Source of the DNA: Microbulbifer sp. YPW16
Lineage (GTDB): Bacteria > Pseudomonadota > Gammaproteobacteria > Pseudomonadales > Cellvibrionaceae
Assembly (NCBI RefSeq): GCF_021290385.1
Contig: NZ_CP089928.1
Location: 1,348,501 to 1,412,500 of the forward strand
Length of the DNA stretch: 64,000 bases
Direction: 5' to 3'
The notes below the pieces were generated by a model. The model had not been told where the DNA came from and did no database searches. It saw only the letters and a list, made by a program, of their open reading frames with translations. The position numbers and the translations under genes were made by a program. Below, one piece after another: positions 1-64,000 of this stretch; the first letter of the stretch is position 1; every line of letters begins with the position of its first letter.

Positions 1-1647
1 GACAACACCATACACCTCGGCACCGGCGGTGGTATTGAGACCATCCACCAGGTCCCGTATGGCACTATCGGCGCCGTAGCCGTCGTTCTCGATTTCCATC
101 AGGCCGATGATGTCTGCGTTCATGGCCCGGATTGCAGCGATGATTTTGTCCCGCTGGCGCTGGAACTCTTCCGGGGTGTCAGCACCGCGATCGGTCGGGA
201 ATCCTCCACCATTACCGTCGCCGTTGAAGTAGTTCAGCACATTGAAGCTGGCCAGCCGCAGGCTGCCCTCACCCGGTAGCTCCGGCGCCGGGTTTCGTGG
301 GTTGGTATCGCTGAACTGCGGCGCCTCTACCGGGTGTACACGGTAGGCTCCGAAACCGTAGCCGATCACCCCGCGCAGGCCGGCAACCCTAGCCCCCGCG
401 CGCAGGCTGTTAGTGGCATCCAGCTGCGGTGCCGGGTAGGGAATTACCCCTGGGTTCTGCACCGTTGAACCGTCATCCAGCAGTATGCGGTTCAGGTCAT
501 TGGCGGCCTGCTGGGCCAGGGCCGCCGGCCCCGGCTCGACGATATTGGTGGGAATAAACAGGCGGCCGAAAGACAGCTCTGCCTCCCCATAACGGGCCAG
601 GTTGTAATGGCCGGTGACGGTCAGTTCCTGCGCAAATTCCACCAGCATGCCCTCGAAACGCTCGGGCGCATCGGCGCTGGCAAAAGGCAGTACCGGCTGT
701 GCAGCGGTAACACTGTGACCGCTGCTACAGACCTTGACGCCGTCGATCCCGGTCAGCTCGGTAAAGTCGTAATACTCGGTGACATTGCCGACGACACGCA
801 CCAGGTCACCGACCTGTACCTCGACACCAAAACCGCTGTCATAGACGAATAGGCCCTCTGAGGTAGTATCGAGCCCATCCTGGTCTGCGTCCTCTTCCTG
901 CAGGAAGAATCCCCCCAGGCCACTGGCCGTGTCCCGGAAATCCCCTACCACCACGGCCTCCACCTCGACGCGTTCACCGTCGAGCGGGCTGGCGGCACCA
1001 CTGCCCTGTACGGCGCTGACCAGGGTGGCGGACTCGCCGCACTGGCCCATCGCGACGCCGCCACCGCCAGTGTCGCCATCGGCCCCGCCGTGAGAGCCGA
1101 GGTTGTCAAAGTTGTCCTGCCCGGCACTGGTCCATTCAAGAAGCGGATCAAAGGTGTTGCCGCCATCGGTACGGCCGCTGGTGACCCCCTCATTGCGCCG
1201 TAGTGTCTGGTTCTGGGTGCCCACCGCGCTGTCGCCCCACTGGCTGCCGGGGTCCACGCCGACCTGGCCGATCACATCCACCGGTTGTCCCAGCCGGCTC
1301 AGCACGACTGCGTCATCGCCATTGAACAGGCCGCCGCCATAGGTCTGGTCCGCCTGCGCCAGCATGGCGGGATCGGCGCTGCCATGAGCCAGCACGAATA
1401 CCTGGCCGTCGGCCAGGGCCCCTGTCAGGCCAATACTGGCACCCGGCGATACCGAGCCGTTGAAATAGACCTCTACCGCATAGTCCGCCAGGTCCACGGG
1501 TGCACCGGTACCGTTATAGATTTCCAGTGCCTTGTTGTTACTGCTGCCCTCGATGTATTCGGATATCAGCAGGTCCGCGGAAGCCACACCGGGAAGCATG
1601 CCGGAGAGAAGTAACGTGGGCAGCCATGCGCCCTTGAATCGTTTCAT
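1..1647 (-). CDS. ExeM/NucH-family secreted endonuclease, 3' end cut off
   Basis: The frame begins at an ATG (1645-1647) and runs open for 549 codons to the window edge, so the C-terminus is missing. The N-terminus is a signal peptide (basic start MKRFKG, hydrophobic core, ASA cleavage site). A lamin-tail domain follows at about residues 22-150 (LLISEYIEGSSNNKALEIYN). Then comes an OB-fold-like segment (VGDLVRVVGNVTEYYDF, about 285-300). An endonuclease/exonuclease/phosphatase fold opens near residue 440 (LRLASFNVLNYF), with the metal-binding Glu in GLMEIEND near residue 500. Family members are exported metal-dependent nucleases that degrade extracellular DNA for phosphate or biofilm turnover. 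The upstream region has one CTGTCAT half-site (1793-1799 reversed) resembling a Pho box, too little to claim regulation. Confidence 0.88.
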   Translation of the reverse strand, partial: MKRFKGAWLPTLLLSGMLPGVASADLLISEYIEGSSNNKALEIYNGTGAPVDLADYAVEVYFNGSVSPGASIGLTGALADGQVFVLAHGSADPAMLAQADQTYGGGLFNGDDAVVLSRLGQPVDVIGQVGVDPGSQWGDSAVGTQNQTLRRNEGVTSGRTDGGNTFDPLLEWTSAGQDNFDNLGSHGGADGDTGGGGVAMGQCGESATLVSAVQGSGAASPLDGERVEVEAVVVGDFRDTASGLGGFFLQEEDADQDGLDTTSEGLFVYDSGFGVEVQVGDLVRVVGNVTEYYDFTELTGIDGVKVCSSGHSVTAAQPVLPFASADAPERFEGMLVEFAQELTVTGHYNLARYGEAELSFGRLFIPTNIVEPGPAALAQQAANDLNRILLDDGSTVQNPGVIPYPAPQLDATNSLRAGARVAGLRGVIGYGFGAYRVHPVEAPQFSDTNPRNPAPELPGEGSLRLASFNVLNYFNGDGNGGGFPTDRGADTPEEFQRQRDKIIAAIRAMNADIIGLMEIENDGYGADSAIRDLVDGLNTTAGAEVYGVV

Positions 1648-1897
1648 TAGGTTTGTCCCTGTCGTTATCGTGCAGTGGAGGCTGCGTTCACAAGTGCCCG
1701 GGATGACACTCTCAACCCGGCCCCAGACACGCGGTTTATTCCCCCTGCGCTAATGGATTTCCGGAACAACCGCTTCCGGGAGCGCGACAGGATGACAGCC
1801 GTTTCCTAACAACAGATGAGAAAAGGATGAAGAATTGCGGTACAGGAGGTTACCGTGTGGAGCATCCCACACTTGCAATGTGACTGGTGACCATTCA

Positions 1898-1922
1898 TAA
1901 AAAACCCGCGTTATGGCGGGCT
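1898..1922 (-). terminator. Terminator after msrA
   Basis: Read on the minus strand this is CCCGC-cataa-GCGGG followed by six T, 27 bases past the msrA stop. The rest of the 1648-1948 gap holds the leader of the nuclease gene and a small GTGTGG-agcat-CCACAC hairpin (1855-1872). I see no gene in it. Confidence 0.8.
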
Positions 1923-1948
1923 TCACTCGTACAAATCCAGGTGGGCGA

Positions 1949-2536
1949 TCAGGTCCCTCCCCACACCTCTTCCAGCCGCTGGTCGCGGCCACAGCGGTAG
2001 CGATAAAACTTGTAGCGCACGGGGTTGCGCTGGTAATAATTCTGGTGGTACTGCTCGGCAGGGTAGAAGGTAGCGGCTGGGACAATTTCAGTAACGATTT
2101 TCTTGCCCAGTTTTTCCTCTAGCACTTTCTTGCTTTCCTCGGCCTGGCGCTTCTCGCGCTCATTGGCATAGAAGATGGCACTGCGGTACTGGCTGCCGCG
2201 ATCACAGAACTGGCCGCCGGCATCGAAGGGGTCCACATTGCGCCAGAACACCTGCAATAGCTGCGGGTAGCTTACCTTGCTCGCATCGTATTTCACCTGC
2301 ACCACCTCGGCGTGACCGGTACCCCCGCTTGAAACCTGGTCGTAGGTGGGGTTTTCCACTTCGCCGCCGCTGTAGCCGGATGTTGTCTCCAGTACACCCT
2401 CAAGCTTGTCGTAGGGCGGTTCCATGCACCAGAAGCAGCCGCCAGCAAAAACCGCGGTACGGATGCTCTTGGTATCGTCCTGGGCCAGCGGGCCCGCCGC
2501 ACCGATAATCAATAATAAGGCCAGTAGCCAGCGCAT
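1949..2536 (-). CDS. msrA: Peptide methionine-S-sulfoxide reductase MsrA, exported form
   Basis: MsrA reduces the S epimer of methionine sulfoxide in proteins. The active-site motif GCFWC is at residues 33-37, with C34 the likely catalytic cysteine. The conserved YSGG and QFCDRGSQYRS segments follow. I chose the ATG at 2536 because GGAGAAGGAA lies just upstream and because this start gives a clean hydrophobic signal sequence (MRWLLALLLIIGAAGPLA); the ATG at 2575 would add 13 polar residues in front of it. The product is 195 residues and probably periplasmic or lipid-side, unlike the usual cytosolic MsrA. It ends with its own terminator. Confidence 0.93.
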   Translation of the reverse strand: MRWLLALLLIIGAAGPLAQDDTKSIRTAVFAGGCFWCMEPPYDKLEGVLETTSGYSGGEVENPTYDQVSSGGTGHAEVVQVKYDASKVSYPQLLQVFWRNVDPFDAGGQFCDRGSQYRSAIFYANEREKRQAEESKKVLEEKLGKKIVTEIVPAATFYPAEQYHQNYYQRNPVRYKFYRYRCGRDQRLEEVWGGT

Positions 2537-2614
2537 CCTCACATTCCTTCTCCGGGTTATGTATATGTGCACCATACGTGCATAGCCGCGCTCCGGATTC
2601 CGGGGCGGTATCTC

Positions 2615-3784
2615 TCAGACCACGCCCCGCAGCGCCCGTTCAAGGATGGCGCTGTATCCGGCCGCATCGAATTCCAGCGGGTTGCCCGCCGCCGCCGCGT
2701 CGGCCACAGCCATATTGCCCACCTGCTCCACCTGGTCAGTGCCGATACCGATTTCCTCCAGGCTGTGGGGAATACCGATCTCGGCGCGCAGGGCCAGGAT
2801 CCAGTTGAGTACACCGGCAAACCCCGCCTGTGGCAGGTCCAGGTAGCGCGCCAGCCGCTCCATTGGTGCCTCCAGTGCGTCGCGATTGGCCTGCAACACG
2901 TAGGGCATCAGTACCGCATTCAGCAGGCCGTGGTGCGCATCGTAGAGCGCACCCAGCGGGTGGGACAGCGCATGCATGGCCCCCAGCCCACGCTGGAAGG
3001 CGGTGGCACCCATGCTGGAAGCCACCAGCATCTGCTGGCGCGCCTCGATATTACGTCCATCCGCCACCGCACGCGGCAGGTATTCATGCACCAGCCGCAT
3101 GCCCTCCAGTGCGATTCCCTCGGCCATGGGGTGGTAGCCGCGCGCACAGAAAGCCTCCAGATTGTGCGAGAGCGCGTCCATGCCGGTGGCAGCAGTGATA
3201 CTGTGGGGCAGCCCTGTGCTCAGCTCCGGGTCCAGGATCACCAGTGCCGGCAGCATTTTCGGGTGGAAGATAATCCGCTTGACCCGGGCCACCTCGTCGG
3301 TGATTACCGACGAGCGCCCCACTTCCGAACCGGTGCCGGCGGTGGTGGGAACGGCGATGACCGGTACCATGCCGGCCTCGTCCACACGCCGGAAATTGTC
3401 CCCGACGTCCTCGAAATCCCACAGTGGCCGCCTCTGTCCGGCCATCAGGGCGATGGCCTTGGCGGCATCCATGGCCGAGCCGCCGCCGAAGGCTATTACC
3501 CCGTCGTGCCAGCCGGCACGCAGGGCCGCCACCCCACTGTCCACATTGGCGCCGTTGGGATTACTTTTCACATCGGCAAACACCGCAATCTTCAGTCCGT
3601 CATTGCGGCAGATCCGCAACGCGGTTTCCACCATTGGCAGGTCCGCCAGGCCGGGATCGGTCACCAGCATTGGCGTGTGGATTCCCAGCTCCCGGCAGGC
3701 CGCGGGCAGTTCATTCACCCTGCCGGGCCCCACGCGCATGGCGGTGGGGTAATTCCAGTTTACGGAGGGGGCTCGGGTGTTCAT
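2615..3784 (-). CDS. Iron-containing (type III) alcohol dehydrogenase
   Basis: This 389-residue protein fits the Fe-ADH family, which interconverts alcohols and aldehydes with NAD(P). The nucleotide-binding GGGSAMD is at residues 100-106 and PTTAGTGSEV at 146-155. The metal ligands by family spacing are D203, H207, H271 and H285; the last two are 14 apart, as in FucO. The gene is last of three tightly spaced leftward genes, 15 bases after the aldehyde dehydrogenase and downstream of a glutamine synthetase-like gene. That arrangement suggests it oxidises the hydroxyl group of a gamma-glutamylated amino alcohol. The substrate is an inference from context. Confidence 0.9.
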   Translation of the reverse strand: MNTRAPSVNWNYPTAMRVGPGRVNELPAACRELGIHTPMLVTDPGLADLPMVETALRICRNDGLKIAVFADVKSNPNGANVDSGVAALRAGWHDGVIAFGGGSAMDAAKAIALMAGQRRPLWDFEDVGDNFRRVDEAGMVPVIAVPTTAGTGSEVGRSSVITDEVARVKRIIFHPKMLPALVILDPELSTGLPHSITAATGMDALSHNLEAFCARGYHPMAEGIALEGMRLVHEYLPRAVADGRNIEARQQMLVASSMGATAFQRGLGAMHALSHPLGALYDAHHGLLNAVLMPYVLQANRDALEAPMERLARYLDLPQAGFAGVLNWILALRAEIGIPHSLEEIGIGTDQVEQVGNMAVADAAAAGNPLEFDAAGYSAILERALRGVV

Positions 3785-3799
3785 GGCGGGCCTCGGGGC

Positions 3800-5188
3800 T
3801 CAGGGTTGGTGTTTCAGGTGAAAAGACTTGGGACGGGTCAGGTGTTCGTAGCCGATGCCGGACAGGGTGCAGCCGCGACCGGAGTTCTTGACGCCGGTCC
3901 AGGCCAGGGCCGGATCGAGGTAATCACAGCGGTTCATAAATACCGTACCGCATTCCAGCCGCCCACCCAGTGCCAGTGCGGCCTGTTCATCGGCGGTGAA
4001 GATGGCCGCGGTCAGGCCGAATTCGCTGTCGTTCATGAGTGCCAGCGCCTCGGCATCATCGCGTACCGGCATCAACCCCACGACCGGTCCGAAAGACTCC
4101 TCGCGCATCACCCGCATACTGTGGTCCACGCCGGTAAGCAGCTGGGGCGCCAGGTAGGCAGTGCCGCGCCGGTCCATGGCAAAACCGGACGGATCGATAT
4201 GGGCGGTGGCACCCGCGGCAATGGCCTCGTCCACCTGGGCGCGGACAAAGTCGGCCGCCTCGGCACGCACCAGCGGGCCCAGGTTGGTGTCCGGGTCATC
4301 GGGCCGGCCCAGCCGGTAGGCGCCCACAATCCCGGCCGCGCGCTCCACAAACTCGTCGTGCAGCGACTCGTGTACGTAAATACGCTCGATACCGCAACAG
4401 GACTGGCCGGAATTGAAATAGGCCCCGTCGATCGCGGCGGCCACCGCATGGTCCAGGTCCGCGTCCGCCCGGACATAAGCGGGATCCTTGCCGCCCAGCT
4501 CCAGGCCCAGCTTGATAAAACGACCCGCGGCAGCGCGCTCCACCATGCGACCACCGGCCACCGAGCCGGTAAAGGCCACATGAGCCACTTCCGGTGCGCG
4601 CACCAGGTTCTCGGTGTCGGCATGGGACAGGTGCAGGTACTGGAATACCCCCTGCGGCAGCCCGGCTTCGGCAAACACCTCCACCATCTGCTCAGCGCAC
4701 AGCGGCGTCTGTGCGGAGTGCTTCAGGATCACCGCATTGCCCGCCAGTAGCGCCGGCACCACGGCATTGACCGCCGTCAGGTAAGGGTAATTCCACGGCG
4801 CCACTACCAGGGAAGTACCCAATGGTTCGCGCCGGATCAGTCGCGTGAAGCCGGTCTTTTCCGGCAGGCGGATATCCGCCAGGGAGTCTGCGGCAATATC
4901 TGCCATGTAATTGGCCCGCTCGGCAAAGCCGAGGATTTCGCCCTCGGCGAAGCGGATCGGCCGGCCCATCATCCAGCACAACTCTTCCCCCAGCCGCGCC
5001 CTGCGATCCAGCATCAACATCACTGCCTGGCGCACGATGGCGACCCGCTCGGCCAGCGGGGTGCGGGCCCAGGCCGGTTGCGCACCAGCCGCCAGCTCCA
5101 GTGCCGCGCTGATTTCAGGAGGTTCCGCCAGCGGGCGCTCGACGTAGACCGAGTGATCGATGGGCGAAATACACTGCAGTTTTTGCAT
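3800..5188 (-). CDS. NAD(P)-dependent aldehyde dehydrogenase
   Basis: This 462-residue ALDH superfamily enzyme oxidises an aldehyde to an acid. The substrate-pocket PWNYP is at residues 131-135 and the FTGS cofactor motif at 206-209. The general-base Glu is E230 in LELGGKDP and the nucleophile is C264 in GQSCCG. It sits between a glutamine synthetase-like gene 43 bases upstream and an iron alcohol dehydrogenase 15 bases downstream. This suggests the trio runs glutamylation, alcohol oxidation and aldehyde oxidation in sequence. No gamma-glutamyl hydrolase is visible in the window, so the final release step must be encoded elsewhere if the model holds. Confidence 0.92.
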   Translation of the reverse strand: MQKLQCISPIDHSVYVERPLAEPPEISAALELAAGAQPAWARTPLAERVAIVRQAVMLMLDRRARLGEELCWMMGRPIRFAEGEILGFAERANYMADIAADSLADIRLPEKTGFTRLIRREPLGTSLVVAPWNYPYLTAVNAVVPALLAGNAVILKHSAQTPLCAEQMVEVFAEAGLPQGVFQYLHLSHADTENLVRAPEVAHVAFTGSVAGGRMVERAAAGRFIKLGLELGGKDPAYVRADADLDHAVAAAIDGAYFNSGQSCCGIERIYVHESLHDEFVERAAGIVGAYRLGRPDDPDTNLGPLVRAEAADFVRAQVDEAIAAGATAHIDPSGFAMDRRGTAYLAPQLLTGVDHSMRVMREESFGPVVGLMPVRDDAEALALMNDSEFGLTAAIFTADEQAALALGGRLECGTVFMNRCDYLDPALAWTGVKNSGRGCTLSGIGYEHLTRPKSFHLKHQP

Positions 5189-5231
5189 GAATTCCAGTAT
5201 CCGGTAATGGTCGGCGCGGGCCTGCCCGCGC

Positions 5232-6629
5232 TCAGATAATCTCGAAGTAGCGCTCCAGCTCCCAGTCGCTCACATGGCGACGGTACTCCCGCTCCTCCCA
5301 CTCGCGGCTGGCGACAAAATGGTCCACGAAGCTGTTGCCGAACAATTCCCGCGCGGCGTCTGACTCCCTGAGGCGTTGAGCCGAGTCCCACAGGGTGAGC
5401 GGCAGGGCCAGTTCCTCCGGCTGCTCCAGCGCGTAGGCATTGCCGGCTACCGGCTCGCCGGGCTCCCAACCCTGCAGGATGCCGTAGAGGCCCGACCCCA
5501 GCGCTGCCGCCAGGGCCAGGTAGGGATTGGCGTCGGCCGCGCCCAGCCGGTACTCGAGCCGCTGTGATTTGTCGCTGCCGGGAATCACCCGCAGGGCCGC
5601 GGTGCGGTTCTCCACCCCCCAGGTGGCTCCGGTGGGCGCCCAGAAACCGGGCACCAGCCGCCGGTAGCTGTTGACCGTGGGAGCCATCATGGCGAGGAGT
5701 TCGGGCATCAGGCGCTGCTGGCCGGCGAGGAAATGCCGCTGTACGGCACTCATGTTCTGTGGCTGCTGCGGGTCGAAGAAGGCCGACTTGCCCGAGTCGC
5801 AATCGCGCAGGGACAGGTGTATATGGCCGCTCTGGCCCGGGTAGTCGCCGGACCATTTGGCCATAAACGTCGCCATCAGCCCGTTGCGCTGGGCCAGCAC
5901 CTTGAGGAAGGTCTTGAACAGGGCAGCCTTGTCACCGGCAGCCTCGGCGCCGTCCACGGTGATCGCCGCCTCCAGCACGCCCGGCCCGGTTTCCGTATGC
6001 AGCCCCTCGATGGGGAAGTCCATCCGCTCGCCCAGCTCCAGGATCTGGCGATGCAGTTCCGAGTGGACCGAGTTGCGGATGACCGAGTAACCAAACCAGT
6101 CCGGGGTAAAGGGTTTGAGGTTGCGGAAACCTTTTTCCCGCGCGGAATCCGGCGTCTCGTCAAACAGGAAGAATTCGTACTCCAGTGCGCCCATGGGCTC
6201 GAAACCCGCCTCACGGCAGCGTTGCACCACCCGGCGCAGGGTGCCGCGGGGACAGACCTCCTCTGCCTGGCGGTCAAACTCCGCCAGGAACAGCAACATG
6301 CCATCCTCGAAGGGAATCTCACGACAGCTTTCCGGGAGAACCCGCACCGGGGCATCGGGATAGCCCGTGTGCCAGCCGGTGTAGCTGGCATTGTCGTAGA
6401 GCTGGTCCTTGACGTCCCAACCCAGTATCACGTCGCAGAAAGCGAAGCCGTGCTCCAGGGCGGAGAAGAATTTGTCGCGGCTCATGTACTTGCCGCGCAT
6501 CACGCCGTCGTTGTCAAACAGCCCCACCTTGACGTGGGTCAGCTGGCGTTCTTCGACAATCTGCCGGGCCTGGGCGGCAGTCCGTACCTCTCGCGGCAAT
6601 AATCCGGGGGGCTGGCTCGGATCGAGCAT
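5232..6629 (-). CDS. Glutamine synthetase-family gamma-glutamyl-amine ligase
   Basis: This 465-residue protein has the glutamine synthetase fold: a beta-grasp N-terminus (KVGLFDNDGVMRGKYMS) and the catalytic core with SGHIHLSLRD and PGSDKSQRLEYRLGAADANP. Its length and the N-terminal 'D-x-x-G-x-x-R-G-K' style fit the PuuA/IpuC/GlnA4 branch, which ligates glutamate to polyamines or amino alcohols, better than housekeeping GlnA. It heads a leftward three-gene unit with an aldehyde dehydrogenase and an iron alcohol dehydrogenase, the enzyme set expected for catabolism of a gamma-glutamylated amino alcohol or amine. The specific substrate is not visible in the sequence. Confidence 0.88.
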   Translation of the reverse strand: MLDPSQPPGLLPREVRTAAQARQIVEERQLTHVKVGLFDNDGVMRGKYMSRDKFFSALEHGFAFCDVILGWDVKDQLYDNASYTGWHTGYPDAPVRVLPESCREIPFEDGMLLFLAEFDRQAEEVCPRGTLRRVVQRCREAGFEPMGALEYEFFLFDETPDSAREKGFRNLKPFTPDWFGYSVIRNSVHSELHRQILELGERMDFPIEGLHTETGPGVLEAAITVDGAEAAGDKAALFKTFLKVLAQRNGLMATFMAKWSGDYPGQSGHIHLSLRDCDSGKSAFFDPQQPQNMSAVQRHFLAGQQRLMPELLAMMAPTVNSYRRLVPGFWAPTGATWGVENRTAALRVIPGSDKSQRLEYRLGAADANPYLALAAALGSGLYGILQGWEPGEPVAGNAYALEQPEELALPLTLWDSAQRLRESDAARELFGNSFVDHFVASREWEEREYRRHVSDWELERYFEII

Positions 6630-6814
6630 CGGGGGCCTCGCTATTGTTGTTATCCACCAGCGGGTATCTCGCTAACAGCATAGTCAATGCGGGGCCATTC
6701 GGTGACCACAGGGCCAGATGTGCACTTCCCGCACGCCGGTGCTTTCAGCGACGCCGCGCAGGGTTTATAATCCGCCCTCCCGAATTTTCGTCCACTTTTT
6801 AATCAGGAACAGCA

Positions 6815-7351
6815 ATGAGCTTCGACAAGGTTTCCGCAGGTAAGGACCTGCCCAACGATATCAACGTCATCATCGAAATCCCGGCCAACCACGACCCGAT
6901 CAAGTACGAAGTGGACAAGGATGCAGACGCGGTGTTCGTGGACCGTTTCGTGGCCACCCCGATGTTCTACCCGGCCAACTACGGCTACGTGCCGCAGACC
7001 CTGTCCGAGGACGGCGATCCCCTCGACGTGCTGGTTGTGGCCCCCTACCCGGTAATGGTTGGCTCCGTGATCCGCTCCCGCGTAATCGGCGTGCTGAAGA
7101 TGACCGATGAGTCCGGTGTCGACGCCAAGCTGCTGGCGGTACCGCACACCAAACTGACCAAGCTGTACGACCACGTACAGGAAATCGGCGACCTGCCGGA
7201 ACTGCTGCTGAAGCAGATCGAGCACTACTTCGAGAACTACAAGGCGCTGGAAGCCGGCAAGTGGGTGAAGGTAGACGGCTGGGACAACGCCGACGCCGCC
7301 CGCGCCGAAGTTATGTCCTCCCGCGAGCGCTACCTGAAAGAGGAAGGCTGA
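6815..7351 (+). CDS. ppa: Inorganic pyrophosphatase
   Basis: This is a 178-residue family I soluble pyrophosphatase that hydrolyses PPi to drive biosynthesis. The signature DGDPLDVLV with the Mg-binding aspartates lies near residues 66-74, and the [10 protein letters not shown] segment before it is also conserved. AGGAAC precedes the ATG by 6 bases. The gene stands alone, divergent from the glutamine synthetase-like operon, and ends in a symmetrical terminator shared with the convergent gene. Confidence 0.97.
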
Positions 7352-7373
7352 ATACGCCATTCCGCCCAGGTAT

Positions 7374-7403
7374 AAAAAAACCGGCCATATGGCCGGTTTT
7401 TTC
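7374..7403. terminator. Bidirectional terminator between ppa and the 7.4 kb hypothetical
   Basis: A run of seven A precedes ACCGGCCATATGGCCGGT and a run of T follows. The perfect stem with tails on both sides serves the two convergent genes. Confidence 0.92.
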
Positions 7404-7431
7404 GTTTCTGGAGCTGTCCGTGGCAATAGCC

Positions 7432-7941
7432 CTATTGCAGCTGCCAGTCCGGCACGCTGATCGGAGCGGCGGCCGGCCGCTGGTGTTCATTCTCCTCCAC
7501 CAGGTTGCCCTGCTGCGGTTTAAGGCTCAGGTGGCCGGTATCCACGTCCACAGCCGCACTGCGCTGGCGCTCGCTGTCCCGCACCAGGTTGCCTTCCATC
7601 GGGGCAACACTGAGGCCTGCCGCACCGGCAGCCGGTTTCTGCTCCGGGGCACCGGCTGTCCCGGCTCGCGATTGCGAGGGAGTTGCAGCGGATGAACTTC
7701 CCGGCTGTCCCTCGGCCTTCAATACGGCCTTTGCCCCCACTTTCTCCAGCGCCGCGAGCATCTGCTGCGCCTGCGCCTCGGGCAGGTTTTTCTTGATCGC
7801 CAGCGGGCGACCGCTGAACAGTTTCTCCACGGTGTCCGGCCCGGCCTTGAACAGGCGCGCCAGGTTGGCCTTGACGTCGCCGGCAGTAAAGCCCGGCACC
7901 AGGTCGCCGCGGAATATCAGGCTGTAGCGAGGTTCGGACAT
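7432..7941 (-). CDS. Hypothetical protein with two C-terminal EGNLV-type repeats
   Basis: I do not know a function for this 169-residue protein. Residues 1-75 form a compact domain (YSLIFRGDLVPGF, then ANLARLFKAG and a KKNL segment) of a kind I recall at the N-terminus of some gammaproteobacterial membrane proteins. A linker rich in A, S, G and P follows. The tail holds two copies of L-S-x-x-P-x-x-G-N-L-V-x-x-x-E-x-Q-R, at 110-127 and 138-155. No signal peptide or membrane segment is visible. It converges on ppa and shares its terminator. Confidence 0.75.
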   Translation of the reverse strand: MSEPRYSLIFRGDLVPGFTAGDVKANLARLFKAGPDTVEKLFSGRPLAIKKNLPEAQAQQMLAALEKVGAKAVLKAEGQPGSSSAATPSQSRAGTAGAPEQKPAAGAAGLSVAPMEGNLVRDSERQRSAAVDVDTGHLSLKPQQGNLVEENEHQRPAAAPISVPDWQLQ

Positions 7942-8019
7942 GGCTTCCTCAATCCCCTGTCATGCTTTCTTCATTGTTGTTATGGCTATTATGCCGGCCT
8001 GGCGGTGGGATTCCGTCGC

Positions 8020-8847
8020 TCAGTCGTCAGAATCCAGGGTCTGGTCCATGGTATAGGCCGGAGCCGCCGCCGTCCTGCCGCCCACCTGGCGCGCCGGCAC
8101 ACCCGCCACCGTGTAATGGGCCGGCACATCGGCCAGCACCAGGCTGCCGGCGGCAATCTTTACCCCCTCCCCCACATGCACCGGGCCCAACACCTTGGCA
8201 CCGGCACCGATCATTACGCCACGGCCGATCTTCGGGTGACGATCACCCCCACCGCTGCCACTGCCGCCCAGGGTCACCGAGTGCAGGATGGAAACGTCGT
8301 CGCCCACCACCGACGTCTCACCCACTACCAGCCCGGTGGCGTGATCAATCATGATGCCGCGGCCGAAACGGGCCGCAGGGTGTATATCCACTGCGAACTG
8401 TTCCGATACCCGGCTCTGGAAATACAGCGCCAGCGTGCGGCGCCCCTGCTCCCAGAGCCAGTGCGAAACCCGGTGCGACTGCAGGGCATGGAACCCCTTG
8501 AAATAAAGGAAAGGCGTGAGGTAGTGCTCACAGGCGGGGTCGCGGTCATACCAGGCACAGATATCCGCCTGCATGGCCCGGGAAATTTCCGCGTCGTTCT
8601 GCAATGCGGCGGCAATCACTTCCTGTAGCGCCGTGGCCGTCAGCGCGCTGTGGTCGAGTACCGAGGCGAGCTGGTAAGACAGCGCATCGTCCAGGGATTT
8701 GTGCCGCAGGATGGTATTGTGGAAATAACTGGCGAGCACCGGCTCACCCGCGGCCAGTTCCTGCGCCTCGACGCGCATCATGCCCCAGACGTCGCGCCCA
8801 TTGCCGCCGCCATGATTGCTTCCCTCGATTGCGCTTCCCTCTCCCAT
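8020..8847 (-). CDS. cysE: Serine O-acetyltransferase
   Basis: CysE makes O-acetylserine, the acceptor for sulfide in cysteine synthesis. The 275-residue protein aligns end to end with the long enterobacterial form. It has an N-terminal helical domain (MRVEAQELAAGEPVLASY) and a left-handed beta-helix of hexapeptide repeats from about residue 155. The catalytic pair by alignment is D154 and H169 (VDIHP and IDHATG), and GGDRHPKI is at about 200-207. The start at 8847 keeps a segment equivalent to the E. coli N-terminus. The last 20 residues are variable. Confidence 0.94.
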   Translation of the reverse strand: MGEGSAIEGSNHGGGNGRDVWGMMRVEAQELAAGEPVLASYFHNTILRHKSLDDALSYQLASVLDHSALTATALQEVIAAALQNDAEISRAMQADICAWYDRDPACEHYLTPFLYFKGFHALQSHRVSHWLWEQGRRTLALYFQSRVSEQFAVDIHPAARFGRGIMIDHATGLVVGETSVVGDDVSILHSVTLGGSGSGGGDRHPKIGRGVMIGAGAKVLGPVHVGEGVKIAAGSLVLADVPAHYTVAGVPARQVGGRTAAAPAYTMDQTLDSDD

Positions 8848-8912
8848 TGGCTACCGCCTGGCTCCCGTCTGGCTCATGTCATTCTCTTAGCTGGCATTCT
8901 CACAACCGGTAC

Positions 8913-9626
8913 TCACCCGGTATCCGGGTAGCATTCCGGCGGCACACGGATAAACCGCCGGTAGATATCGTCGAGATTTGCGCAGACAGTGTCGCACAGT
9001 TCCAGCTCATTGTGCTCCCACAACCGCCGCAGGCCATCCGCTGTCAGCAGGTCATCCAGCTCGCGGGAACGGGGCGCATAACTCAGGTGCCAGCGTTCCG
9101 GCGCGATACCGCCCCGATCCTCTGCATAGGGCCGGAACAGGCCATGGCTTTCCCCGGCGGCAATGCGCTGGTCCAGCCAGCAATGGAATGGACCGAATAC
9201 GCCGCAATCCTCCACTTCCCGGGGGGTGAGCTGCGGGCGATAGTCCTCCGGCACCGCAGCGGCGTCAATAACATCAAAGTCCGTACCCCAGTGGTGTCGC
9301 GAGGCGCCGGGCAGAGCCGACCAGCGCAGGATGGCGTAAACCCGGTCCCGGGGTGAAAGTGCCGCCGCATCCAGGGGCTCCCCCCCGCTGTCCAGCAGCG
9401 GGCGCTGGCCACCGGCCTTGCCGTTCCAGATCGTGCGTTGGCGCTCGAAGTCGCGGAATCCTGATACCACACGGGGTTCAAACCCGGCCGCACGTGCATC
9501 CTGGCGCAGGCGCTCAAAGGCCACCAGGGCCTCCGGGTGCAAAAGCTGCCCGGAAATCGGTTCAAGAATGACATGTTCATCCGAGAGCCCAAACAACATC
9601 CGCTCAATCGCGGCATCTAACATCAC
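8913..9626 (-). CDS. M15-family D-alanyl-D-alanine carboxypeptidase (VanY-like)
   Basis: This is a 237-residue zinc peptidase of the M15B group, which trims D-Ala from peptidoglycan stem peptides. The zinc signature S-x-H-x-x-G-x-x-x-D is at residues 109-118 (H111, D118), and the second motif E-x-x-H gives E177 and H180. The substrate-side SGFRDFERQ is at 55-63. No signal peptide is evident, so the protein may be cytoplasmic and act in turnover, or be exported by another route. Two adjacent ATGs (9626 and 9623) are equally possible starts. Confidence 0.87.
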   Translation of the reverse strand: MMLDAAIERMLFGLSDEHVILEPISGQLLHPEALVAFERLRQDARAAGFEPRVVSGFRDFERQRTIWNGKAGGQRPLLDSGGEPLDAAALSPRDRVYAILRWSALPGASRHHWGTDFDVIDAAAVPEDYRPQLTPREVEDCGVFGPFHCWLDQRIAAGESHGLFRPYAEDRGGIAPERWHLSYAPRSRELDDLLTADGLRRLWEHNELELCDTVCANLDDIYRRFIRVPPECYPDTG

Positions 9627-9792
9627 ATGTACCCCGGTTTAAGGCCTGAATCCCAGTAAATTCCAGCTAAATTTACTACATTTCCGATATTGGACGGTAT
9701 CAAAAGTCAGCTGAGGTCCAGGCGACAAGTCGCCGGTTCAAAACTGGCATGTAACTCCAAAAAAGTTGCTTACTTCTTTTGCTAATCAGCTT

Positions 9793-9820
9793 TTGACTGC
9801 TTATCCACTTATGTTATTTT
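9793..9820 (+). promoter_or_regulatory. Candidate sigma-70 promoter for the TfoX-domain gene
   Basis: TTGACT (9793-9798) and TATTTT (9815-9820) are 16 bases apart in an AT-rich stretch, about 97 bases before the start codon. The rest of the 9627-9917 gap contains a GGCGAC-AA-GTCGCC palindrome (9721-9734) and no gene. Confidence 0.45.
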
Positions 9821-9917
9821 GCATAGCCCGGTTCAAGGAATGAGCCGATCCGTGCATTGCCGGCGCCAGAATCTGGCACCGCCGATTAAAGTGGCGTATC
9901 TACCAGGGAAGACCACC

Positions 9918-10202
9918 ATGCACCCGAGTCAATCAGAGCTCCTCAAACTCAAAAACCTCGGACTCGCGTCAGTCAATATTCTCCATTCCATCGGGATTCG
10001 CACTTGTGATGACCTGCGCCGGATCGGTCCGGTGGAGGCCTTTACCTGCATCCGGGCCCGCGGTATCAACGCTTCCCGTGTACTCCTCTACGCATTGCAG
10101 GGGGCACTGCTGGATGTTCACTGGAACGAGCTGGACCCCGACCTGAAACGACGCCTGGCCGATGAGGCGGATCGCGCCATGTCCGCGCAGGGCCAGGACT
10201 GA
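9918..10202 (+). CDS. TfoX C-terminal-domain protein
   Basis: The 94-residue product consists of a single TfoX C-terminal domain: LKNLGLASVNILHSIGIRT (a helix-hairpin-helix-like start), DLRRIGPVEAF, then ARGINASRVLLYALQGALL and a charged tail. Full TfoX/Sxy also carries an N-terminal domain and activates competence genes; stand-alone C-terminal domains are common and uncharacterised. I chose the ATG at 9918 because AGGGAAGA precedes it and because homology starts there; an upstream in-frame start would add 33 unrelated residues. Confidence 0.82.
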   Translation: MHPSQSELLKLKNLGLASVNILHSIGIRTCDDLRRIGPVEAFTCIRARGINASRVLLYALQGALLDVHWNELDPDLKRRLADEADRAMSAQGQD

Positions 10203-10317
10203 CCCGGGCGCGGGAACCAATCCGGCATGCCACTCCCGCGGCGGGGCGAATCTTGTAATCTCCCCGCAGCGCCCCAATCTACACTTCTCCCAAGGATTAC
10301 TACTGGAGAGTGAGCCG

Positions 10318-11196
10318 ATGTTGCGCATTGGTTTGTTTTTACTGACTAACCTGGCCGTGCTGGTGCTGGCCGGGATCATTTTTAACCTGTTCGGTTTCCA
10401 GGGGATTCTCGCCGCCAACGGCGTGGACCTGAACCTCACCGGGCTGCTGACTTTGTGCGCCGTATTCGGTTTCGGTGGCGCCCTGGTGTCGCTGCTGCTT
10501 TCCAAGACCATCGCCCGGATGAGCACTCGCACCCAGGTGATCACCCAGCCGCAGACAGCCGACGAGCAATGGCTGGTGGATACCGTGCGGGACCTGTCCG
10601 AAAAAGCCGGCATCGGGATGCCCGATGTGGGCATCTTCCCCATGCAACAGGCCAACGCCTTTGCCACCGGCTGGAACCGCAACAGCGCGCTGGTAGCGGT
10701 GAGTGCCGGCCTGCTGCAGCGCTTTAACCGCGACGAGGCGCGGGCGGTCATCGGCCACGAGATCGGTCACGTCGCCAACGGCGACATGGTGACCCTGGCA
10801 CTGGTCCAGGGCGTGGTAAACACCTTCGTCATGTTCTTTGCGCGCCTGGTGGGCTTTTTCGTGGACCGGGTGATCCTGAAGAACGAGCAGGGCCTGGGGA
10901 TCGGTTACTTCGTGACTTCCATCATCATGGATATCCTGTTCGGCTTCCTGGCCATGATGGTGGTGGCCTGGTTCAGCCGTCGACGGGAGTACCGCGCCGA
11001 TGCAGCGGGCGCCGACCTCACCACCCGCGAGTCGATGGCCGCGGCCCTGATGCGCATCAAGTCTGAATCCGAGGCCGGCCGCGAGCAACCGCTGCCCAGC
11101 AACATGAAAGCCTTTGGCATCTACGGCAATATGGGGGCGCTGATGGCCAGCCATCCGCCGCTTGAGGATCGTATCCTGGCCCTGCAGAATCGATAA
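10318..11196 (+). CDS. htpX: Membrane zinc metalloprotease HtpX
   Basis: HtpX is an inner-membrane M48 protease that degrades misfolded membrane proteins together with FtsH. The product is 292 residues, the usual length. Two N-terminal membrane helices are at about 5-25 and 40-62, the HEIGH zinc site is at 147-151, two more helices follow at about 158-215, and REYRADAAGA supplies the third ligand Glu. The ATG at 10318 has GGAGAG upstream; the longer frame to 10162 would overlap the preceding gene. Its neighbour downstream is another quality-control protease. Confidence 0.95.
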   Translation: MLRIGLFLLTNLAVLVLAGIIFNLFGFQGILAANGVDLNLTGLLTLCAVFGFGGALVSLLLSKTIARMSTRTQVITQPQTADEQWLVDTVRDLSEKAGIGMPDVGIFPMQQANAFATGWNRNSALVAVSAGLLQRFNRDEARAVIGHEIGHVANGDMVTLALVQGVVNTFVMFFARLVGFFVDRVILKNEQGLGIGYFVTSIIMDILFGFLAMMVVAWFSRRREYRADAAGADLTTRESMAAALMRIKSESEAGREQPLPSNMKAFGIYGNMGALMASHPPLEDRILALQNR

Positions 11197-11280
11197 CCGG
11201 GGACGGCCCCGTCCCCAGGTATGGCCGGTCCGCGCCAGCGCGGCCGGCTGCTGTCCCAGTTAGAACAACATACCCGGACC

Positions 11281-12336
11281 ATGAAAAAACTGGTTTCACT
11301 GATTTTCGCCATCACCCTCCTGGCGTTCCCCTGCCTCGCCAGTGCGGGATCCCTGCTGCCCGACTTCTCCACCGACGACGAGAAGAACACCATGCAGGTG
11401 TTCAATTTTGCCAGCCCATCCGTGGTGTATGTCACCAACGAGACGCTGGTGCGGGATCGCTGGAGCCTGCGCATGCACACGGTGCCCAAGGGCGCCGGCA
11501 GCGGCTTTATCTGGGACCGCCAGGGACATATCGTCACAAATTTCCATGTGATCGAGGGCGCGCGCAAGGTAACCATCACCCTGCAGGACCGCAGCGAGTG
11601 GCCGGCGGAGCTGGTGGGATCCGCACCGGAGAAGGACCTGGCGGTGCTCAGGATCAATGCGCCACCGGAGCTGCTGGCACCCCTGGTGCCGGGAACCTCC
11701 AACACCCTCTCGGTCGGCCGCAAGGTGCTCGCCATCGGCAATCCCTTCGGGCTGGACACCACCCTGACCACCGGTGTGGTGAGCGCCCTGGGTCGCGAGA
11801 TACAGGCTGCCAATAACCGCACCATTCGCAATGTGATCCAGACCGACGCGGCCATCAATCCCGGCAATTCCGGTGGTCCGCTGCTGAATTCCCGCGGCCA
11901 GTTGATCGGGGTGAACACCGCCATCTACAGCCCCAGCGGCGCCAGCGTAGGCATCGGCTTTGCCATCCCCGTGGACACCGTGAAAAAAATCGTACCGGAA
12001 CTGATTGCCCACGGCCGCCTGGTGCGGCCAGTACTGGGTATCGAGTCCGCGCCGGACCAGTGGGCCAGCCGCTTTGGCTTCGACGGCGTGGCAGTGCTGC
12101 GCATTGCTCCCGGCATGCCCGCGGAGGAGGCCGGGCTGCGCGGCGTGTTCCGCACCGAACGCGGTGGCTGGCAGCTGGGGGACGTGATCATCGCCGTGGA
12201 TGACGATCCCGTGCGTAATTATGATGACCTGCTGAATGCCCTGGAAAAACACCGTGCGGGCGACCAGGTAAGGCTGGAGTTCCTGCGCGACGGCCGGGAA
12301 CAGCAGGCTTACATCACACTGGCCGCACCGGAGTAA
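11281..12336 (+). CDS. DegP/DegS-like trypsin-fold serine protease with one PDZ domain
   Basis: This is a 351-residue periplasmic HtrA-family protease. Its signal peptide is MKKLVSLIFAITLLAFPCLASA. The catalytic triad is H89 (TNFHVIEG), D119 (EKDLAVL) and S197 (NPGNSGGP). A single PDZ domain runs from about 255 to 345 (VAVLRIAPGMPAEEAGL, then GDVIIAVDDDPV). A single PDZ and this size suit the DegS or plant-Deg-like subgroup rather than DegP, which has two. It lies 84 bases after htpX. The start has only a weak ribosome site, but it gives the clear signal peptide. Confidence 0.92.
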   Translation: MKKLVSLIFAITLLAFPCLASAGSLLPDFSTDDEKNTMQVFNFASPSVVYVTNETLVRDRWSLRMHTVPKGAGSGFIWDRQGHIVTNFHVIEGARKVTITLQDRSEWPAELVGSAPEKDLAVLRINAPPELLAPLVPGTSNTLSVGRKVLAIGNPFGLDTTLTTGVVSALGREIQAANNRTIRNVIQTDAAINPGNSGGPLLNSRGQLIGVNTAIYSPSGASVGIGFAIPVDTVKKIVPELIAHGRLVRPVLGIESAPDQWASRFGFDGVAVLRIAPGMPAEEAGLRGVFRTERGGWQLGDVIIAVDDDPVRNYDDLLNALEKHRAGDQVRLEFLRDGREQQAYITLAAPE

Positions 12337-12380
12337 ACTGGCGCGGCCGATAAAACGCAGAAAACACTAAAAGGGTTAGC

Positions 12381-12725
12381 GTGCAGAAATACTTTCTTTG
12401 TCGTTACGACGAGTTGAGCGAGGGGCAGTCGAAAGGCTTTTCCCTGGGGGACACGGCCGCAGGCACGGACAATGTCTTTGCGGTGATGAAAGACGGCGAG
12501 ATCTACGCCTACAAGAACAGCTGCCCGCACCAGGGCATCAACCTGGACTGGCAACCCGACCAGTTCCTGGACCCGGATGGGGCACTGATCCAGTGCGCCT
12601 CCCACGGCGCCCTGTTCATGATCGAGTCCGGCGAGTGCATTGCCGGCCCCTGTGCCGGCGACGCCCTGACCCCGGTGCCGATCGAGCACAGCCCAGAGGG
12701 ACTGTACGTTATCCTGGCGGAATGA
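12381..12725 (+). CDS. Small Rieske-type [2Fe-2S] ferredoxin
   Basis: The 114-residue product is a single Rieske fold. The cluster ligands are C48 and H50 (SCPHQG) and C72 and H75 (CASHGALF). Such proteins act as electron carriers, for example NirD-like or dioxygenase ferredoxins; here no partner oxygenase or reductase is adjacent, so the role is unknown. The start is GTG, with AAGGG a few bases before it. It follows the serine protease after 44 bases, in the same direction. Confidence 0.88.
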   Translation: MQKYFLCRYDELSEGQSKGFSLGDTAAGTDNVFAVMKDGEIYAYKNSCPHQGINLDWQPDQFLDPDGALIQCASHGALFMIESGECIAGPCAGDALTPVPIEHSPEGLYVILAE

Positions 12726-12798
12726 CAGCGCGGTGGCGGCTGCCAGGACCAAGGTGTCGTCGCAGCCCCGGGGCAAACGGGCCCCTTACTGACCTGCC

Positions 12799-13500
12799 CT
12801 AGACGCTGAAGGGCACGGAATCCGCCAGTGCAATTTCCCCGGCGCCCAGATGCGCGCGATACGCGATAACCTCAACGCCCGCGGCAACCGCCGTGTCCAG
12901 CGCAGCGGCATAAGCCGGGTCGATTTCCCGAGCCGGCGCCACCGTCTGGATGCCCGTGTGCTGCACACAGTAGAAGAGCACCGCGCGCACACCTTCTTCG
13001 GCCAGCTTCTGCAGTTCCCGCAGGTGCTTGGTGCCCCGCGCACTGACTGCATCCGGGAACAGTCCCCGGCTGCCCTCGGCCAGGGTGACGTTTTTTACCT
13101 CGACATAGCAGTCGCCCCTGTCGCCGGACAACAACAGGTCGATGCGGCTGTTTTCGGCGCCATAACGCACTTCCCGCCGCACCCGCTCGTACCCCTGCAG
13201 CTCGGTAACAATGCCGTTGGCAATTGCCTCCTCCACCAGGGCATTGGAGCGGCCCGTATTCACCCCCGCCAGCGCCTGCTCCGGAGTGGTGGTGATCTCG
13301 AGGGTGTGCCGGTACTTGCGCTTGGGATTACCGGAATCCGAGTACCAGCAGGGGCTGTTCTCTACCCAGCAGTTCTTCATCGAACCGGTGTTGGGGCAGT
13401 GAATGGTGAAAATGTCGCCGGTTTCCGTTTGGATATCGGCGAGAAAGCGCTTATAGCGACGCAGCAGCGTGCCCCGTTGCAATGGAGGATTAAACTTCAC
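12799..13500 (-). CDS. sfsA: SfsA family protein
   Basis: This 233-residue protein matches SfsA across its length: an OB-like N-terminus (RGTLLRRYKRFLADI, then HCPNTGSM) and a nuclease-like core (ALVEEAI, RIDLLL, CYVEVKNVTL, FPDAVSARGTKHL). SfsA was first linked to sugar fermentation and maltose genes and is predicted to bind or cut nucleic acid. The divergent sfsA-dksA pair is a conserved gammaproteobacterial arrangement and marks the start of the dksA-gluQ-cbrAB-pcnB-folK-panB block. Confidence 0.95.
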   Translation of the reverse strand: MKFNPPLQRGTLLRRYKRFLADIQTETGDIFTIHCPNTGSMKNCWVENSPCWYSDSGNPKRKYRHTLEITTTPEQALAGVNTGRSNALVEEAIANGIVTELQGYERVRREVRYGAENSRIDLLLSGDRGDCYVEVKNVTLAEGSRGLFPDAVSARGTKHLRELQKLAEEGVRAVLFYCVQHTGIQTVAPAREIDPAYAAALDTAVAAGVEVIAYRAHLGAGEIALADSVPFSV

Positions 13501-13525
13501 AGTAAGACCTTTGCGGACAAATCTT

Positions 13526-13559
13526 GCGCCACAAAATACCAGACAACATTTTGTGGCGC
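13526..13559. repeat. 12-bp perfect inverted repeat between sfsA and dksA
   Basis: GCGCCACAAAAT (13526-13537) and ATTTTGTGGCGC (13548-13559) are perfectly complementary around a 10-base spacer, just upstream of the sfsA start. No T-run follows, so this looks more like an operator or leader hairpin than a terminator. The remaining 13560-13824 stretch is the dksA upstream region and holds no gene. Confidence 0.6.
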
Positions 13560-13824
13560 GAACTGCAGAGATTTGATAGTTTCCTCGCTCTCGGTCGCCC
13601 GGGGTATGGCGCCGGGACAGGAGCAGCCTGCCGCTTATCGGACCGATGCATCTTCCCAGACGGTTACCAAACCGCCAACAAGGTTAAAAATGCATCAACC
13701 CGGTAAAATCCGGTCTAGGCTAGTGTCCAGCCTCACGCGAATTGCAGGCGCGGGACCGGACATATTGAATTTGGTGGTACAGCCCTCATATCAGGGGGCC
13801 CGTATAGAAAGAGAGGCAACGACT

Positions 13825-14262
13825 ATGCCCAAAACTGCTGCGAGCACCGAATCTCTGCACGGCTTTGAGCCCTACAAGGAGAAGAAGGGCGAAGAGTACA
13901 TGAACGAGAAGCAGCAGGAGCACTTCCGCAACTTGCTGCTGGCCTGGAAAGCCGAGCTGATGGCGGAAGTGGACCGCACCGTTTCCCACATGAAAGACGA
14001 GGCAGCCAACTTCCCGGACCCGGCCGATCGGGCCAGCCAGGAAGAGGAGTTCAGCCTGGAACTGCGCACCCGCGACCGCGAGCGCAAGCTGATCAAGAAA
14101 ATCGACGCCACCATCGAACTGATCGACCAGGACGATTATGGCTTCTGCGAGGCCTGCGGCGTGGAAATTGGCATCCGTCGCCTGGAGGCCCGGCCCACCG
14201 CCACGCTCTGCGTCGACTGCAAGACCCTGGCGGAAATCAAGGAACGGCAGATCTCCGGCTGA
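13825..14262 (+). CDS. dksA: RNA polymerase-binding transcription factor DksA
   Basis: DksA enters the RNA polymerase secondary channel and, with ppGpp, adjusts rRNA and amino acid promoters. The product is 145 residues, close to the E. coli length. The long coiled coil (about 30-110) has the tip motif DPADRA, and the four-cysteine zinc finger at the C-terminus reads CEACG ... CVDC. The ATG at 13825 follows GAGAGG; a much longer in-frame extension upstream lacks similarity and would cross the sfsA promoter region. Confidence 0.97.
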   Translation: MPKTAASTESLHGFEPYKEKKGEEYMNEKQQEHFRNLLLAWKAELMAEVDRTVSHMKDEAANFPDPADRASQEEEFSLELRTRDRERKLIKKIDATIELIDQDDYGFCEACGVEIGIRRLEARPTATLCVDCKTLAEIKERQISG

Positions 14263-14277
14263 GCTCTGCCAGCCCCT

Positions 14278-14303
14278 GCGGGCGATCCCGGTGATCGCCC
14301 CGC
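14278..14303 (+). other. Hairpin between dksA and gluQ
   Basis: GGGCGATC and GATCGCCC form an 8-bp stem with extra GC pairs outside, 16 bases after the dksA stop. There is no U-tract. In Shigella a terminator in this same interval limits gluQ readthrough, so this hairpin may have a similar role. Confidence 0.35.
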
Positions 14304-14352
14304 TCCCCTCCCGGGGCAGCGGTGTCCAGCGCCGCTTTGCACACACCTTCCC

Positions 14353-15249
14353 ATGATGACCTCGGCACGCTATATCGGTCGTTTCGCGCCCTCGCCCACA
14401 GGCCCGTTGCATCTCGGCTCACTGGTTTCCGCCGTGGGGAGCTACCTGGATGCCATCGCCCATGGCGGCCAGTGGCTGGTGCGGATGGAGGACCTGGACC
14501 CGCCCCGCGAGGAACCGGGCGCGGCCGACCGTATACTGAAGTCCCTCGACGCCCACGGCCTGCACTGGCACGGCCCCCTGTGCCGGCAGAGCCAGCGCCA
14601 TAAGCGCTACGACGAACGGCTCGCAGAGCTGGCCGGGCGCGAACTGACTTATGCCTGCCACTGCTCCCGTGCCCAGATTCGTCGCCGCGGCGGCCACGAC
14701 AACGACGGCTGCCGCGCCACCCGCGAGGAACAGGGACCCAGCGCGGTGCGCCTGAAGTGCGCGGGCGGAGAGGAACACTTCGACGACATCTGGCACGGCG
14801 CGCAGCACCAGGCGATCGCCGAAGACACCATCCTGCGCCGCCGCGACGGTCTCTATGCCTACCAGCTGGCGGTGGTGGCGGACGATATCGACCAGGGCAT
14901 CACGCATATCGTACGCGGCGCAGACCTGCTGGAGACCAGTGGTGCGCAACAACGACTGTTCCGGCTTTTTGGTGCGGCAGTACCGCAATTCGGGCACCTG
15001 CCCCTGGTGATGAACCCCGGCGGACAGAAACTCAGCAAGCAGAACCAGGCACCGGCACTGGACGACCGGCAGCCATCCGCCAACCTGGTGCAGGCGCTCG
15101 GGTTTCTCGGTTTCCATGTCCCCCCGGGCCTGGAGGCTGAGACACCAGAGGCTATCCTGCACTGGGCCACTGCCCGCTGGCAGCGACACCAGGTGGACCG
15201 GCGCAACCGGGAACCGGCGCAGATTGCACAGACGGGCACCGGCCATTAA
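14353..15249 (+). CDS. gluQ: Glutamyl-Q tRNA(Asp) synthetase
   Basis: GluQ-RS is a truncated glutamyl-tRNA synthetase that glutamylates queuosine at the anticodon wobble base of tRNA-Asp. The 298-residue protein keeps the catalytic domain (GRFAPSPTGPLHLGSLVSA with the HIGH-equivalent HLGS; KLSKQ as the KMSKS equivalent) and lacks the anticodon-binding domain. Zinc-ligand candidates appear in YACHCSRAQI. The gene lies between dksA and the cbr block, as in Pseudomonas. Confidence 0.95.
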   Translation: MMTSARYIGRFAPSPTGPLHLGSLVSAVGSYLDAIAHGGQWLVRMEDLDPPREEPGAADRILKSLDAHGLHWHGPLCRQSQRHKRYDERLAELAGRELTYACHCSRAQIRRRGGHDNDGCRATREEQGPSAVRLKCAGGEEHFDDIWHGAQHQAIAEDTILRRRDGLYAYQLAVVADDIDQGITHIVRGADLLETSGAQQRLFRLFGAAVPQFGHLPLVMNPGGQKLSKQNQAPALDDRQPSANLVQALGFLGFHVPPGLEAETPEAILHWATARWQRHQVDRRNREPAQIAQTGTGH

Positions 15250-15296
15250 CATTTTCCCGCCAATTTCCACCGGAATCCCGCTGCCCGGGCGCAACC

Positions 15297-15473
15297 ATGA
15301 GTAATCGCACACTGCTAATCCTGCTGGTACTGGTGGGCTATGTCTTCTCCCCCACCGTGTTTACCTGGATGATCAATCCGTCCGGGGCCTGGTATCGCCC
15401 GTTTATCCTCTGGTTTGTGCTGATCCTGCTGGCACTCTTCATCCAGCTCAGGCGCGGCTCCAATGACATTTGA
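15297..15473 (+). CDS. Small CbrX-like membrane protein, coupled to cbrA
   Basis: This is a 58-residue protein with two hydrophobic helices (about 5-22 and 35-50), a tryptophan/tyrosine-rich loop between them (FTWMINPSGAWYRPF), and a basic end (QLRRGS). Its stop codon lies inside cbrA: the cbrA ATG (15463) is 11 bases before this gene's end, so ribosomes finishing here can restart on cbrA. In Pseudomonas putida a small gene, cbrX, occupies this exact place and is translationally coupled to cbrA. The identity is by position, size and overlap; I cannot confirm sequence homology. Confidence 0.78.
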   Translation: MSNRTLLILLVLVGYVFSPTVFTWMINPSGAWYRPFILWFVLILLALFIQLRRGSNDI

Positions 15474-18423
15474 TATTGTCCATATCGCACTGATCGGCGT
15501 GGCGTATATCGCCATGCTGTTTTTTGTCGCCTTCGCCACCTCCAAGGGCTGGATGCCGACCCGATGGGTGCGCCGGCCACTGGTTTATGTCCTTTCACTG
15601 GGTGTATCACTCAGCGCCTGGACCTTCTACGGTGTAGTGGACCTGGCCTGGCAGCACGGCTATGGGGTTCTTGCCTACTACCTGGGTACCGGCGCCATGT
15701 TCCTGTTTGCGCCCGTGGCGCTGGAACCCCTGTCAAGACTGGCGCAGCGCTACCAGCTCACCTCGCCCGCGGACCTGCTGGTATTCCGCTACCACAGCCG
15801 CGGTGCCGGCACCCTGGCCACGCTGTTTATGTTGCTGGGCCTGCTGCCGCTGATTGCCCTGCAGATCCAGGCGGTGGCCGAGACCCTGGCCCTGCTCTCC
15901 AGCGACAGCGTCGCCGCGCTGGCACTGCCGGGGGCCGGTATCAGCGCCAAGAACCTGATCGCCTTCTTCTACTGTGTGCTGCTGGCGGTCTTTACCGCCC
16001 TGTATGGCGCCAACCGCGAACGGCGCACTGGCCTGGTGGCGGCGATGGCGGTGGAATCCAGCGTCAAGCTGGTGGCGCTGCTGGCAGTGGGCCTGTATGC
16101 GGTATTCGGCGTGTTCGGCGGTATGGGCGGGCTCGACCAGTGGCTGGCGGACAACAGCGACATGCAGCAGCTCCTGTACAGCCCAATCGAGCAGGGTTCC
16201 TCCCACACCCTGCTGCTGGTATTTATCGCCACCGCGGTGGCCATGCCCCATATCTTTTACCTGAGCATCGCCGAGCGCTCCGCAGAGAAAACCCTGCGCA
16301 TCGCCAGCTGGGCATTCCCGCTGTTCCTGCTGCTGATGGCACTGCCGATCTTCCCCATCATGTGGGCCGGCTTCGCGCTGGATGTGACCGAGCCAGTGCA
16401 GTACTTCGCCCTTGCCGTGCCTCGAGCGAGCGGTTCGGCGTTGCTGACGGTGGCCGCGTTCGTGGGCGGACTCTCGGCTGCCACCGGTGCCCTGATCATG
16501 ATCACCCTGGCCCTGTCCACCATGGTGATGAACCACTGGCTCCTGCCCGGGACCCGCTGGCACTCCGAAGACAATATGTACCGCCAGCTGGTATGGCTGC
16601 GCCGGGCGATCGTAGGCGCACTGTTCCTGGCCGGCTTTGCGTTCTACCTGTTGCTGAACAACCGGCTCTCCCTTTCCGACCTGGCCCTGATGGCGTTTAT
16701 CGCCTCACTACAATTCCTGCCCGGGATCTTCGCTGTCATTCACTGGCCGCGAGGCAATCGCCGCGGGTTTATCGCGGGTTTGCTGGCGGGCATGCTGGTT
16801 TGGGGAGGCGGGCTCCTGCTGCCATCCATCTTCGCGATCGACGGCTTCACCCTGCCGGGTACCGACCTGCAGCTGCCTCTGGGCATGGCCATCTGGACCC
16901 AGGTCACCACCCTGTCGCTGGCAGTGAATGTGCTGCTGTTCGTGGGGCTCTCACTACTCACCCCGACCAGTAACATGGAGCAGTATGCCGCCGACCTCTG
17001 CAGCGACGACACCCTGAGCCAGGCCCTGCGGCTGGAGCTGGACGTGCAGTCCGCCGCCGATTTCCGCCTGCGGCTGGCGGAGAGCCTGGGCGCCGCCACC
17101 GCCAATCACGAGGTCAAAAAAGCCCTGCGACAGTTGCGGTTACCGGCAGACGAACGCCGCCCCTACGCCCTGCGCCAGCTCCGCAACAAGGTCGAGGCCA
17201 ACCTGTCGGGCCTGCTGGGGCGTGTGCTCGCGGGCCAGATCATCGATCGCCACATCCCGTTCAAGAACAGCGACCAGCCCGCCAACCGGGATATTCACCT
17301 GATCGAGTCGCGCCTGGGCCGCTACAAGAACCAGCTCACCGGCCTGGCCGCGGAACTCAACAACCTGCGCCTGTACCACAGGCAGATGCTGGAGGAGCTG
17401 CCCCTGGCCGCCTGCTCACTGGGAAGTGACGGCGAGGTCCTGCTATGGAACTATGCCATGCAGGACGTCACCGGCATCGCCGCCGGCGATGTCCTGGGCG
17501 CCAAGCTGGATTACCTGCCCGAGCCCTGGCACAGCCTGCTGCGCGACTTCGCTGCATCGGACGAGGGCAGCCGCTTCAAGCAACAAGTGGACATCGACGG
17601 CCACAGCCACTGGCTGAACCTGCACAAGACCCGCCTCAGGAGCAGTGCCAGCCCCCGCGGGCGCCGGGAGCCCAGTGATGCCCAGATGCTGCTGGTGGAG
17701 GACATCACTGAAACCCAGGTGCTGGAGCAGGAGCTGATCCACAGCGAGCGACTGGCTTCGGTCGGCCGCCTGGCCGCTGGGGTCGCCCATGAGGTGGGCA
17801 ACCCGGTCACCGGGATCGCCTGCCTGGCCCAGAACCTGCAGTTTGAGTCGGACAGCAACGAGGTGCGGGATACTGCCGACCAGATCCTCAGCCAGACCCA
17901 GCGTATCAGCCGCATCGTCCAATCCCTGGTCAACTTCTCCCACAGCGGCAAGCAGGAGAGCGAGCGCGCCCCGGTAGATCTCTACGCCACCGTTCAGGAA
18001 GCGGTGCAATTACTTTCCCTGCAGCGCGACAAGACCCAGGTGACCTTCACCAACACGGTTCCGGAGGACCTGGTGGCACCGGGCGACAACCAGCGCCTGA
18101 TCCAGGTCTTTATCAACCTGCTCAGCAATGCCCGCGACGCAAGCCCCGATGGCGGCAATGTGCACATCCACGGCTACATCGAGGGTGGTTACGCCTGCGT
18201 TTCGGTCACCGACGAGGGGCCGGGCATTTCCCCACGCCACCGCGAGCGCATCCTGGAGCCTTTTTTCACCACCAAGGAGCCCGGCGAGGGAACGGGGCTG
18301 GGCCTGGCAATGGTCTACAGCATCGTGGAGGAGCATGAGGGGCAACTGGAACTGGTCAGCCCTGCCGACCAGGAATCCGGCCGCGGAGCAAAGTTCATAG
18401 TCCAGTTACCCCTGGCAAGATAA
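15463..18423 (+). CDS. cbrA: CbrA: transporter-linked sensor histidine kinase
   Basis: CbrA is the sensor of the CbrA-CbrB system that sets carbon/nitrogen balance. The 986-residue protein opens with a sodium:solute-symporter-like domain of about a dozen membrane helices (residues 1 to about 500). A soluble linker with a PAS-like segment follows ([20 protein letters not shown] onwards, about 640-750). Next is a HisKA domain with phospho-accepting H776 in VAHEVGNP, then an HATPase ([30 protein letters not shown]). Position between gluQ and the sigma-54 regulator matches Pseudomonas cbrA. The signal sensed is not known from sequence; histidine transport has been reported for the Pseudomonas domain. 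Confidence 0.93.
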
Positions 18424-18553
18424 ATGTCGCTGGGGTGCGGATCTGGGCAAAATTCGTGCAAAGTTGGTGACAAAAGTCCCAACTGAGTTGCAACGAAACG
18501 CTTTGCGGGTAAAACTAGGCCCCCTCTGAGTGTTTTGTAACCAGGCGTAACAC

Positions 18554-19945
18554 ATGAGCCACATCCTGATCGTCGAAGACGAAGCCATCATCCGTACCGC
18601 ACTGCGCAAGTTGCTGGAGCGGCACAAATACCGGGTGAGCGAAGCGGGCTCCGTGCGCGAGGCGACCAGCAAGTACCATCTCGGCGAAGTTGACCTGATC
18701 ATCTCCGACCTGCGCCTGCCCGGCGCCCCCGGCACTGACCTGCTCAAGCTTGCGGGCGACGTTCCGGTACTGATCATGACCAGCTATGCCAGCCTGCGCT
18801 CGGCCGTAGACTCCATGCGTATGGGGGCCGCAGACTATATCGCCAAGCCCTTCGATCACGATGAGATGATCGCCACCGTGCGCCGGGTCATCGGCAAGGC
18901 GGAGCAGAGCCGTGCCGCCAGTAACAACCAGCAGGCCCCCAGCCGCACTATTGCCGGCATGATCGGCAACAGCCCGGTGATGCGCGAGCTCTATGCCCGC
19001 ATCCACAAGGTAGCGCCCACTGACGCCACGGTGCTGGTCCACGGCGAGACCGGTACCGGCAAGGAGTTGGTTGCCCGCGCCATCCACGAGGAAAGCCGCC
19101 GGGCTGACAAACCCCTGATCTCGGTCAACTGTGCCGCGATCCCCGACACGCTGATCGAAGCGGAACTGTTCGGTCACGAGAAAGGCGCATTTACCGGCGC
19201 CCAGACCGCACGCGAGGGCCTGGTGGCCGCCGCTGACGGCGGCACCCTGTTCCTGGACGAGATTGGTGAGCTGCCGCTGGAAGCCCAGGCACGGCTGCTG
19301 CGTGTGTTACAGGAGGGCGAGGTACGGCCAATTGGTGCCATCGAGTCACGTAAAGTGGATGTACGCCTGGTGGCAGCAACCCACCGCAACCTGCGCCAGC
19401 TTGCCACCGAACGCAAGTTTCGCGAGGACCTCTACTACCGCATCAATGTGGTACAGATGAGCCTGGCGCCCCTGCGGGAGCGCGGCAAGGACGTACTGGC
19501 CATCGCAGAGCACCTGCTACAGAAGTTTTGCACCAAGGTGGGGCGAGCAATCCTGAAGCTCTCCCCGGAAGCGGTACAGGCGGTAACGACCTACACCTGG
19601 CCGGGTAACGTGCGGGAACTGGAGAATGCGATCCAGCGTGCCGTAATCCTGACCGAGGACAACAGCACCGAAATCGATCACAAGACGCTGGATATCGACC
19701 TGGACCTGGTACCGGTGGAAGAGGCCGATCCGGAGCGCCGCCCCCGCAGCCTGCACTCCGATCCCCGCGAGGACCTGTCCCTGGAAGACTACTTTGCCCG
19801 CTTCGTGCTCGAGCACCAGGACACCATGAGCGAGACGGAACTGGCCAAGAAGCTGGGCGTCAGCCGCAAGTGCCTGTGGGAACGCCGACAGAAGCTGGGG
19901 ATCCCGCGCAAGAAGAGCCGCCGCGCAGCCGCAGAGGCCTCCTGA
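18554..19945 (+). CDS. cbrB: CbrB: NtrC-family sigma-54 response regulator
   Basis: This 463-residue activator has a receiver domain with phosphorylatable D52 ([10 protein letters not shown]). The AAA+ domain has Walker A GETGTGKE at 164-171, the sigma-54 contact loop GAFTGA at 211-216, and [10 protein letters not shown] Fis-type helix-turn-helix lies at the C-terminus ([20 protein letters not shown]). It is 130 bases after cbrA. The main known CbrB target in Pseudomonas is crcZ, encoded immediately downstream; a matching operator and -24/-12 promoter are present here. Confidence 0.94.
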
Positions 19946-20097
19946 CCACCTCCCGATCCCCCCTTTCCGGGCTGCTCCTGCGGCCCTTTCTCCTCGCAGC
20001 CGCGCCAGAAACCTGACCTTCCTGACTTTTCATCCATGGTGCGGCTGGCCGGATGATTACCGTACGGCCAGAAAGTTCCCACCTGGAGCACTCAAAG

Positions 20098-20125
20098 TGT
20101 TACCCCGGTCTCACCGTCCGTAACA
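20098..20125. promoter_or_regulatory. CbrB-type upstream activator site
   Basis: TGTTAC (20098-20103) and GTAACA (20120-20125) form a perfect inverted pair with a 16-base spacer. Pseudomonas CbrB sites are described as TGTTAC-N(about 14-16)-GTAACA. The centre is about 112 bases upstream of the -24 element, a normal enhancer distance. A further GTAACG half-site lies at 20141-20146. Confidence 0.75.
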
Positions 20126-20189
20126 ACTGCGGCGACTTACGTAACGCCGGGCCCGGGCTTTGTGGCACAAAATTTTACCCCAAAAACCA

Positions 20190-20202
20190 TAAGTCATTGA
20201 TT
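20190..20202 (-). promoter_or_regulatory. IHF binding site
   Basis: On the minus strand this is AATCAATGACTTA, an exact match to WATCAA-N4-TTR. It lies between the activator site and the -24/-12 promoter, where IHF bends DNA for sigma-54 activators. Confidence 0.65.
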
Positions 20203-20220
20203 TTAAAGGACTTTAAAAAG

Positions 20221-20237
20221 TTGGCACGCTAAATGCT
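20221..20237 (+). promoter_or_regulatory. Sigma-54 (-24/-12) promoter of the CrcZ-like RNA
   Basis: TTGGCACGCTAAATGCT matches YTGGCACG-N4-TTGCW with one mismatch. The invariant GG (20223-20224) and GC (20235-20236) are exactly 12 bases apart. Predicted transcription start is near 20248. Confidence 0.85.
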
Positions 20238-20247
20238 TTCTTACTAG

Positions 20248-20620
20248 TACAACAATGAAGAACAGCCAAGAATAAAAATAAATGACTGTTTAAGCCCTAA
20301 GAACAACTGACAATAAGTGGGCGCAACACAATAAGAATAAAGGGGCGGTCGACAATAAAAGCAAACAGTGACCAAAACCTGAACAACAATAACAACAAAC
20401 AATAACAATAAAGAATAAAAATAAAGAAAGCAGAACAAAAATAACCACAAGCGCGTTACAAACTGACTGATTGTACCTGGGAGAGGGTGTTTGCTAGACA
20501 GCAAATTGATAGCGCAAGGATGCCGCTGCCTTCATAGCCATAACAATAACTCCCTTTACTCCTTTCTCTTTGGAATGGAGAGTCTGTAAGGGGGCGGTTG
20601 CTGCCAGCACCGCCACCATC
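20248..20620 (+). ncRNA. crcZ: CrcZ-like Hfq-binding small RNA (3' end approximate)
   Basis: Between cbrB and pcnB, where Pseudomonas encodes CrcZ, lies a non-coding stretch transcribed from a CbrB/sigma-54-type promoter. It is packed with AAN-triplet motifs (AANAANAA) of the kind bound by the distal face of Hfq with Crc. Separate clusters are at 20271-20278, 20330-20340, a long run at 20382-20429, 20434-20441 and 20542-20549. CrcZ sequesters Hfq/Crc and so relieves carbon catabolite repression. A TTTGCT-agac-AGCAAA hairpin is at 20490-20505 and a GGCGGT...ACCGCC hairpin at 20593-20614, without a clear U-tract. The end is therefore a guess, giving about 370 nt against about 400 in P. aeruginosa. 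No coding frame fits. Confidence 0.8.
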
Positions 20621-20676
20621 CTATCCCCCCCTGAGCTTTCCCCCTGTTCAAGCAAGCGCCGGGCCGTCCATGGCTG

Positions 20677-20685
20677 TGGTAGAAT
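20677..20685 (+). promoter_or_regulatory. Candidate extended -10 promoter for pcnB
   Basis: TGGTAGAAT provides an extended -10 (TAGAAT at 20680-20685) followed by a GC-rich discriminator, about 57 bases before the pcnB start. No convincing -35 is seen. Confidence 0.4.
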
Positions 20686-20748
20686 TCGCGCGTCAATCCA
20701 GACGGGATCTATCGCCACACGTTGGCAGCAGTCAAGACAGACAGCCGT

Positions 20749-22104
20749 ATGCTCAATTCCCTGATCAGCAGTATCAAGCGCTGGCGCAAGCCGGCCAGTA
20801 ACAACACCCTGCGTGTTATCCCGCGCAGCGACCACAACCTGTCCCGGCGCGATATCAGCCGCGCGGCGCTGACCGTCCTGAAGCGCCTCCAGGAGGCGGG
20901 CTTCGAGGCCTACATTGTCGGGGGCGGCGTACGCGACCTGCTGCTGGGCGGTCACCCCAAGGACTTCGATGTCGCCACCGATGCGACACCGGAGGAGGCG
21001 AAGAAACTCTTCCGTGGCGCGCGTATTGTCGGCCGGCGCTTCCGCATCCTGCATGCCCGCATCGGACGGGAAATTATCGAGGTCACCACTTTCCGGGGGC
21101 ACCACAGCGAGGGCGAGGACCACGAGGCACAGCAGTCCGAGCATGGCATGCTGCTGCGGGACAACGTCTATGGTGACCTGAAGAGTGATGCCGTAAGGCG
21201 TGACTTTACGGTCAACGCCCTCTACTACACCACCAATGGTTTCGAAATCCACGACTACACCGGTGGTGTGAAGGATATCGAGGACCGCCTGATCCGGATG
21301 ATCGGCGACCCGGAGACACGCTATAAGGAAGATCCGGTACGGATGCTGCGAGCTGTTCGCTTCGCCGCCAAGCTGGATTTCCAGATCGAACCGGATACGG
21401 CCGCCCCGTTGCGGGAGCTGGCCCCCCTGCTGCGCAATATCGCGCCTGCACGGCTGTTCGACGAAGTACTCAAGCTGCTGATGAGCGGTCACGGCGAGCG
21501 TACCTTTGAGCTGATGCGGGAGCACGGCCTGTGGCAACACCTGTTCCCTGAAAACGATGCCCTGCTCGGCGACGCGACAGCCCTGGAACTGACCCGGATT
21601 GCCTTGCGCAACACCGACGACCGAATCCGCGCCGACAAGCGCGTCACCCCCGCTTTCCTCTATGCCGCCCTGCTCTGGCCTGCGGTCAACCGCGAGCAGC
21701 AGCGACTGACAGGCAAGGGAACTCCGCCGGTACCGGCCCTGGCGGGTGCGGCGCAAAAGGTGATTGGCGCCCAGCTGGCGCACACGGCCATTCCCAAGCG
21801 CTTCTCCCTACCCATGCGCGAGATCTGGGAGATGCAATCGCGCCTGCCCCGCCGCAACGGCTCGCGGGCACAGCGACTCAGCGAGCACCCGCGTTTCCGC
21901 GCCGCCTACGATTTCCTGCTGTTGCGCGAGGAGTGCGGTGAGATAGCACCGGGACTTGGCCAGTGGTGGACCGATTTCCAGCAGGCCGATGCGGATAGCC
22001 GCGAGCAAATGGTCAGCAAATTGCCGCGTTCCGGTGACGGCCGGCGCAGGAGTCGCGGCGGTCGTCGCCGGAAGCCCCGCTCTTCCGCGCCACGCCAGGA
22101 CTGA
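20749..22104 (+). CDS. pcnB: Poly(A) polymerase I
   Basis: PcnB adds 3' poly(A) tails that promote RNA decay. The 451-residue protein has the class II nucleotidyltransferase head: GGGVRDLLLGGHPKDFDVATDA with catalytic aspartates, then RGHHSEGED and the RRDFTVNALYY motif. A C-terminal arm ends in a basic tail (RRRSRGGRRRKPR) expected for RNA binding. The ATG at 20749 matches where homology starts; a TTG at 20722 in the same frame is an alternative. It is followed after 5 bases by folK. Confidence 0.95.
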   Translation: MLNSLISSIKRWRKPASNNTLRVIPRSDHNLSRRDISRAALTVLKRLQEAGFEAYIVGGGVRDLLLGGHPKDFDVATDATPEEAKKLFRGARIVGRRFRILHARIGREIIEVTTFRGHHSEGEDHEAQQSEHGMLLRDNVYGDLKSDAVRRDFTVNALYYTTNGFEIHDYTGGVKDIEDRLIRMIGDPETRYKEDPVRMLRAVRFAAKLDFQIEPDTAAPLRELAPLLRNIAPARLFDEVLKLLMSGHGERTFELMREHGLWQHLFPENDALLGDATALELTRIALRNTDDRIRADKRVTPAFLYAALLWPAVNREQQRLTGKGTPPVPALAGAAQKVIGAQLAHTAIPKRFSLPMREIWEMQSRLPRRNGSRAQRLSEHPRFRAAYDFLLLREECGEIAPGLGQWWTDFQQADADSREQMVSKLPRSGDGRRRSRGGRRRKPRSSAPRQD

Positions 22105-22109
22105 ATACC

Positions 22110-22586
22110 ATGCAGCGATGTTACGTCGGCCTGGGCAGTAACCTCTCGCAGCCGCAGCGACAGCTGCAGGATGCGCTTGCCGCAATGGGCAGCACTCCCG
22201 GCATCCGCCTGCTGCGCTGCTCCAGCTTTTATCGCAGCGCACCGGTCGGCCCGGGGGACCAGCCCGACTACATCAATGCGGTCGCGGAGCTGGAAACAGC
22301 GCTGGCCCCGCACGAATTACTCGACCGGCTGCAGCAGATCGAGTCCGACCAGGGGCGGGAACGCGATGTTCGCTGGGGGGCGCGCACGCTTGACCTGGAT
22401 ATCCTGCTGTTCGGCCAGGACACGCTGGATACGCCCCGACTGCAGGTCCCGCATCCACGCATGGGTGAACGCAATTTCGTGCTATTACCACTGGCAGAAC
22501 TGGCACCTGCACTGGTTTTACCTACGGGTGAGTCCCTGGCGGCCCTGCTGCGGCAGTGCCCGTCGAATCGCCTGGAGAAGCTCTGA
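22110..22586 (+). CDS. folK: 6-hydroxymethyl-7,8-dihydropterin pyrophosphokinase
   Basis: HPPK transfers pyrophosphate from ATP to the pterin in folate synthesis. The 158-residue protein carries the family signatures: YVGLGSNL at the start, FYRSAPVGPGDQPDYINAV, RWGARTLDLDILLFG with the two metal-binding aspartates, and HPRMGERNFVLLPLAE. It is coupled to pcnB with a 5-base gap and leads into the kinase-panB pair, matching the gammaproteobacterial order. Confidence 0.97.
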   Translation: MQRCYVGLGSNLSQPQRQLQDALAAMGSTPGIRLLRCSSFYRSAPVGPGDQPDYINAVAELETALAPHELLDRLQQIESDQGRERDVRWGARTLDLDILLFGQDTLDTPRLQVPHPRMGERNFVLLPLAELAPALVLPTGESLAALLRQCPSNRLEKL

Positions 22587-22654
22587 CGCAGTCGCCCGGA
22601 CCGGATCCGGTTGCGCGGGCGAGGATGGAACAACAGAAAAAGGAGTAGAGGCCG

Positions 22655-23341
22655 GTGTCTACTGAAACCGAGATCCCGCCGTCGATGGAACCCGATATCT
22701 CCGCCGCCGCCCCGCCCCGCTTTATCGCGGTGGAGGGTAATATCGGCGTGGGCAAAACCACCCTGGCGAAGAAGCTTGCCGCCACTTTCAATTACGATAC
22801 GCTGCTGGAACTTCCGGAGGAAAACCCGTTCCTTGAACGCTTCTACCGGGATCCCAAAAGTGCCGCTTTACCGACCCAGCTGCACTTCCTGCTGCAGCGC
22901 TCGCAGCAGATCCAGTCGCTGCGCCAGGACGATATATTCAATCCGGTGCGCGTTTCCGATTTCCTGATCGAGAAAGACCAGCTGTTTGCCGAGGTCACAC
23001 TGGATGCCGACGAGCTGGAGATCTACCAGCAGGTATACCGGCACCTGACCCTGCAGGCCCCCAAGCCAGACCTGGTGATCTACCTGCAGGCTCCGCTAAA
23101 TGTGCTGCAGGAACGCATCCGCACCCGCGGCATTGCCGCCGAGCGCTCTATCAGCAATGAATACCTCGCCACCCTCAACGAGGCCTATACCCAGTTTTTC
23201 CACTACTACGACGAGGCCCCGCTGCTGATCGTCAACAGTGAAGATATCGATATCGTCAGCCGCCAGGATGACTACTGCCAGCTGGTGGAATACATGCTGA
23301 ACATCACCAGTGGCCGCCACTACTACAACCCGGGGAACTGA
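22655..23341 (+). CDS. Deoxynucleoside kinase-family protein
   Basis: This 228-residue P-loop kinase has Walker A GNIGVGKTT at about residues 29-37, an LPEENPFLERFY acceptor segment, and a DLVIYLQAPLNVLQERI stretch like the lid-adjacent helix of dNK/dGK enzymes. These phosphorylate deoxynucleosides for salvage. In many proteobacteria a gene of this type sits between folK and panB. The start is GTG at 22655, supported by AGGAG nine bases upstream. Exact nucleoside preference cannot be read from sequence. Confidence 0.88.
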   Translation: MSTETEIPPSMEPDISAAAPPRFIAVEGNIGVGKTTLAKKLAATFNYDTLLELPEENPFLERFYRDPKSAALPTQLHFLLQRSQQIQSLRQDDIFNPVRVSDFLIEKDQLFAEVTLDADELEIYQQVYRHLTLQAPKPDLVIYLQAPLNVLQERIRTRGIAAERSISNEYLATLNEAYTQFFHYYDEAPLLIVNSEDIDIVSRQDDYCQLVEYMLNITSGRHYYNPGN

Positions 23342-23345
23342 TCTC

Positions 23346-24161
23346 ATGCCTTACGGACCCTCAGCGCTGACCAAGCCAGTTACCGTGCAAACACTCCAAC
23401 GAATGAAGGCCGACGGTGAGAAATTTATTACGGTGGCCCTATACGACGCCCCCATGGCAGCCATGGCCCAGAAGACCGGGGTGGAGGTGCTACTGGTAGG
23501 CGACTCCCTGGGAATGACCGTGCTGGGCTACGACAGCACCATCCCGGTCACCATGGACCATATGATCTACCACGTGGAAGCGGTGGCCCGGGGAAATAAA
23601 AAGTCGCTGATCATGGGCGACATGCCTTTCATGACCTACGCCACCCCGGAGCAGGCCCTCGCCAACGCCACCCGCATCATGCAGGCCGGCGCACATATGG
23701 TGAAAATCGAGGGCGGCGCCTGGCTGGCGGAAACCGTCCGTATGCTCACGGATCGGGGCATCCCGGTCTGCGCCCACCTGGGCCTGACACCCCAGTCGGT
23801 ACACAAGCTGGGAGGGTTCCGGGTACAGGGCCGCGACGAGGACACCGCCGGTACCATCCTCAGTGATGCCGCGCTGCTGGACGAGGCCGGCGCGGACCTG
23901 CTGGTACTGGAGTGCGTGCCGTCGACGCTGGCCAGGCGCATTACCGAAGCCGTCTCCATGCCCACCATCGGCATTGGCGCGGGCCGCGATACCGATGCGC
24001 AGGTGCTGGTAATCAACGATATCCTTGGCCTTACGGAAAAGCCGCCGAAGTTCTCAAAGAATTTCCTGGTAGAAGCCGGGGATATTCCCGGCGCGCTGCA
24101 CAAGTACGCCGAGGACGTGAAGGCCGGCACCTTTCCCGATGACAGCCACACCTTTGGTTAA
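23346..24161 (+). CDS. panB: 3-methyl-2-oxobutanoate hydroxymethyltransferase
   Basis: PanB makes ketopantoate from alpha-ketoisovalerate and methylene-tetrahydrofolate, the first step to pantothenate. The 271-residue protein has the metal-site segments VGDSLGM, MGDMPFMTY and MVKIEGGAW, and the catalytic LVLECVP region. The ATG at 23346 was chosen because the family begins here; an upstream in-frame start lies inside the preceding gene. In E. coli and Pseudomonas panC follows directly; here it does not, and a thioesterase-like gene takes its place 15 bases later. Confidence 0.97.
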   Translation: MPYGPSALTKPVTVQTLQRMKADGEKFITVALYDAPMAAMAQKTGVEVLLVGDSLGMTVLGYDSTIPVTMDHMIYHVEAVARGNKKSLIMGDMPFMTYATPEQALANATRIMQAGAHMVKIEGGAWLAETVRMLTDRGIPVCAHLGLTPQSVHKLGGFRVQGRDEDTAGTILSDAALLDEAGADLLVLECVPSTLARRITEAVSMPTIGIGAGRDTDAQVLVINDILGLTEKPPKFSKNFLVEAGDIPGALHKYAEDVKAGTFPDDSHTFG

Positions 24162-24176
24162 GCGGATGTAAACCCG

Positions 24177-24974
24177 ATGGAATTCGATGTATTGATGTCC
24201 CGCAGCCGCGCAGCCGGCGCCACAGTGGAAATCCCGGAGGGCTGGGCCCAGGGGCGCGCCACCTTTGGCGGGCTGGTGGCAGCCATGCTGTACGAGCAGC
24301 TGACCGCACAGGTCGATCCGGACAGTACCCTGCGCTCGATCACCTTTTCCTTCGTCGCCCCCGTCGCCGCGGGCCCGGTCTCACTGCAGGGCAGCGTACT
24401 GCGCGCCGGGCGCTCGGTGAGCCAGGTGGAAGCGCGGATGGAACAGGACGGCCAGGTGGTACTGGCGGCTTTTGCCAGTTTCGGCAGCAGCCGCGATTCC
24501 AGTATTCATGTGCCCGCGGACACCGCCCCGCACTTTGTCGCCCCCGAGGAGCTCCAGCCGCTGCCCTATATCGAGGGCCTGGTGCCGGAATTCACGCAGA
24601 AATTTGACTACCGGATTTCCGCCGGCGACATGCCCTTCAGCGGCAGTGCGAGCAACCGGTTCGGGGGCTGGGCTCGCTTCCGCGGCGAAGAAGCCGCCAC
24701 CAGGCGGGTAGAGATAGGTCACCTGCTTGCCCTGATCGACGCCTGGCCGCCGGCAGTCCTGCCGATGCTCAAGCAACCGGCCCCCGCCAGCTCACTGACC
24801 TGGACTCTGGAGTTTATGGAACCATTGCCGGAAGCCACCTGTGGTGACTGGTGGCAGTACCTGGCCGACGTGGAGCAGGCCGCTGACGGTTACGCTGTCG
24901 CCCAGGCGCGCCTGTGGAGCCCCGCGGGCAAACCGGTCGCTTTCAGCCGCCAGACCGTGACCGTGTTTGGTTAA
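24177..24974 (+). CDS. Acyl-CoA thioesterase-family (double hotdog) protein
   Basis: This 265-residue protein has the layout of TesB-like double-hotdog thioesterases: an N-terminal hotdog with GRATFGGLVAAML and ITFSFVAPV, a linker, and a second half with GWARFRG and a LALIDAWPPAV motif resembling the TesB-type LDHA/ID helix. Such enzymes hydrolyse acyl-CoA; the acyl group here is unknown. It lies 15 bases after panB, in the slot normally held by panC, so it is probably co-transcribed with the CoA pathway gene. Confidence 0.8.
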   Translation: MEFDVLMSRSRAAGATVEIPEGWAQGRATFGGLVAAMLYEQLTAQVDPDSTLRSITFSFVAPVAAGPVSLQGSVLRAGRSVSQVEARMEQDGQVVLAAFASFGSSRDSSIHVPADTAPHFVAPEELQPLPYIEGLVPEFTQKFDYRISAGDMPFSGSASNRFGGWARFRGEEAATRRVEIGHLLALIDAWPPAVLPMLKQPAPASSLTWTLEFMEPLPEATCGDWWQYLADVEQAADGYAVAQARLWSPAGKPVAFSRQTVTVFG

Positions 24975-25086
24975 CCACCGAGCCACGCATTACGCTTTCG
25001 CTCAACGCGCCCTGACCTCCTGATAAGGCCGGCAGGGTGCAATAAGCGCATTCCTGAAGGGCCTTCGCCAGGGCCCATGGCCGAAG

Positions 25087-26088
25087 CTACAACCAATTTT
25101 TCCAGCGAAAAATAACAAGCTGGACGATGACCGCCACAACCAGCAAACCGCTGAACAGGTAAAAGGCCCCCGGGTTTTCCGCCCCGGGGATACCTCCCAC
25201 ATTCACCCCCAGCAGACCGGTCAGGAACCCCAGGGGCAGGAAGATGGCGGCGACGACGGAAAGTACATACATGCGGCTGTTGAGCTGTTCGGAGATGCGG
25301 CTCATCAGCTCTTCCTGGGTAACCGCGGCGCGCTCGCGCACGGCATCGATATCCTCGATATGACGGAGCAGGCGGTCACTCACCTCTCGCAGCTGCAGGC
25401 GACTGCCTTCCTGCATCCAGGGGGCTTTCTCCTGGACCAGCCTGGCGAGCGCTTCCCGCTGCGGCGCAAGATAACGACGCAGGGTGATGGTCTGCTTGCG
25501 CAGCCGGGCCAGGTCCACCCGCAGGGCCGCACTGCTGCCATCGAGCACCCGGTCTTCGAGGCTGTCGATGGTATCCTCGAAAGACTCCACCGTCGCGCCC
25601 ATACGCCACACCAGCAGGTCCGCCAGCTCCACCAACAGGCTGGCACTGTCCCGTGGCCCCCGCCCATTGTGGATATGCTCCTGCAATTCGGTTACCGACA
25701 GCAGGCGCCGCTTGCGGGTGCTGATCACCCGGTGCTCTTCCACCCACAGCCGGATCGAGACCATGTCCTCCGGCTGCGATTCAGGGTTGAGGTTCACCCC
25801 GCGCAACGCAACCAGCAGACCGTCATCGATCGACGTGGTGCGTGGCCGGGTCTCCTCCGTCAGCAGGGCCTCGGCCACCAGTGAGGGCACGTCGTCCCGG
25901 CCCCGCAGCCATGAGGCAACGCCATCGTCGGTGTAATCCAGGTGCAGCCAAAGGCAGCCCTGCTCCGGAGTCCATTGCTCGACATCAGGCCAGGACAGCG
26001 CCCGGCCCCCGCCACGCCCGTCCAGTAACAGGGCATGCAGCAGGCCTGCCTGCTCCCGTTGCCCGCTCCCTGCAGCCGCAGTAACCAT
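25087..26088 (-). CDS. zntB: CorA/ZntB-family divalent cation transporter
   Basis: This 333-residue 2-TM-GxN channel has a large cytosolic N-terminal domain, a long helix (about 190-270), two C-terminal membrane helices, and the pore motif GVN in LLGVNVGGIPGAENP. The GVN with a following GIPG loop and a basic end (FRWKNWL) fits ZntB better than CorA (GMN, MPE). ZntB handles zinc. Its ATG follows the upstream gene's stop codon directly (TAA then ATG), so the two are translated together. Confidence 0.86.
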   Translation of the reverse strand: MVTAAAGSGQREQAGLLHALLLDGRGGGRALSWPDVEQWTPEQGCLWLHLDYTDDGVASWLRGRDDVPSLVAEALLTEETRPRTTSIDDGLLVALRGVNLNPESQPEDMVSIRLWVEEHRVISTRKRRLLSVTELQEHIHNGRGPRDSASLLVELADLLVWRMGATVESFEDTIDSLEDRVLDGSSAALRVDLARLRKQTITLRRYLAPQREALARLVQEKAPWMQEGSRLQLREVSDRLLRHIEDIDAVRERAAVTQEELMSRISEQLNSRMYVLSVVAAIFLPLGFLTGLLGVNVGGIPGAENPGAFYLFSGLLVVAVIVQLVIFRWKNWL

Positions 26089-26958
26089 TTACTCGCGCTC
26101 CAGTTCCAGCCAGGCGGTGCGGCGCTCACCCGGACCCAGTTGCCAACTGTCGGCAAAGGCATTGCCGTGCTCTACGCATACGAACCCGGCATAGTGCTCG
26201 CCCACATCTGCAAGCGTGGCTGCCAGCTCGGCGCCCGGGTTCCAGGTAATCACGGAACAACAATCACCACTGTGCGCCTGAATCGGTGCACGTGTCTCAA
26301 TCCGCTGGGTATCGCCTGCGTGTTCGTAGACCCGGTCCACTTCGCCGGGAAAGCGGACCGCGCCTTCCTGCCGGGCCGGTTGCAGCCCGCGGGTATTGTC
26401 CAGGTAGCCGGTATCCTCCAGGCCGTGCACCCGGATATCGTGCACGTTATCCACCGGGAAATAGGTATGCCAGGCCCAGCTGAACCTGGCTGGCTCATCG
26501 GCGGAATTTTCCAGGTCCAGCGCCAATCGCAGTTTTTTGCCAAGCTGCAGGGTGACACGGCAATTAAAAGGCGTGAAATCCTCATCACCGGGGTGACAGT
26601 AGGTAAACACTAACTCGCGGATACCGCCCGGCAGCTCCCTGACAGCATCCAGCTCCCACGACCTGGTACGTGCCAGTCCGTGCTTGGGCCTGGCGGGATC
26701 CGGGTGAACGCCAAACCATGGCAGGCACAGGGGAATACCGCCCCGCACTGCCTTGCCCGGCTCAAATACCGCCGCGGGACTCAGCCACAACAGGGGCTCG
26801 TGACCCTTTGCCTGGAATTCGAGTAACTGCGCCCCCTGCAGGGCAACTACCGCCCGGCAGAGGTTGGTCTCCACCACCACCAACTCCAGCCCGGGCTTGC
26901 CATAGAGGGCGCCACTGTCGGTATATGTGACGTTTCCGGTTTGTACCTGCTCACTCAC
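26089..26958 (-). CDS. D-hexose-6-phosphate mutarotase-like protein
   Basis: The 289-residue product has an aldose 1-epimerase fold of the YeaD type: VRGGIPLCLPWFG, HGLARTRSW, and a late CVEHGNA segment, with catalytic His in HGLAR and a Glu near DVGEHYAGFVCVEHG. These enzymes interconvert anomers of hexose-6-phosphates. The GTG at 26958 is favoured because GAGAGGAGA precedes it at proper distance; a TTG seven codons upstream is possible. It is coupled to the downstream ZntB-like gene without a gap. Confidence 0.86.
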   Translation of the reverse strand: MSEQVQTGNVTYTDSGALYGKPGLELVVVETNLCRAVVALQGAQLLEFQAKGHEPLLWLSPAAVFEPGKAVRGGIPLCLPWFGVHPDPARPKHGLARTRSWELDAVRELPGGIRELVFTYCHPGDEDFTPFNCRVTLQLGKKLRLALDLENSADEPARFSWAWHTYFPVDNVHDIRVHGLEDTGYLDNTRGLQPARQEGAVRFPGEVDRVYEHAGDTQRIETRAPIQAHSGDCCSVITWNPGAELAATLADVGEHYAGFVCVEHGNAFADSWQLGPGERRTAWLELERE

Positions 26959-27028
26959 AGCGGGTTTATCTCCTCTCAATCCTTCCGGGACTCGATAACC
27001 GTCCCGCTTGTCTTATCGATATGCAACT

Positions 27029-27439
27029 TCAGCCCTTGCTGAGATGAGCCAGCGCGCCGGCATTGCGCTCCCAGTTCCGGCCATCAAACGGCTCCACCTT
27101 TACCCCTTCGGGCAGTTGATCCAGGCAGCGCAGGTTGATGCTGTAACCGTCGGGGTTGGAGCGCGGGATGTAGAAAGACTTCACCCCACAGTGACGGCAG
27201 AAATAGTGCTTGGCCACACCGGAATTAAATGTGTAACAGGTGAGGTCGCCCTCTCCCTGCTGCAGGTCGAACGCCGAAGCGGGCACGATCAGGTGCTGGA
27301 AACCCACCATTTCACACATGGAGCAGTTACAGGCATGGGCGACCAGCGCCTCCCCCGGCCGGCGGGGTATACGCGCTTCAAAACGAACAGCGCCACAGTG
27401 GCAGCCACCCTGCAGTTCCCAGTGGGAGTTACCATCCAT
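27029..27439 (-). CDS. GFA-family zinc-binding protein
   Basis: This 136-residue protein belongs to the GFA (glutathione-dependent formaldehyde-activating enzyme-like) fold. It has GGCHCGAVRFEA at the start, CNCSMCEM in the middle and YFCRHCGVKSFY later, giving the paired structural and catalytic zinc cysteines. Most members have no proven function. AGGAGG precedes the ATG at 27439. The start lies inside the end of the upstream membrane protein gene (11-base overlap), so the two are probably co-translated. Confidence 0.88.
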   Translation of the reverse strand: MDGNSHWELQGGCHCGAVRFEARIPRRPGEALVAHACNCSMCEMVGFQHLIVPASAFDLQQGEGDLTCYTFNSGVAKHYFCRHCGVKSFYIPRSNPDGYSINLRCLDQLPEGVKVEPFDGRNWERNAGALAHLSKG

Positions 27440-28067
27440 TCTCACCCCTCCTTTGCTCGAATAGCGGCCGTGCGCAGAGCAGCGTCAGTACCGCCAGCGC
27501 CAGCAGCAGGTGGAACCAGTTGAGCCGTGGCATGCCCAGCAGCTCCACATGGCTGGTGCCCACCAACAGACTGGCGACCACAACCAGCACCGGGCCACAG
27601 GCCAACAGGCACGCGGGTAGTGTCGACAGCCCCCCTCGCAGGCGACCGATTATTGCTGTGGCAAACCAGGCCCCCAGCCCCAGCATACTGAGAAGCCGAC
27701 CTGCCGGGCCGGCGTCGGTCATCAGTAACACCGCGACCGCTGTCGCCACGGTCAGCACCACGTAGGCCGGAGGCCGGCTGCGATAGCCGAGATCGGGCTT
27801 CAGGGCGACCCATATGAGTGCCAGTCCGGAAAGCAGGAAGGTCAGCTGCCCGGAGAGACCGGACAGGATCCGGTGCAGTCCGTTGACACCGGGATCAATG
27901 GTGTAGCGATAGGCGCCAACCAGCGCAGCCATCGCCAGCAGCGACATTCCCGCCACCACCAGCAGGGACGGCGACAGGCAACGATCCCGCGCGATATACC
28001 AGTACTGGCTGGCAACCAGCAGTGCAGCCAGCGCCAGCAGGACTTCCAGCAGCCAGAAACTTACCAA
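27429..28067 (-). CDS. Seven-helix integral membrane protein, unknown
   Basis: I do not recognise a family for this 212-residue protein. It has about seven hydrophobic segments (roughly 5-22, 35-52, 68-88, 100-117, 125-142, 150-170, 183-200) joined by short loops and ends in a basic tail (RPLFEQRRGENGW). There is no signal peptide other than the first helix. It overlaps the GFA-family gene by 11 bases, which suggests a shared transcript. The layout is of a small membrane protein rather than a known transporter. Confidence 0.7.
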   Translation of the reverse strand: MVSFWLLEVLLALAALLVASQYWYIARDRCLSPSLLVVAGMSLLAMAALVGAYRYTIDPGVNGLHRILSGLSGQLTFLLSGLALIWVALKPDLGYRSRPPAYVVLTVATAVAVLLMTDAGPAGRLLSMLGLGAWFATAIIGRLRGGLSTLPACLLACGPVLVVVASLLVGTSHVELLGMPRLNWFHLLLALAVLTLLCARPLFEQRRGENGW

Positions 28068-28132
28068 GGGGTCGCTCTCCCGTTATTGTTTATTGGGATT
28101 CTAACGGACTGGGACGGGGATTGCTCTGGGGC

Positions 28133-28163
28133 AAATAAAAATGCCCCGGCGGGCCGGGGCATT
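28133..28163 (-). terminator. Terminator of the TonB-dependent receptor gene
   Basis: On the minus strand, ATGCCCCGGC-cc-GCCGGGGCAT followed by TTTTATTT, 43 bases past the receptor stop. Confidence 0.9.
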
Positions 28164-28205
28164 GGAGAGGTACATTCCCGCTAAGAGAAGCAGGACGAAC
28201 GTCGC

Positions 28206-31184
28206 TTAAAAGTCCATGCCGATTGAGAGCTGCAGACGACGCGGATCATAGTAGCTACGCGGTTCGCCAAAGGCGAAGTAGCCTACCTCGGGATCGATAT
28301 TGTAACCAGTCTGGCGATTAAACACGTTGAACAGGTCTGCACGGAACTTCAGCGTGTAATCTGCATACACATTGAAATTCTGGGTGTAGTTCAGGTCCAT
28401 TTGCCAGTGGCTATCAGTACGGCGGCTACCTGCCGGTTCGGCATAGCGGTTAGTGGCGCTAGAATAACCATAGACGCTGCCATCCCAGGCTTCCCAGGGT
28501 TCGCCAGACTGGTACACAAAATAGGCACCGACATTGGCCTTCCAATCCAGGGTGTACTGGCCAAAGAACTTCAGCAGGTTTGGCTTGTCACCACGAAGTG
28601 TACCGTCCTTGTTATCCCAGACCTGGCGACCAGCACCATCCGCGAGATACGAAGAGCCAATAAAGGTATTGGCATCGTTGGTCCAGGTGGTGTTGTCCTG
28701 GTCGAAGTTGCCACGATAACGGCTGCGGGTGTAGGAGGCGTTCAGGTAAGTGCGCTCCCCCATCCAGGAGGCTTCGAGACTGAACTCCAGGTACTTCGTA
28801 TAAGCATCATCCAGTTCGGCGATCACGTAACTCGAGCCGCTACCGATCTGCTCGAGTTTCTCATCGAGATCGGGGATGTAGAGGCCTTTTGCAGCGATGT
28901 CATCCGGCACACAGGTCTGGTTGTCTTCGGGACCGTAGCAACCATAAGTACGCGAGCCATTCCACGTATCTTCCCAGAAATGCGAGCCTTCACGGTAACG
29001 TAGATGCGAACGCAGGCTGATGCCATTGTCGAACTCTTTGGTTGTGCCGAGTGTCAGTTCGTCAACCCTGCGGGGATCCAGGTCATCTGCAAACAACTTG
29101 CCAGATGAACCTTCTCGAGGTGTGGAGCTGATGTAATTGCCGTTTTCATCCCAGTAAACCTCCACTGTGGCGCGGCTGTTACGATCCCATGACGCGGCAC
29201 GGGCAAGGGAGGAGGCTGCCGGGTTGTACTGGGCGAAACTGGCGAAAACCGTATCGACACCGTTGTAGGCCCAGGTAACCCCGAGGCGCGGCTGGATCAT
29301 ATCTTTCCAGTCGACCTTGTACATTTCGTATTTGTTGCCCGGTGCGGCCTCGTAGCCCGAAATGGTGTTGGCCTCACGCAGCCCCTGGCCATACAGGGTG
29401 TCCTGGCTGATCAGGAAGCCCACATCGAAGGTGAAATCCCCCCAGGCAATCGAGTCGTTAACTTCGAAGTTCTGGGTCTCTGTGAAGGAGTCGATGGGTG
29501 GCACTCTTCCACCATCCTCACCGATGAAGCTCATCTGCTCGGTATAAGCACGGAAACGCGCATTATCCGGGGCATTAACATCCTCTGCTCCATCTATGAC
29601 ACTAATAGAACCCCAGCCATTAGACAGGCGAGCCAGCTCCTCGTGACCTTCCGACCACTGGTAGCCAACATGGATCTCGTGAGAAGTGGAGCCAATCTCA
29701 AGGCTATGGTCCAGTGCGATTTCAAAGCTTTCACGATAGAAGTTTTGCACATTGGACTGATAGTAAGCACCGACACCGCCACCGCCGACACGAGTACCGT
29801 TTTCGTCATAACCGTATTGGTTAATATAGGGTGCTACGGCAGCATTCCAGGCATCATCGTTATCGCGAAAATCGGGCACATTGAAATAGCCCAATTGATC
29901 CAGACTGGCAGCATCGAGCATCTGCCCAATCGCAGGTTGTACACCCAGTCGGGTATCCGGCACACCCGCAGTTTCAAGCGCGTAGTCGCTGTACTGGAAG
30001 CTGAGCGTGGTCGCGTCGTTGATAATCCATGAGCCGTCAAGAGAGAGAATGTCCTGGCCGGACTCCTCCCCTACCGATACCGAATCTGCCTCATCGAAGG
30101 AAATAGAAGCGCCTTCATTAACCCGGTCTGAAGTACGGTATGCCGCGTTGAGCAGCACATCCTCAATCGGTGCCCATGTCAGCTTGCCGTAATACTCATC
30201 ACGCTCACTGGAGTAATCCTTGGTCGGTCCGTAGGCTGTTTCTTTATTGTCCCGGGATTCGCGCGGGCCATAGTAGGAACCATAGAAAAACAGCTGATCC
30301 TCGATAATGGGACCACCTACATTTGCAGTCATCCAGCTGTAGTCGGTCTCGGCCTTGGTGCCCTCTTCCGTCTTTTCGCGCATATCGGCTGTCTGGAACT
30401 TGTATTCCACACTACCTTTGTACTCGTTAGTACCGGACTTGGTTTTGGTGTTGACGGTAATACCACCAGACCGGTTGAAACCTATCGCTCGCGCGCCGCC
30501 TCGCTCAACAGACAGTTGCTCAACATCCTGGCTGGAAGGCTCCGCCGACAGGGTGCCGAACATCGGCAATGTTACGTTCACACCATCAAAATTGTAGACA
30601 TTGTCCTGACCACTGCCGCCGGCGCTGGGACCGCGAACAGAGTTCTGGGTGTACTGTACACCGGGGGCCAGCTTTATCAGGTCTCTCAAGTCCTGGCCGA
30701 CGGGCAACCCCTTGATCACATCCGCCCCAATGGCATCAGACAGCGAGGAGTTGCCACCGACAGTAATTGCCTCACCGGTGACCACCACCTGTTCAAGGTC
30801 CCCTTCTACCTGGGGCGTCAGGCTCATGTCCACCATCGTCATCTGGTCAAGCAACACCTCTGCTTGCACAGTGCGCGTTGTCCCGTCTGCAGAAGTGAAG
30901 GTCAGCTGGTAGATACCGGGAATCAGCATGGGTAGCCGAAACTCACCATCCTCGTCAGTGGTTGCAGTCCGGCCGCGCGGCATTACGCTACTAGTGGCCT
31001 TGACGGTAACCCCTTGGGCCTCAATACCTTCATCGAGGAATACCTGGCCCTCAATACTGCCAACCTGCTGTGCCATCGCAGTTGCTGAGAACATAACCCC
31101 CGCAGTGACAGCGGCGGCACGCGCGAAGTTGGAAGCGCCTTTCAGCGATTCCAGTGTGCTACTGAGTTTTTTCTTGTGGAACAT
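28206..31184 (-). CDS. TonB-dependent outer membrane receptor, large
   Basis: This 992-residue receptor begins with a signal peptide (cleavage near AMA-QQ, residue 38) and a carboxypeptidase-regulatory-like domain (GSIEGQVFLDEG ... GEFRLPMLIPGIYQLTF). The TonB box/plug follows (EQVVVTGEAITV, then VRGPSAGGSGQDNVYNFDGVNV). The rest is a beta barrel rich in aromatic strands and ending in the canonical C-terminal Phe (LQLSIGMDF). The N-terminal domain and plug style are those of Oar/CarO-like receptors, which take up peptides or glycans in marine bacteria. The ligand is not identifiable, and no degradative enzyme lies next to it. Confidence 0.9.
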   Translation of the reverse strand: MFHKKKLSSTLESLKGASNFARAAAVTAGVMFSATAMAQQVGSIEGQVFLDEGIEAQGVTVKATSSVMPRGRTATTDEDGEFRLPMLIPGIYQLTFTSADGTTRTVQAEVLLDQMTMVDMSLTPQVEGDLEQVVVTGEAITVGGNSSLSDAIGADVIKGLPVGQDLRDLIKLAPGVQYTQNSVRGPSAGGSGQDNVYNFDGVNVTLPMFGTLSAEPSSQDVEQLSVERGGARAIGFNRSGGITVNTKTKSGTNEYKGSVEYKFQTADMREKTEEGTKAETDYSWMTANVGGPIIEDQLFFYGSYYGPRESRDNKETAYGPTKDYSSERDEYYGKLTWAPIEDVLLNAAYRTSDRVNEGASISFDEADSVSVGEESGQDILSLDGSWIINDATTLSFQYSDYALETAGVPDTRLGVQPAIGQMLDAASLDQLGYFNVPDFRDNDDAWNAAVAPYINQYGYDENGTRVGGGGVGAYYQSNVQNFYRESFEIALDHSLEIGSTSHEIHVGYQWSEGHEELARLSNGWGSISVIDGAEDVNAPDNARFRAYTEQMSFIGEDGGRVPPIDSFTETQNFEVNDSIAWGDFTFDVGFLISQDTLYGQGLREANTISGYEAAPGNKYEMYKVDWKDMIQPRLGVTWAYNGVDTVFASFAQYNPAASSLARAASWDRNSRATVEVYWDENGNYISSTPREGSSGKLFADDLDPRRVDELTLGTTKEFDNGISLRSHLRYREGSHFWEDTWNGSRTYGCYGPEDNQTCVPDDIAAKGLYIPDLDEKLEQIGSGSSYVIAELDDAYTKYLEFSLEASWMGERTYLNASYTRSRYRGNFDQDNTTWTNDANTFIGSSYLADGAGRQVWDNKDGTLRGDKPNLLKFFGQYTLDWKANVGAYFVYQSGEPWEAWDGSVYGYSSATNRYAEPAGSRRTDSHWQMDLNYTQNFNVYADYTLKFRADLFNVFNRQTGYNIDPEVGYFAFGEPRSYYDPRRLQLSIGMDF

Positions 31185-31600
31185 GAGTGAGTCTCCCAGA
31201 CTGTTTTATCTTTATTTCCTGGAACGGTCTTCCGCCCTGATAATCCGCGCCGCCTTCCCCGGGTGCCTCCCCGGATTACAGTCAGCGCGATCATCCCGCC
31301 TGCGTATCACAACCCCACTCGCAGATCGGGAACGACTAAATACTTTATGTACGCCCAATTAAAGTCGAGGAATATCTTATTCCTAAGTGCATTCTGCGGA
31401 TTTTTTTAATGAATCGCGACAGAAAAATGATAAAAAATTCAAAAAAATATTCTTGAAGTATCTTAATGGCAGGTAAGACAGTCAATTATTCCGGGTTTAT
31501 TCCTGCCGAAGGGGGAACCTTTAACTTGAAGTACCCAGGAAATTTCGCAGTTGCCAGCCGGCCTCCCCGCAGGGCCAGGTAAGAACTTTCATTTTTGGTG

Positions 31601-31614
31601 TGTACGATCGTACA
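31601..31614. promoter_or_regulatory. Isolated 14-bp perfect palindrome
   Basis: TGTACGATCGTACA sits in the gene-free stretch 31185-32183, about 415 bases upstream of the TonB receptor start. It has the size of a homodimeric regulator site. The receptor's immediate upstream region (31320-31470) is strikingly AT-rich and is probably its promoter and leader; I see no gene in it. Confidence 0.35.
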
Positions 31615-31694
31615 AGAATTGGTGAGGGAGACTTTGTAGATACGGGACAGGAAGGATCCGGCGTGTCCCGCAACCACCGACAGGACAGCGCCCC

Positions 31695-32072
31695 GGGCGA
31701 TCACAAGGATCGCCCCTACATCAGGGCACGGGATATAGGAACCAGTAGGGGCGGATCTTGTATCCGCCCAATCCCACGCACAGGGAACCGGCAGCCCGGG
31801 CGATCACAAGGATCGGCCCTACACCAGGGCACGGGGTAAGGGACCTGTGGGGGCGGATCTTGTATCCGCTCTTCCCGGGCACGGAGAACCGACGGACCGG
31901 ACGATCACAAGGATCGCCCCTACACCGGGGCGCGGGGCAAGGAACCTGTAGGGGCGGATCTTGTATCCGCCCTTCCCGGGCACGGAGAACCGACGGACCG
32001 GGAGATCACAAGGATCGCCCCTACACCGGGGCGCGGGGTCAGGGACCTGTAGGGGCGGATCTTATATCCGCC
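31695..32072. repeat. Four tandem copies of a 101-103 bp palindromic repeat
   Basis: Copies begin at 31695, 31798, 31899 and 32000. Each has GATCACAAGGATCGCCCCTAC, a variable spacer with GGGGCGCGGGG, then GTAGGGGCGGATCTTGTATCC and GCC. The two conserved halves are themselves inverted repeats (GGCGAT...ATCGCC and GGCGGAT...ATCCGCC) and are roughly inverted relative to each other. Copies 3 and 4 are nearly identical and copy 1 is the most diverged. This looks like a REP/BIME-type intergenic array. Open frames across it are artefacts of the repeat. Confidence 0.9.
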
Positions 32073-32101
32073 ATTCTCGCGAATACCCCAGCTTTCAGGG
32101 C

Positions 32102-32131
32102 AAAAAAAACCCCGGCCAAGGCCGGGGTTTT
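32102..32131 (-). terminator. Terminator of pnp
   Basis: On the minus strand, AACCCCGGCC-tt-GGCCGGGGTT followed by a run of eight T, about 55 bases past the pnp stop. The plus-strand side also has a short T-run. Confidence 0.92.
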
Positions 32132-32183
32132 CGTTCGAAGGTGGGCGGCCGGGGCCGCACCACTCAACTTACAGGGCTACACA

Positions 32184-34301
32184 TCAGCCCTCTTCGGAGG
32201 CAGAACCTTCCGCTTCGGCACGGTCCGCGTTCGCTTCCTTGATGGACAGCTTGATGCGGCCACGCTGGTCCACGTCCAGCACCTTGACGAATACCTTCTG
32301 GCCTTCGCTCAGGTAGTCCGTGACCGCATTGACGCGCTCTTCGGCGATCTGGGAGATGTGCACCAGACCGTCCTTGCCCGGCAGGAAGTTGACGAAAGCG
32401 CCAAAGTCCACGATACGCACCACGGTACCCTCGTAGATAGCGCCGATCTCGGCTTCCGCGGTGATTTCCTCGATGCGAGTAACTGCCGCTTCCAGGCTCT
32501 CGCCATCCTCACCGAACACCTTCACGGAACCGTCGTCCTCGATATCGATGGAGGCACCGGTTTCCTCGGTAATAGAACGGATGGTGGCGCCGCCCTTGCC
32601 GATCACGTCGCGGATCTTGTCCGGATGGATCTTCAGGGTCGCGTAGCGCGGTGCGTTCTCGTTCACGGTGGCACGGGATTCGCCGATCACCTTGTTCATT
32701 TCCGCGAGGATGTGCAGGCGCGCGTGCAGGGCCTGCTCCAGGGCGGTTTCCATGATCTCTTCGGTGATGCCCTCGATCTTGATGTCCATCTGCAGGGCGG
32801 TCACGCCGGAAGCAGTACCGGCCACCTTGAAGTCCATGTCGCCGAGGTGGTCCTCGTCACCGAGGATATCAGTCAGTACTGCGTAACCCTCGTCTTCCTT
32901 CACCAGGCCCATCGCGATACCGGCTACCGGCGCCTTCAGCGGCACACCTGCGTCCATCAGTGCCAGGCTGGAGCCACACACGGAGGCCATGGAGCTGGAA
33001 CCGTTGGATTCAGTAATCTCGGAAACCACACGCAGGGTGTAGGGGAACTCTTCCGGGTTCGGCAGTACTGCAGCAATGCCGCGGCGCGCCAGGCGGCCAT
33101 GGCCAATCTCGCGACGGCCGGTAGCGCCGACACGACCCGCTTCACCCACTGAGTAGGGCGGGAAGTTGTAGTGCAGCATGAAGTAGTCTTTACGCTCGCC
33201 TTCCAGCGCATCGATGATCTGCGCATCACGGGTCGCACCCAGGGTGGAAACCACCAGGGCCTGGGTTTCACCGCGGGTGAACAGCGCGGAACCGTGACCT
33301 TTCGGCAGGACGCCTACTTCGACGCTGATCGGGCGCACAGTCTTGGTGTCGCGACCGTCGATACGGGGCTCACCGCGTACAACAGCGCCACGGACAATCT
33401 GCTTCTCGAGCTTGCCGAAGTACTTCTTCACCGTGCCCTCGTCCACCTCTTCGGTAGCCAGGGCCTCAGCGGCTTCGTTGCGCAGCTCACCCAGGCGGGT
33501 GGTACGGGCCTGCTTGTCAGTAATCTTGTAAGCTTCCGCCACCTTGTCGCCGAACTGGCTTTCCAGGGTGGACTTGAGCTCTTCGTTGACGGCTTCTGGC
33601 TGCCAGTCCCACTCGGGCTTGCCAGCTTCGGCCTTCAGTTCCTCGCAGACCTTGATGATGGACTGCATCTCCTGGTGGGCGTACAGCACGGCGCCCAGCA
33701 TGATGTCTTCCGGCAGCTCTTTGGCCTCGGACTCCACCATCAGCACGGCGTCCTTGGTGCCGGCAACCACCATGTCCAGCTCGGAGGTGGCCAGGGCCTT
33801 GTAGCCCGGGTTCAGCAGGTAGCCGTCTTCCTGGGTGTAACCCACGCGCGCAGCGCCAATCGGGCCACCGAAGGGGATGCCGGAAACGGACAGGGCTGCG
33901 GAGGTGCCGATCATGCCGGCGATATCCGGGTCCACATCCTTCTCGGCGGACAGTACGGTGATCATCACCTGGACTTCATTCATGAAGCCGTTCGGGAACA
34001 GCGGGCGGATCGGGCGGTCGATCAGGCGGGAAGTGAGGGTCTCTTTCTCGGACGGGCGGCCTTCGCGCTTGAAGAAGCCACCGGGAATCTTGCCGGCCGC
34101 ATAGGCCTTTTCCTGGTAGTGCACGGACAGCGGGAAGAAAGCCTGGTCCGGCTTGGCTTCCTTGGCGCCTACCACGGTACACAGCACCACGGTCTCGCCC
34201 ATGGTGACCAGCGCCGCACCGGTAGCCTGGCGCGCAACGCGGCCGGTCTCGATGGTGACCTGGTGTTGTCCGTACTGGAATGTCTTGCTTACTGGATTCA
34301 C
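32184..34301 (-). CDS. pnp: Polynucleotide phosphorylase
   Basis: PNPase degrades RNA 3' to 5' by phosphorolysis in the degradosome. The 705-residue protein has two RNase PH domains (about 1-230 and 310-545), a KH domain ([20 protein letters not shown], about 560-580) and an S1 domain at the C-terminus ([27 protein letters not shown]). The start is GTG at 34301 with AGGAAA upstream. It is the last gene of the rimP-to-pnp operon and follows rpsO, from which it is separated by a terminator and a leader hairpin. Confidence 0.98.
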
Positions 34302-34405
34302 GTTTTTTTCCTATTTCCTGTCGGTTACTGGCCCATTCCAGTAACCCCTACATGTGGCTCGAATAATGCCAACGAGCCTCGGACAGTGCGGCACAAGATG
34401 TACCG

Positions 34406-34426
34406 CGACCGGCGGGGAGCCGGTCG
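34406..34426 (-). other. Perfect hairpin in the pnp leader
   Basis: CGACCGGC and GCCGGTCG are 8-bp perfect arms around a 5-base loop, about 105 bases upstream of the pnp start on its transcript. In E. coli an RNase III-cut hairpin in this leader mediates PNPase autoregulation; this is a positional candidate only. Confidence 0.45.
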
Positions 34427-34523
34427 TAAAAGCGCCGGGAGACCCGACCATCCATACTTCCAGGCCTGGTTTCCCGACGCGACTGCCGGAAAGTGGCATG
34501 AATCCCACTTTCCAACAAGTATC

Positions 34524-34554
34524 TGAAAAAAGAAAGCCCGCCGGGGGCGGGCAT
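34524..34554 (-). terminator. Terminator after rpsO
   Basis: On the minus strand, GCCCGCC-ccc-GGCGGGC followed by TTTCTTTTTT, directly after the rpsO stop. It should reduce readthrough into pnp. Confidence 0.9.
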
Positions 34555-34563
34555 TCCAGGGTC

Positions 34564-34833
34564 TTAGCGACGCAGGCCGAGCTTGGCGATCAGCTGTGCG
34601 TAACGGTTCAGATCCTTCTTCTTCAGGTAGTCCAGCAGCTTGCGGCGCTGGTTTACCATGCGGATCAGGCCACGACGGGAGTGGTGATCCTGCTTGTGCT
34701 CAGAAAAGTGAGACTGAAGCTTGTTGATGTTGGCGGTCAGCAGGGCCACCTGGACTTCCGGGGAACCGGTATCGCCTTCGGATTGGCCGTGCTCTTTCAG
34801 GATTGCGGTTTTTTCTTCGGCTGACAGTGCCAT
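34564..34833 (-). CDS. rpsO: Ribosomal protein S15
   Basis: The 89-residue S15 is full length, from MALSAEEK to LGLRR, and includes the 16S-binding [14 protein letters not shown] and [21 protein letters not shown] segments. The ATG at 34833 follows GAGGT. An upstream in-frame extension lacks similarity. It lies between truB and pnp in the canonical order. Confidence 0.99.
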
Positions 34834-34913
34834 AACGAAATACCTCGTCGTAATATGCTTTGATGATCCGGCTGGCCCGTGCATATTTACAGACCAGCTA
34901 GTCGGTTTTGTGG

Positions 34914-35855
34914 CTAATTGCCACTTACCAGTCGACGCGGTGCCACGCACCCGTCGTCGGTAATCTCTCCAACGCCCAGAAATTCGCCAGTTTCCAGGAA
35001 GAGGCGCACCATATCACCTTCTTGGCCGATACGGTAGACCTGCAGGTCCATGACGGGTTGTCCCTGGCGCACATAGTAGCCGGTGCTTTCCGGCAGGGTC
35101 AGTTTCGGCAGTCCCGAGGCGGGTGCATCCACCGGTAACAGGTGGTGGTCCAGCTCTTCGGCGCGACCCTCACCCCGCTCTTCGGTCAGCTCATCCAGGG
35201 TCAGGGCATCGGCCTCATCGAAGGGGCCCGCGGCGCTGCGGTGCAGCTTCTCCACGTATGCCCCCACACCCAGGGCCTCGCCCAGGTCCTCCGCCAGGCT
35301 GCGCACGTAAGTGCCCTTGGAACAATGGATCTCCACTTCGGCGCGGGGCTGGGGGCCGGGAGTAAAGGCCAGCAGCTCGTACTCGAAAATCTCGACCTCG
35401 CGCGCCTCGCGCTCCACCTCCAGGCCCTGGCGGGCCAGCTTGTAGAGTGGCTGGCCCTTGTGCTTGAGGGCGGAGTACATGGACGGCACTTGCTGGATAC
35501 GGCCACGGAACTGGGCCATCGCCTCCCGCACATCCGCCTCTTGCAGGCCGGAGGCGTCCGCGGTGGCAATCACATCACCATCCGCATCTCCGCTGGCCGT
35601 TCGCATCCCGAACACGAAGGTGCTCCGATAGCGCTTGTCGGCATCCAGCAGGTACTGGGAGAACTTGGTGGCTTCGCCAAAACACACCGGCAGCACGCCG
35701 GTGGCGAGCGGGTCCAGCGCACCGGTATGCCCGGCACGGTTGGCGAAAAACAGTCGCTTGGCTTTCTGGAGGGCGTCGTTGGCGGTGATTCCGGCAGGCT
35801 TGTTCAGCAGCAGGACGCCGCTAACCGCACGGCCCCATTTTGGTCTGCGGCCCAT
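34914..35855 (-). CDS. truB: tRNA pseudouridine-55 synthase
   Basis: TruB converts U55 of tRNA to pseudouridine. The 313-residue protein has catalytic D48 in [14 protein letters not shown], the substrate-loop segments [11 protein letters not shown] and [15 protein letters not shown], and a C-terminal PUA-like domain. It begins only 2 bases after the rbfA stop, so the two are co-translated. Confidence 0.97.
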
Positions 35856-35857
35856 GG

Positions 35858-36292
35858 TTACTCTTTGTCGTCGCCCTTGTTGTCACCCCGGTCACCGCTG
35901 TCGTCGTTACCGGCATCGTCCGGATGATGACTGCGATCGGACTTTACCGCCTTTTCGATCAGTGCGGACAGTTCCTGGCCGCGAACCGACGTTTCGTCAT
36001 AGCGGAACTGCAGGCGGGGGATAGTGCGCATCTGGATGGCACGCGCCAGCTGGCTGCGCAGGAATCCGGCAGCCTTGTTCAGGACCTGCATCGAGGTATT
36101 GATCTTGCTGCGGTCATCCTCACCGACAAAGGTGACATAGACCTTTGCGGATGCCAGGTCCCGGCTGACCTCAACGTCATTGACATTGACCATGCCCAGG
36201 CGTGGGTCGCGCACTTCACGCTGGATCAACTGCGCCAGCTCACGGCGCATGGCGTCAGCGACTCGGTCGGCGCGGTAAAATTCTCTTGCCAT
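35858..36292 (-). CDS. rbfA: 30S ribosome-binding factor A
   Basis: RbfA aids 16S rRNA 5'-end maturation and cold adaptation. The 144-residue protein has the KH-like core (EFYRADRVADAMRRELAQLI, VNDVEVSRDLASAKVYVTF, PRLQFRYDETS). A hydrophilic tail from about residue 118 onward is rich in Asp, Gly and His (SHHPDDAGNDDSGDRG). The tail is longer and more acidic than in E. coli. The gene lies 76 bases after infB. Confidence 0.95.
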   Translation of the reverse strand: MAREFYRADRVADAMRRELAQLIQREVRDPRLGMVNVNDVEVSRDLASAKVYVTFVGEDDRSKINTSMQVLNKAAGFLRSQLARAIQMRTIPRLQFRYDETSVRGQELSALIEKAVKSDRSHHPDDAGNDDSGDRGDNKGDDKE

Positions 36293-36368
36293 TGGTTACC
36301 TGTAAGAGTGGCTGGCATAACACGCCATCCCGGCAGCGGGCCGGGATGGCGCTATGGAGTGGTCCCGG

Positions 36369-39155
36369 TTACAGTTCGCGGGCGACCTTGACGATGTCGA
36401 AGACCTCGATCTGGTCCCCGGACTTGACGTCATTGTAGTCTTTCACGCCAATACCGCACTCCATCCCGTTGCGCACTTCCTGGACGTCGTCCTTGAAGCG
36501 GCGCAGGGACTCCAGCTCGCCCTGGTAAATCACCACGTTGTCACGCAGGACGCGGATCGGCTTGTTGCGGTATACGGTACCCTCGGTGACCATACAGCCG
36601 GCGATGGCGCCGAACTTGGGCGACCGGAAGACATCGCGCACCTCGGCGATACCCACGATTTCCTCGCGCACTTCCGGCTCCAGCATACCCGACAGGGCCT
36701 GCTTGACCTCGTCCAGCAGATTGTAGATCACGCTGTAGTAGCGGATTTCCACGCTCTCGGCCTCGGCCAGCTTGCGGGCCGCAACATCGGCACGGGTGTT
36801 AAAGCCGATGACGATTGCACCGGAGGTCAGGGCCAGGTTGATGTCGTTTTCTGCGATACCACCCACGCCACTGGACACTACGTTAACCGAGACTTCCTCG
36901 TTACCGATGTCCGCCAGCGCCGACAGGATAGCTTCCAGCGAGCCGCGCACGTCGGCCTTGATGACTACCGGCAGGACCTTCCTTTCACCGGCTTCCATAT
37001 CGGCAAACATGTTTTCCAGCTTGGCCGCCTGCTGGCGCTGCATACGCTCACGACGCTCCTTCTCGGAACGCTGCTCGGCCACTTCACGGGCCTTGCGCTC
37101 GTCGGTAACCACCATGAACTCGTCACCGGCATTGGGCGTGGTGTCGAGACCCAGCAGTTCCACCGGAGTGGACGGACCAGCCTCGGTTACGCTCTTGCCC
37201 AGCTCGTTGGTCATGGCACGCACACGGCCATAACTCTGGCCGGCGAGAACAATATCGCCGCGCTTGAGCTCGCCGCTCTGTACCAGCAGGGTAGCAACCA
37301 CACCGCGGCCCTTTTCCAGGCGCGATTCGATGACAACACCGCGTGCGGGCACGCCCACTTCGGCTTTCAGTTCCAGCATTTCTGCCTGAAGGGATACTGC
37401 TTCCAGCAGGTCGTCGATGCCCTGGCCGGTATGGGCGGATACTTCGATAAACTGCGTGTCGCCGCCCCAGTCCTCGGGGATAACCTCTTTCGCTGCCAGC
37501 TCGTTCTTGACGCGATCCGGGTCCGCACCTTCCTTGTCGCACTTGTTGATGGCGACAACCAGCGGCACACCGGCCGCCTTGGCGTGCTGGATGGCCTCCT
37601 CGGTCTGCGGCATGACACCGTCATCCGCTGCCACCACCAGGATTACAACGTCAGTAGCCTGGGCACCGCGGGCGCGCATGGCGGTAAATGCGGCGTGGCC
37701 AGGGGTGTCGAGGAAGGCGACTTCGCCCTGGCTGGTCTGCACCCGGTAGGCACCGATATGCTGGGTGATACCACCGGCTTCACCGGAGGCCACCTTGGTC
37801 TTGCGGATGTAGTCCAGCAGCGAGGTCTTGCCGTGGTCCACGTGGCCCATCACGGTGACGACAGGGGCGCGGGAGACCTGTTCACCCTCGGCCTTCTCGA
37901 CTTCAGCCACCAGGCTTTCCTCGAGCTCGTTCTCGGAACGCAGTACCACCTTGTGGCCGAGGTCCTCGACGATCAGGGTGGCGGTCTCGCGATCCAGGCT
38001 CTGGTTGATGGTGACCATCTCGCCCATTTTCATCAGGCGCTTGATGAGTTCGCCGGCCTTCATGTTCAACTGCTTGGCCAGTTCGCCGACGGTGATGGTT
38101 TCACCTAACTGTACTTCGTACACCTGTTTTCCCGTGGGCTTCTTGAACCCATGTGTGTTCTTGATCTTGAGCGTCGGGCGGGACAGGGAGCGCGTGCTGC
38201 GCTTCTCGCTTTCCGAATCCTCAAACGCTTCCAGTGCCTGCTCGTAGAGCGCGGTCTTGCTGGACTTCTTCGGGCCACCCTTGGCACCGCGACGACCGCG
38301 GCGCTTGCGCGGCTCGTCTTCCTCTTTCTCGGTGACGGTGGGGGTCGCCTCCAGCTTGCGACGCAGGGACGGCTTGACCGTTTCGGTCTTGGCCTTGCGC
38401 TCGCGCTCCTGCTTTTCCTGCTCGGCGCGCTGGCGCTCCTCCTCGAGGCGGGCCTTCTTCTCTTCCAGCTCCTGGGCTTCCCGCGCGGTCTGCTCCTTGC
38501 GACGCTCCATCGCGGCGATACGCATCGCCTCGATGTCGTCAACGTAAGTCGAGCGTGCCGGCGCGGGCTTGGCTTCCTCTGCTGGCTGGGGCTTTTCCTC
38601 GGCGGGCTCCGCTGCCTGCTCGGGCTCGGCCTCGGCAGCCGGTGCTTCTGCCTCTTGCTCCGGCGCAGCGGCCTCGGCTGCCTCCTGCTCGGCCGCTGCA
38701 GCTGCAGCCGCCGCCTCGGCTTCAACACGGGCCTTCTCGGCTTCCGCCTCGGCCTGCTCGGCGCGCACGCGTTCCTGCTCGGCCTGTTCCGCCAGTGCTT
38801 TCTCCAGCTCTGCCCGCTGCTCCTCGCGCTCAGCTTCCGCGGCCTGCTCGGCCTCGGGGCGCTTCACGTAGGTACGCTTCTTGCGCACTTCCACATTCAC
38901 GGTCTTGCGGCCGGTGCCAGAGCCGGTTTTGAGCGTGGTGGTGGTCTTGCGCTTGAGGGTGATTTTGCGTGGCGCAGAAGTCTTCTGCTCCCCGTGACTG
39001 CTTTTCAGGAAGTTGAGCAGGACCTGTTTTTCCTCATCCGACACTACAGCATCGGCAGAGGTCTGGGGCAAACCCGCATCCTTCATCTGCTTCAGCAGAC
39101 GTTCCTCGGTGGCACCAACCGATTTGGCGAGTTCGCTAACTGTTACTTCGGCCAT
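36369..39155 (-). CDS. infB: Translation initiation factor IF-2
   Basis: IF-2 is the GTPase that places initiator tRNA on the 30S subunit. The 928-residue protein has an IF2_N helix-turn segment at both the start ([19 protein letters not shown]) and about residue 345. Between them is a long Ala/Glu-rich charged linker. The G domain follows ([27 protein letters not shown]), then domains II-IV ending [13 protein letters not shown]. The linker produces long spurious opposite-strand frames. It sits between nusA and rbfA. Confidence 0.98.
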
Positions 39156-39275
39156 TCTCTCTCCTAAAATTCGCTTGTCGGAGGGGTTTTATCTGGATTA
39201 CCCGCAATTGTTACATGACAGCATTCCATAGGGCCCGCCAAGCGGACCCGGCTATTCTACTACCGTCGGGCTTCG

Positions 39276-40778
39276 TTACGCCTGCTCGCCGCTGTCGTCG
39301 GCAAACCAGGGCTCACGAGCCTTCATGATCAGGGCGGCAGCGCGCTCCTGGTCGACACCCTCAAAATCCAGCAGGTCATCCACAGCCTGTTCGGCCAGGT
39401 CTTCCATGCTGGCGATGCCGTTGCTCGCCATCTGGTAAGCCAGCTGGCGGTCCATGCCATCCATGTTGAGCAGGTCTTCCTGCGGCTCGGCCGCATCCAG
39501 CTGCTCTTCGGAGGCCAGCGCCTGGGTCAGCAGCGCATCCTTGGCTCGGGCGCGCAGTTCCTCGGCGATTTCCTCGTCGAAGCCCTCGATACCCAGCATC
39601 TCCTCAATGGGTACATAGGCGACTTCCTCGAGGGTGGTGAAACCTTCTTCCACCAGTACACCGGCAACGTCTTCGTCGATATCCAGGCGCTCCATGAAGG
39701 TTTCCATGATACTGCCGGACTCGGCTTCCTGCTTCGCCTGCCACTCCTCAACGCTCATCACGTTGATCTGCCACTCGGTCAGCTCGGAGGCCAGCCGCAC
39801 GTTCTGGCCGCTGCGGCCAATCGCCATGGCGAGGTTTTCCTCGGCCACCGCCACGTCCATGGAGCCGGCGTCCTCATCCACCACGATGGACTCGATCTCG
39901 GCAGGGGCCATGGCATTGATAACAAACTGGGCCGGGTTGTCGTCCCACAGGACGATATCCACGCGCTCTCCAGAGAGCTCGTTGGAAACCGCCTGTACGC
40001 GCGCACCGCGCATACCCACACAAGCGCCCACCGGGTCGATGCGACCGTCATTGGTGTTGACCGCGATTTTGGCGCGCAGGCCAGGGTCGCGGGCAGCGCC
40101 CTTGATTTCGATTACCTCCTCGGCGATTTCCGGCACTTCGATGCGGAACAGCTCGATCAGCATCTCCGGGCAGGAGCGGCTCAGCATCAGCTGCGGCCCG
40201 CGAGCTTCCGGCTGGATCTCCAACAGGATTGCGCGCACCCGGTCGCCCAGGCGGAAGATCTCACGACCCACCAGCTGGTCACGCGGCAGGCGGGCCTCCG
40301 CATTGTTGCCCAGGTCCACGGCGATAAAGTCCCGGGTCACCTTCTTCACGGTGCCGCTCACCAGGTCACCAACGCGATCGCGGTACTCTTCCACAACCTT
40401 GGCGCGCTCGGCTTCCCGCACTTTCTGCACGATTACCTGCTTGGCAGTCTGCGCGGCAATACGGCCAAACTCGACGTTCTCTACCTGTTCGCGGTAGACA
40501 TCCCCGGCCTTCAGTTCCGGGTCTTTCTCATGTGCTTCTTCCAGGGTGAACTGGGTTCCCAGCTCAGCCAGGGTATCGTCATCCACGACTTCCCAGCTGC
40601 GGAAAGTCTCATAGTCGCCGGTCCTGCGATCGATGGCCACCTCAATGGTGGAGTCTTCGTCGTAGCGTTTTTTGGTGGCAGTTGCCAGGGCCACTTCAAT
40701 CGCCTGGAAAATAATATCCCGGTCGACGCCCTTTTCGTTGGAAACCGCCTCGGCTACCAGCAAGATCTCTTTGTTCAT
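39276..40778 (-). CDS. nusA: Transcription elongation/termination factor NusA
   Basis: NusA binds RNA polymerase and controls pausing, termination and antitermination. The 500-residue protein has the N-terminal polymerase-binding domain, an S1 domain (about 137-200, [21 protein letters not shown]), two KH domains ([15 protein letters not shown] and [20 protein letters not shown]), and two C-terminal acidic repeats (about 365-500) of the proteobacterial type. It follows rimP after about 57 bases. Confidence 0.98.
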
Positions 40779-40835
40779 GCAGCTGTGCCTCTAAATCGCC
40801 TGTGCGCAGGCGCCTACTAGAAAATGACTGAAAAG

Positions 40836-41300
40836 TTACTTGGTAAACTGGGGAACGATGTTGGCCCGCTCGATACTGTCGATCGGCAGCAGGTATTCGT
40901 TCTCGCCGTCGATACGCAACACCACTTCCTCGCCCTCGACACCGGCGAGCAGGCCGCGCCACTTGCGCTGGCCTTCCAGCGGCATACGCAGACGCACTTC
41001 AATCTGGTGGCCAACGAAACGTTCATACTGGTCCAGGCGGTAAAGCGGTCGATCCATTCCCGGCGAAGAAACCTCGAGGGTGTACTTGCCGCTGATGGGA
41101 TCCTCCACATCCAGCACCGCACTGGCCTGGCGGCTGACCTTTTCACAGTCCTCCACCGCGATCCCGTCTTCGGAATCGATATAAATGCGCAACAATGCGT
41201 TGCGGCCATGGGTCTGGTACTCGATACCCCAGAGTTCGCAGCCCAGCGAGGCCACTACCGGACCCAGGAGTTCTTCCAGCTGTTCGCGCTTGGTCGCCAT
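40836..41300 (-). CDS. rimP: Ribosome maturation factor RimP
   Basis: RimP is needed for 30S subunit assembly. The 154-residue protein has the N-terminal domain (LGCELWGIEYQTHGRNALLRIYID, DCEKVSRQ, YTLEVSSPGMDRPL) and an SH3-like C-terminal domain ending with a short positively charged tail. I chose the ATG at 41300 (MATKREQLEELL); a GTG four codons upstream is in frame. It heads the protein genes of the operon that begins at the initiator tRNA. Confidence 0.96.
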   Translation of the reverse strand: MATKREQLEELLGPVVASLGCELWGIEYQTHGRNALLRIYIDSEDGIAVEDCEKVSRQASAVLDVEDPISGKYTLEVSSPGMDRPLYRLDQYERFVGHQIEVRLRMPLEGQRKWRGLLAGVEGEEVVLRIDGENEYLLPIDSIERANIVPQFTK

Positions 41301-41407
41301 TCTATTCACCACACTCTTCGGCTAGCCGCCGGTCCCGGTTACCTGTGCGGTATCGGGTGGCCGGCCAGGCCGCCATAAAGCTGGAGCACACCGACGTACC
41401 CCACAAA

Positions 41408-41430
41408 CAAAAAATGGGCTGGGAAGCCCG
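41408..41430 (-). terminator. Attenuator between the initiator tRNA and rimP (second)
   Basis: On the minus strand, GGGCT-tccc-AGCCC-A followed by six T. It lies between the tRNA and rimP and should limit readthrough into the nusA-infB operon. Confidence 0.8.
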
Positions 41431-41498
41431 CCCCACGGTCCGAATGACAAACCGCGGCGCCTACTTCCGGCCCATTCGGAAACCGTATCTCGCAGATA

Positions 41499-41522
41499 CG
41501 AAAAAGCCCCTGACCGGGGCTT
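41499..41522 (-). terminator. Attenuator between the initiator tRNA and rimP (first)
   Basis: On the minus strand, GCCCC-ggtca-GGGGC followed by five T, about 40 bases after the tRNA 3' end. Confidence 0.82.
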
Positions 41523-41562
41523 CAAACGCGAAACGCCGGATTGCGACCCAACGTTTCAAATT

Positions 41563-41639
<77 letters not shown>

Positions 41640-41713
41640 TCAACTCCGAGAAGCGAAGCCTGGTGCTCTCCGCTCCCCTGCGGCCAGTTGCCTAACCGCT
41701 CAAGAGGCTGCGC

Positions 41714-41742
41714 ATTCTATGGGGACGGGGCCGCGGCGTCAA
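41714..41742 (-). promoter_or_regulatory. Strong sigma-70 promoter of the metY-nusA-infB operon
   Basis: On the minus strand, TTGACG (41737-41742) and TAGAAT (41714-41719) are exactly 17 bases apart. A GC-rich discriminator (GCGC) follows, typical of stable-RNA promoters under stringent control. Predicted start is about 70 bases upstream of the tRNA. Confidence 0.85.
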
Positions 41743-41894
41743 CCCGTCCATGGCATTTAATTTCACCTTCCCCGGCGCATCCCGATTCCTATTATAGAAC
41801 CAAATCGATAGAAGCAAATCCGGCCGGGGTTTCACCACTTCCACAGGCCCCATTGGTGCCCCATCGCTGCCCCCGGGCGCAGCGGGTGGGCACG

Positions 41895-42659
41895 TCATGC
41901 GCCTGCGGTCGCGCGCGCCTCACACGTACTGCAGCGTCGCGCGCCAAGGCCCAGGCTGCGCCATTCGAGGTATTCAGCCTCAAACACCTGCAGGGAATCC
42001 AGGCTGCCGAGGGGCAGGCCTACCAGCAACTTGATGGCCTCCAGCGCCTGGGCGCTGCCAACCACCCCCAGTGCCGGCCCAATCACGCCACTGGTCTCGC
42101 AATTGGCCAGCGGCGCGCGTTCCGCCTCTGGAAAGAGGCACGCATAACATGGTGAACCCTCCCGGCGAAAATCAAAACTCACCAGTTGGCCCGAGAATCC
42201 CTGCACCGAGGCCATGATGGCCGGTACCCCCAGCGCCCGACAGGCACGGTTGATACTGTGGCGGATTTCCATGTTATCAGTGCAGTCCAGCACCAGGTCG
42301 AAGGCAGGCAGGTGACCTGTGAGCCACCCCTCGTCCGCCATCACCGAGTGTGGGTGGATCCGGATTGCCGGGTTGGCGGCCTGCAGCTGCTGCGCGGCAA
42401 CCAGCACTTTCGGCTTGTACAGGTGGTTGGCTTTGTAGAGTACCTGGCGCTGCAGGTTGGACAGCTCCACCTCGTCGCCATCCACCAGGTGCAGCTCGCC
42501 GACGCCCGCGGTGGCCAGGTACAGCGCCGCGGGACAACCGAGCCCGCCCATGCCCACAACCATGACCCTGGCCCCGGCCAGCTTTTCCTGCGCAGCCTCC
42601 CCCATCTGCGGCAGCATTATCTGGCGGCTGTAGCGGATACGTTCTTTATGACTGAGCAT
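41895..42659 (-). CDS. moeB: Molybdopterin-synthase adenylyltransferase (MoeB/HesA/ThiF family)
   Basis: MoeB adenylates the C-terminal glycine of MoaD before sulfur transfer. The 254-residue protein has the Rossmann ATP site GMGGLGCPAALYLATAG, the DGDEVELSNLQRQVLY motif, a catalytic-cysteine region (ANCETSG) and two CxxC zinc pairs (CYAC, CSTC). ThiF is a close relative, but placement after modABC and moa genes argues for MoeB. It is the last gene of the ten-gene leftward operon, 52 bases after modC. Confidence 0.92.
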   Translation of the reverse strand: MLSHKERIRYSRQIMLPQMGEAAQEKLAGARVMVVGMGGLGCPAALYLATAGVGELHLVDGDEVELSNLQRQVLYKANHLYKPKVLVAAQQLQAANPAIRIHPHSVMADEGWLTGHLPAFDLVLDCTDNMEIRHSINRACRALGVPAIMASVQGFSGQLVSFDFRREGSPCYACLFPEAERAPLANCETSGVIGPALGVVGSAQALEAIKLLVGLPLGSLDSLQVFEAEYLEWRSLGLGARRCSTCEARATAGA

Positions 42660-42711
42660 GTTTCACCAATCGATAAAATCACCGCCTGAAGACTCGGCGG
42701 CGATGCTGTTA

Positions 42712-43848
42712 TCAGAGGCCGGTCAGGCTGCCGGCCTTGAACTGCGCAAAGTAGCGCCTGCCCACCTCCAGTTGCAGGCGCTCCCGCGACAGGCGCGAGA
42801 TATCAGCGCAGAATGCCTGGCCGCAGGCTCCGAGTTCCAGGCGCACGCGCCCGTCCGCAACCGGCACCATGGCCAGCAACTCGGCCGGGAGGCAATTCAG
42901 GATACTGGAAAGGCCGGGGCGCTCGAGGCTCAGGCTGATATCTCCGGAACCGAGCAGGAAAGGGACGATATCCCCGGGCCGGTGGCACCCCACTACATTG
43001 TCCGCATAGAGCAGGACATCGCCGAGGGACAGGGTCAGCAGGCCCGCCTCGCAGGACTCGACCCGCGCCTCCAGGCGACTACAGCAGGAGTGTTCCGCGC
43101 TTTCGCCGGACGCCTGGAACCCGATCAACTCCCGGACGGCGACGGGTCCACGCAGTGCGGCCTCCTCCATCCACAGGCAGTGGCTGGCAAGCAGCTGGAT
43201 TTCATTGAAATCGTGACTGGTCCAGATCACCAGTGCCGGGTTTCTGGCCCAGAAAGCTCTCAGCGCCGGGATCAGGCCACGGAGTACCTGTGACCGATCC
43301 ACCGCGGACAGGGGCTCGTCGTAGAGCTGCACTGCAGCATTACTGAATAGCTGGCGTAAAAGTGCCACCCGCTGGGCCTCACCGCCAGAGAGCTGCTCAA
43401 CCGGCTGCCCCAGTAACGGTGCGATCCCGAATGCCTCGATCAACCCCGCCCGCTCCTCGTGTGCCAGTCGACGGCGACTGTAGCGATGGGCCAGGGCCAG
43501 GTTGTCGGCAACGGTCTGCCCGGCAAACAGGCGTACATCCTGGAAGCCAAGCACCAGGTCGCGTTGGTGGGCAGCAAGTCCCCAGGTGCCTTCCTGCCAG
43601 CACATGCCGGCAAAGCTCACCCGGCCCGAACAGGCGCGCTGTCCGGCAAGCGCGGCCAGCAGGGTGCTCTTGCCGCTACCGGACGGACCGCTGAAGCCGA
43701 AGGTTCCCCTGGCCGGGAGGGCGAGCTGCCAGGGCGTCGTGGTATTCAGTGAGGTAACCAGCCCCTCGACGGCCAGCCCCCGCGTGCCGGTTTTCTCGCC
43801 GTACCCATGACGCGCCGCCGGACGCAGGAATGACAGTGCCAGATCCAT
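42712..43848 (-). CDS. modC: Molybdate ABC transporter ATP-binding protein
   Basis: ModC powers molybdate import. The 378-residue protein has Walker A GPSGSGKST, the signature LSGGEAQRVALLRQL, Walker B VQLYDEPLSAVD and the H-loop TSHD. The C-terminal third (from about 280) is the Mop/TOBE regulatory domain expected to bind molybdate. The start codon shares one base with the modB stop. The first 30 residues are unusual and poorly conserved. Confidence 0.94.
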   Translation of the reverse strand: MDLALSFLRPAARHGYGEKTGTRGLAVEGLVTSLNTTTPWQLALPARGTFGFSGPSGSGKSTLLAALAGQRACSGRVSFAGMCWQEGTWGLAAHQRDLVLGFQDVRLFAGQTVADNLALAHRYSRRRLAHEERAGLIEAFGIAPLLGQPVEQLSGGEAQRVALLRQLFSNAAVQLYDEPLSAVDRSQVLRGLIPALRAFWARNPALVIWTSHDFNEIQLLASHCLWMEEAALRGPVAVRELIGFQASGESAEHSCCSRLEARVESCEAGLLTLSLGDVLLYADNVVGCHRPGDIVPFLLGSGDISLSLERPGLSSILNCLPAELLAMVPVADGRVRLELGACGQAFCADISRLSRERLQLEVGRRYFAQFKAGSLTGL

Positions 43849-44558
43849 CAGCCCAGCGCCCCCATTACAGGAACGTCCCGGTCTTTCACTACCGCGCTGC
43901 GCCCCAGCCAGCGGGCGAGCAGCAACAGTGCCGTGGTGACCACTACCAGCAGGAGCGCCAGGCGGTGGGCCGCACCGTATTCCATCGCCTCCACATGCTG
44001 GTAGAGTGCAACCGATACTACCTGGGTCTCACCCGGAATGGCCCCGCCGATCATCAGCACCACGCCAAATTCCCCCAGGGTATGGGCAAAGGTCAGGGCG
44101 CAGGCGCTGATGATTGCCGGGCGGCTGGCCGGCAACAGCACCCGCAGCAATGCCGCCAGCGGCGGCATGCCGAGAGCCGCGGCGGCAGAGGTCAGCCGCC
44201 CGCCGTGCTGGCTGAAGGACACGAGTAGCGGCTGCACCATAAATGGCAGGGAGTAGATCACCGACGCTATCACCAGGCCGGTGAAGGAGAACACCAGCGG
44301 CTGTCCCAGCGCTTCCGCCAGCCAGCTTCCCGGCGCATAGTTCGGCGAAAGCACCAGCAGCAGGTAGAAGCCCAGTACTGTAGGCGGCAATACCAGCGGC
44401 AGGGTGATGATCACCTCCACCGCGTGGCGCCAGCGACTCTGCCAGTGACTCAGTTTCCACGCCAGCGGTACACCAATAACCAGTAACAGCGCTGTGGTTA
44501 CTGCAGCGAGGCGCAGGGTCAGCCACAGCGCGCCCAGGTCGGCAATATCAAGATTCAT
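43848..44558 (-). CDS. modB: Molybdate ABC transporter permease
   Basis: This 236-residue inner-membrane permease has about five to six helices and the permease EAA-type motif (AAALGMPPLAALLRVLLPASRPAII) that contacts ModC. A PLVLPPTVLGFYLL segment is typical of ModB. It overlaps modA by 4 bases (ATGA) and modC by one, so translation of the three is coupled. Confidence 0.95.
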   Translation of the reverse strand: MNLDIADLGALWLTLRLAAVTTALLLVIGVPLAWKLSHWQSRWRHAVEVIITLPLVLPPTVLGFYLLLVLSPNYAPGSWLAEALGQPLVFSFTGLVIASVIYSLPFMVQPLLVSFSQHGGRLTSAAAALGMPPLAALLRVLLPASRPAIISACALTFAHTLGEFGVVLMIGGAIPGETQVVSVALYQHVEAMEYGAAHRLALLLVVVTTALLLLARWLGRSAVVKDRDVPVMGALG

Positions 44559-45313
44559 AAGCCCTTCCCCGCCCCGGGGCCATAACCCAGGGCCACCAGT
44601 CGCTGGCGGGTGTCATCACTGGCCAGGAAGTCTGCCAGGGCCTCTGCCATTGAGGGACTACGAGCGTGCCTGAGCACCACCAGCTGCTGTTCAATCGGCT
44701 CATAAAGATCCTGCGGTATCAGCCAGACATTATTACGGCCGGCCGCGGTCATCTGGCTCGCGGCGACAAAGCCGAGTCGGGCGTGCCCGGATTCGAGCAG
44801 CATGAAAGCATGGCCGGCATTGTGGGCCCGCGCCAGCCGCGCGCCACCGGCCTCCCACAGCCCCAGCGACTGCAGCACCTGCCTGGCAGCGACCCCGAAG
44901 GGCGCCACCTCGGGATCGGCCAGCACCAGGGTATCCCGCCAGCGCCGCAGCAGCGCCTCCGATCCCCCCCCGGTATCCGGGAGCCACAGCGCCAGCAGGC
45001 CCCGCGCATAGGTGCGGCGGCTGCCCGGCACAATCCTGCCCTGCCGCTCCAGCAAGCCGGGGCGTTGCCGGTCGGCGGAAAGGAAGAGGTCAAACGGCGC
45101 GCCGTGCAGGGCCTGCTGGTAAAGCGCCCCGGAACTGCCGCTGGTCAGCACGACACGACAGCGGGTGGCGGCCTCGAATTCCGGCAACAGCGTTTCCAGG
45201 GCGGGACGGAAACTCGCGGCCACCGCCACCTTCAGCCGGCAGTCGTCGGCCCCGGCCGGGAGCGCGAGCGCGAGCAGCGCCCCCAGCACGGCCAGCGCAC
45301 GTATCAGCCCCAC
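44555..45313 (-). CDS. modA: Molybdate-binding periplasmic protein
   Basis: The 252-residue protein begins with a signal peptide (MGLIRALAVLGALLALALPAGA). It carries ModA motifs for oxyanion binding: VAVAASFRPALE, LTSGSSGALYQQ, GAPFDLFLSAD, and a late GHARLGFVAASQ. It delivers molybdate to ModBC. The start lies 10 bases inside the moaE end, joining transport to cofactor synthesis in a single transcript. Confidence 0.95.
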   Translation of the reverse strand: MGLIRALAVLGALLALALPAGADDCRLKVAVAASFRPALETLLPEFEAATRCRVVLTSGSSGALYQQALHGAPFDLFLSADRQRPGLLERQGRIVPGSRRTYARGLLALWLPDTGGGSEALLRRWRDTLVLADPEVAPFGVAARQVLQSLGLWEAGGARLARAHNAGHAFMLLESGHARLGFVAASQMTAAGRNNVWLIPQDLYEPIEQQLVVLRHARSPSMAEALADFLASDDTRQRLVALGYGPGAGKGL

Positions 45314-45771
45314 TTTTCCAGCTCCGCCTGGTCACTGGCCCGGGCCTCGACCCAGCGCTCTTCCTCAGCACCGCAGGCCCGCCGAACGGTTTCGCGCTTC
45401 CAGAACGGCGCCTCGGTCTTGAGCCGGTCCATGATGTACTGGCAAGCCGCGAACGCCGCCTGGCGGTGGGGGCTGGTGACCCCGACAAAGACGATTTCGT
45501 CATTCACCTGCATGGGACCTACCCGGTGGACCAGGTTAACCCGCCCCAGGGGCCAGCGCCCGCGTGCATCTGCGACGATAGCCCGCAGGCTTTTCTCCGT
45601 CATGCCGGGGTAATGCTCCAGGGCCAGGCCGCCGACCGCACTGCCGGCATTGAAATCCCGCACCGAGCCGACAAACATCGCGCAGGCGCCATCGGCCGTA
45701 TTCGCCTGCTGCACGGCCGCGTATTCGGCGGCCACATCGAGGGGGGCCTCGCGTACATCGATGCGGTCCAT
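45304..45771 (-). CDS. moaE: Molybdopterin synthase catalytic subunit
   Basis: MoaE with MoaD converts cyclic pyranopterin to molybdopterin by sulfur insertion. The 155-residue protein carries GACAMFVGSVRDFN, the LEHYPGMTEK segment, HRVGPMQVND and the catalytic lysine motif LKTEAPFWKRE. It starts one base after the moaD stop, so the two subunits are made together. Confidence 0.96.
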   Translation of the reverse strand: MDRIDVREAPLDVAAEYAAVQQANTADGACAMFVGSVRDFNAGSAVGGLALEHYPGMTEKSLRAIVADARGRWPLGRVNLVHRVGPMQVNDEIVFVGVTSPHRQAAFAACQYIMDRLKTEAPFWKRETVRRACGAEEERWVEARASDQAELEKWG

Positions 45772-45772
45772 A

Positions 45773-46018
45773 TCAGCCTCCGGTCACCGGGGGAAAGAAG
45801 GCCACCTCGTCACCGGCGGCGACGGCTGCGTCGCTGTCTGCCAGTTCCTGGTTCACCGCCACCCGGATAGCATCGTCATCCAGGTGTTCCCGCCACTGGG
45901 GATACTTCTCGCAGAGGACTGCGCACAGCGAGCGCACAGTGCCGGAAAAGTCCTCGAGCCGCAGTTCACCCATACCGAGCTGCTGCCGAAGTCGCGCGAA
46001 GAACAGAACCTTGATCAT
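45773..46018 (-). CDS. moaD: Molybdopterin synthase sulfur-carrier subunit
   Basis: The 81-residue ubiquitin-like MoaD carries the thiocarboxylate sulfur on its C-terminal Gly-Gly (PPVTGG). The N-terminus is MIKVLFFARLRQQLG, as in the family. I chose the ATG at 46018 over a start eight codons upstream because homology begins there and a 4-base gap then separates it from moaC. Confidence 0.95.
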   Translation of the reverse strand: MIKVLFFARLRQQLGMGELRLEDFSGTVRSLCAVLCEKYPQWREHLDDDAIRVAVNQELADSDAAVAAGDEVAFFPPVTGG

Positions 46019-46022
46019 GTCG

Positions 46023-46517
46023 TTACTCCTGCATGCCTGCATCAGCGAGCTGCCAGTGGCCCCGCTTGCCGCCGGTTTTCTCTGCCAGCCGGGTGGGCCC
46101 GATGACCATCGCCGGATCCACCGCCTTGCACATGTCGTATATCGTCAGCGCCGCCACCGAGGCCGAGGTCAGCGCTTCCATTTCGACACCCGTACGTCCG
46201 GCCAGTCGGCAAAATGCGGAGATGTCTACCCGATGATCCTCCGGGCACAACTCGAACTCCACGGCCACCTTGGTCAGCGCCAGCGGATGGCACAGAGGAA
46301 TCAGGTCCGCGGTGCGCTTGGCTGCCTGGATGCCGGCGATGCGCGCCACCGCCAGCACGTCCCCCTTGCGGTGGGCGCCCTCGCTCAACAGTGCAAATGC
46401 GTCCGCACTCATGGTTACGCTGCTTTGCGCCCGCGCACTGCGGTCGGTGATCTCCTTGGCCGTGACATCGACCATGCTGGCCTCGCCGCGCTCGTTCAGG
46501 TGGGTCAGGTGGCTCAT
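46023..46517 (-). CDS. moaC: Cyclic pyranopterin monophosphate synthase
   Basis: MoaC acts with MoaA on GTP to make cyclic pyranopterin monophosphate. The 164-residue protein has the family segments [66 protein letters not shown] and the KTGGKRGHW end. The ATG at 46517 gives the usual length; an earlier in-frame start adds seven residues. Confidence 0.97.
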
Positions 46518-46521
46518 GGCA

Positions 46522-47064
46522 TTATCCCCGGGTCGCACAGTTCTGGCGCTGGAAATCCACGTGCGGCACGAAGTTGCACGGCCGGTGACGCGCGTCCAGC
46601 TGCTGCTCCAGTATGCCCTCCCAGGCGGTGCGGCAGGCGCCGGTGGAACCCGGCATGCAGCACACCAGGGTACGGTTGGCGAGCCCCGCCAGGGCCCGCG
46701 ACTGGACCGTCGAGCTGCCGATATCCCCCAGGGAGATATGCCGGAACAGCTCGCCGAAACCGTCCACCGTTTTGTCGAACAGGGGCTGCAGTGCCTCCGG
46801 CGTGGAATCCCGCTCGGTGAAGCCGGTACCGCCAGTCACCAGGACCACCTGCACCTGCGGATCGGCGATCCACGCGGAAACCACCGCGCGCAGCTGGTAG
46901 ACGTCATCCGGGATTATCCGCCGGTCGGCCAGCTGGTGACCGGCCCCCTGCAGAACCTCGCGCAGGTAACCGCCGGAGGTATCGGTCTCTTCGGTGCGGG
47001 TGTCCGAAACGGTCAGCACCGCGATATTGAGCGGGATGAATTCAGTGGAAGCGTGTCCGGCCAT
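46522..47064 (-). CDS. moaB: Molybdenum cofactor biosynthesis protein B
   Basis: MoaB is related to the MogA adenylyltransferase that activates molybdopterin for metal insertion. The 180-residue protein has [20 protein letters not shown], the [19 protein letters not shown] nucleotide site and [20 protein letters not shown]. Its first 23 bases overlap the end of mobA, an unusually long overlap for this operon. Confidence 0.95.
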
Positions 47065-47713
47065 TGTTCAGTACTCTCTCGGAAAATTGGTATCGGGAAT
47101 TTCTTTTCGGGCACCCGGCTTCAGCCACTGGATGCACGAACCGGGCGCTGCCCGGCAGTGCGCTACCTGGCAGGGCGTAGTAGTCCGCCGGCGTATTGAC
47201 GTTGTGGCACCAGTCGCCCGCGCCCGGCAGGGAAAGAGCCCCCAGGTGCCGCAGCAGCGCACCCACGGCATTGGGCGCGTCCCCTTCCACCGCGCGCTGC
47301 AGGTAGGCCCGGCACCCGGTGTCCAGCGGCAGCCACAGCGGGAAGAAATAGTCGCCGAAGTAGCTGGCGCGGCCGCTCTCGACGCCGGCATGCAGCAAAC
47401 GGGCTAGCGCTCCTGCCGGGAGCAGCGGCATGTCGACGGGGATCACCAGCGCCGCTGGCGCTTTGGTGGCACTGGCAACAGCGTGCAGTCCCCCCAGCGG
47501 TCCCCGGCCGGGGACCAGGTCGGGGACACCGCCGGGCCGGGCACCACTGACAACCACCTGGGCCAGGGGCAGCTCACGCAGCAGCGCACAGGCGTGGTCG
47601 AGGAAGGTGCGGTTACCGGCAGTGGGCAGCAGGGCCTTGTCCCGCCCCATGCGGCTGGAGCGCCCGCCCGCCAGCACCACGCCGATGCTCTGTTGTGTAG
47701 TTGCCATGTTCAT
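47042..47713 (-). CDS. mobA: Molybdenum cofactor guanylyltransferase
   Basis: MobA joins GMP to molybdopterin to give the bis-MGD cofactor used by nitrate reductase NarG. The 223-residue protein opens with the nucleotide-binding LAGGRSSRMGRDKALL (residues 14-29). It continues with a DMPLL metal-site loop and an N-T-P segment (NVNTPADYYAL) near the end. A 4-base overlap joins it to moaA. The C-terminal 30 residues are extended and run into moaB. Confidence 0.94.
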   Translation of the reverse strand: MNMATTQQSIGVVLAGGRSSRMGRDKALLPTAGNRTFLDHACALLRELPLAQVVVSGARPGGVPDLVPGRGPLGGLHAVASATKAPAALVIPVDMPLLPAGALARLLHAGVESGRASYFGDYFFPLWLPLDTGCRAYLQRAVEGDAPNAVGALLRHLGALSLPGAGDWCHNVNTPADYYALPGSALPGSARFVHPVAEAGCPKRNSRYQFSERVLNNGRTRFH

Positions 47714-48687
47714 CCCCCCAGCATTGCCAGGTTGCGGGTGGCGCCGGTCAGTCCGCGCTGCAGCTCGTGACCCGCGCTCTTGCCGCCAATCAGTTCACGG
47801 ATATGGTCGGCCAGGGCCTCCGCATCGCCGGCGGCGATCTCCCGGCGCAGGTCGAAGCCCGCGTCGGCGAACAGGCACAGGTGCAGCTTGCCCTGCGCAG
47901 ACATGCGCAGCCGGTTGCAGCTCGCGCAGAAATCACTGCTATAGGGGGTGATCAGGCCGACACGGCCGGCGTAATCCGGGTGGTAATACTCCCGGGCCGG
48001 ACCCGCATCCCGAGCGCGCACCACCTGCTGCCAACCGTCCTGTACAAGTCGGGACTCAATATCTGTGCCAGAGACATGGTTGCTGGCAAAGAACTCACGG
48101 TTGTCGCCGGTGCGCATCAGTTCGATAAAGCGCAGGGTCACCGGCATCTGCCGGACCCAGTCCAGGAACTGGTCGAAACCGGCGAGGTTGTGCTGACGCA
48201 GGAGGACGGCATTGACCTTGGTCTGGATACCCAGCTCCAGGGCGCGGTCGATCCCGGCCAGGGCCTTCTCGAGGCGGTCGTGACCGGTAATCCGCTGGAA
48301 TTGCGCGGGATCCAGGCTGTCCACGCTCACGTTCAACTGGTCGAGCCCGGCCGCATGCCAACCGTCTATCTGGGATGGCAGGCGATAGCCATTGGTGGTG
48401 ATTGCCACGCGACGGATGCCATCGCAGTCATGCACTGCCGCAATGAGTGAGTCGAGGTCGCGGCGCAGGGAGGGCTCGCCGCCGGTGAGGCGCACCTTTT
48501 CGGTACCGAGCGAGGCAAAGGCGCGGACGACGGTGTCAACTTCCGCCACGGAGAGGGGGTTTTCACCCTCGAGCGATCGCCCACAGCCAATCCCGTCGGG
48601 CAGGCAGTAATTGCAGCGGAAGTTGCAGATGTCGGTCACGGACAGGCGCAGGTAATAAAACCGGCGGCCATAGCTATCTTGTAACAT
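47710..48687 (-). CDS. moaA: GTP 3',8-cyclase, radical SAM
   Basis: MoaA rearranges GTP to the pterin precursor, the first committed step. The 325-residue protein has the radical-SAM cluster CNFRCNYC near residues 21-28, RLTGGEP, and the second cluster CASCNRLRMSAQGKLHLCLF near the C-terminus. It ends in Gly-Gly. I chose the ATG at 48687 because GGAAAGG precedes it; an upstream extension lies in the structured leader. It heads the moa-mod-moeB operon. Confidence 0.96.
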   Translation of the reverse strand: MLQDSYGRRFYYLRLSVTDICNFRCNYCLPDGIGCGRSLEGENPLSVAEVDTVVRAFASLGTEKVRLTGGEPSLRRDLDSLIAAVHDCDGIRRVAITTNGYRLPSQIDGWHAAGLDQLNVSVDSLDPAQFQRITGHDRLEKALAGIDRALELGIQTKVNAVLLRQHNLAGFDQFLDWVRQMPVTLRFIELMRTGDNREFFASNHVSGTDIESRLVQDGWQQVVRARDAGPAREYYHPDYAGRVGLITPYSSDFCASCNRLRMSAQGKLHLCLFADAGFDLRREIAAGDAEALADHIRELIGGKSAGHELQRGLTGATRNLAMLGG

Positions 48688-48688
48688 T

Positions 48689-48805
48689 AAACGCCTTTCC
48701 AAAGTCGGGAGGCCACCCGGTTTCCCGTGTGACCCTGGTGGCCTTTCCGGCCACGGTCCCGGCACCTTGCGGCTGAGGCCGTGTAGGCAGCGGGACTCGG
48801 TGTTT
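48689..48805 (-). promoter_or_regulatory. Structured moaA leader, candidate Moco riboswitch
   Basis: Between the putative start and moaA the RNA can form an enclosing helix (AAAC-A-CC with GG-C-GTTT) that reaches the ribosome site GGAAAGG. Inside are GTCCCG/CGGGAC, CGGC-ctca-GCCG, GTGGCC-ggaaa-GGCCAC (a GNRA-like loop) and CGGGA...TCCCG. Known Moco riboswitches sit before moaA and use a tetraloop with its receptor. The architecture fits, but I have not matched it to the covariance model. Confidence 0.55.
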
Positions 48806-48816
48806 AAACTGTTGCC

Positions 48817-48825
48817 AGTGTACCA
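48817..48825 (-). promoter_or_regulatory. Candidate extended -10 promoter of the moa-mod operon
   Basis: On the minus strand, TGGTACACT gives an extended -10 that would start transcription near 48810, right at the 5' edge of the structured leader. No clear -35 is present. Confidence 0.4.
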
Positions 48826-48933
48826 GCGCGACAGGTTTCTGCTTGGGGCAAAGGTGGTACTCCTCCCGGGGCAAGTACGTTTCGATAATCGACGATAGCG
48901 GGGTTCCGTACCCGGACGCCCGGGGGCAACAGT

Positions 48934-48962
48934 AAAAAAAGCCCCGACGCCTGGCCGGGGAA
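48934..48962 (-). terminator. Terminator of the porin-like gene
   Basis: On the minus strand, CCCCG-gccaggcgt-CGGGG-C followed by seven T, 18 bases past the stop. Confidence 0.88.
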
Positions 48963-48979
48963 ACGGTTTCCTGTTGTTA

Positions 48980-50188
48980 TCAGAAGCTGGCGGTGAGCAT
49001 CAGCCAGATTTTGTCAGTATCCACGCCGTACTCATCGGCACTGTAGGTCGCGTACTTCACCAGTGCGGAGAGCTGGTCATTGATCTTGCGGCCGTAGCTG
49101 ACATCCCACTCTTCGCCATAATCCAGGGACGAGGCGTTAGCGCCAAAGTTGTGATAGGTCACTCCGAAATTTCCACCGGCGAGTTTCGCACTGGCCCCGA
49201 CATACAAATCCTCGATCCCGTCGGCCGGTGTCGCCAGGAACTTGTCGGCGAAGCCCTGGAACTTGTGCAGGGTGGCAAGCGGCGTGGTGAAGGCCGCTCC
49301 GTCATCGCTGCCGAGCACCTCGTAGCCTATTTTCGGCTGCACCGGGCCGATGCTGGCGGCCACTTCGGCGAGGTAGTATTCCGCTCTGTACTCGAGGGTG
49401 CTGTCGCCGGTCTCGGACTGGGTGGCGTAGCTCAACCGGGTTGAGACAGGCCCGAATGCACCCTCGTACCGCACGCCGATAGTACGGCTCGAGGCGTTGA
49501 CCACCGTGTCCAGGTCCAGCTCGTAGAGAAACGCCGTCAGCTTATGGGATTCGTTTACCGGGTAGGCGGCGTGAAGCAGCTGGATAGCGCCCCGGAAGTC
49601 GGAATTGACGCTGTCCTCGCCAAAAATCCGGTTGACGTTGTATATGTAGCTGTAGTCGAGCTGGAAACTGTCAGGCTGGCCATACTGGAAACGGTAACCA
49701 TCGTAAGTCTGCTCGTTCTGGCGCCAGCCCACCCCACCGACAAATCTCTGGTCATCGAGGTTGATGCGCTGCCGGCCGGCGGTGGCTATGGAGGACTTGC
49801 CGCGGTACTGCAGGTAGGCCTGGTTGACTTCAGTCCCGGAGGGATCAGCAACCACCGGGTAGAGGGCGTTGCCATTGGTAGTGGAATTGTAATCGCCATC
49901 GCCGATCACTGAGACATCATCAAATTCAAGCAGGCTGGAAAATCCGTGGTAAGCCGCACTCTCCCAGGTCAGGCGCGACCTGAGGGTGGAGGCGATGGCA
50001 TTTTCCTCCAGGTTTTCCTGATCGACGCCCTCGACCCGGTAACGCAGGTTGAGCCCCACGCTTCCGGAACCCAGGGCGTCTGCCATCGAGGTCGCGCCGC
50101 TATCCTCCTCTGCCGCATGCACTGCCAGGCTGCTGCAAGCACCCAGAACTAGAACGCCCATTAATTTCGGTAGATATTGCGTATTCAT
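48980..50188 (-). CDS. Outer-membrane porin-like protein (alginate-export/AlgE-like)
   Basis: This 402-residue protein has a signal peptide (LGACSSLAVHA) and a pattern of amphipathic beta strands with aromatic girdles (GVGWRQNEQTYDGYRFQYG, LDYSYIYNVNRIFG, LTAFLYELDLDTV) ending in a C-terminal Phe. The repeats and spacing resemble alginate-export-type 18-strand porins, many of which are annotated in nitrate or small-molecule loci. The substrate is unknown; its position between moaA and narK suggests anion permeation such as nitrate or molybdate, an inference only. Confidence 0.8.
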   Translation of the reverse strand: MNTQYLPKLMGVLVLGACSSLAVHAAEEDSGATSMADALGSGSVGLNLRYRVEGVDQENLEENAIASTLRSRLTWESAAYHGFSSLLEFDDVSVIGDGDYNSTTNGNALYPVVADPSGTEVNQAYLQYRGKSSIATAGRQRINLDDQRFVGGVGWRQNEQTYDGYRFQYGQPDSFQLDYSYIYNVNRIFGEDSVNSDFRGAIQLLHAAYPVNESHKLTAFLYELDLDTVVNASSRTIGVRYEGAFGPVSTRLSYATQSETGDSTLEYRAEYYLAEVAASIGPVQPKIGYEVLGSDDGAAFTTPLATLHKFQGFADKFLATPADGIEDLYVGASAKLAGGNFGVTYHNFGANASSLDYGEEWDVSYGRKINDQLSALVKYATYSADEYGVDTDKIWLMLTASF

Positions 50189-50309
50189 CCGCTTTTCCTA
50201 TGCGAGTGGGTGATCGGGATCGGGAGCAAGTTACACCCCTTTGCGCACCGGGAAAATCCACCGCTTTTTCACCCCCTGAAATTTCCTACCACCCACTCGC
50301 CCCACCGGT

Positions 50310-50325
50310 TACCACCAAATCGGTA
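50310..50325. promoter_or_regulatory. 7-2-7 NarL/NarP-like heptamer pair upstream of the porin gene
   Basis: TACCACC-AA-ATCGGTA: the right arm (read TACCGAT) matches the NarL consensus TACYNMT, the left arm misses the last base. It is about 122 bases upstream of the porin start. Confidence 0.4.
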
Positions 50326-50332
50326 AGCGGAG

Positions 50333-51634
50333 TCATTCTACGGAAAGAGCCCCTCCGGTGCCGGTATCGTCGTGAAGGAAGTTATGCTGCCGCGCGAACT
50401 GCAGTCGTTGCTGATAACGCTCTCTCTGGATCGCCAGGTACATCACCACCATGCACAGTGCGAGCACTCCGTAGAGCAGCATAAAGGCCGCACTGTGAAT
50501 ACCCACTAAATCCTGCGCCATACCAAACATGACTGGTAGCGTGAAGCCGCCAAAGGCGCCGATAGTCGCCACGGTCCCCCCGACACTGCCCATATGCCCG
50601 GGAAAGTTGTCATGGAGCGCCTTGTATACCGAGGCGCGTCCGAAGCCCTGGGCTATACCGATCACCAGCAGCAGCAGGGTGAACAATTCGATACTCACTT
50701 CAATACTGAGCTCCACATCCCTTTCAACCCCATGGATTGTCATGCTGGTCGGCGGGTAGCTCAGGAAGAACAGGCATACCAGGCAGGTCCAGAAGACACT
50801 CCAGTTCACCGTGCGGGCACCGTAGCGGTCGGCAAACCAGCCTCCCAGCGCCCGCACAGAACTCGACAGGGCCACGAACACCAGGGTCAGGGCCATGGCA
50901 GTGGTCAGGGATACCTCGTAGACAGAAAGGTAGTAGTGCGGCAGCCACAGCAGCAATGCCAGGAAACTACCAAACACAAAGTAGTAATAAAGCCCGTAAC
51001 GCCAGACCCTCAGTTGGCGCAACGGCTGCAATTGCTGCGCCAGGTTGCTCGCCCGCCGGCGCTGCATATAGCGGGTCTCCTCCGGTGCGGCCACTGCGAA
51101 CAGGACTACCATCACCAGCAGGCCCATCCCATAAAGCGGGCCTATCCAGTCTCGCCCGGCCCAGCTCTCTATGGCCGGGGCCAGCGCCAGGGTAATCGCC
51201 GCGCCGGCGTTACCGGCACCAAAGATACCCATGGCTGTTCCCTGCTGCCTGCGCTCGAACCAGGGATTGATATAGCGAATGCCCAGCACGAAAGAGACAC
51301 CGGAAATCCCCAGCCACAGGCCGGCGAGCAGATGCCCCGGAAAAGTGCTGATGGTCGGCAGCAGGACCAGCACCGGTAGCAGCAACAGCATCTGGACCAG
51401 GATCAGTTTCTTTGCGGAAAAACGCTCCACCAGCAGCCCGGCCGGGAACCTCAGTAACGCCCCGGTGAAAATCGGGGCCGCAAGCAGCACGCCGAACTCG
51501 GTCGCCGAGAGCTGGAACTGCTCCCGCAACTCGACACCGAGAACGGCATAGAGGATCCATACCGAGAAATTGGCCGCAAACATGGCCGTGGCGAGAACAA
51601 GTACGCGTCCCGCCAGTTGCTGTGAGTATTGCAT
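50333..51634 (-). CDS. narK1: Nitrate/nitrite transporter, NarK1-type
   Basis: This 433-residue major-facilitator protein has twelve predicted helices, an arginine-containing helix 2 motif ([17 protein letters not shown]) and the nitrate signature [12 protein letters not shown] in the fifth helix, with [15 protein letters not shown] as its second copy. NarK1-like members exchange or symport nitrate with protons. I chose the ATG at 51634, preceded by GGAG. It is transcribed divergently from narK2, while P. aeruginosa has the two in tandem. Confidence 0.9.
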
Positions 51635-51754
51635 TACCGGGCTCCGTTGTTTTCCCCATTTTACGGCAACTGTTTCCCGGCCTGCGTATTTCCGGGGGGC
51701 GATCCGCAGTGTTACCTCCAAAAATATCCTGCAAATGGAAGAGGCAAGCACTGC

Positions 51755-51770
51755 TACCACCTTGGTGGTA
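51755..51770. promoter_or_regulatory. Perfect 7-2-7 palindrome between narK1 and narK2
   Basis: TACCACC-TT-GGTGGTA is a perfect 16-bp palindrome in the 321-base gap shared by the divergent transporters (121 bases from the narK1 start, 186 from narK2). It has NarL-type spacing with imperfect heptamers. A second semi-palindrome (AACCCATAGGGGTAA) is near 51811. I see no FNR box and no gene in 51635-51955. Confidence 0.5.
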
Positions 51771-51955
51771 AAACAGCGCCCGCTCGCGTTGTTTACCGGC
51801 GAGACGCCCTAACCCATAGGGGTAAGTTATCGGAAAATTGCCCGGATTTTCCCGCGTGCCTACCCCCTTTGTCCGCTTCCTCTCTGGCACCACTCCCATA
51901 CCATCGGGGCCAGACCCACTTAACCAACGATTCCCGTCACGCCGGAGATATAACC

Positions 51956-53431
51956 ATGAGTGAATCGAGCGGCCTCAATCTACTGAATTGGGGCGATCCC
52001 AAGATAAAAACACTGCACATTACCTGGTTCGCGTTTTTCCTGAGCTTCGTGGTGTGGTTCTCCCACGCACCGTTGTTGGTCTTCATCAAGGAGGCCTTCG
52101 ACCTCTCCAGCCAGCAGGTCAAGGCTCTGCTCATCCTTAACGTGGCACTCACGATTCCCGCCCGCATTATTATCGGCATGCTCGTCGACAAATTCGGGCC
52201 GCGGCATGTTTACAGTGGCCTGCTGATAATCTCGTCACTGATCTGCCTCGGTTTCGCCACGGCAGACAGTTATGAATCACTGGCACTGTTCCGCTTCCTG
52301 CTCGGCTTTGTCGGTGCCGGTTTTGTTATCGGTATCCGCATGGTGGGTGAATGGTTCCCCGCCAGGCAGGTGGGCCTTGCCGAGGGCATCTATGGGGGCT
52401 GGGGCAACTTCGGCTCCGCCGCCGGCGCTATGAGCCTGCCGACTATCGCGCTACTGTTTGGCGGTGACGACGGCTGGCGCTACGCGCTGGGCCTGACCGG
52501 GATAATCGCCGGTACTTACGGCTTCATCTATTACCACATTGCCCGCAATACACCGAAAGGCTCTACCTACTTCAAGCCGAAAAAGAGCGGTGGCCTAGAA
52601 GTGACCAGTATGCGGGACCTCTACTTTTATCTGCTGATGAACGTGCCCATGTACCTGGCACTGGGCGCGCTGGCCTATAAACTCTCCCCCGCCGGGGTGG
52701 CACTGCTGAGCCAGCAGGCCACTTATGCCATGTGGGGACTGCTGGCGGTGCTGTTTGCGCTGCAGACCAGGATGATCTGGCACGTGAACAGCGAACACCT
52801 TAAAGATGGTGTACCGGAGCTGGAGAAATACAGCTTCAAGCAGGTGGCCATTCTCGACCTGGCCTACTTCGTCACCTTCGGCTCCGAACTGGCGGTGGTC
52901 TCCATGCTGCCGCTGTTTTTTCTCGAGACGTTCGAGGGCCTGAGCCCGGTCAAGGCGGGCCTGCTGGCTTCCGGCTTCGCGTTCATGAATCTTGTGGCGC
53001 GGCCCACCGGCGGCTATTTCAGTGACAAGATCGGCCGCCGTCGCAGCCTGATGTTCCTGGTAGGCGGCCTGGCCGTCGGCTACCTGGTGCTGAGCCAGAT
53101 CCACGGTGGCTGGTGGATTCCCGCCGCGGTGGCGGCCACCATGATGTGCTCCTTCTTCGTACAGGCCGGTGAGGGTGCCGTATTCGCCATCGTGCCCCTG
53201 GTGAAGCGCCGCATGACCGGGCAGATCGCGGGGATGGCCGGTGCCTATGGTAACGTGGGGGCCGTCACCTTCCTTACCGTCCTGTCCTTTGTCAGCTACA
53301 GCCAGTTCTTCCTGGTCATTGCTGGCGCAGCCGCGGTGATCTTTTTTGCCTGCGCCTTCCTCGACGAGCCTAAAGGCAAGATTGCGGAAGTACTGCCCGA
53401 TGGCACCGTGCAGCTGATCAGTGTGGAATAA
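51956..53431 (+). CDS. narK2: Nitrate/nitrite transporter, NarK2/NasA-type
   Basis: This 491-residue transporter has twelve helices with the nitrate signatures [13 protein letters not shown] in the first half and [13 protein letters not shown] in the second, plus R-containing helix 2 ([16 protein letters not shown]). The extra C-terminal stretch ([25 protein letters not shown]) is like NarK2/NasA. GGAG precedes the ATG at 51956. It imports nitrate or exports nitrite for the nar reductase at the right end of the window. A protein kinase/phosphatase fusion follows. Confidence 0.92.
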
Positions 53432-53446
53432 CCCGGGCAATTGCCG

Positions 53447-53480
53447 GACAGGGAAGCGGCCTGCGGGCCGTTTTCCTGTC
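53447..53480 (+). terminator. Hairpin after narK2
   Basis: GACAGG-gaag-CGGCC and GGCCG-ttt-CCTGTC form a long imperfect stem 16 bases after the narK2 stop. A U-run lies inside the right arm rather than after it, so termination is uncertain. Confidence 0.5.
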
Positions 53481-53574
53481 TCCGGGGTACAGCCGTCCCG
53501 ACCGCTGGCAGTTGCGGTCTGGACACCGGCACCCCACCCCGGCACAGTAACCTTCTGGCCGCCAGGAAAGAGAC

Positions 53575-55338
53575 ATGAATGCACCAACCGCCCCATTGCC
53601 AGCGGAAGTCTCCAGCGCCCCGGTCCTGTCTTCCGGCCTGTGTAGCACTGCTGGACCCAAGCCCCAGAACGAGGATGCGGGTGTTTTTCACTGGCCCGCC
53701 AGCCCGCACCTGCAACAGTACCTGGGTGCGGTGGCCGCCGTCGCGGATGGCGTGAGTTCTGCCGAGGCAGGCGCCCTCGCCAGCAGCACGGCGACGCAGC
53801 AGTTCGTGGAGGATTACTTCCGTACACCCGATACCTGGTCCGCGGCCCATGCCGGGCAGAAAATCCTCGCCTCCATCAACAGCAAGCTCTATCGCAAGAG
53901 CCACGAGTTTGCCCAGGAGGAAAAGGGCTTTCTCTGCACTTTCTCGGCGGTGGTGTTCAAATCCCGCAGTGCGCACTATTTCCATATCGGTGACAGCCGC
54001 ATCTACCACCTGCGCCAGAAGCAGCTGAAGTGCCTGACCCGCGATCACACGGTGGTGCTGTCCCATCGGCGCCGGATGCTGGCGCGGGCGTTGGGCATGG
54101 ATACCGGCCTGCAGGTGGATTACGGGCGGGTGGAACTGGAGCGTGGCGATTGTTTCCTCATTACCAGCGACGGGGTCCACGACTTTGTGGATGCGGAGTT
54201 TATCCGCACACTGCTCGCGAACGCGGACCTGACCGAACAGCAGAAGGCCGAGACGCTGGTCAGGGCCGCGGAGGAAAATGGCAGCGACGATAACCTCACC
54301 GCGTTGGTCGTGCGGGTCAGGTCGGTGCCGGAAACCACACTGGATGACTACAGTCGCCAGCTCACCCGGCTGCCTTTTCCGCCACCGCTGGAGCCGGGCA
54401 TGATCCTGGACGGCTACCGGGTGGAGCGGGAAATCTTTTCCTCCCAGCGCAGCCAGCTCTACCTGGTGACTGATACCGCCTCCGGCGAGGCACTGGTGAT
54501 GAAGACGCCCTCGATCAACTATGAGGACGACATCCACTATATCGACCGCTTCATCCAGGAGGAGTGGATCGGCCTGCGGATCCAGAACGATCACGTGGTG
54601 GAAGTTCAGCGCCAGCAGCGGCCGCGCACAGTCCTTTACTACCTGATGGAATACGTGGACGGCCGCACGCTGGAAAGCTGGATGACGAAAAACCGCTTTC
54701 CGAAACCGGCCGAGGCCTTCCGTATTATCCGCGAGGTCGCCGCGGGACTGGCTGCATTCCACCAGCAGGAAACCATTCACCAGGACCTGAAGCCCGCCAA
54801 CATCATGCTCGACCGTGCAGGGCGCGCAAAAATCGTGGATTTCGGCTCGGTCTATATTGCCGGCAGCGCCGAAGTCTTCCGGCCGCTGGAACATCCCGGC
54901 GCCCTGGGCACCGCCTCTTATTCAGACCCGCACTATATTCTCGGGCGCAACACCGGTATCCAGGGCGATATCTATGCGCTGGCCACCATTGCCTACGAGT
55001 TGTTCACCGGGGAGCTGCCCTATGGCGAGGGCATCAACGAGTGCCGCTCGCTGGCCGATTACGAGCAGCTGCGTTACCGCCCCGCGGCGACGTTTAACCC
55101 CGTGGTGCCAATCTGGTTCGATCGCACACTGGAACGGGGCTGCAGCATCGATCTCGAGGAGCGCTACCACACCCTGGACGCCTTCATCACCGACCTGGGC
55201 ACCCCCAACCCGGATTACCTGCGGGACGACCCGAGCGATCAGCAGGGCCAGAACGCCTCCATGTTCTGGAAATTGCTGTGCGGACTCTGGGCCATCACCC
55301 TGCTGGCACTGCTCGCCCTGTTTTCGTCCGGCAATTGA
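53575..55338 (+). CDS. PP2C phosphatase / Ser-Thr kinase fusion, membrane-anchored
   Basis: This 587-residue protein fuses two opposing activities. Residues 20-260 are a PP2C phosphatase with metal-site aspartates in PQNEDA (32-34), AVADGVSS (D58), GDSRIYHL, TSDGVHD and DDNLTALV. Residues 275-540 are a Hanks-type kinase with the ATP lysine K310 (VMKTPS), a catalytic loop HQDLKPANIML (D404, N409; Gln replaces the usual Arg) and DFG at 422-424. A membrane helix ends the protein (about 562-584). A Ser/Thr kinase gene also neighbours the nasA transporter in P. aeruginosa. Next to narK2, it may control nitrate uptake or assimilation. Confidence 0.9.
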   Translation: MNAPTAPLPAEVSSAPVLSSGLCSTAGPKPQNEDAGVFHWPASPHLQQYLGAVAAVADGVSSAEAGALASSTATQQFVEDYFRTPDTWSAAHAGQKILASINSKLYRKSHEFAQEEKGFLCTFSAVVFKSRSAHYFHIGDSRIYHLRQKQLKCLTRDHTVVLSHRRRMLARALGMDTGLQVDYGRVELERGDCFLITSDGVHDFVDAEFIRTLLANADLTEQQKAETLVRAAEENGSDDNLTALVVRVRSVPETTLDDYSRQLTRLPFPPPLEPGMILDGYRVEREIFSSQRSQLYLVTDTASGEALVMKTPSINYEDDIHYIDRFIQEEWIGLRIQNDHVVEVQRQQRPRTVLYYLMEYVDGRTLESWMTKNRFPKPAEAFRIIREVAAGLAAFHQQETIHQDLKPANIMLDRAGRAKIVDFGSVYIAGSAEVFRPLEHPGALGTASYSDPHYILGRNTGIQGDIYALATIAYELFTGELPYGEGINECRSLADYEQLRYRPAATFNPVVPIWFDRTLERGCSIDLEERYHTLDAFITDLGTPNPDYLRDDPSDQQGQNASMFWKLLCGLWAITLLALLALFSSGN

Positions 55339-55460
55339 CCGGCCGCTATATTCCGGCCGCCGCGGGCAGAAGGGGTAGTGGGTCCCTGGACAGATATTCC
55401 CCGGCTTGTTCACCGGGCAGACAGAAAGCGTAATAACCGTTGAATTGACCGCCTTACCAC

Positions 55461-55476
55461 TACCCCGAAAGGGGTA
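55461..55476. promoter_or_regulatory. 7-2-7 NarL/NarP-like heptamer pair upstream of nrdD
   Basis: TACCCCG-AA-AGGGGTA: the right arm (TACCCCT) is an exact TACYNMT heptamer; the left arm misses one base. A further exact heptamer, TACCACT, overlaps it at 55455-55461. The 323-base gap 55339-55661 holds this site, the NrdR and FNR-type sites below and no gene. Confidence 0.45.
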
Positions 55477-55546
55477 GAGACGGCCTCGCCTGTAAGTAGC
55501 CGTGCAGCCACCCCGCCACTCAGCTCCTCTTGTACCGAGACATAGA

Positions 55547-55593
55547 ACACCATATGTTGTGCCTAGCAAAAACGCAGGCACAACATGTAGATG
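55547..55593 (+). promoter_or_regulatory. Tandem NrdR boxes upstream of nrdD
   Basis: ACACCATATGTTGTGC (55547-55562) matches the NrdR consensus ACACWATATATWGTGT at 13 of 16 positions. A weaker second box (55578-55593) starts exactly 31 bases later, three helical turns, as in known tandem NrdR operators. The two together form an 11-bp perfect inverted repeat. NrdR represses ribonucleotide reductase genes. Confidence 0.72.
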
Positions 55594-55604
55594 ATAAAAA
55601 TCAA
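55591..55604 (+). promoter_or_regulatory. FNR/Anr box upstream of nrdD
   Basis: ATGATAAAAATCAA matches TTGAT-N4-ATCAA at 9 of 10 fixed positions. It overlaps the edge of the second NrdR box and is centred about 64 bases before the start codon. This suggests anaerobic activation of nrdD-nrdG. Confidence 0.62.
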
Positions 55605-55661
55605 GTTAGCTCGGTAGCCACCGTGGTGGCATACCGACAACTTCACCAGCCAGGAGGCCCC

Positions 55662-57761
55662 ATGTCCGCATCCACAACCGTCACCCCAGAAGCCAGCGCC
55701 GCCGGCGCCGTGCCCAGTGGCCGCATTCCGCCCGGCCTGCTGGTGCGGAAGCGCGATGGCCGCTCCACCGCGTTCGATAGCCGCCGCATCCACAGCGCCA
55801 TTTTGCGGGCCGGGCAGGCAAGCAGTGACTTTGACGCGGACGAGGCCGACCTGCTGACGGCACAGGTTTGCAAGGTGATTGGCCATCGCTGTGACGGTAG
55901 CGCGCCGCTGGATATCGAGGAAATCCAGAATATCGTCGAGCAGGTACTGATCAGCAACAACCACCTGGATACTGCCCGGGGCTACATCGCCCACCGGAGC
56001 CGCCATCAGCAGTTGCGCGAGGACCGCCGCACCCTGCTGGATGTCAGCGCCTCTGTCGACGAGTACCTGCAGCGCGAGGACTGGCGCGTGGCAGCCAATG
56101 CCAACCAGGGCTATTCCCTGGGTGGCCTGATCCTTAACAGCGCCGGCAAGATGATCGCCAATTACTGGCTCAACCACGTCTACGACCCGGAAATCGGTGC
56201 GGCGCACCGGGATGGTGATATCCATATCCACGACCTCGACATGCTGGCCGGCTATTGCGCTGGCTGGTCCCTGCGCACGCTGCTGCAGGAAGGCCTCAAC
56301 GGCGTGCCGGGCAAGGTGGAGTCCGGGCCGCCCGCACATCTGTCCAGCGCGGTGGGGCAGATCGTCAACTTCCTCGGCACGCTGCAGAACGAGTGGGCCG
56401 GTGCACAGGCATTCAGCTCTTTCGACACCTACCTGGCGCCCTTTATCCGCAAGGACGGGCTCGGCTACAGAGAAGTCCGCCAGTGTATGCAGGAACTGAT
56501 CTTCAACCTCAACGTGCCGTCCCGCTGGGGCACGCAGACGCCGTTTACCAACCTCACCTTCGACTGGGTCTGCCCGGAGGACCTGCGCGAGCAGGTGCCC
56601 GTCATCGCCGGCGAGGAAATGCCGTTTACCTACGGTGAGCTGCAGGAAGAGATGGACCTGGTCAACCGCGCCTATATCGAGGTAATGAGTACCGGCGATG
56701 CGCGCGGCCGGGTATTCACCTTCCCCATCCCCACCTACAACATCGCGCCGGACTTCCCCTGGCACAGTGAGAACGCCGAGCGGCTGTTCGCCATGACGGC
56801 GCGCTACGGCCTGCCCTACTTCCAGAATTTCATCAATTCCGACCTGAGCCCGAACATGGTCCGCTCCATGTGCTGCCGGCTGCAGCTCGACCTGAGGGAG
56901 CTGCTCAAGCGTGGCAACGGCCTGTTCGGCTCCGCCGAGCAGACCGGCTCGCTCGGCGTGGTGACGGTCAACTGCGCGCGGCTGGGCTACCTGCACCGCG
57001 GAGATGAAGCCGGTCTGATGGCTGCCCTGGACCGCCTGCTGGAGCTGGCGCGCAACTCGCTGGAACTCAAGCGCAAGGTCATCCAGCGCCATATGGACGC
57101 GGGCCTCTTCCCCTATTCCAAGCGCTACCTGGGAACCCTGCGCAACCACTTCTCCACCATCGGCGTGAATGGCATCAACGAGATGCTGCGTAACTTCACC
57201 GGCGACCGCGACAACATCGTCAGCGAAGAGGGCCAGCGCATGGCAGAGCGCCTGCTGGACCATATCCGCGCGCGCATGACCGAGTTCCAGGAGCAGACTG
57301 GCCACCTCTATAACCTGGAGGCGACACCGGCGGAGGGCACCACCTACCGCTTCGCCCGCGAGGACAGGAAGCGCTACCCGGATATCCTCCAGGCCGGCAG
57401 TGATGAAGCCCCCTACTACACCAACTCGTCGCAATTGCCGGTCGGCTTCACCGACGACCCGTTCGAGGCGCTCGCGCGGCAGGAGTCACTGCAGTCGCGT
57501 TATACCGGCGGCACCGTGCTGCACCTGTACCTGGGCGAGGAACTGCCGGACGCCGACAGCTGCCGCCGGCTGGTGCGGCGGGCGCTGGAGAACTACCGCC
57601 TGCCCTACATCACCGTTACACCGACTTTCTCGATCTGCCCGGTACACGGCTACCTGAGCGGCGAGCACCCGTTCTGCCCGCGCTGTGACGAGGAACTGCT
57701 GGCGAAAAAACAGTGCGGGAATGAACAGAGCGATAAGCAACAGTGCGGGACGCCCGCGTAG
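55662..57761 (+). CDS. nrdD: Class III (anaerobic) ribonucleotide reductase, core lacking the glycyl-radical loop
   Basis: NrdD reduces ribonucleoside triphosphates without oxygen. The 699-residue protein has an ATP-cone (about 25-110, LLVRKRDGRSTAFDSRRI), the barrel with DGDIHIHDLD, NFLGTLQNEWAGAQAFSSFD, a cysteine-bearing MVRSMCCRLQLD and SLGVVTVNCARLGYL. It also has a C-terminal zinc site with C659, H662, C672 and C675 (CPVHG ... FCPRC). It then ends in a short unrelated tail (KKQCGNEQSDKQQCGTPA). In full-length NrdD the glycyl-radical loop follows the zinc site; here it is absent and appears on the next gene. AGGAGG precedes the ATG. Confidence 0.95.
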   Translation: MSASTTVTPEASAAGAVPSGRIPPGLLVRKRDGRSTAFDSRRIHSAILRAGQASSDFDADEADLLTAQVCKVIGHRCDGSAPLDIEEIQNIVEQVLISNNHLDTARGYIAHRSRHQQLREDRRTLLDVSASVDEYLQREDWRVAANANQGYSLGGLILNSAGKMIANYWLNHVYDPEIGAAHRDGDIHIHDLDMLAGYCAGWSLRTLLQEGLNGVPGKVESGPPAHLSSAVGQIVNFLGTLQNEWAGAQAFSSFDTYLAPFIRKDGLGYREVRQCMQELIFNLNVPSRWGTQTPFTNLTFDWVCPEDLREQVPVIAGEEMPFTYGELQEEMDLVNRAYIEVMSTGDARGRVFTFPIPTYNIAPDFPWHSENAERLFAMTARYGLPYFQNFINSDLSPNMVRSMCCRLQLDLRELLKRGNGLFGSAEQTGSLGVVTVNCARLGYLHRGDEAGLMAALDRLLELARNSLELKRKVIQRHMDAGLFPYSKRYLGTLRNHFSTIGVNGINEMLRNFTGDRDNIVSEEGQRMAERLLDHIRARMTEFQEQTGHLYNLEATPAEGTTYRFAREDRKRYPDILQAGSDEAPYYTNSSQLPVGFTDDPFEALARQESLQSRYTGGTVLHLYLGEELPDADSCRRLVRRALENYRLPYITVTPTFSICPVHGYLSGEHPFCPRCDEELLAKKQCGNEQSDKQQCGTPA

Positions 57762-57820
57762 TTAGCAGGCCCCGCAGACTGGAGACAGTGACACCCGAGA
57801 AGAAAGAAAGGAGAGCTATC

Positions 57821-58018
57821 ATGCAAGACCACACCAACCTGCTCAACGATGAAGAACGCACCCCCTGTGAAATCTGGAGCCGGGTGATGGGTTATCACCG
57901 GCCGGTGTCCTTCTGGAATCCGGGCAAGCAGTCGGAGCATCGCGAACGCCAGTACTTCGTCGCTGACAACGGGAAAACACCCGCAACGGGTACTGCAACA
58001 GTGGCCATTAATCCGTGA
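57821..58018 (+). CDS. Stand-alone glycyl-radical domain of class III ribonucleotide reductase
   Basis: This 65-residue protein carries CEIWSRVMGYHRPVSFWNPG, KQSEHRERQYF, the signature normally found at the end of NrdD, with G24 (in VMGY) the likely radical glycine. It is in a different frame from nrdD and lies 59 bases beyond the nrdD stop. It has its own strong ribosome site (AAAGGAGAG) and overlaps nrdG by 4 bases (GTGA). So it is a separately made subunit, not a frameshifted end. By analogy GrcA/YfiD is a free glycyl-radical domain for pyruvate formate-lyase. Family identity is from motif; the split is seen directly. Confidence 0.88.
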   Translation: MQDHTNLLNDEERTPCEIWSRVMGYHRPVSFWNPGKQSEHRERQYFVADNGKTPATGTATVAINP

Positions 58019-58641
58019 GTGAGTCCCTGCGGGTCGGTGGCTTTACGCCCTTTACCGCCATTGACTACCCGGGGGCCCTGGCAGCCGTGGTGTTCTGCCA
58101 GGGCTGCCCGTGGCGCTGCCGCTACTGCCACAACAGTGAGCTGCTGCCCGCCCGGGCGCCGACGCCGTATCGCTGGAGCAAACTGCTGGCGTTTCTTCGC
58201 GGGCGCAGCGGGCTGCTGGATGCCGTGGTGTTTTCCGGCGGCGAGCCCACCGCGCAGCGGGCACTGGAAAGCGCGATGACGCAGGTGCGGGAGCTGGGGT
58301 TCAAGGTGGGGCTGCACACCGCCGGCATGTACCCGCGGCGACTGCAGGGACTGCTGCCGCATCTCGACTGGGTGGGCCTCGATATCAAGGCATTACCTGA
58401 AAATTATCCCGCTATCACCGGCGTGGAAAAAAGCGGGGCCACCTCCTGGGACAGCGCGCGGTTGCTCGCCGAGGCAGGCATCCCGCTGCAGGTGCGCCTG
58501 ACCCGGCACCCGCAGCTTACCAGTGAGGCCGAACTCGATGAGGTAAGGCGAAGGCTTGCCGACCTGGGAATCTCCGACCTGGTGGTGCAGGGTTGCAATA
58601 CCGAACGCTGCCTGGACCAGGAGCTGCGCCTACCCCACTGA
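58015..58641 (+). CDS. nrdG: Anaerobic ribonucleotide reductase activase, radical SAM
   Basis: NrdG uses an iron-sulfur cluster and SAM to form the glycyl radical on its partner. The 208-residue protein has CPWRCRYC at residues 31-38, FSGGEPT and a DIKALPENY motif. The start is GTG, overlapping the previous stop by 4 bases, so it is co-translated with the glycyl-radical subunit. That the activase directly follows the small radical domain supports the view that the two work together. Confidence 0.95.
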   Translation: MSESLRVGGFTPFTAIDYPGALAAVVFCQGCPWRCRYCHNSELLPARAPTPYRWSKLLAFLRGRSGLLDAVVFSGGEPTAQRALESAMTQVRELGFKVGLHTAGMYPRRLQGLLPHLDWVGLDIKALPENYPAITGVEKSGATSWDSARLLAEAGIPLQVRLTRHPQLTSEAELDEVRRRLADLGISDLVVQGCNTERCLDQELRLPH

Positions 58642-58669
58642 GCGGGGAACCGCCAGCGGCGACAAAACC

Positions 58670-58697
58670 TGCCCGGGAGTGTTTCTGCTCCCGGGCA
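58670..58697. terminator. Convergent terminator hairpin between nrdG and the UbiH-like gene
   Basis: TGCCCGGGAG and CTCCCGGGCA are perfect 10-bp arms around an 8-base loop, followed by AATTAATT. It lies in the convergent gap and can serve both strands; the U-tract is short. Confidence 0.65.
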
Positions 58698-58792
58698 ATT
58701 AATTGCTCCCGGCAGCTGCATTGCTGTATTGGCAACCGGAAACTATCGGTGACGGCAGGGGTGGTACTACCGCCGTCAATTGACGGGAATAT

Positions 58793-59959
58793 CTAGCGGG
58801 TCAACTGCCAGGTGACCGCCCGGCGGATCGGCGTAAAGTGATTACTCACCCGGAGTACAGCCTTGCGCAGCAGCCGTGCCGGGGCGCGGTCATCGGTAAA
58901 GAGCCCGACGACGCGATTGGTGCCCTCGTATACCGGCCATGACTCGAGCCTGTGCGCCAGCTGGTAGCGGCCCAGCGCACGCCGCAGGGCCTGGTCGGAG
59001 TCTAGACTGGCTACCCTGCGCAACTGGCGCGCCAGTGACTCTGCGCTGGCCAGGCCGAGATTGAAACCGTGGGCGGTAACCGGATGCATACCCACAGCGG
59101 CATCGCCAATCAGCGCAAACCGCTCGGCGCAGAATTGTTGCGAGTACACCGCCACCAGCGGGTAACAGTGCCTCTCGCCCTCGCATTTTACTGCGCCCGG
59201 TGCGAACCCGGCCTCCCGCGCCACATGTGCGGCGAAGCCGCACTCTGACAACCCCATCAATTCATTACTGCGACTCGACGGCACCGTCACCACCGCCGAC
59301 GAGACTTGCGGATCGGCGAGTGGCAACAGCGCCAGCGTGGAGCCGTACCGGAAGCACTCACGCGCAACACCTTTATGGGGTTCGCCGATGCGCACGCGGC
59401 CAACGATCGCCGAGCGACCGAAGTCCCGCATATCCGCGCCGATACCGGCCATGCGGCGGGTTTCCGAGAAACGGCTGTCGGCCGCCACCACCAGCGGCAC
59501 CTGCAGGGAGTCGCCGTCGCTGAGCGTAACTTCACGGTAACCGCCTTTCAGCCCGAGACCGCTTACCGTGGTGCAATCCTGCCACCGGACATTGGCCTGC
59601 TGCGCCACCACTTCATACAGCACGCGCCGGATGGCTGCATTCGCCACTATGTACCCCAGCGGTCCCCGCCCACGGTCGTCAAACTGCAGGCAGTAGGGCG
59701 AGGTGCCGCTGACCACCTGTGCCTCAGCCAACTCGCTGATCTCCTCCTTGCGCAGCCGCTGCCAGGCGCCCAGCTTTTGTAGCAGGCGCACCGACTTGTG
59801 TGTGAGGGCGATCTCCCGGCCATCGTCGGCAGGTTCTGCCAGCGAGGTACGGGACTGGCGCTCAACCAGTGTCAGCCGGTAGCCACTGTGGGCGAGGAAC
59901 GCGGCAAAGGCCAGGGCCGCCGGCCCGGCACCAACCACGGCGATATCCGTTGCCTGCAT
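58793..59959 (-). CDS. FAD-dependent aromatic hydroxylase, UbiH/UbiF/UbiM family
   Basis: This 388-residue flavoprotein monooxygenase has the GAGPAALAFAAFLAHSG Rossmann motif at the start, a middle segment ADSRFSETRR (DG-type motif) and the second FAD motif FALIGDAAVGMHPVTAHGFNLGL. The last motif is typical of ubiquinone-ring hydroxylases. Such enzymes need oxygen, so the location downstream of the nitrate reductase genes is curious. It is last of the leftward narHJI-isomerase-carbonic anhydrase run. Which ring position it attacks cannot be told. Confidence 0.85.
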   Translation of the reverse strand: MQATDIAVVGAGPAALAFAAFLAHSGYRLTLVERQSRTSLAEPADDGREIALTHKSVRLLQKLGAWQRLRKEEISELAEAQVVSGTSPYCLQFDDRGRGPLGYIVANAAIRRVLYEVVAQQANVRWQDCTTVSGLGLKGGYREVTLSDGDSLQVPLVVAADSRFSETRRMAGIGADMRDFGRSAIVGRVRIGEPHKGVARECFRYGSTLALLPLADPQVSSAVVTVPSSRSNELMGLSECGFAAHVAREAGFAPGAVKCEGERHCYPLVAVYSQQFCAERFALIGDAAVGMHPVTAHGFNLGLASAESLARQLRRVASLDSDQALRRALGRYQLAHRLESWPVYEGTNRVVGLFTDDRAPARLLRKAVLRVSNHFTPIRRAVTWQLTR

Positions 59960-59969
59960 GCACTTCTCC

Positions 59970-60626
59970 TCAGGCCGGCGCGCCGGTCTCCTCCGACGCG
60001 ATGGCGAAATGGTAAATTTCGGGAATCAGGCTGCGGTCGTCCATGCGCACCCCCAGGTCGCGGATCAGACCGTCGCGAATATCGTAGATCCAGCCGTGCA
60101 GGCTCAGTTTCTGGCCCCGCTCCCAGGCGTGCTGGACGATCTTGGTCCGGGCCAGGTTCTGCACCTGCGCCCTGACGTTCAGCTCACACAGCCGCGCCGT
60201 GCGCGCCGCCTCGTCGAGCCCCTCCAGTTCCTGGCGGTGCATTGCGTAGACATCCTTGATATGTCTCAGCCAGTTATCCACCAGCCCGCATTCGCTGTGC
60301 CCGAGAGCAGCCTGTACACCGCCGCAGCAGTAGTGGCCGCAGACCACCACGTGTTCCACCTTCAGCACCTCCACCGCGTACTGCAACACCGACAGGCAGT
60401 TGAAGTCCGTGTGCACCACCACGTTGGCGATATTGCGATGCACAAACAGCTCGCCCGGCGCCATGCCGACGATCTCGTTGGCGGGCACGCGCGAATCAGA
60501 GCAACCAATCCACAGGTACTTCGGTGTCTGCTGGCGGCTGAGGCGCAGGAAAAACTCCGGGTCCTCTTCGGTGCGATCACTTGCCCAGGCACGGTTCTGG
60601 CGGAATATCTGCTCTATCTCTGCCAT
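59970..60626 (-). CDS. can: Beta-class carbonic anhydrase
   Basis: This 218-residue enzyme interconverts CO2 and bicarbonate. Zinc ligands are C in IGCSDSRV, and H and C in CGHYCCGGV; the Asp-Arg dyad is DSR. The start at 60626 is one base after the upstream isomerase stop. Ahead of the UbiH-like gene, it is translated in the nar transcript. Its role in nitrate respiration is not obvious; it may buffer bicarbonate formed from respired carbon. Confidence 0.95.
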   Translation of the reverse strand: MAEIEQIFRQNRAWASDRTEEDPEFFLRLSRQQTPKYLWIGCSDSRVPANEIVGMAPGELFVHRNIANVVVHTDFNCLSVLQYAVEVLKVEHVVVCGHYCCGGVQAALGHSECGLVDNWLRHIKDVYAMHRQELEGLDEAARTARLCELNVRAQVQNLARTKIVQHAWERGQKLSLHGWIYDIRDGLIRDLGVRMDDRSLIPEIYHFAIASEETGAPA

Positions 60627-60627
60627 C

Positions 60628-61455
60628 TCAGGCTGCCCTCCCGTCCAGCAGGTCGATGCCGCCGATCTCAGCAGAGGCCACCAGCTGCTGCAGGTAGGCG
60701 CCAGTATTGGCCCGGCGCGCGCGCTCCTGCAGGAAATCGCTGATCCTGTCAGCGACATAATCGAACTCGAGGGGACGGCCCGGCTCGCTGTGTTCCACAT
60801 AGATGAGGTGCAGGCCATACTCGGTTTCCACCGGTTCCTGCACCAGGCCCTGCCCCTGGCGGAAAACCGCTTCCTCGAAAGGTGCCACGGTATCGCCGCG
60901 GCTTACCTGCCCCAGGCTGCCGCCCGATTCGCTGGAGGAGCACTCCGATGCAGCCTTCGCCAGGTCGGCAAAGGTCACCAGCGGGTCGCTGGATTCCTGC
61001 ACCTGGCGCAGCAGGTCGGCTGCCGAAGCCCGCGCCTGTTCCCGCGCCGCTTCGTCGTCGGGATCCGCGGCCAGCAGGATATGGCGGACTTCGGCCAGCG
61101 GCTCTGAGCGGAACCTTTGCCGGTTCTCCTCGAAGAAGGCACGGCAGGCCTCTTCTGTAGGCGCCGGCACGTCCATGTCGCCCGCGACGAGCTGCCCCAC
61201 CGCTTTATCGAACGCCTCACTGTTGATTTCGACATCTGCCTCACACAGGCCGCGCTCCACTGCCGCCTCGCGCAGCAGCTGGCCGATCACCAGCGAGCGT
61301 GCCGCGGCATAAGCAGCCTCGCGGGGTGTGGGCGCCGGGTGATATTGCATCTCCGCATAAATCTGCTCGCGCGGGATTTCCATTCCATTGACCGTCACCG
61401 GGGCGAGAAAAAGCTCGGTGTCGCCCTGCTTGTCCGATGTCAGCAAGTTGCTCAT
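60628..61455 (-). CDS. Parvulin-type peptidyl-prolyl cis-trans isomerase
   Basis: This 275-residue protein has a helical N-terminal half (NifM/SurA-like, VTVNGMEIPREQIYAEM) and a parvulin domain (VRHILLAADPDD ... FADLAKAASECSSSESGGSLGQVSRGDTV ... YGLHLIYVEHSEPG). No signal peptide is visible, so it is probably cytoplasmic. A gene of this type follows narI in P. aeruginosa and is thought to assist nitrate reductase folding. Its start overlaps the relic upstream. Confidence 0.93.
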   Translation of the reverse strand: MSNLLTSDKQGDTELFLAPVTVNGMEIPREQIYAEMQYHPAPTPREAAYAAARSLVIGQLLREAAVERGLCEADVEINSEAFDKAVGQLVAGDMDVPAPTEEACRAFFEENRQRFRSEPLAEVRHILLAADPDDEAAREQARASAADLLRQVQESSDPLVTFADLAKAASECSSSESGGSLGQVSRGDTVAPFEEAVFRQGQGLVQEPVETEYGLHLIYVEHSEPGRPLEFDYVADRISDFLQERARRANTGAYLQQLVASAEIGGIDLLDGRAA

Positions 61456-61628
61456 CTGGACCTCCTGTAAGAGTCCGTTGTAACTGTACTTTTTTTGCGC
61501 CCGGGTAATGAGCGCCTGGATTGTTGCGGCGCGCTGGCTTCATCGCGAAAACCGATATAGACAGCATCGGCACCATTGTCGATGGCCGCTCCCAGTGCCG
61601 GCAGGAATCCGGCAACGATCCACGGCAT
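61452..61628 (-). pseudogene. Relic of a UbiU-like (U32 peptidase-family) gene
   Basis: In the 373-base gap between narI and the isomerase, a 58-codon frame carries FLPALGAAIDNGADAVYIGF, RDEASA. It closely resembles the first residues of UbiU/YhbU (NLPALKAAxxNGADAVYIGxxDDTNA). The resemblance stops after about 25 residues, and the frame ends in ATGA overlapping the isomerase start. UbiU with UbiV and UbiT makes ubiquinone without oxygen, and in Pseudomonas these genes lie near moa genes. The remaining 61629-61828 bases hold no gene; AAAAGGAGTGAGG near 61727 looks like an orphan ribosome site. The resemblance is from memory and short. Confidence 0.62.
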
Positions 61629-61828
61629 CAAGTTTGTTCTTCGCGGTCAGGCCCAGCTCGGTGTCACTGTTGACGGTATCCGGTGCTTGCGGTGGAACTT
61701 GCAAGAGAGTTACTGGCAGTCAATGCCTCACTCCTTTTCACAGCAATAGTCGCGGCACCAGCAACGGCGGGCGCCCCCCGCATGCCTGGCAGCACCGGGA
61801 CTGCGTCATGCGCAACCCCGGCGATCAC

Positions 61829-62524
61829 TCAGACCTCCCTGGTGGGACGCGCGCGCACCACCTGGTAGTTGCGGCGGAAGTATTGCACCGGCACGCTCCA
61901 CACATGCACCAGGCGGCTGAAGGGGAACAGCAGGAACAGGGTCATGCCGAGGAAGATGTGCAGCTTGAAGATGATGTGCACATTGGCAATGGCCGCTGCC
62001 GCGGTGGTACCGTCAAGAGTCACGATGGACTGCGCCCAGGTCATCAGCTTGAGCATTTCTGCACCGTCCAGGTGGCCGGTGGAGACCACGATGCTGATCA
62101 ACCCCAGGATCAGTTGTGCATAGAGCATCAGCAGGATGGTCAGGTCCATGCGCGAGGTGGTAGCCCGGATACGCGGGTTGGTCAGGCGGCGCTTCACCAG
62201 GATGGTCAGGCCGATAAAGCAGATGACGCCGAACAGGCCACCGATGCTCATGGCCATCAGCTGCTTGGTGGCCGCGGAGACGCCAACTGCGTGCCAGACC
62301 CACTTGGGCGTGAGCAGGCCCACGAAGTGGCCCGCGAGGATTGCGATCACACCGATGTGGAAGAGGTAACTGCCGACGCGCAGCTGTTTCTTTTCCAGCA
62401 GCTGGCTGGAGCCCGTGCGCCAGGTGTACTGGTCGCGGTCATAGCGGATAAGGCTGCCCACCACGAACACGGTCAGGGCGATAAAGGGATAGATGCCGAA
62501 GAGTAGTGTATTCAGGTAGTCCAT
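61829..62524 (-). CDS. narI: Respiratory nitrate reductase gamma subunit, cytochrome b
   Basis: NarI is the membrane diheme cytochrome that takes electrons from quinol to NarH. The 231-residue protein has five helices and the heme histidines expected in the second and last ones (FHIGVIAILAGHFVGLL; VHIIFKLHIFLG). It ends with the cytoplasmic tail that contacts NarGH. Two adjacent ATGs (62527 and 62524) exist; the second has the better spacing from GGAG. The stop of narJ lies 4 bases before the chosen start. Confidence 0.96.
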   Translation of the reverse strand: MDYLNTLLFGIYPFIALTVFVVGSLIRYDRDQYTWRTGSSQLLEKKQLRVGSYLFHIGVIAILAGHFVGLLTPKWVWHAVGVSAATKQLMAMSIGGLFGVICFIGLTILVKRRLTNPRIRATTSRMDLTILLMLYAQLILGLISIVVSTGHLDGAEMLKLMTWAQSIVTLDGTTAAAAIANVHIIFKLHIFLGMTLFLLFPFSRLVHVWSVPVQYFRRNYQVVRARPTREV

Positions 62525-62528
62525 CATC

Positions 62529-63263
62529 TTACTCCATAGAAGCGCGGTGCTGCGGGGCCGGCTGTTCTGCCGCGTTGACCCAGTTGAGTGGCTGGCCGTC
62601 CCGGCGCTGGGTTTCGCTGGGGCGCATGGTGAGCTGGTCACAGGCACTACCCTGGGTGCCGGAGAAGGAAACAGCCTCTTCCTCCCAGATCTTGTCCAGG
62701 GCCTCGGGCGTGTCGTCGGGCTCCTCACCGGCGATGCGCTGCTGCAATGCCGGCACATCCACCTCGACTCCGGACAACTGCAACAAAGCATCCATCAGCA
62801 GGTGGTAGGGACTGTCTTTTTCCCGCAGGCGCGCGGCGAGCAGCGCCAGCACATGGGAGACTTCCGCCAGCCATTCGGTCGCCGCCTCTCCCTGGGTCGC
62901 GCAGAATTCCAGGTAGGTGGGCAGGTAGTCGGGCAGCTCACGCTCGTTCAGGGCCAGCCCGGCACTGCGGTAGCGGGCCATCAGGTCAACCATCGCCTGG
63001 CCGCGATCCCGGGACTCGCCGTGCACATGCTCGAACAGGTGCAGGGATACCTGCCGGCCCCGCTCGAACAGCCCGTCGTATTCCGACTGCCAGTCCAGGG
63101 CATCCATACGTTCAAAATAGGAAATGAAGGCCACCAGCTTGTCGCGCAGGGCCGTATCGATATCGGAGGACTCCGCTACCCAGCGGGTCAGCTCGTCCAG
63201 GTTTGCCACCAGCTCGTCCGCGGGATAGTCGAGCAGGCGTGAAATCAGGTTCAGGGTTTTCAT
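62529..63263 (-). CDS. narJ: Nitrate reductase assembly chaperone NarJ
   Basis: NarJ delivers the molybdenum cofactor to apo-NarG and holds it until membrane attachment. The 244-residue helical protein has the family N-terminus (NLISRLLDYPADEL), the FEHVHGESRDRGQAMVDL motif and a long acidic, flexible tail. It is not part of the final enzyme. It follows narH after a 74-base gap. Confidence 0.95.
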   Translation of the reverse strand: MKTLNLISRLLDYPADELVANLDELTRWVAESSDIDTALRDKLVAFISYFERMDALDWQSEYDGLFERGRQVSLHLFEHVHGESRDRGQAMVDLMARYRSAGLALNERELPDYLPTYLEFCATQGEAATEWLAEVSHVLALLAARLREKDSPYHLLMDALLQLSGVEVDVPALQQRIAGEEPDDTPEALDKIWEEEAVSFSGTQGSACDQLTMRPSETQRRDGQPLNWVNAAEQPAPQHRASME

Positions 63264-63337
63264 AAGTTTTCTCGCATCAGGCTCTGTGGGGGTCAGGCCC
63301 GGCTCCGCGCCGGGCTTTACTGCTTTTTTCGCCTGAG

Positions 63338-64000
63338 TTAATCCACCTCTTGCGCCGGGATCACCTGGCGTACTGTCTGTTTCTTGCCACCGAATATATT
63401 GGTGCTGTCGTTACCGGTACCGCAGCCGTTGCCGAAGCTGAAGCCGCAGGAGGATTTCATGTCGTAGGCATTTTCGGCGTAGGCCTTGTGGCTGCTGGGC
63501 ACCACGAAACGGTCCTCGTAGTTGGCCAGCGCCAGGTAGCGGTACATGTCCTCCACCTGCTGTACCGACAGCCCGGCCTCTTCCAGCAGCTCGCGATCCT
63601 GGACACCGTCCACGTGGATGCCGCGCATGTAGGCGCGCATGACGATCATGCGCTCCAGCGCGCGCGCCACCGGTGCCTCGTCGCCCGCGGTGAGCAGGTT
63701 CGCCAGGTACTTCAGCGGAATGCGCAGGGTGGACAGGTCCGGGATCTCGGCGTTGCGCCCCACGGTCACGGTTTCCACGTCGCCCGCCTGCACTGCGTTC
63801 TGGATCGGCGACAGCGGCGGCACATACCAGACCATCGGCAGGGTGCGATACTCGGGATGCAGCGGCAGGGCGATCTGCCAGTCGATTGCCATCTTGTACA
63901 CCGGCGACTGTTGGGCAGCATCGATCCACGCTTGCGGGATACCTTCGGCGCGGGCGGCCTCCTGCACTGCGGGATCGCTCGGGTCCAGGAAGATGTCGCA
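63338..64000 (-). CDS. narH: Respiratory nitrate reductase beta subunit, 5' part outside window
   Basis: The last 220 codons of NarH lie in the window; the N-terminal cluster-binding half is beyond the right edge. Visible are CDIFLDPSDPAVQ, WIDAAQQSPVYKMAIDW, the conserved PLHPEYRTLPMVWYVPPLSPIQ, and a tail with CGFSFGNGCGTG. NarH is the iron-sulfur subunit passing electrons from NarI to NarG. narG should lie next to the right in the usual narGHJI order. Confidence 0.96.
   Translation of the reverse strand, partial: CDIFLDPSDPAVQEAARAEGIPQAWIDAAQQSPVYKMAIDWQIALPLHPEYRTLPMVWYVPPLSPIQNAVQAGDVETVTVGRNAEIPDLSTLRIPLKYLANLLTAGDEAPVARALERMIVMRAYMRGIHVDGVQDRELLEEAGLSVQQVEDMYRYLALANYEDRFVVPSSHKAYAENAYDMKSSCGFSFGNGCGTGNDSTNIFGGKKQTVRQVIPAQEVD

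Follow-up and report, generated by a model that had tools for sequence, protein, structure and literature searches.

The interval between cbrB and pcnB of Microbulbifer sp. YPW16 very probably encodes the Microbulbifer orthologue of CrcZ, a sponge RNA for Hfq/Crc. The window (the whole 64,000-nucleotide stretch of DNA analysed) spans bases 1348501-1412500 of a single 4.19-Mb contig. At the level of sequence, the predicted RNA has the positional features of a CrcZ-type RNA: it lies on the same strand as its neighbours, between cbrB and pcnB, and is accompanied by the subsites, a sigma-54 promoter and multiple AAN (A-R-N type) motifs. The assignment is made because place, control region and motif agree, though the RNA falls outside the Rfam family as curated.

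Gene neighbourhood

The + strand of the window carries, in order, gluQ (14353-15249), cbrX, cbrA, cbrB, the RNA and pcnB, an order that Pseudomonas aeruginosa shares; the context cbrX-cbrA-cbrB-RNA-pcnB was also found in Pseudomonas loci. By eye, the outer flanks of this block are dksA-like and folK-like reading frames. The cbrX homologue (15297-15473, +, 58 codons) overlaps the start of cbrA by 11 nt, and its length and WYRP motif are common to the 58-codon ORFs at cbrA in the seven Pseudomonas loci examined; CbrX is described in passages of PMC6591292. ORFs with WYRP are also present at cbrA in Marinagarivorans (L075, 63 codons) and Pseudohongiella (L135, 58 codons), and under the same rule none was found in L081 or L127.

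The sensor kinase gene cbrA (15463-18423, +) encodes a hydrophobic, transporter-like N-terminal part with 13 TM-like segments (simple hydropathy rule), followed by PAS, HisKA and HATPase_c domains (Pfam), and the protein is 47-49% identical to CbrA of the seven Pseudomonas loci over almost its full length. Because Pfam gave no SSF/SLC5 domain match on CbrA, the SLC5-like character of this part rests on that identity. The NtrC-type sigma-54 activator gene cbrB (18554-19945, +; Pfam Response_reg and Sigma54_activat) encodes a protein 60-64.5% identical to its 44 long Pseudomonas/Stutzerimonas matches, with the recognition helix RKCLWERRQ nearly unchanged. Downstream of the RNA, pcnB (poly(A) polymerase I; TIGR01942, 540.7 bits) occupies approximately 20722-22104 (+, start unsure) and is preceded by its own probable promoter of the extended -10 type, TGTGGTAGAAT (20675-20685, +; by eye). 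Near pcnB, TGTGNTAGAAT is prominent in an alignment of 37 Microbulbifer loci, as judged by eye. Elsewhere in the window, a molybdenum/tungsten cofactor riboswitch was matched at 48676-48814 (-) with 89.5 bits.

Control region

Three putative CbrB half-sites, recognized by sequence, follow cbrB on the + strand: F1 (TGTTAC, 20098-20103), R1 (GTAACA, 20120-20125) and R2 (GTAACG, 20141-20146). An earlier note, made from the letters of this DNA, had pointed to TGTTAC-N16-GTAACA between cbrB and pcnB; it is present at 20098-20125, occurs once in the window and in none of 100 shuffles, and the relaxed form TGTTAC-N14-18-GTAACA is unique in the 4.19-Mb genome. A further exact enhancer palindrome was not found genome-wide. 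The first two half-sites of the note's CbrB site thus stand, and R2, at -80/-81 from the promoter TGG in 37/37 Microbulbifer loci, had been overlooked. CbrB of Pseudomonas putida uses three non-palindromic subsites F1, R1 and R2, according to parts of PMC6296734, and the predicted layout in the window is the same.

The note's exact IHF consensus was recovered on the minus strand (AATCAATGACTTA, 20190-20202), where it is weak alone: WATCAANNNNTTR has two matches in the window against 0.58 expected, and at least two in 14 of 100 shuffles. The -24/-12 promoter, too, is as described, TGGCACGCTAAATGCT at 20222-20237 (+), a GG-N10-GC site in which GG and GC are 12 bases apart; one such site in the window against 0.46 expected is weak by itself. 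Though IHF site and promoter are not significant singly, the predicted arrangement of both with the half-sites is. In two other loci, matches to the Rfam 'P36 sRNA' (L117:1266-1326 and L105:2160-2220) overlie the CbrB enhancer region just 5' of crcZ; since a hairpin there resembles, by eye, a Pseudomonas cbrB terminator, P36 at these loci may be a terminator and not an sRNA.

Conservation of the locus was assessed in 36 further Microbulbifer genomes, which together with the window gave 37 loci flanked by cbrB and pcnB. A GG-N10-GC promoter is present in 37/37 and strict TGTTAC-N14-18-GTAACA in 36/37, the exception (L058, from an 80% complete genome) having half-sites at wider spacing. The 300 nt after the promoter hold 12 to 31 matches to the AAN motif AANAANAA per locus, a count that is not independent because promoter choice favoured sites with such matches downstream. 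Both the -24/-12 site and the AAN motifs are conserved in sister genomes, where the note had proposed to compare the interval.

The predicted RNA

The CrcZ RNA is predicted at 20248-20560 (+, 313 nt, 45% A), its 5' end being placed by the -12 element. Each forward frame holds 9 stops and the longest open stretch is 34 codons, which rules out a protein-coding RNA. A putative Hfq/Crc-binding AAN tract (20268-20444, +) contains 18 overlapping AANAANAA matches, densest at 20382-20424, and the 19th match of the RNA interval lies outside the tract at 20542. The window as a whole has 38 matches against 7.65 expected, with 19/38 on the + strand within 20268-20549. The A-rich non-coding stretch with motif clusters reported in the note is thereby borne out. 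The sequence AANAANAANAANAA has 14 matches genome-wide, five of them (some overlapping) within the RNA interval. No intrinsic terminator was found in 20000-20800 by a simple scan.

The Rfam search suggested in the note returned CrcZ (RF01675) as the best Rfam match (20383-20649, 34.4 bits, E 2.6e-7), short of the gathering score of 95 bits, as expected from its remark that the sequence had diverged enough to evade simple searches. Among 18 loci tested, one of which (L127) ends 231 nt after the promoter, the gathering score was passed by 3/3 Pseudomonas/Stutzerimonas loci and 0/15 others. CsrB/RsmZ sponges are untranslated RNAs that titrate a translational repressor, and the Microbulbifer RNA is alike as a predicted titrating untranslated RNA; it differs in having only two GGA motifs in 313 nt, because of which a CsrA/RsmA sponge was ruled out.

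The 3' part of the RNA is a conserved element with a predicted branched fold (approximately 20453-20560, +; alignment A1 and consensus fold), which had escaped the earlier note. Its closing stem GGGA:TCCC joins 20479-20482 with 20551-20554, and a TTTGC:GCAAA hairpin and a second small hairpin are predicted. Within the genus it is much better conserved than the AAN tract, whose length varies. The consensus fold has 20 pairs, four with kept two-sided changes, of which two are supplied solely by the divergent L058 and the remaining two by L016 and by L005 together with L007; the fold of the window element is no better than shuffles (z 0.40 and 0.75). Model R1, built of this element, has one match in the genome among the best 150 of 939 candidates scored. 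In a run on 50 loci, both Microbulbifer loci in the set were matched; Exilibacterium gave a weak match (E 0.024) and Aestuariicella a non-significant one (E 0.26), each at the expected position, and no Pseudomonas/Stutzerimonas locus in the set was matched. We guess at a role in 3'-end formation or stabilisation. By eye, Pseudomonas shows a loosely comparable string, AACTGA...GGAGAG. A possible GTG reading frame inside the element was rejected, as by eye it is lost in part of the genus.

Hfq, RpoN and Crc

The genome encodes one Hfq with the Sm-like core (TIGR02383, 100.7 bits), for which P. aeruginosa Hfq is the best PDB match and 66 of the first 71 residues are identical to it, and one match to RpoN. 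Crc, which the note had proposed to look for, was found at genome positions 2407915-2408553 with its nuclease site broken; XthA is encoded as well. Against 4JG3 the Crc protein scores 272 bits with 113/250 aligned residues identical, and it is ExoIII-like with lost catalytic residues and kept RNA-contact arginines: 2/7 ExoIII catalytic residues are left (3/7 in P. aeruginosa Crc under the same rule), and R140, R141 and R229, whose roles are taken from PMC6422490, are retained. Contacts of Crc may differ, because several residues differ from P. aeruginosa (E142D, M156A, E193K, R196K, R230N and R233E).

In 16/21 genomes of other families, a Crc-like protein has R140-R141 but lacks part of the catalytic set, a count that includes G057, where 5/7 catalytic positions are readable and one is changed. 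The Crc relative of G056 (L049) has all seven catalytic residues and the arginines, and a candidate CrcZ is present there; G051 and G052 have only a catalytic Crc relative without the arginines, and no Crc match was found in G038 (75% complete) or G053. In G051 the sole Crc relative found has all seven ExoIII catalytic residues, and because a candidate CrcZ (L047) is present, Hfq may act there without Crc.

Occurrence beyond the genus

DNA 3' of cbrB was taken from 20 of the 21 genomes of other families. In 17/20, pcnB lies downstream on the same strand as cbrB; L040, L041 and L042 have no pcnB in the piece examined, L040 and L042 being short and at contig ends. A GG-N10-GC site is carried by 15/17 of the loci with pcnB, and 14 of these 15 have at least five AANAANAA matches in 300 nt (L035 has two). 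L039 has no GG-N10-GC promoter, yet 13 AANAANAA matches, and L045 (G052, one other family) has cbrB without a visible promoter or AAN tract.

The F1-R2-promoter pattern is matched in 106/391 genomes of the order, representing 41/137 genera, and a reversed-pattern control gave 0 matches. About 15 of 46 family labels have a match (counted by eye), that in f42 looking like chance. A sample of the class gave 4/377 matches, all within the order (the window plus three other genomes), and 0/371 outside the order; because the pattern is strict and was built from this system, failure to match is no proof that the system is lacking.

A contig scan gave at least 119 stretches, of which 80 became named loci; one gap was narrowed to reduce Pseudomonas, and the 80 are not a fair species sample. 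Among these named loci, cbrB is upstream on the same strand in 72/80, pcnB was also found downstream within the sequence examined in 64/80, and 77/80 have at least five AANAANAA matches in 300 nt (L073 has two, L141 one, and L074 is cut off). Loci without cbrB are L085, L088, L090, L094, L099, L108, L119 (with only 262 nt of upstream sequence) and L141, whose match may be chance. The Stutzerimonas/Pseudomonas cases are probably CrcY/CrcX-like copies, because L085 passes the Rfam CrcZ model. For 21/80 the title is neither Pseudomonas nor Stutzerimonas, and these include Dasania, Marinagarivorans, Marinobacter, Aestuariicella, Marinimicrobium, Marinobacterium and Pseudohongiella; L144, counted among the 21, falls with Pseudomonas in a CbrB tree. 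This tree (24 rows, with 7/21 inner branches open and four long rows) is compatible with family lines, joins Cellvibrionaceae to Microbulbiferaceae (100/99) and groups the window CbrB with Microbulbifer.

Tandem enhancer-promoter modules 326-630 bp apart occur in G104, G126, G150, G173, G271 and G326, and a second module is seen by eye in Dasania (L068); their sequence suggests tandem crcZ copies. Very short candidate CrcZ RNAs, of about 73-134 nt when measured from the predicted start through a G+C-rich hairpin (hairpins by eye), are found in L034, L035, L036, L043, L051, L068, L073, L090 and L127.

Predicted mechanism and alternative explanations

Transcription, control, binding and physiology are predicted as follows. 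When the preferred carbon source is exhausted, CbrA would activate CbrB, which would bind F1-R1-R2 about 80-124 bp 5' of the promoter. IHF would bend the DNA between the CbrB sites and the promoter, and RpoN polymerase would start an untranslated RNA near 20248. The AAN tracts of this RNA would then bind Hfq (with Crc) across its distal face, and Hfq/Crc would thereby be drawn off catabolic mRNAs that have AAYAAYAA beside their ribosome-binding sites.

A different use of the same promoter would make the A-rich stretch a long CbrB-controlled 5' leader of pcnB and no separate sponge. Such a leader would suit the window, where the simple scan found no intrinsic terminator between the stretch and pcnB, and it would also fit L033 and L100, whose promoters are near pcnB and separated from cbrB by some 2.5 kb and 1.3 kb, respectively. 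We nevertheless regard it as very improbable and reject the leader as sole function, since the conserved TGTGNTAGAAT looks like pcnB's own promoter (37 loci, by eye) and modules without cbrB or pcnB in the sequence examined, both flanks covered, exist in P. sagittaria (L094), P. linyingensis (L099) and Stutzerimonas kunmingensis (L108). A G+C-rich hairpin between tract and pcnB in several other families (by eye) also argues against the leader.

It is unlikely, if less so, that the CbrB-controlled RNA acts chiefly by base pairing through its 3' element, with the AAN tract merely loading Hfq. Short versions elsewhere keep half-sites, promoter and AAN tract without an R1 match, and the element pairs internally in the consensus fold; these observations weigh against pairing as the chief role, for which the far better preservation of the element than of the length-variable tract in the genus, and its single detection in the genome by R1 (best 150 of 939 candidates), would speak. 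Drift toward A-richness beside a promoter match arising by chance can be given almost no credence: promoter and IHF matches are each unremarkable alone, but their joint arrangement is conserved across families and absent from the reversed control and from 371 genomes of other orders, and chance A-richness was rejected on the grounds of that conservation. The Hfq/Crc sponge is accordingly the reading that we retain.

Relation to known systems

In Pseudomonas, CrcZ is known to sequester Hfq and Crc and thereby to release the use of less preferred carbon sources from repression. Pseudomonas CrcZ (RF01675), CrcY and CrcX share with the Microbulbifer RNA the place between cbrB and pcnB, the F1-R1-R2 subsites, the sigma-54 promoter, the AAN motifs and a genome that also encodes Hfq and Crc. 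Unlike Pseudomonas CrcZ, the Microbulbifer RNA has a body diverged below the Rfam gathering score and a 3' element that R1 did not detect in the Pseudomonas loci tested, and unlike the CrcZ/CrcY/CrcX set it has one enhancer copy and no terminator by simple scan. Pseudomonas CbrAB is alike in the cbrX-cbrA-cbrB order, in a CbrA with TM part, PAS and kinase, and in the CbrB recognition helix, whereas the present system lies outside Pseudomonadaceae with the CbrB (60-64.5%) and CbrA (47-49%) identities given above.

CbrAB/CrcZ is stated to be exclusive to Pseudomonadaceae in passages of PMC6296734 and PMC8871633. Against these statements the breadth of the system is new, as are cbrX outside Pseudomonadaceae and the 3' module. 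Portions of PMC5073097 report cbrAB transcripts in seawater, and PMC8312277 concerns Acinetobacter Crc and defers CbrAB to future study. The titles and abstracts listed in the literature search, which do not cover most subscription papers and bioRxiv, contain no CrcZ/CbrAB as a studied system outside Pseudomonas and Azotobacter, and no paper joining crcZ and Marinobacter was found there.

The earlier note had proposed a full CbrAB-CrcZ switch in a non-Pseudomonas lineage, and the DNA elements and the Crc, Hfq and RpoN genes agree with it; its implication of a single odd lineage is too narrow, because many families of the order carry the DNA of this system. CbrXAB-CrcZ-Hfq/Crc is likely to be an ancestral, vertically inherited catabolite repression switch of Pseudomonadales sensu lato (Cellvibrionaceae, Microbulbiferaceae, Spongiibacteraceae, Halieaceae, Pseudohongiellaceae, Marinobacteraceae and others). 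Under this reading the predicted RNA bodies would range from about 75-135 nt in some families to more than 300 nt, tandem copies would occur in certain of them, the 3' module would be specific to the Microbulbifer clade, and at least one genome would combine a candidate CrcZ with Hfq alone, lacking a degenerate Crc. If so, many marine relatives choose among carbon sources by Hfq/Crc-type catabolite repression, and the parts of the RNA that matter can be recognised by comparing families. The short natural CrcZ versions would represent Hfq sponges pared to a minimum, and the added contribution of Crc could be tested in genomes where CrcZ occurs without a degenerate Crc.

Candidate targets

Candidate targets were sought among 742 genes that a crude script called in a genome sample of 862.5 kb. 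The CA motif AAYAAYAA occurs at -40 to 0 of 16/742 genes, and the other six bins have 3, 0, 6, 4, 0 and 1. Eleven permuted motifs occur at -40 to 0 of 1 to 12 genes (mean 5.5), the top two (12 and 9 of 742) being near-shifts of the CA motif; the reverse complement of AAYAAYAA occurs there in 0 genes, and A-rich control motifs all tend to peak before starts. Part of the AAYAAYAA enrichment is leader A-richness, because the near-shift and A-rich controls rise there too, and the scan supports a CA-motif regulon without proving it. The 16 genes encode a glutamine-synthetase-like protein, a class III aminotransferase, a TonB-dependent receptor, a TonB protein, a chemotaxis receptor, M20, S41 and DUF885 proteins, an SMC protein, PntB, a short-chain dehydrogenase, a Kelch protein and four proteins without a Pfam hit.

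The glutamine-synthetase-like gene lies in the window (5232-6629, -) and has GATAACAACAA just 5' of its ribosome-binding site. Of its 36 listed matches in the genus, 30 were examined: 16 have AAYAAYAA near the start (in two of the 16, the motif is 19 nt ahead of a start situated 5' of the match), and the remaining 14 have mostly CACAATAA- or CAGAATAA-type letters before the upstream start, L267 and L268 being without such letters and L271 having no start found. Aldehyde and alcohol dehydrogenase genes follow the glutamine-synthetase-like gene, and the group perhaps serves amine catabolism.
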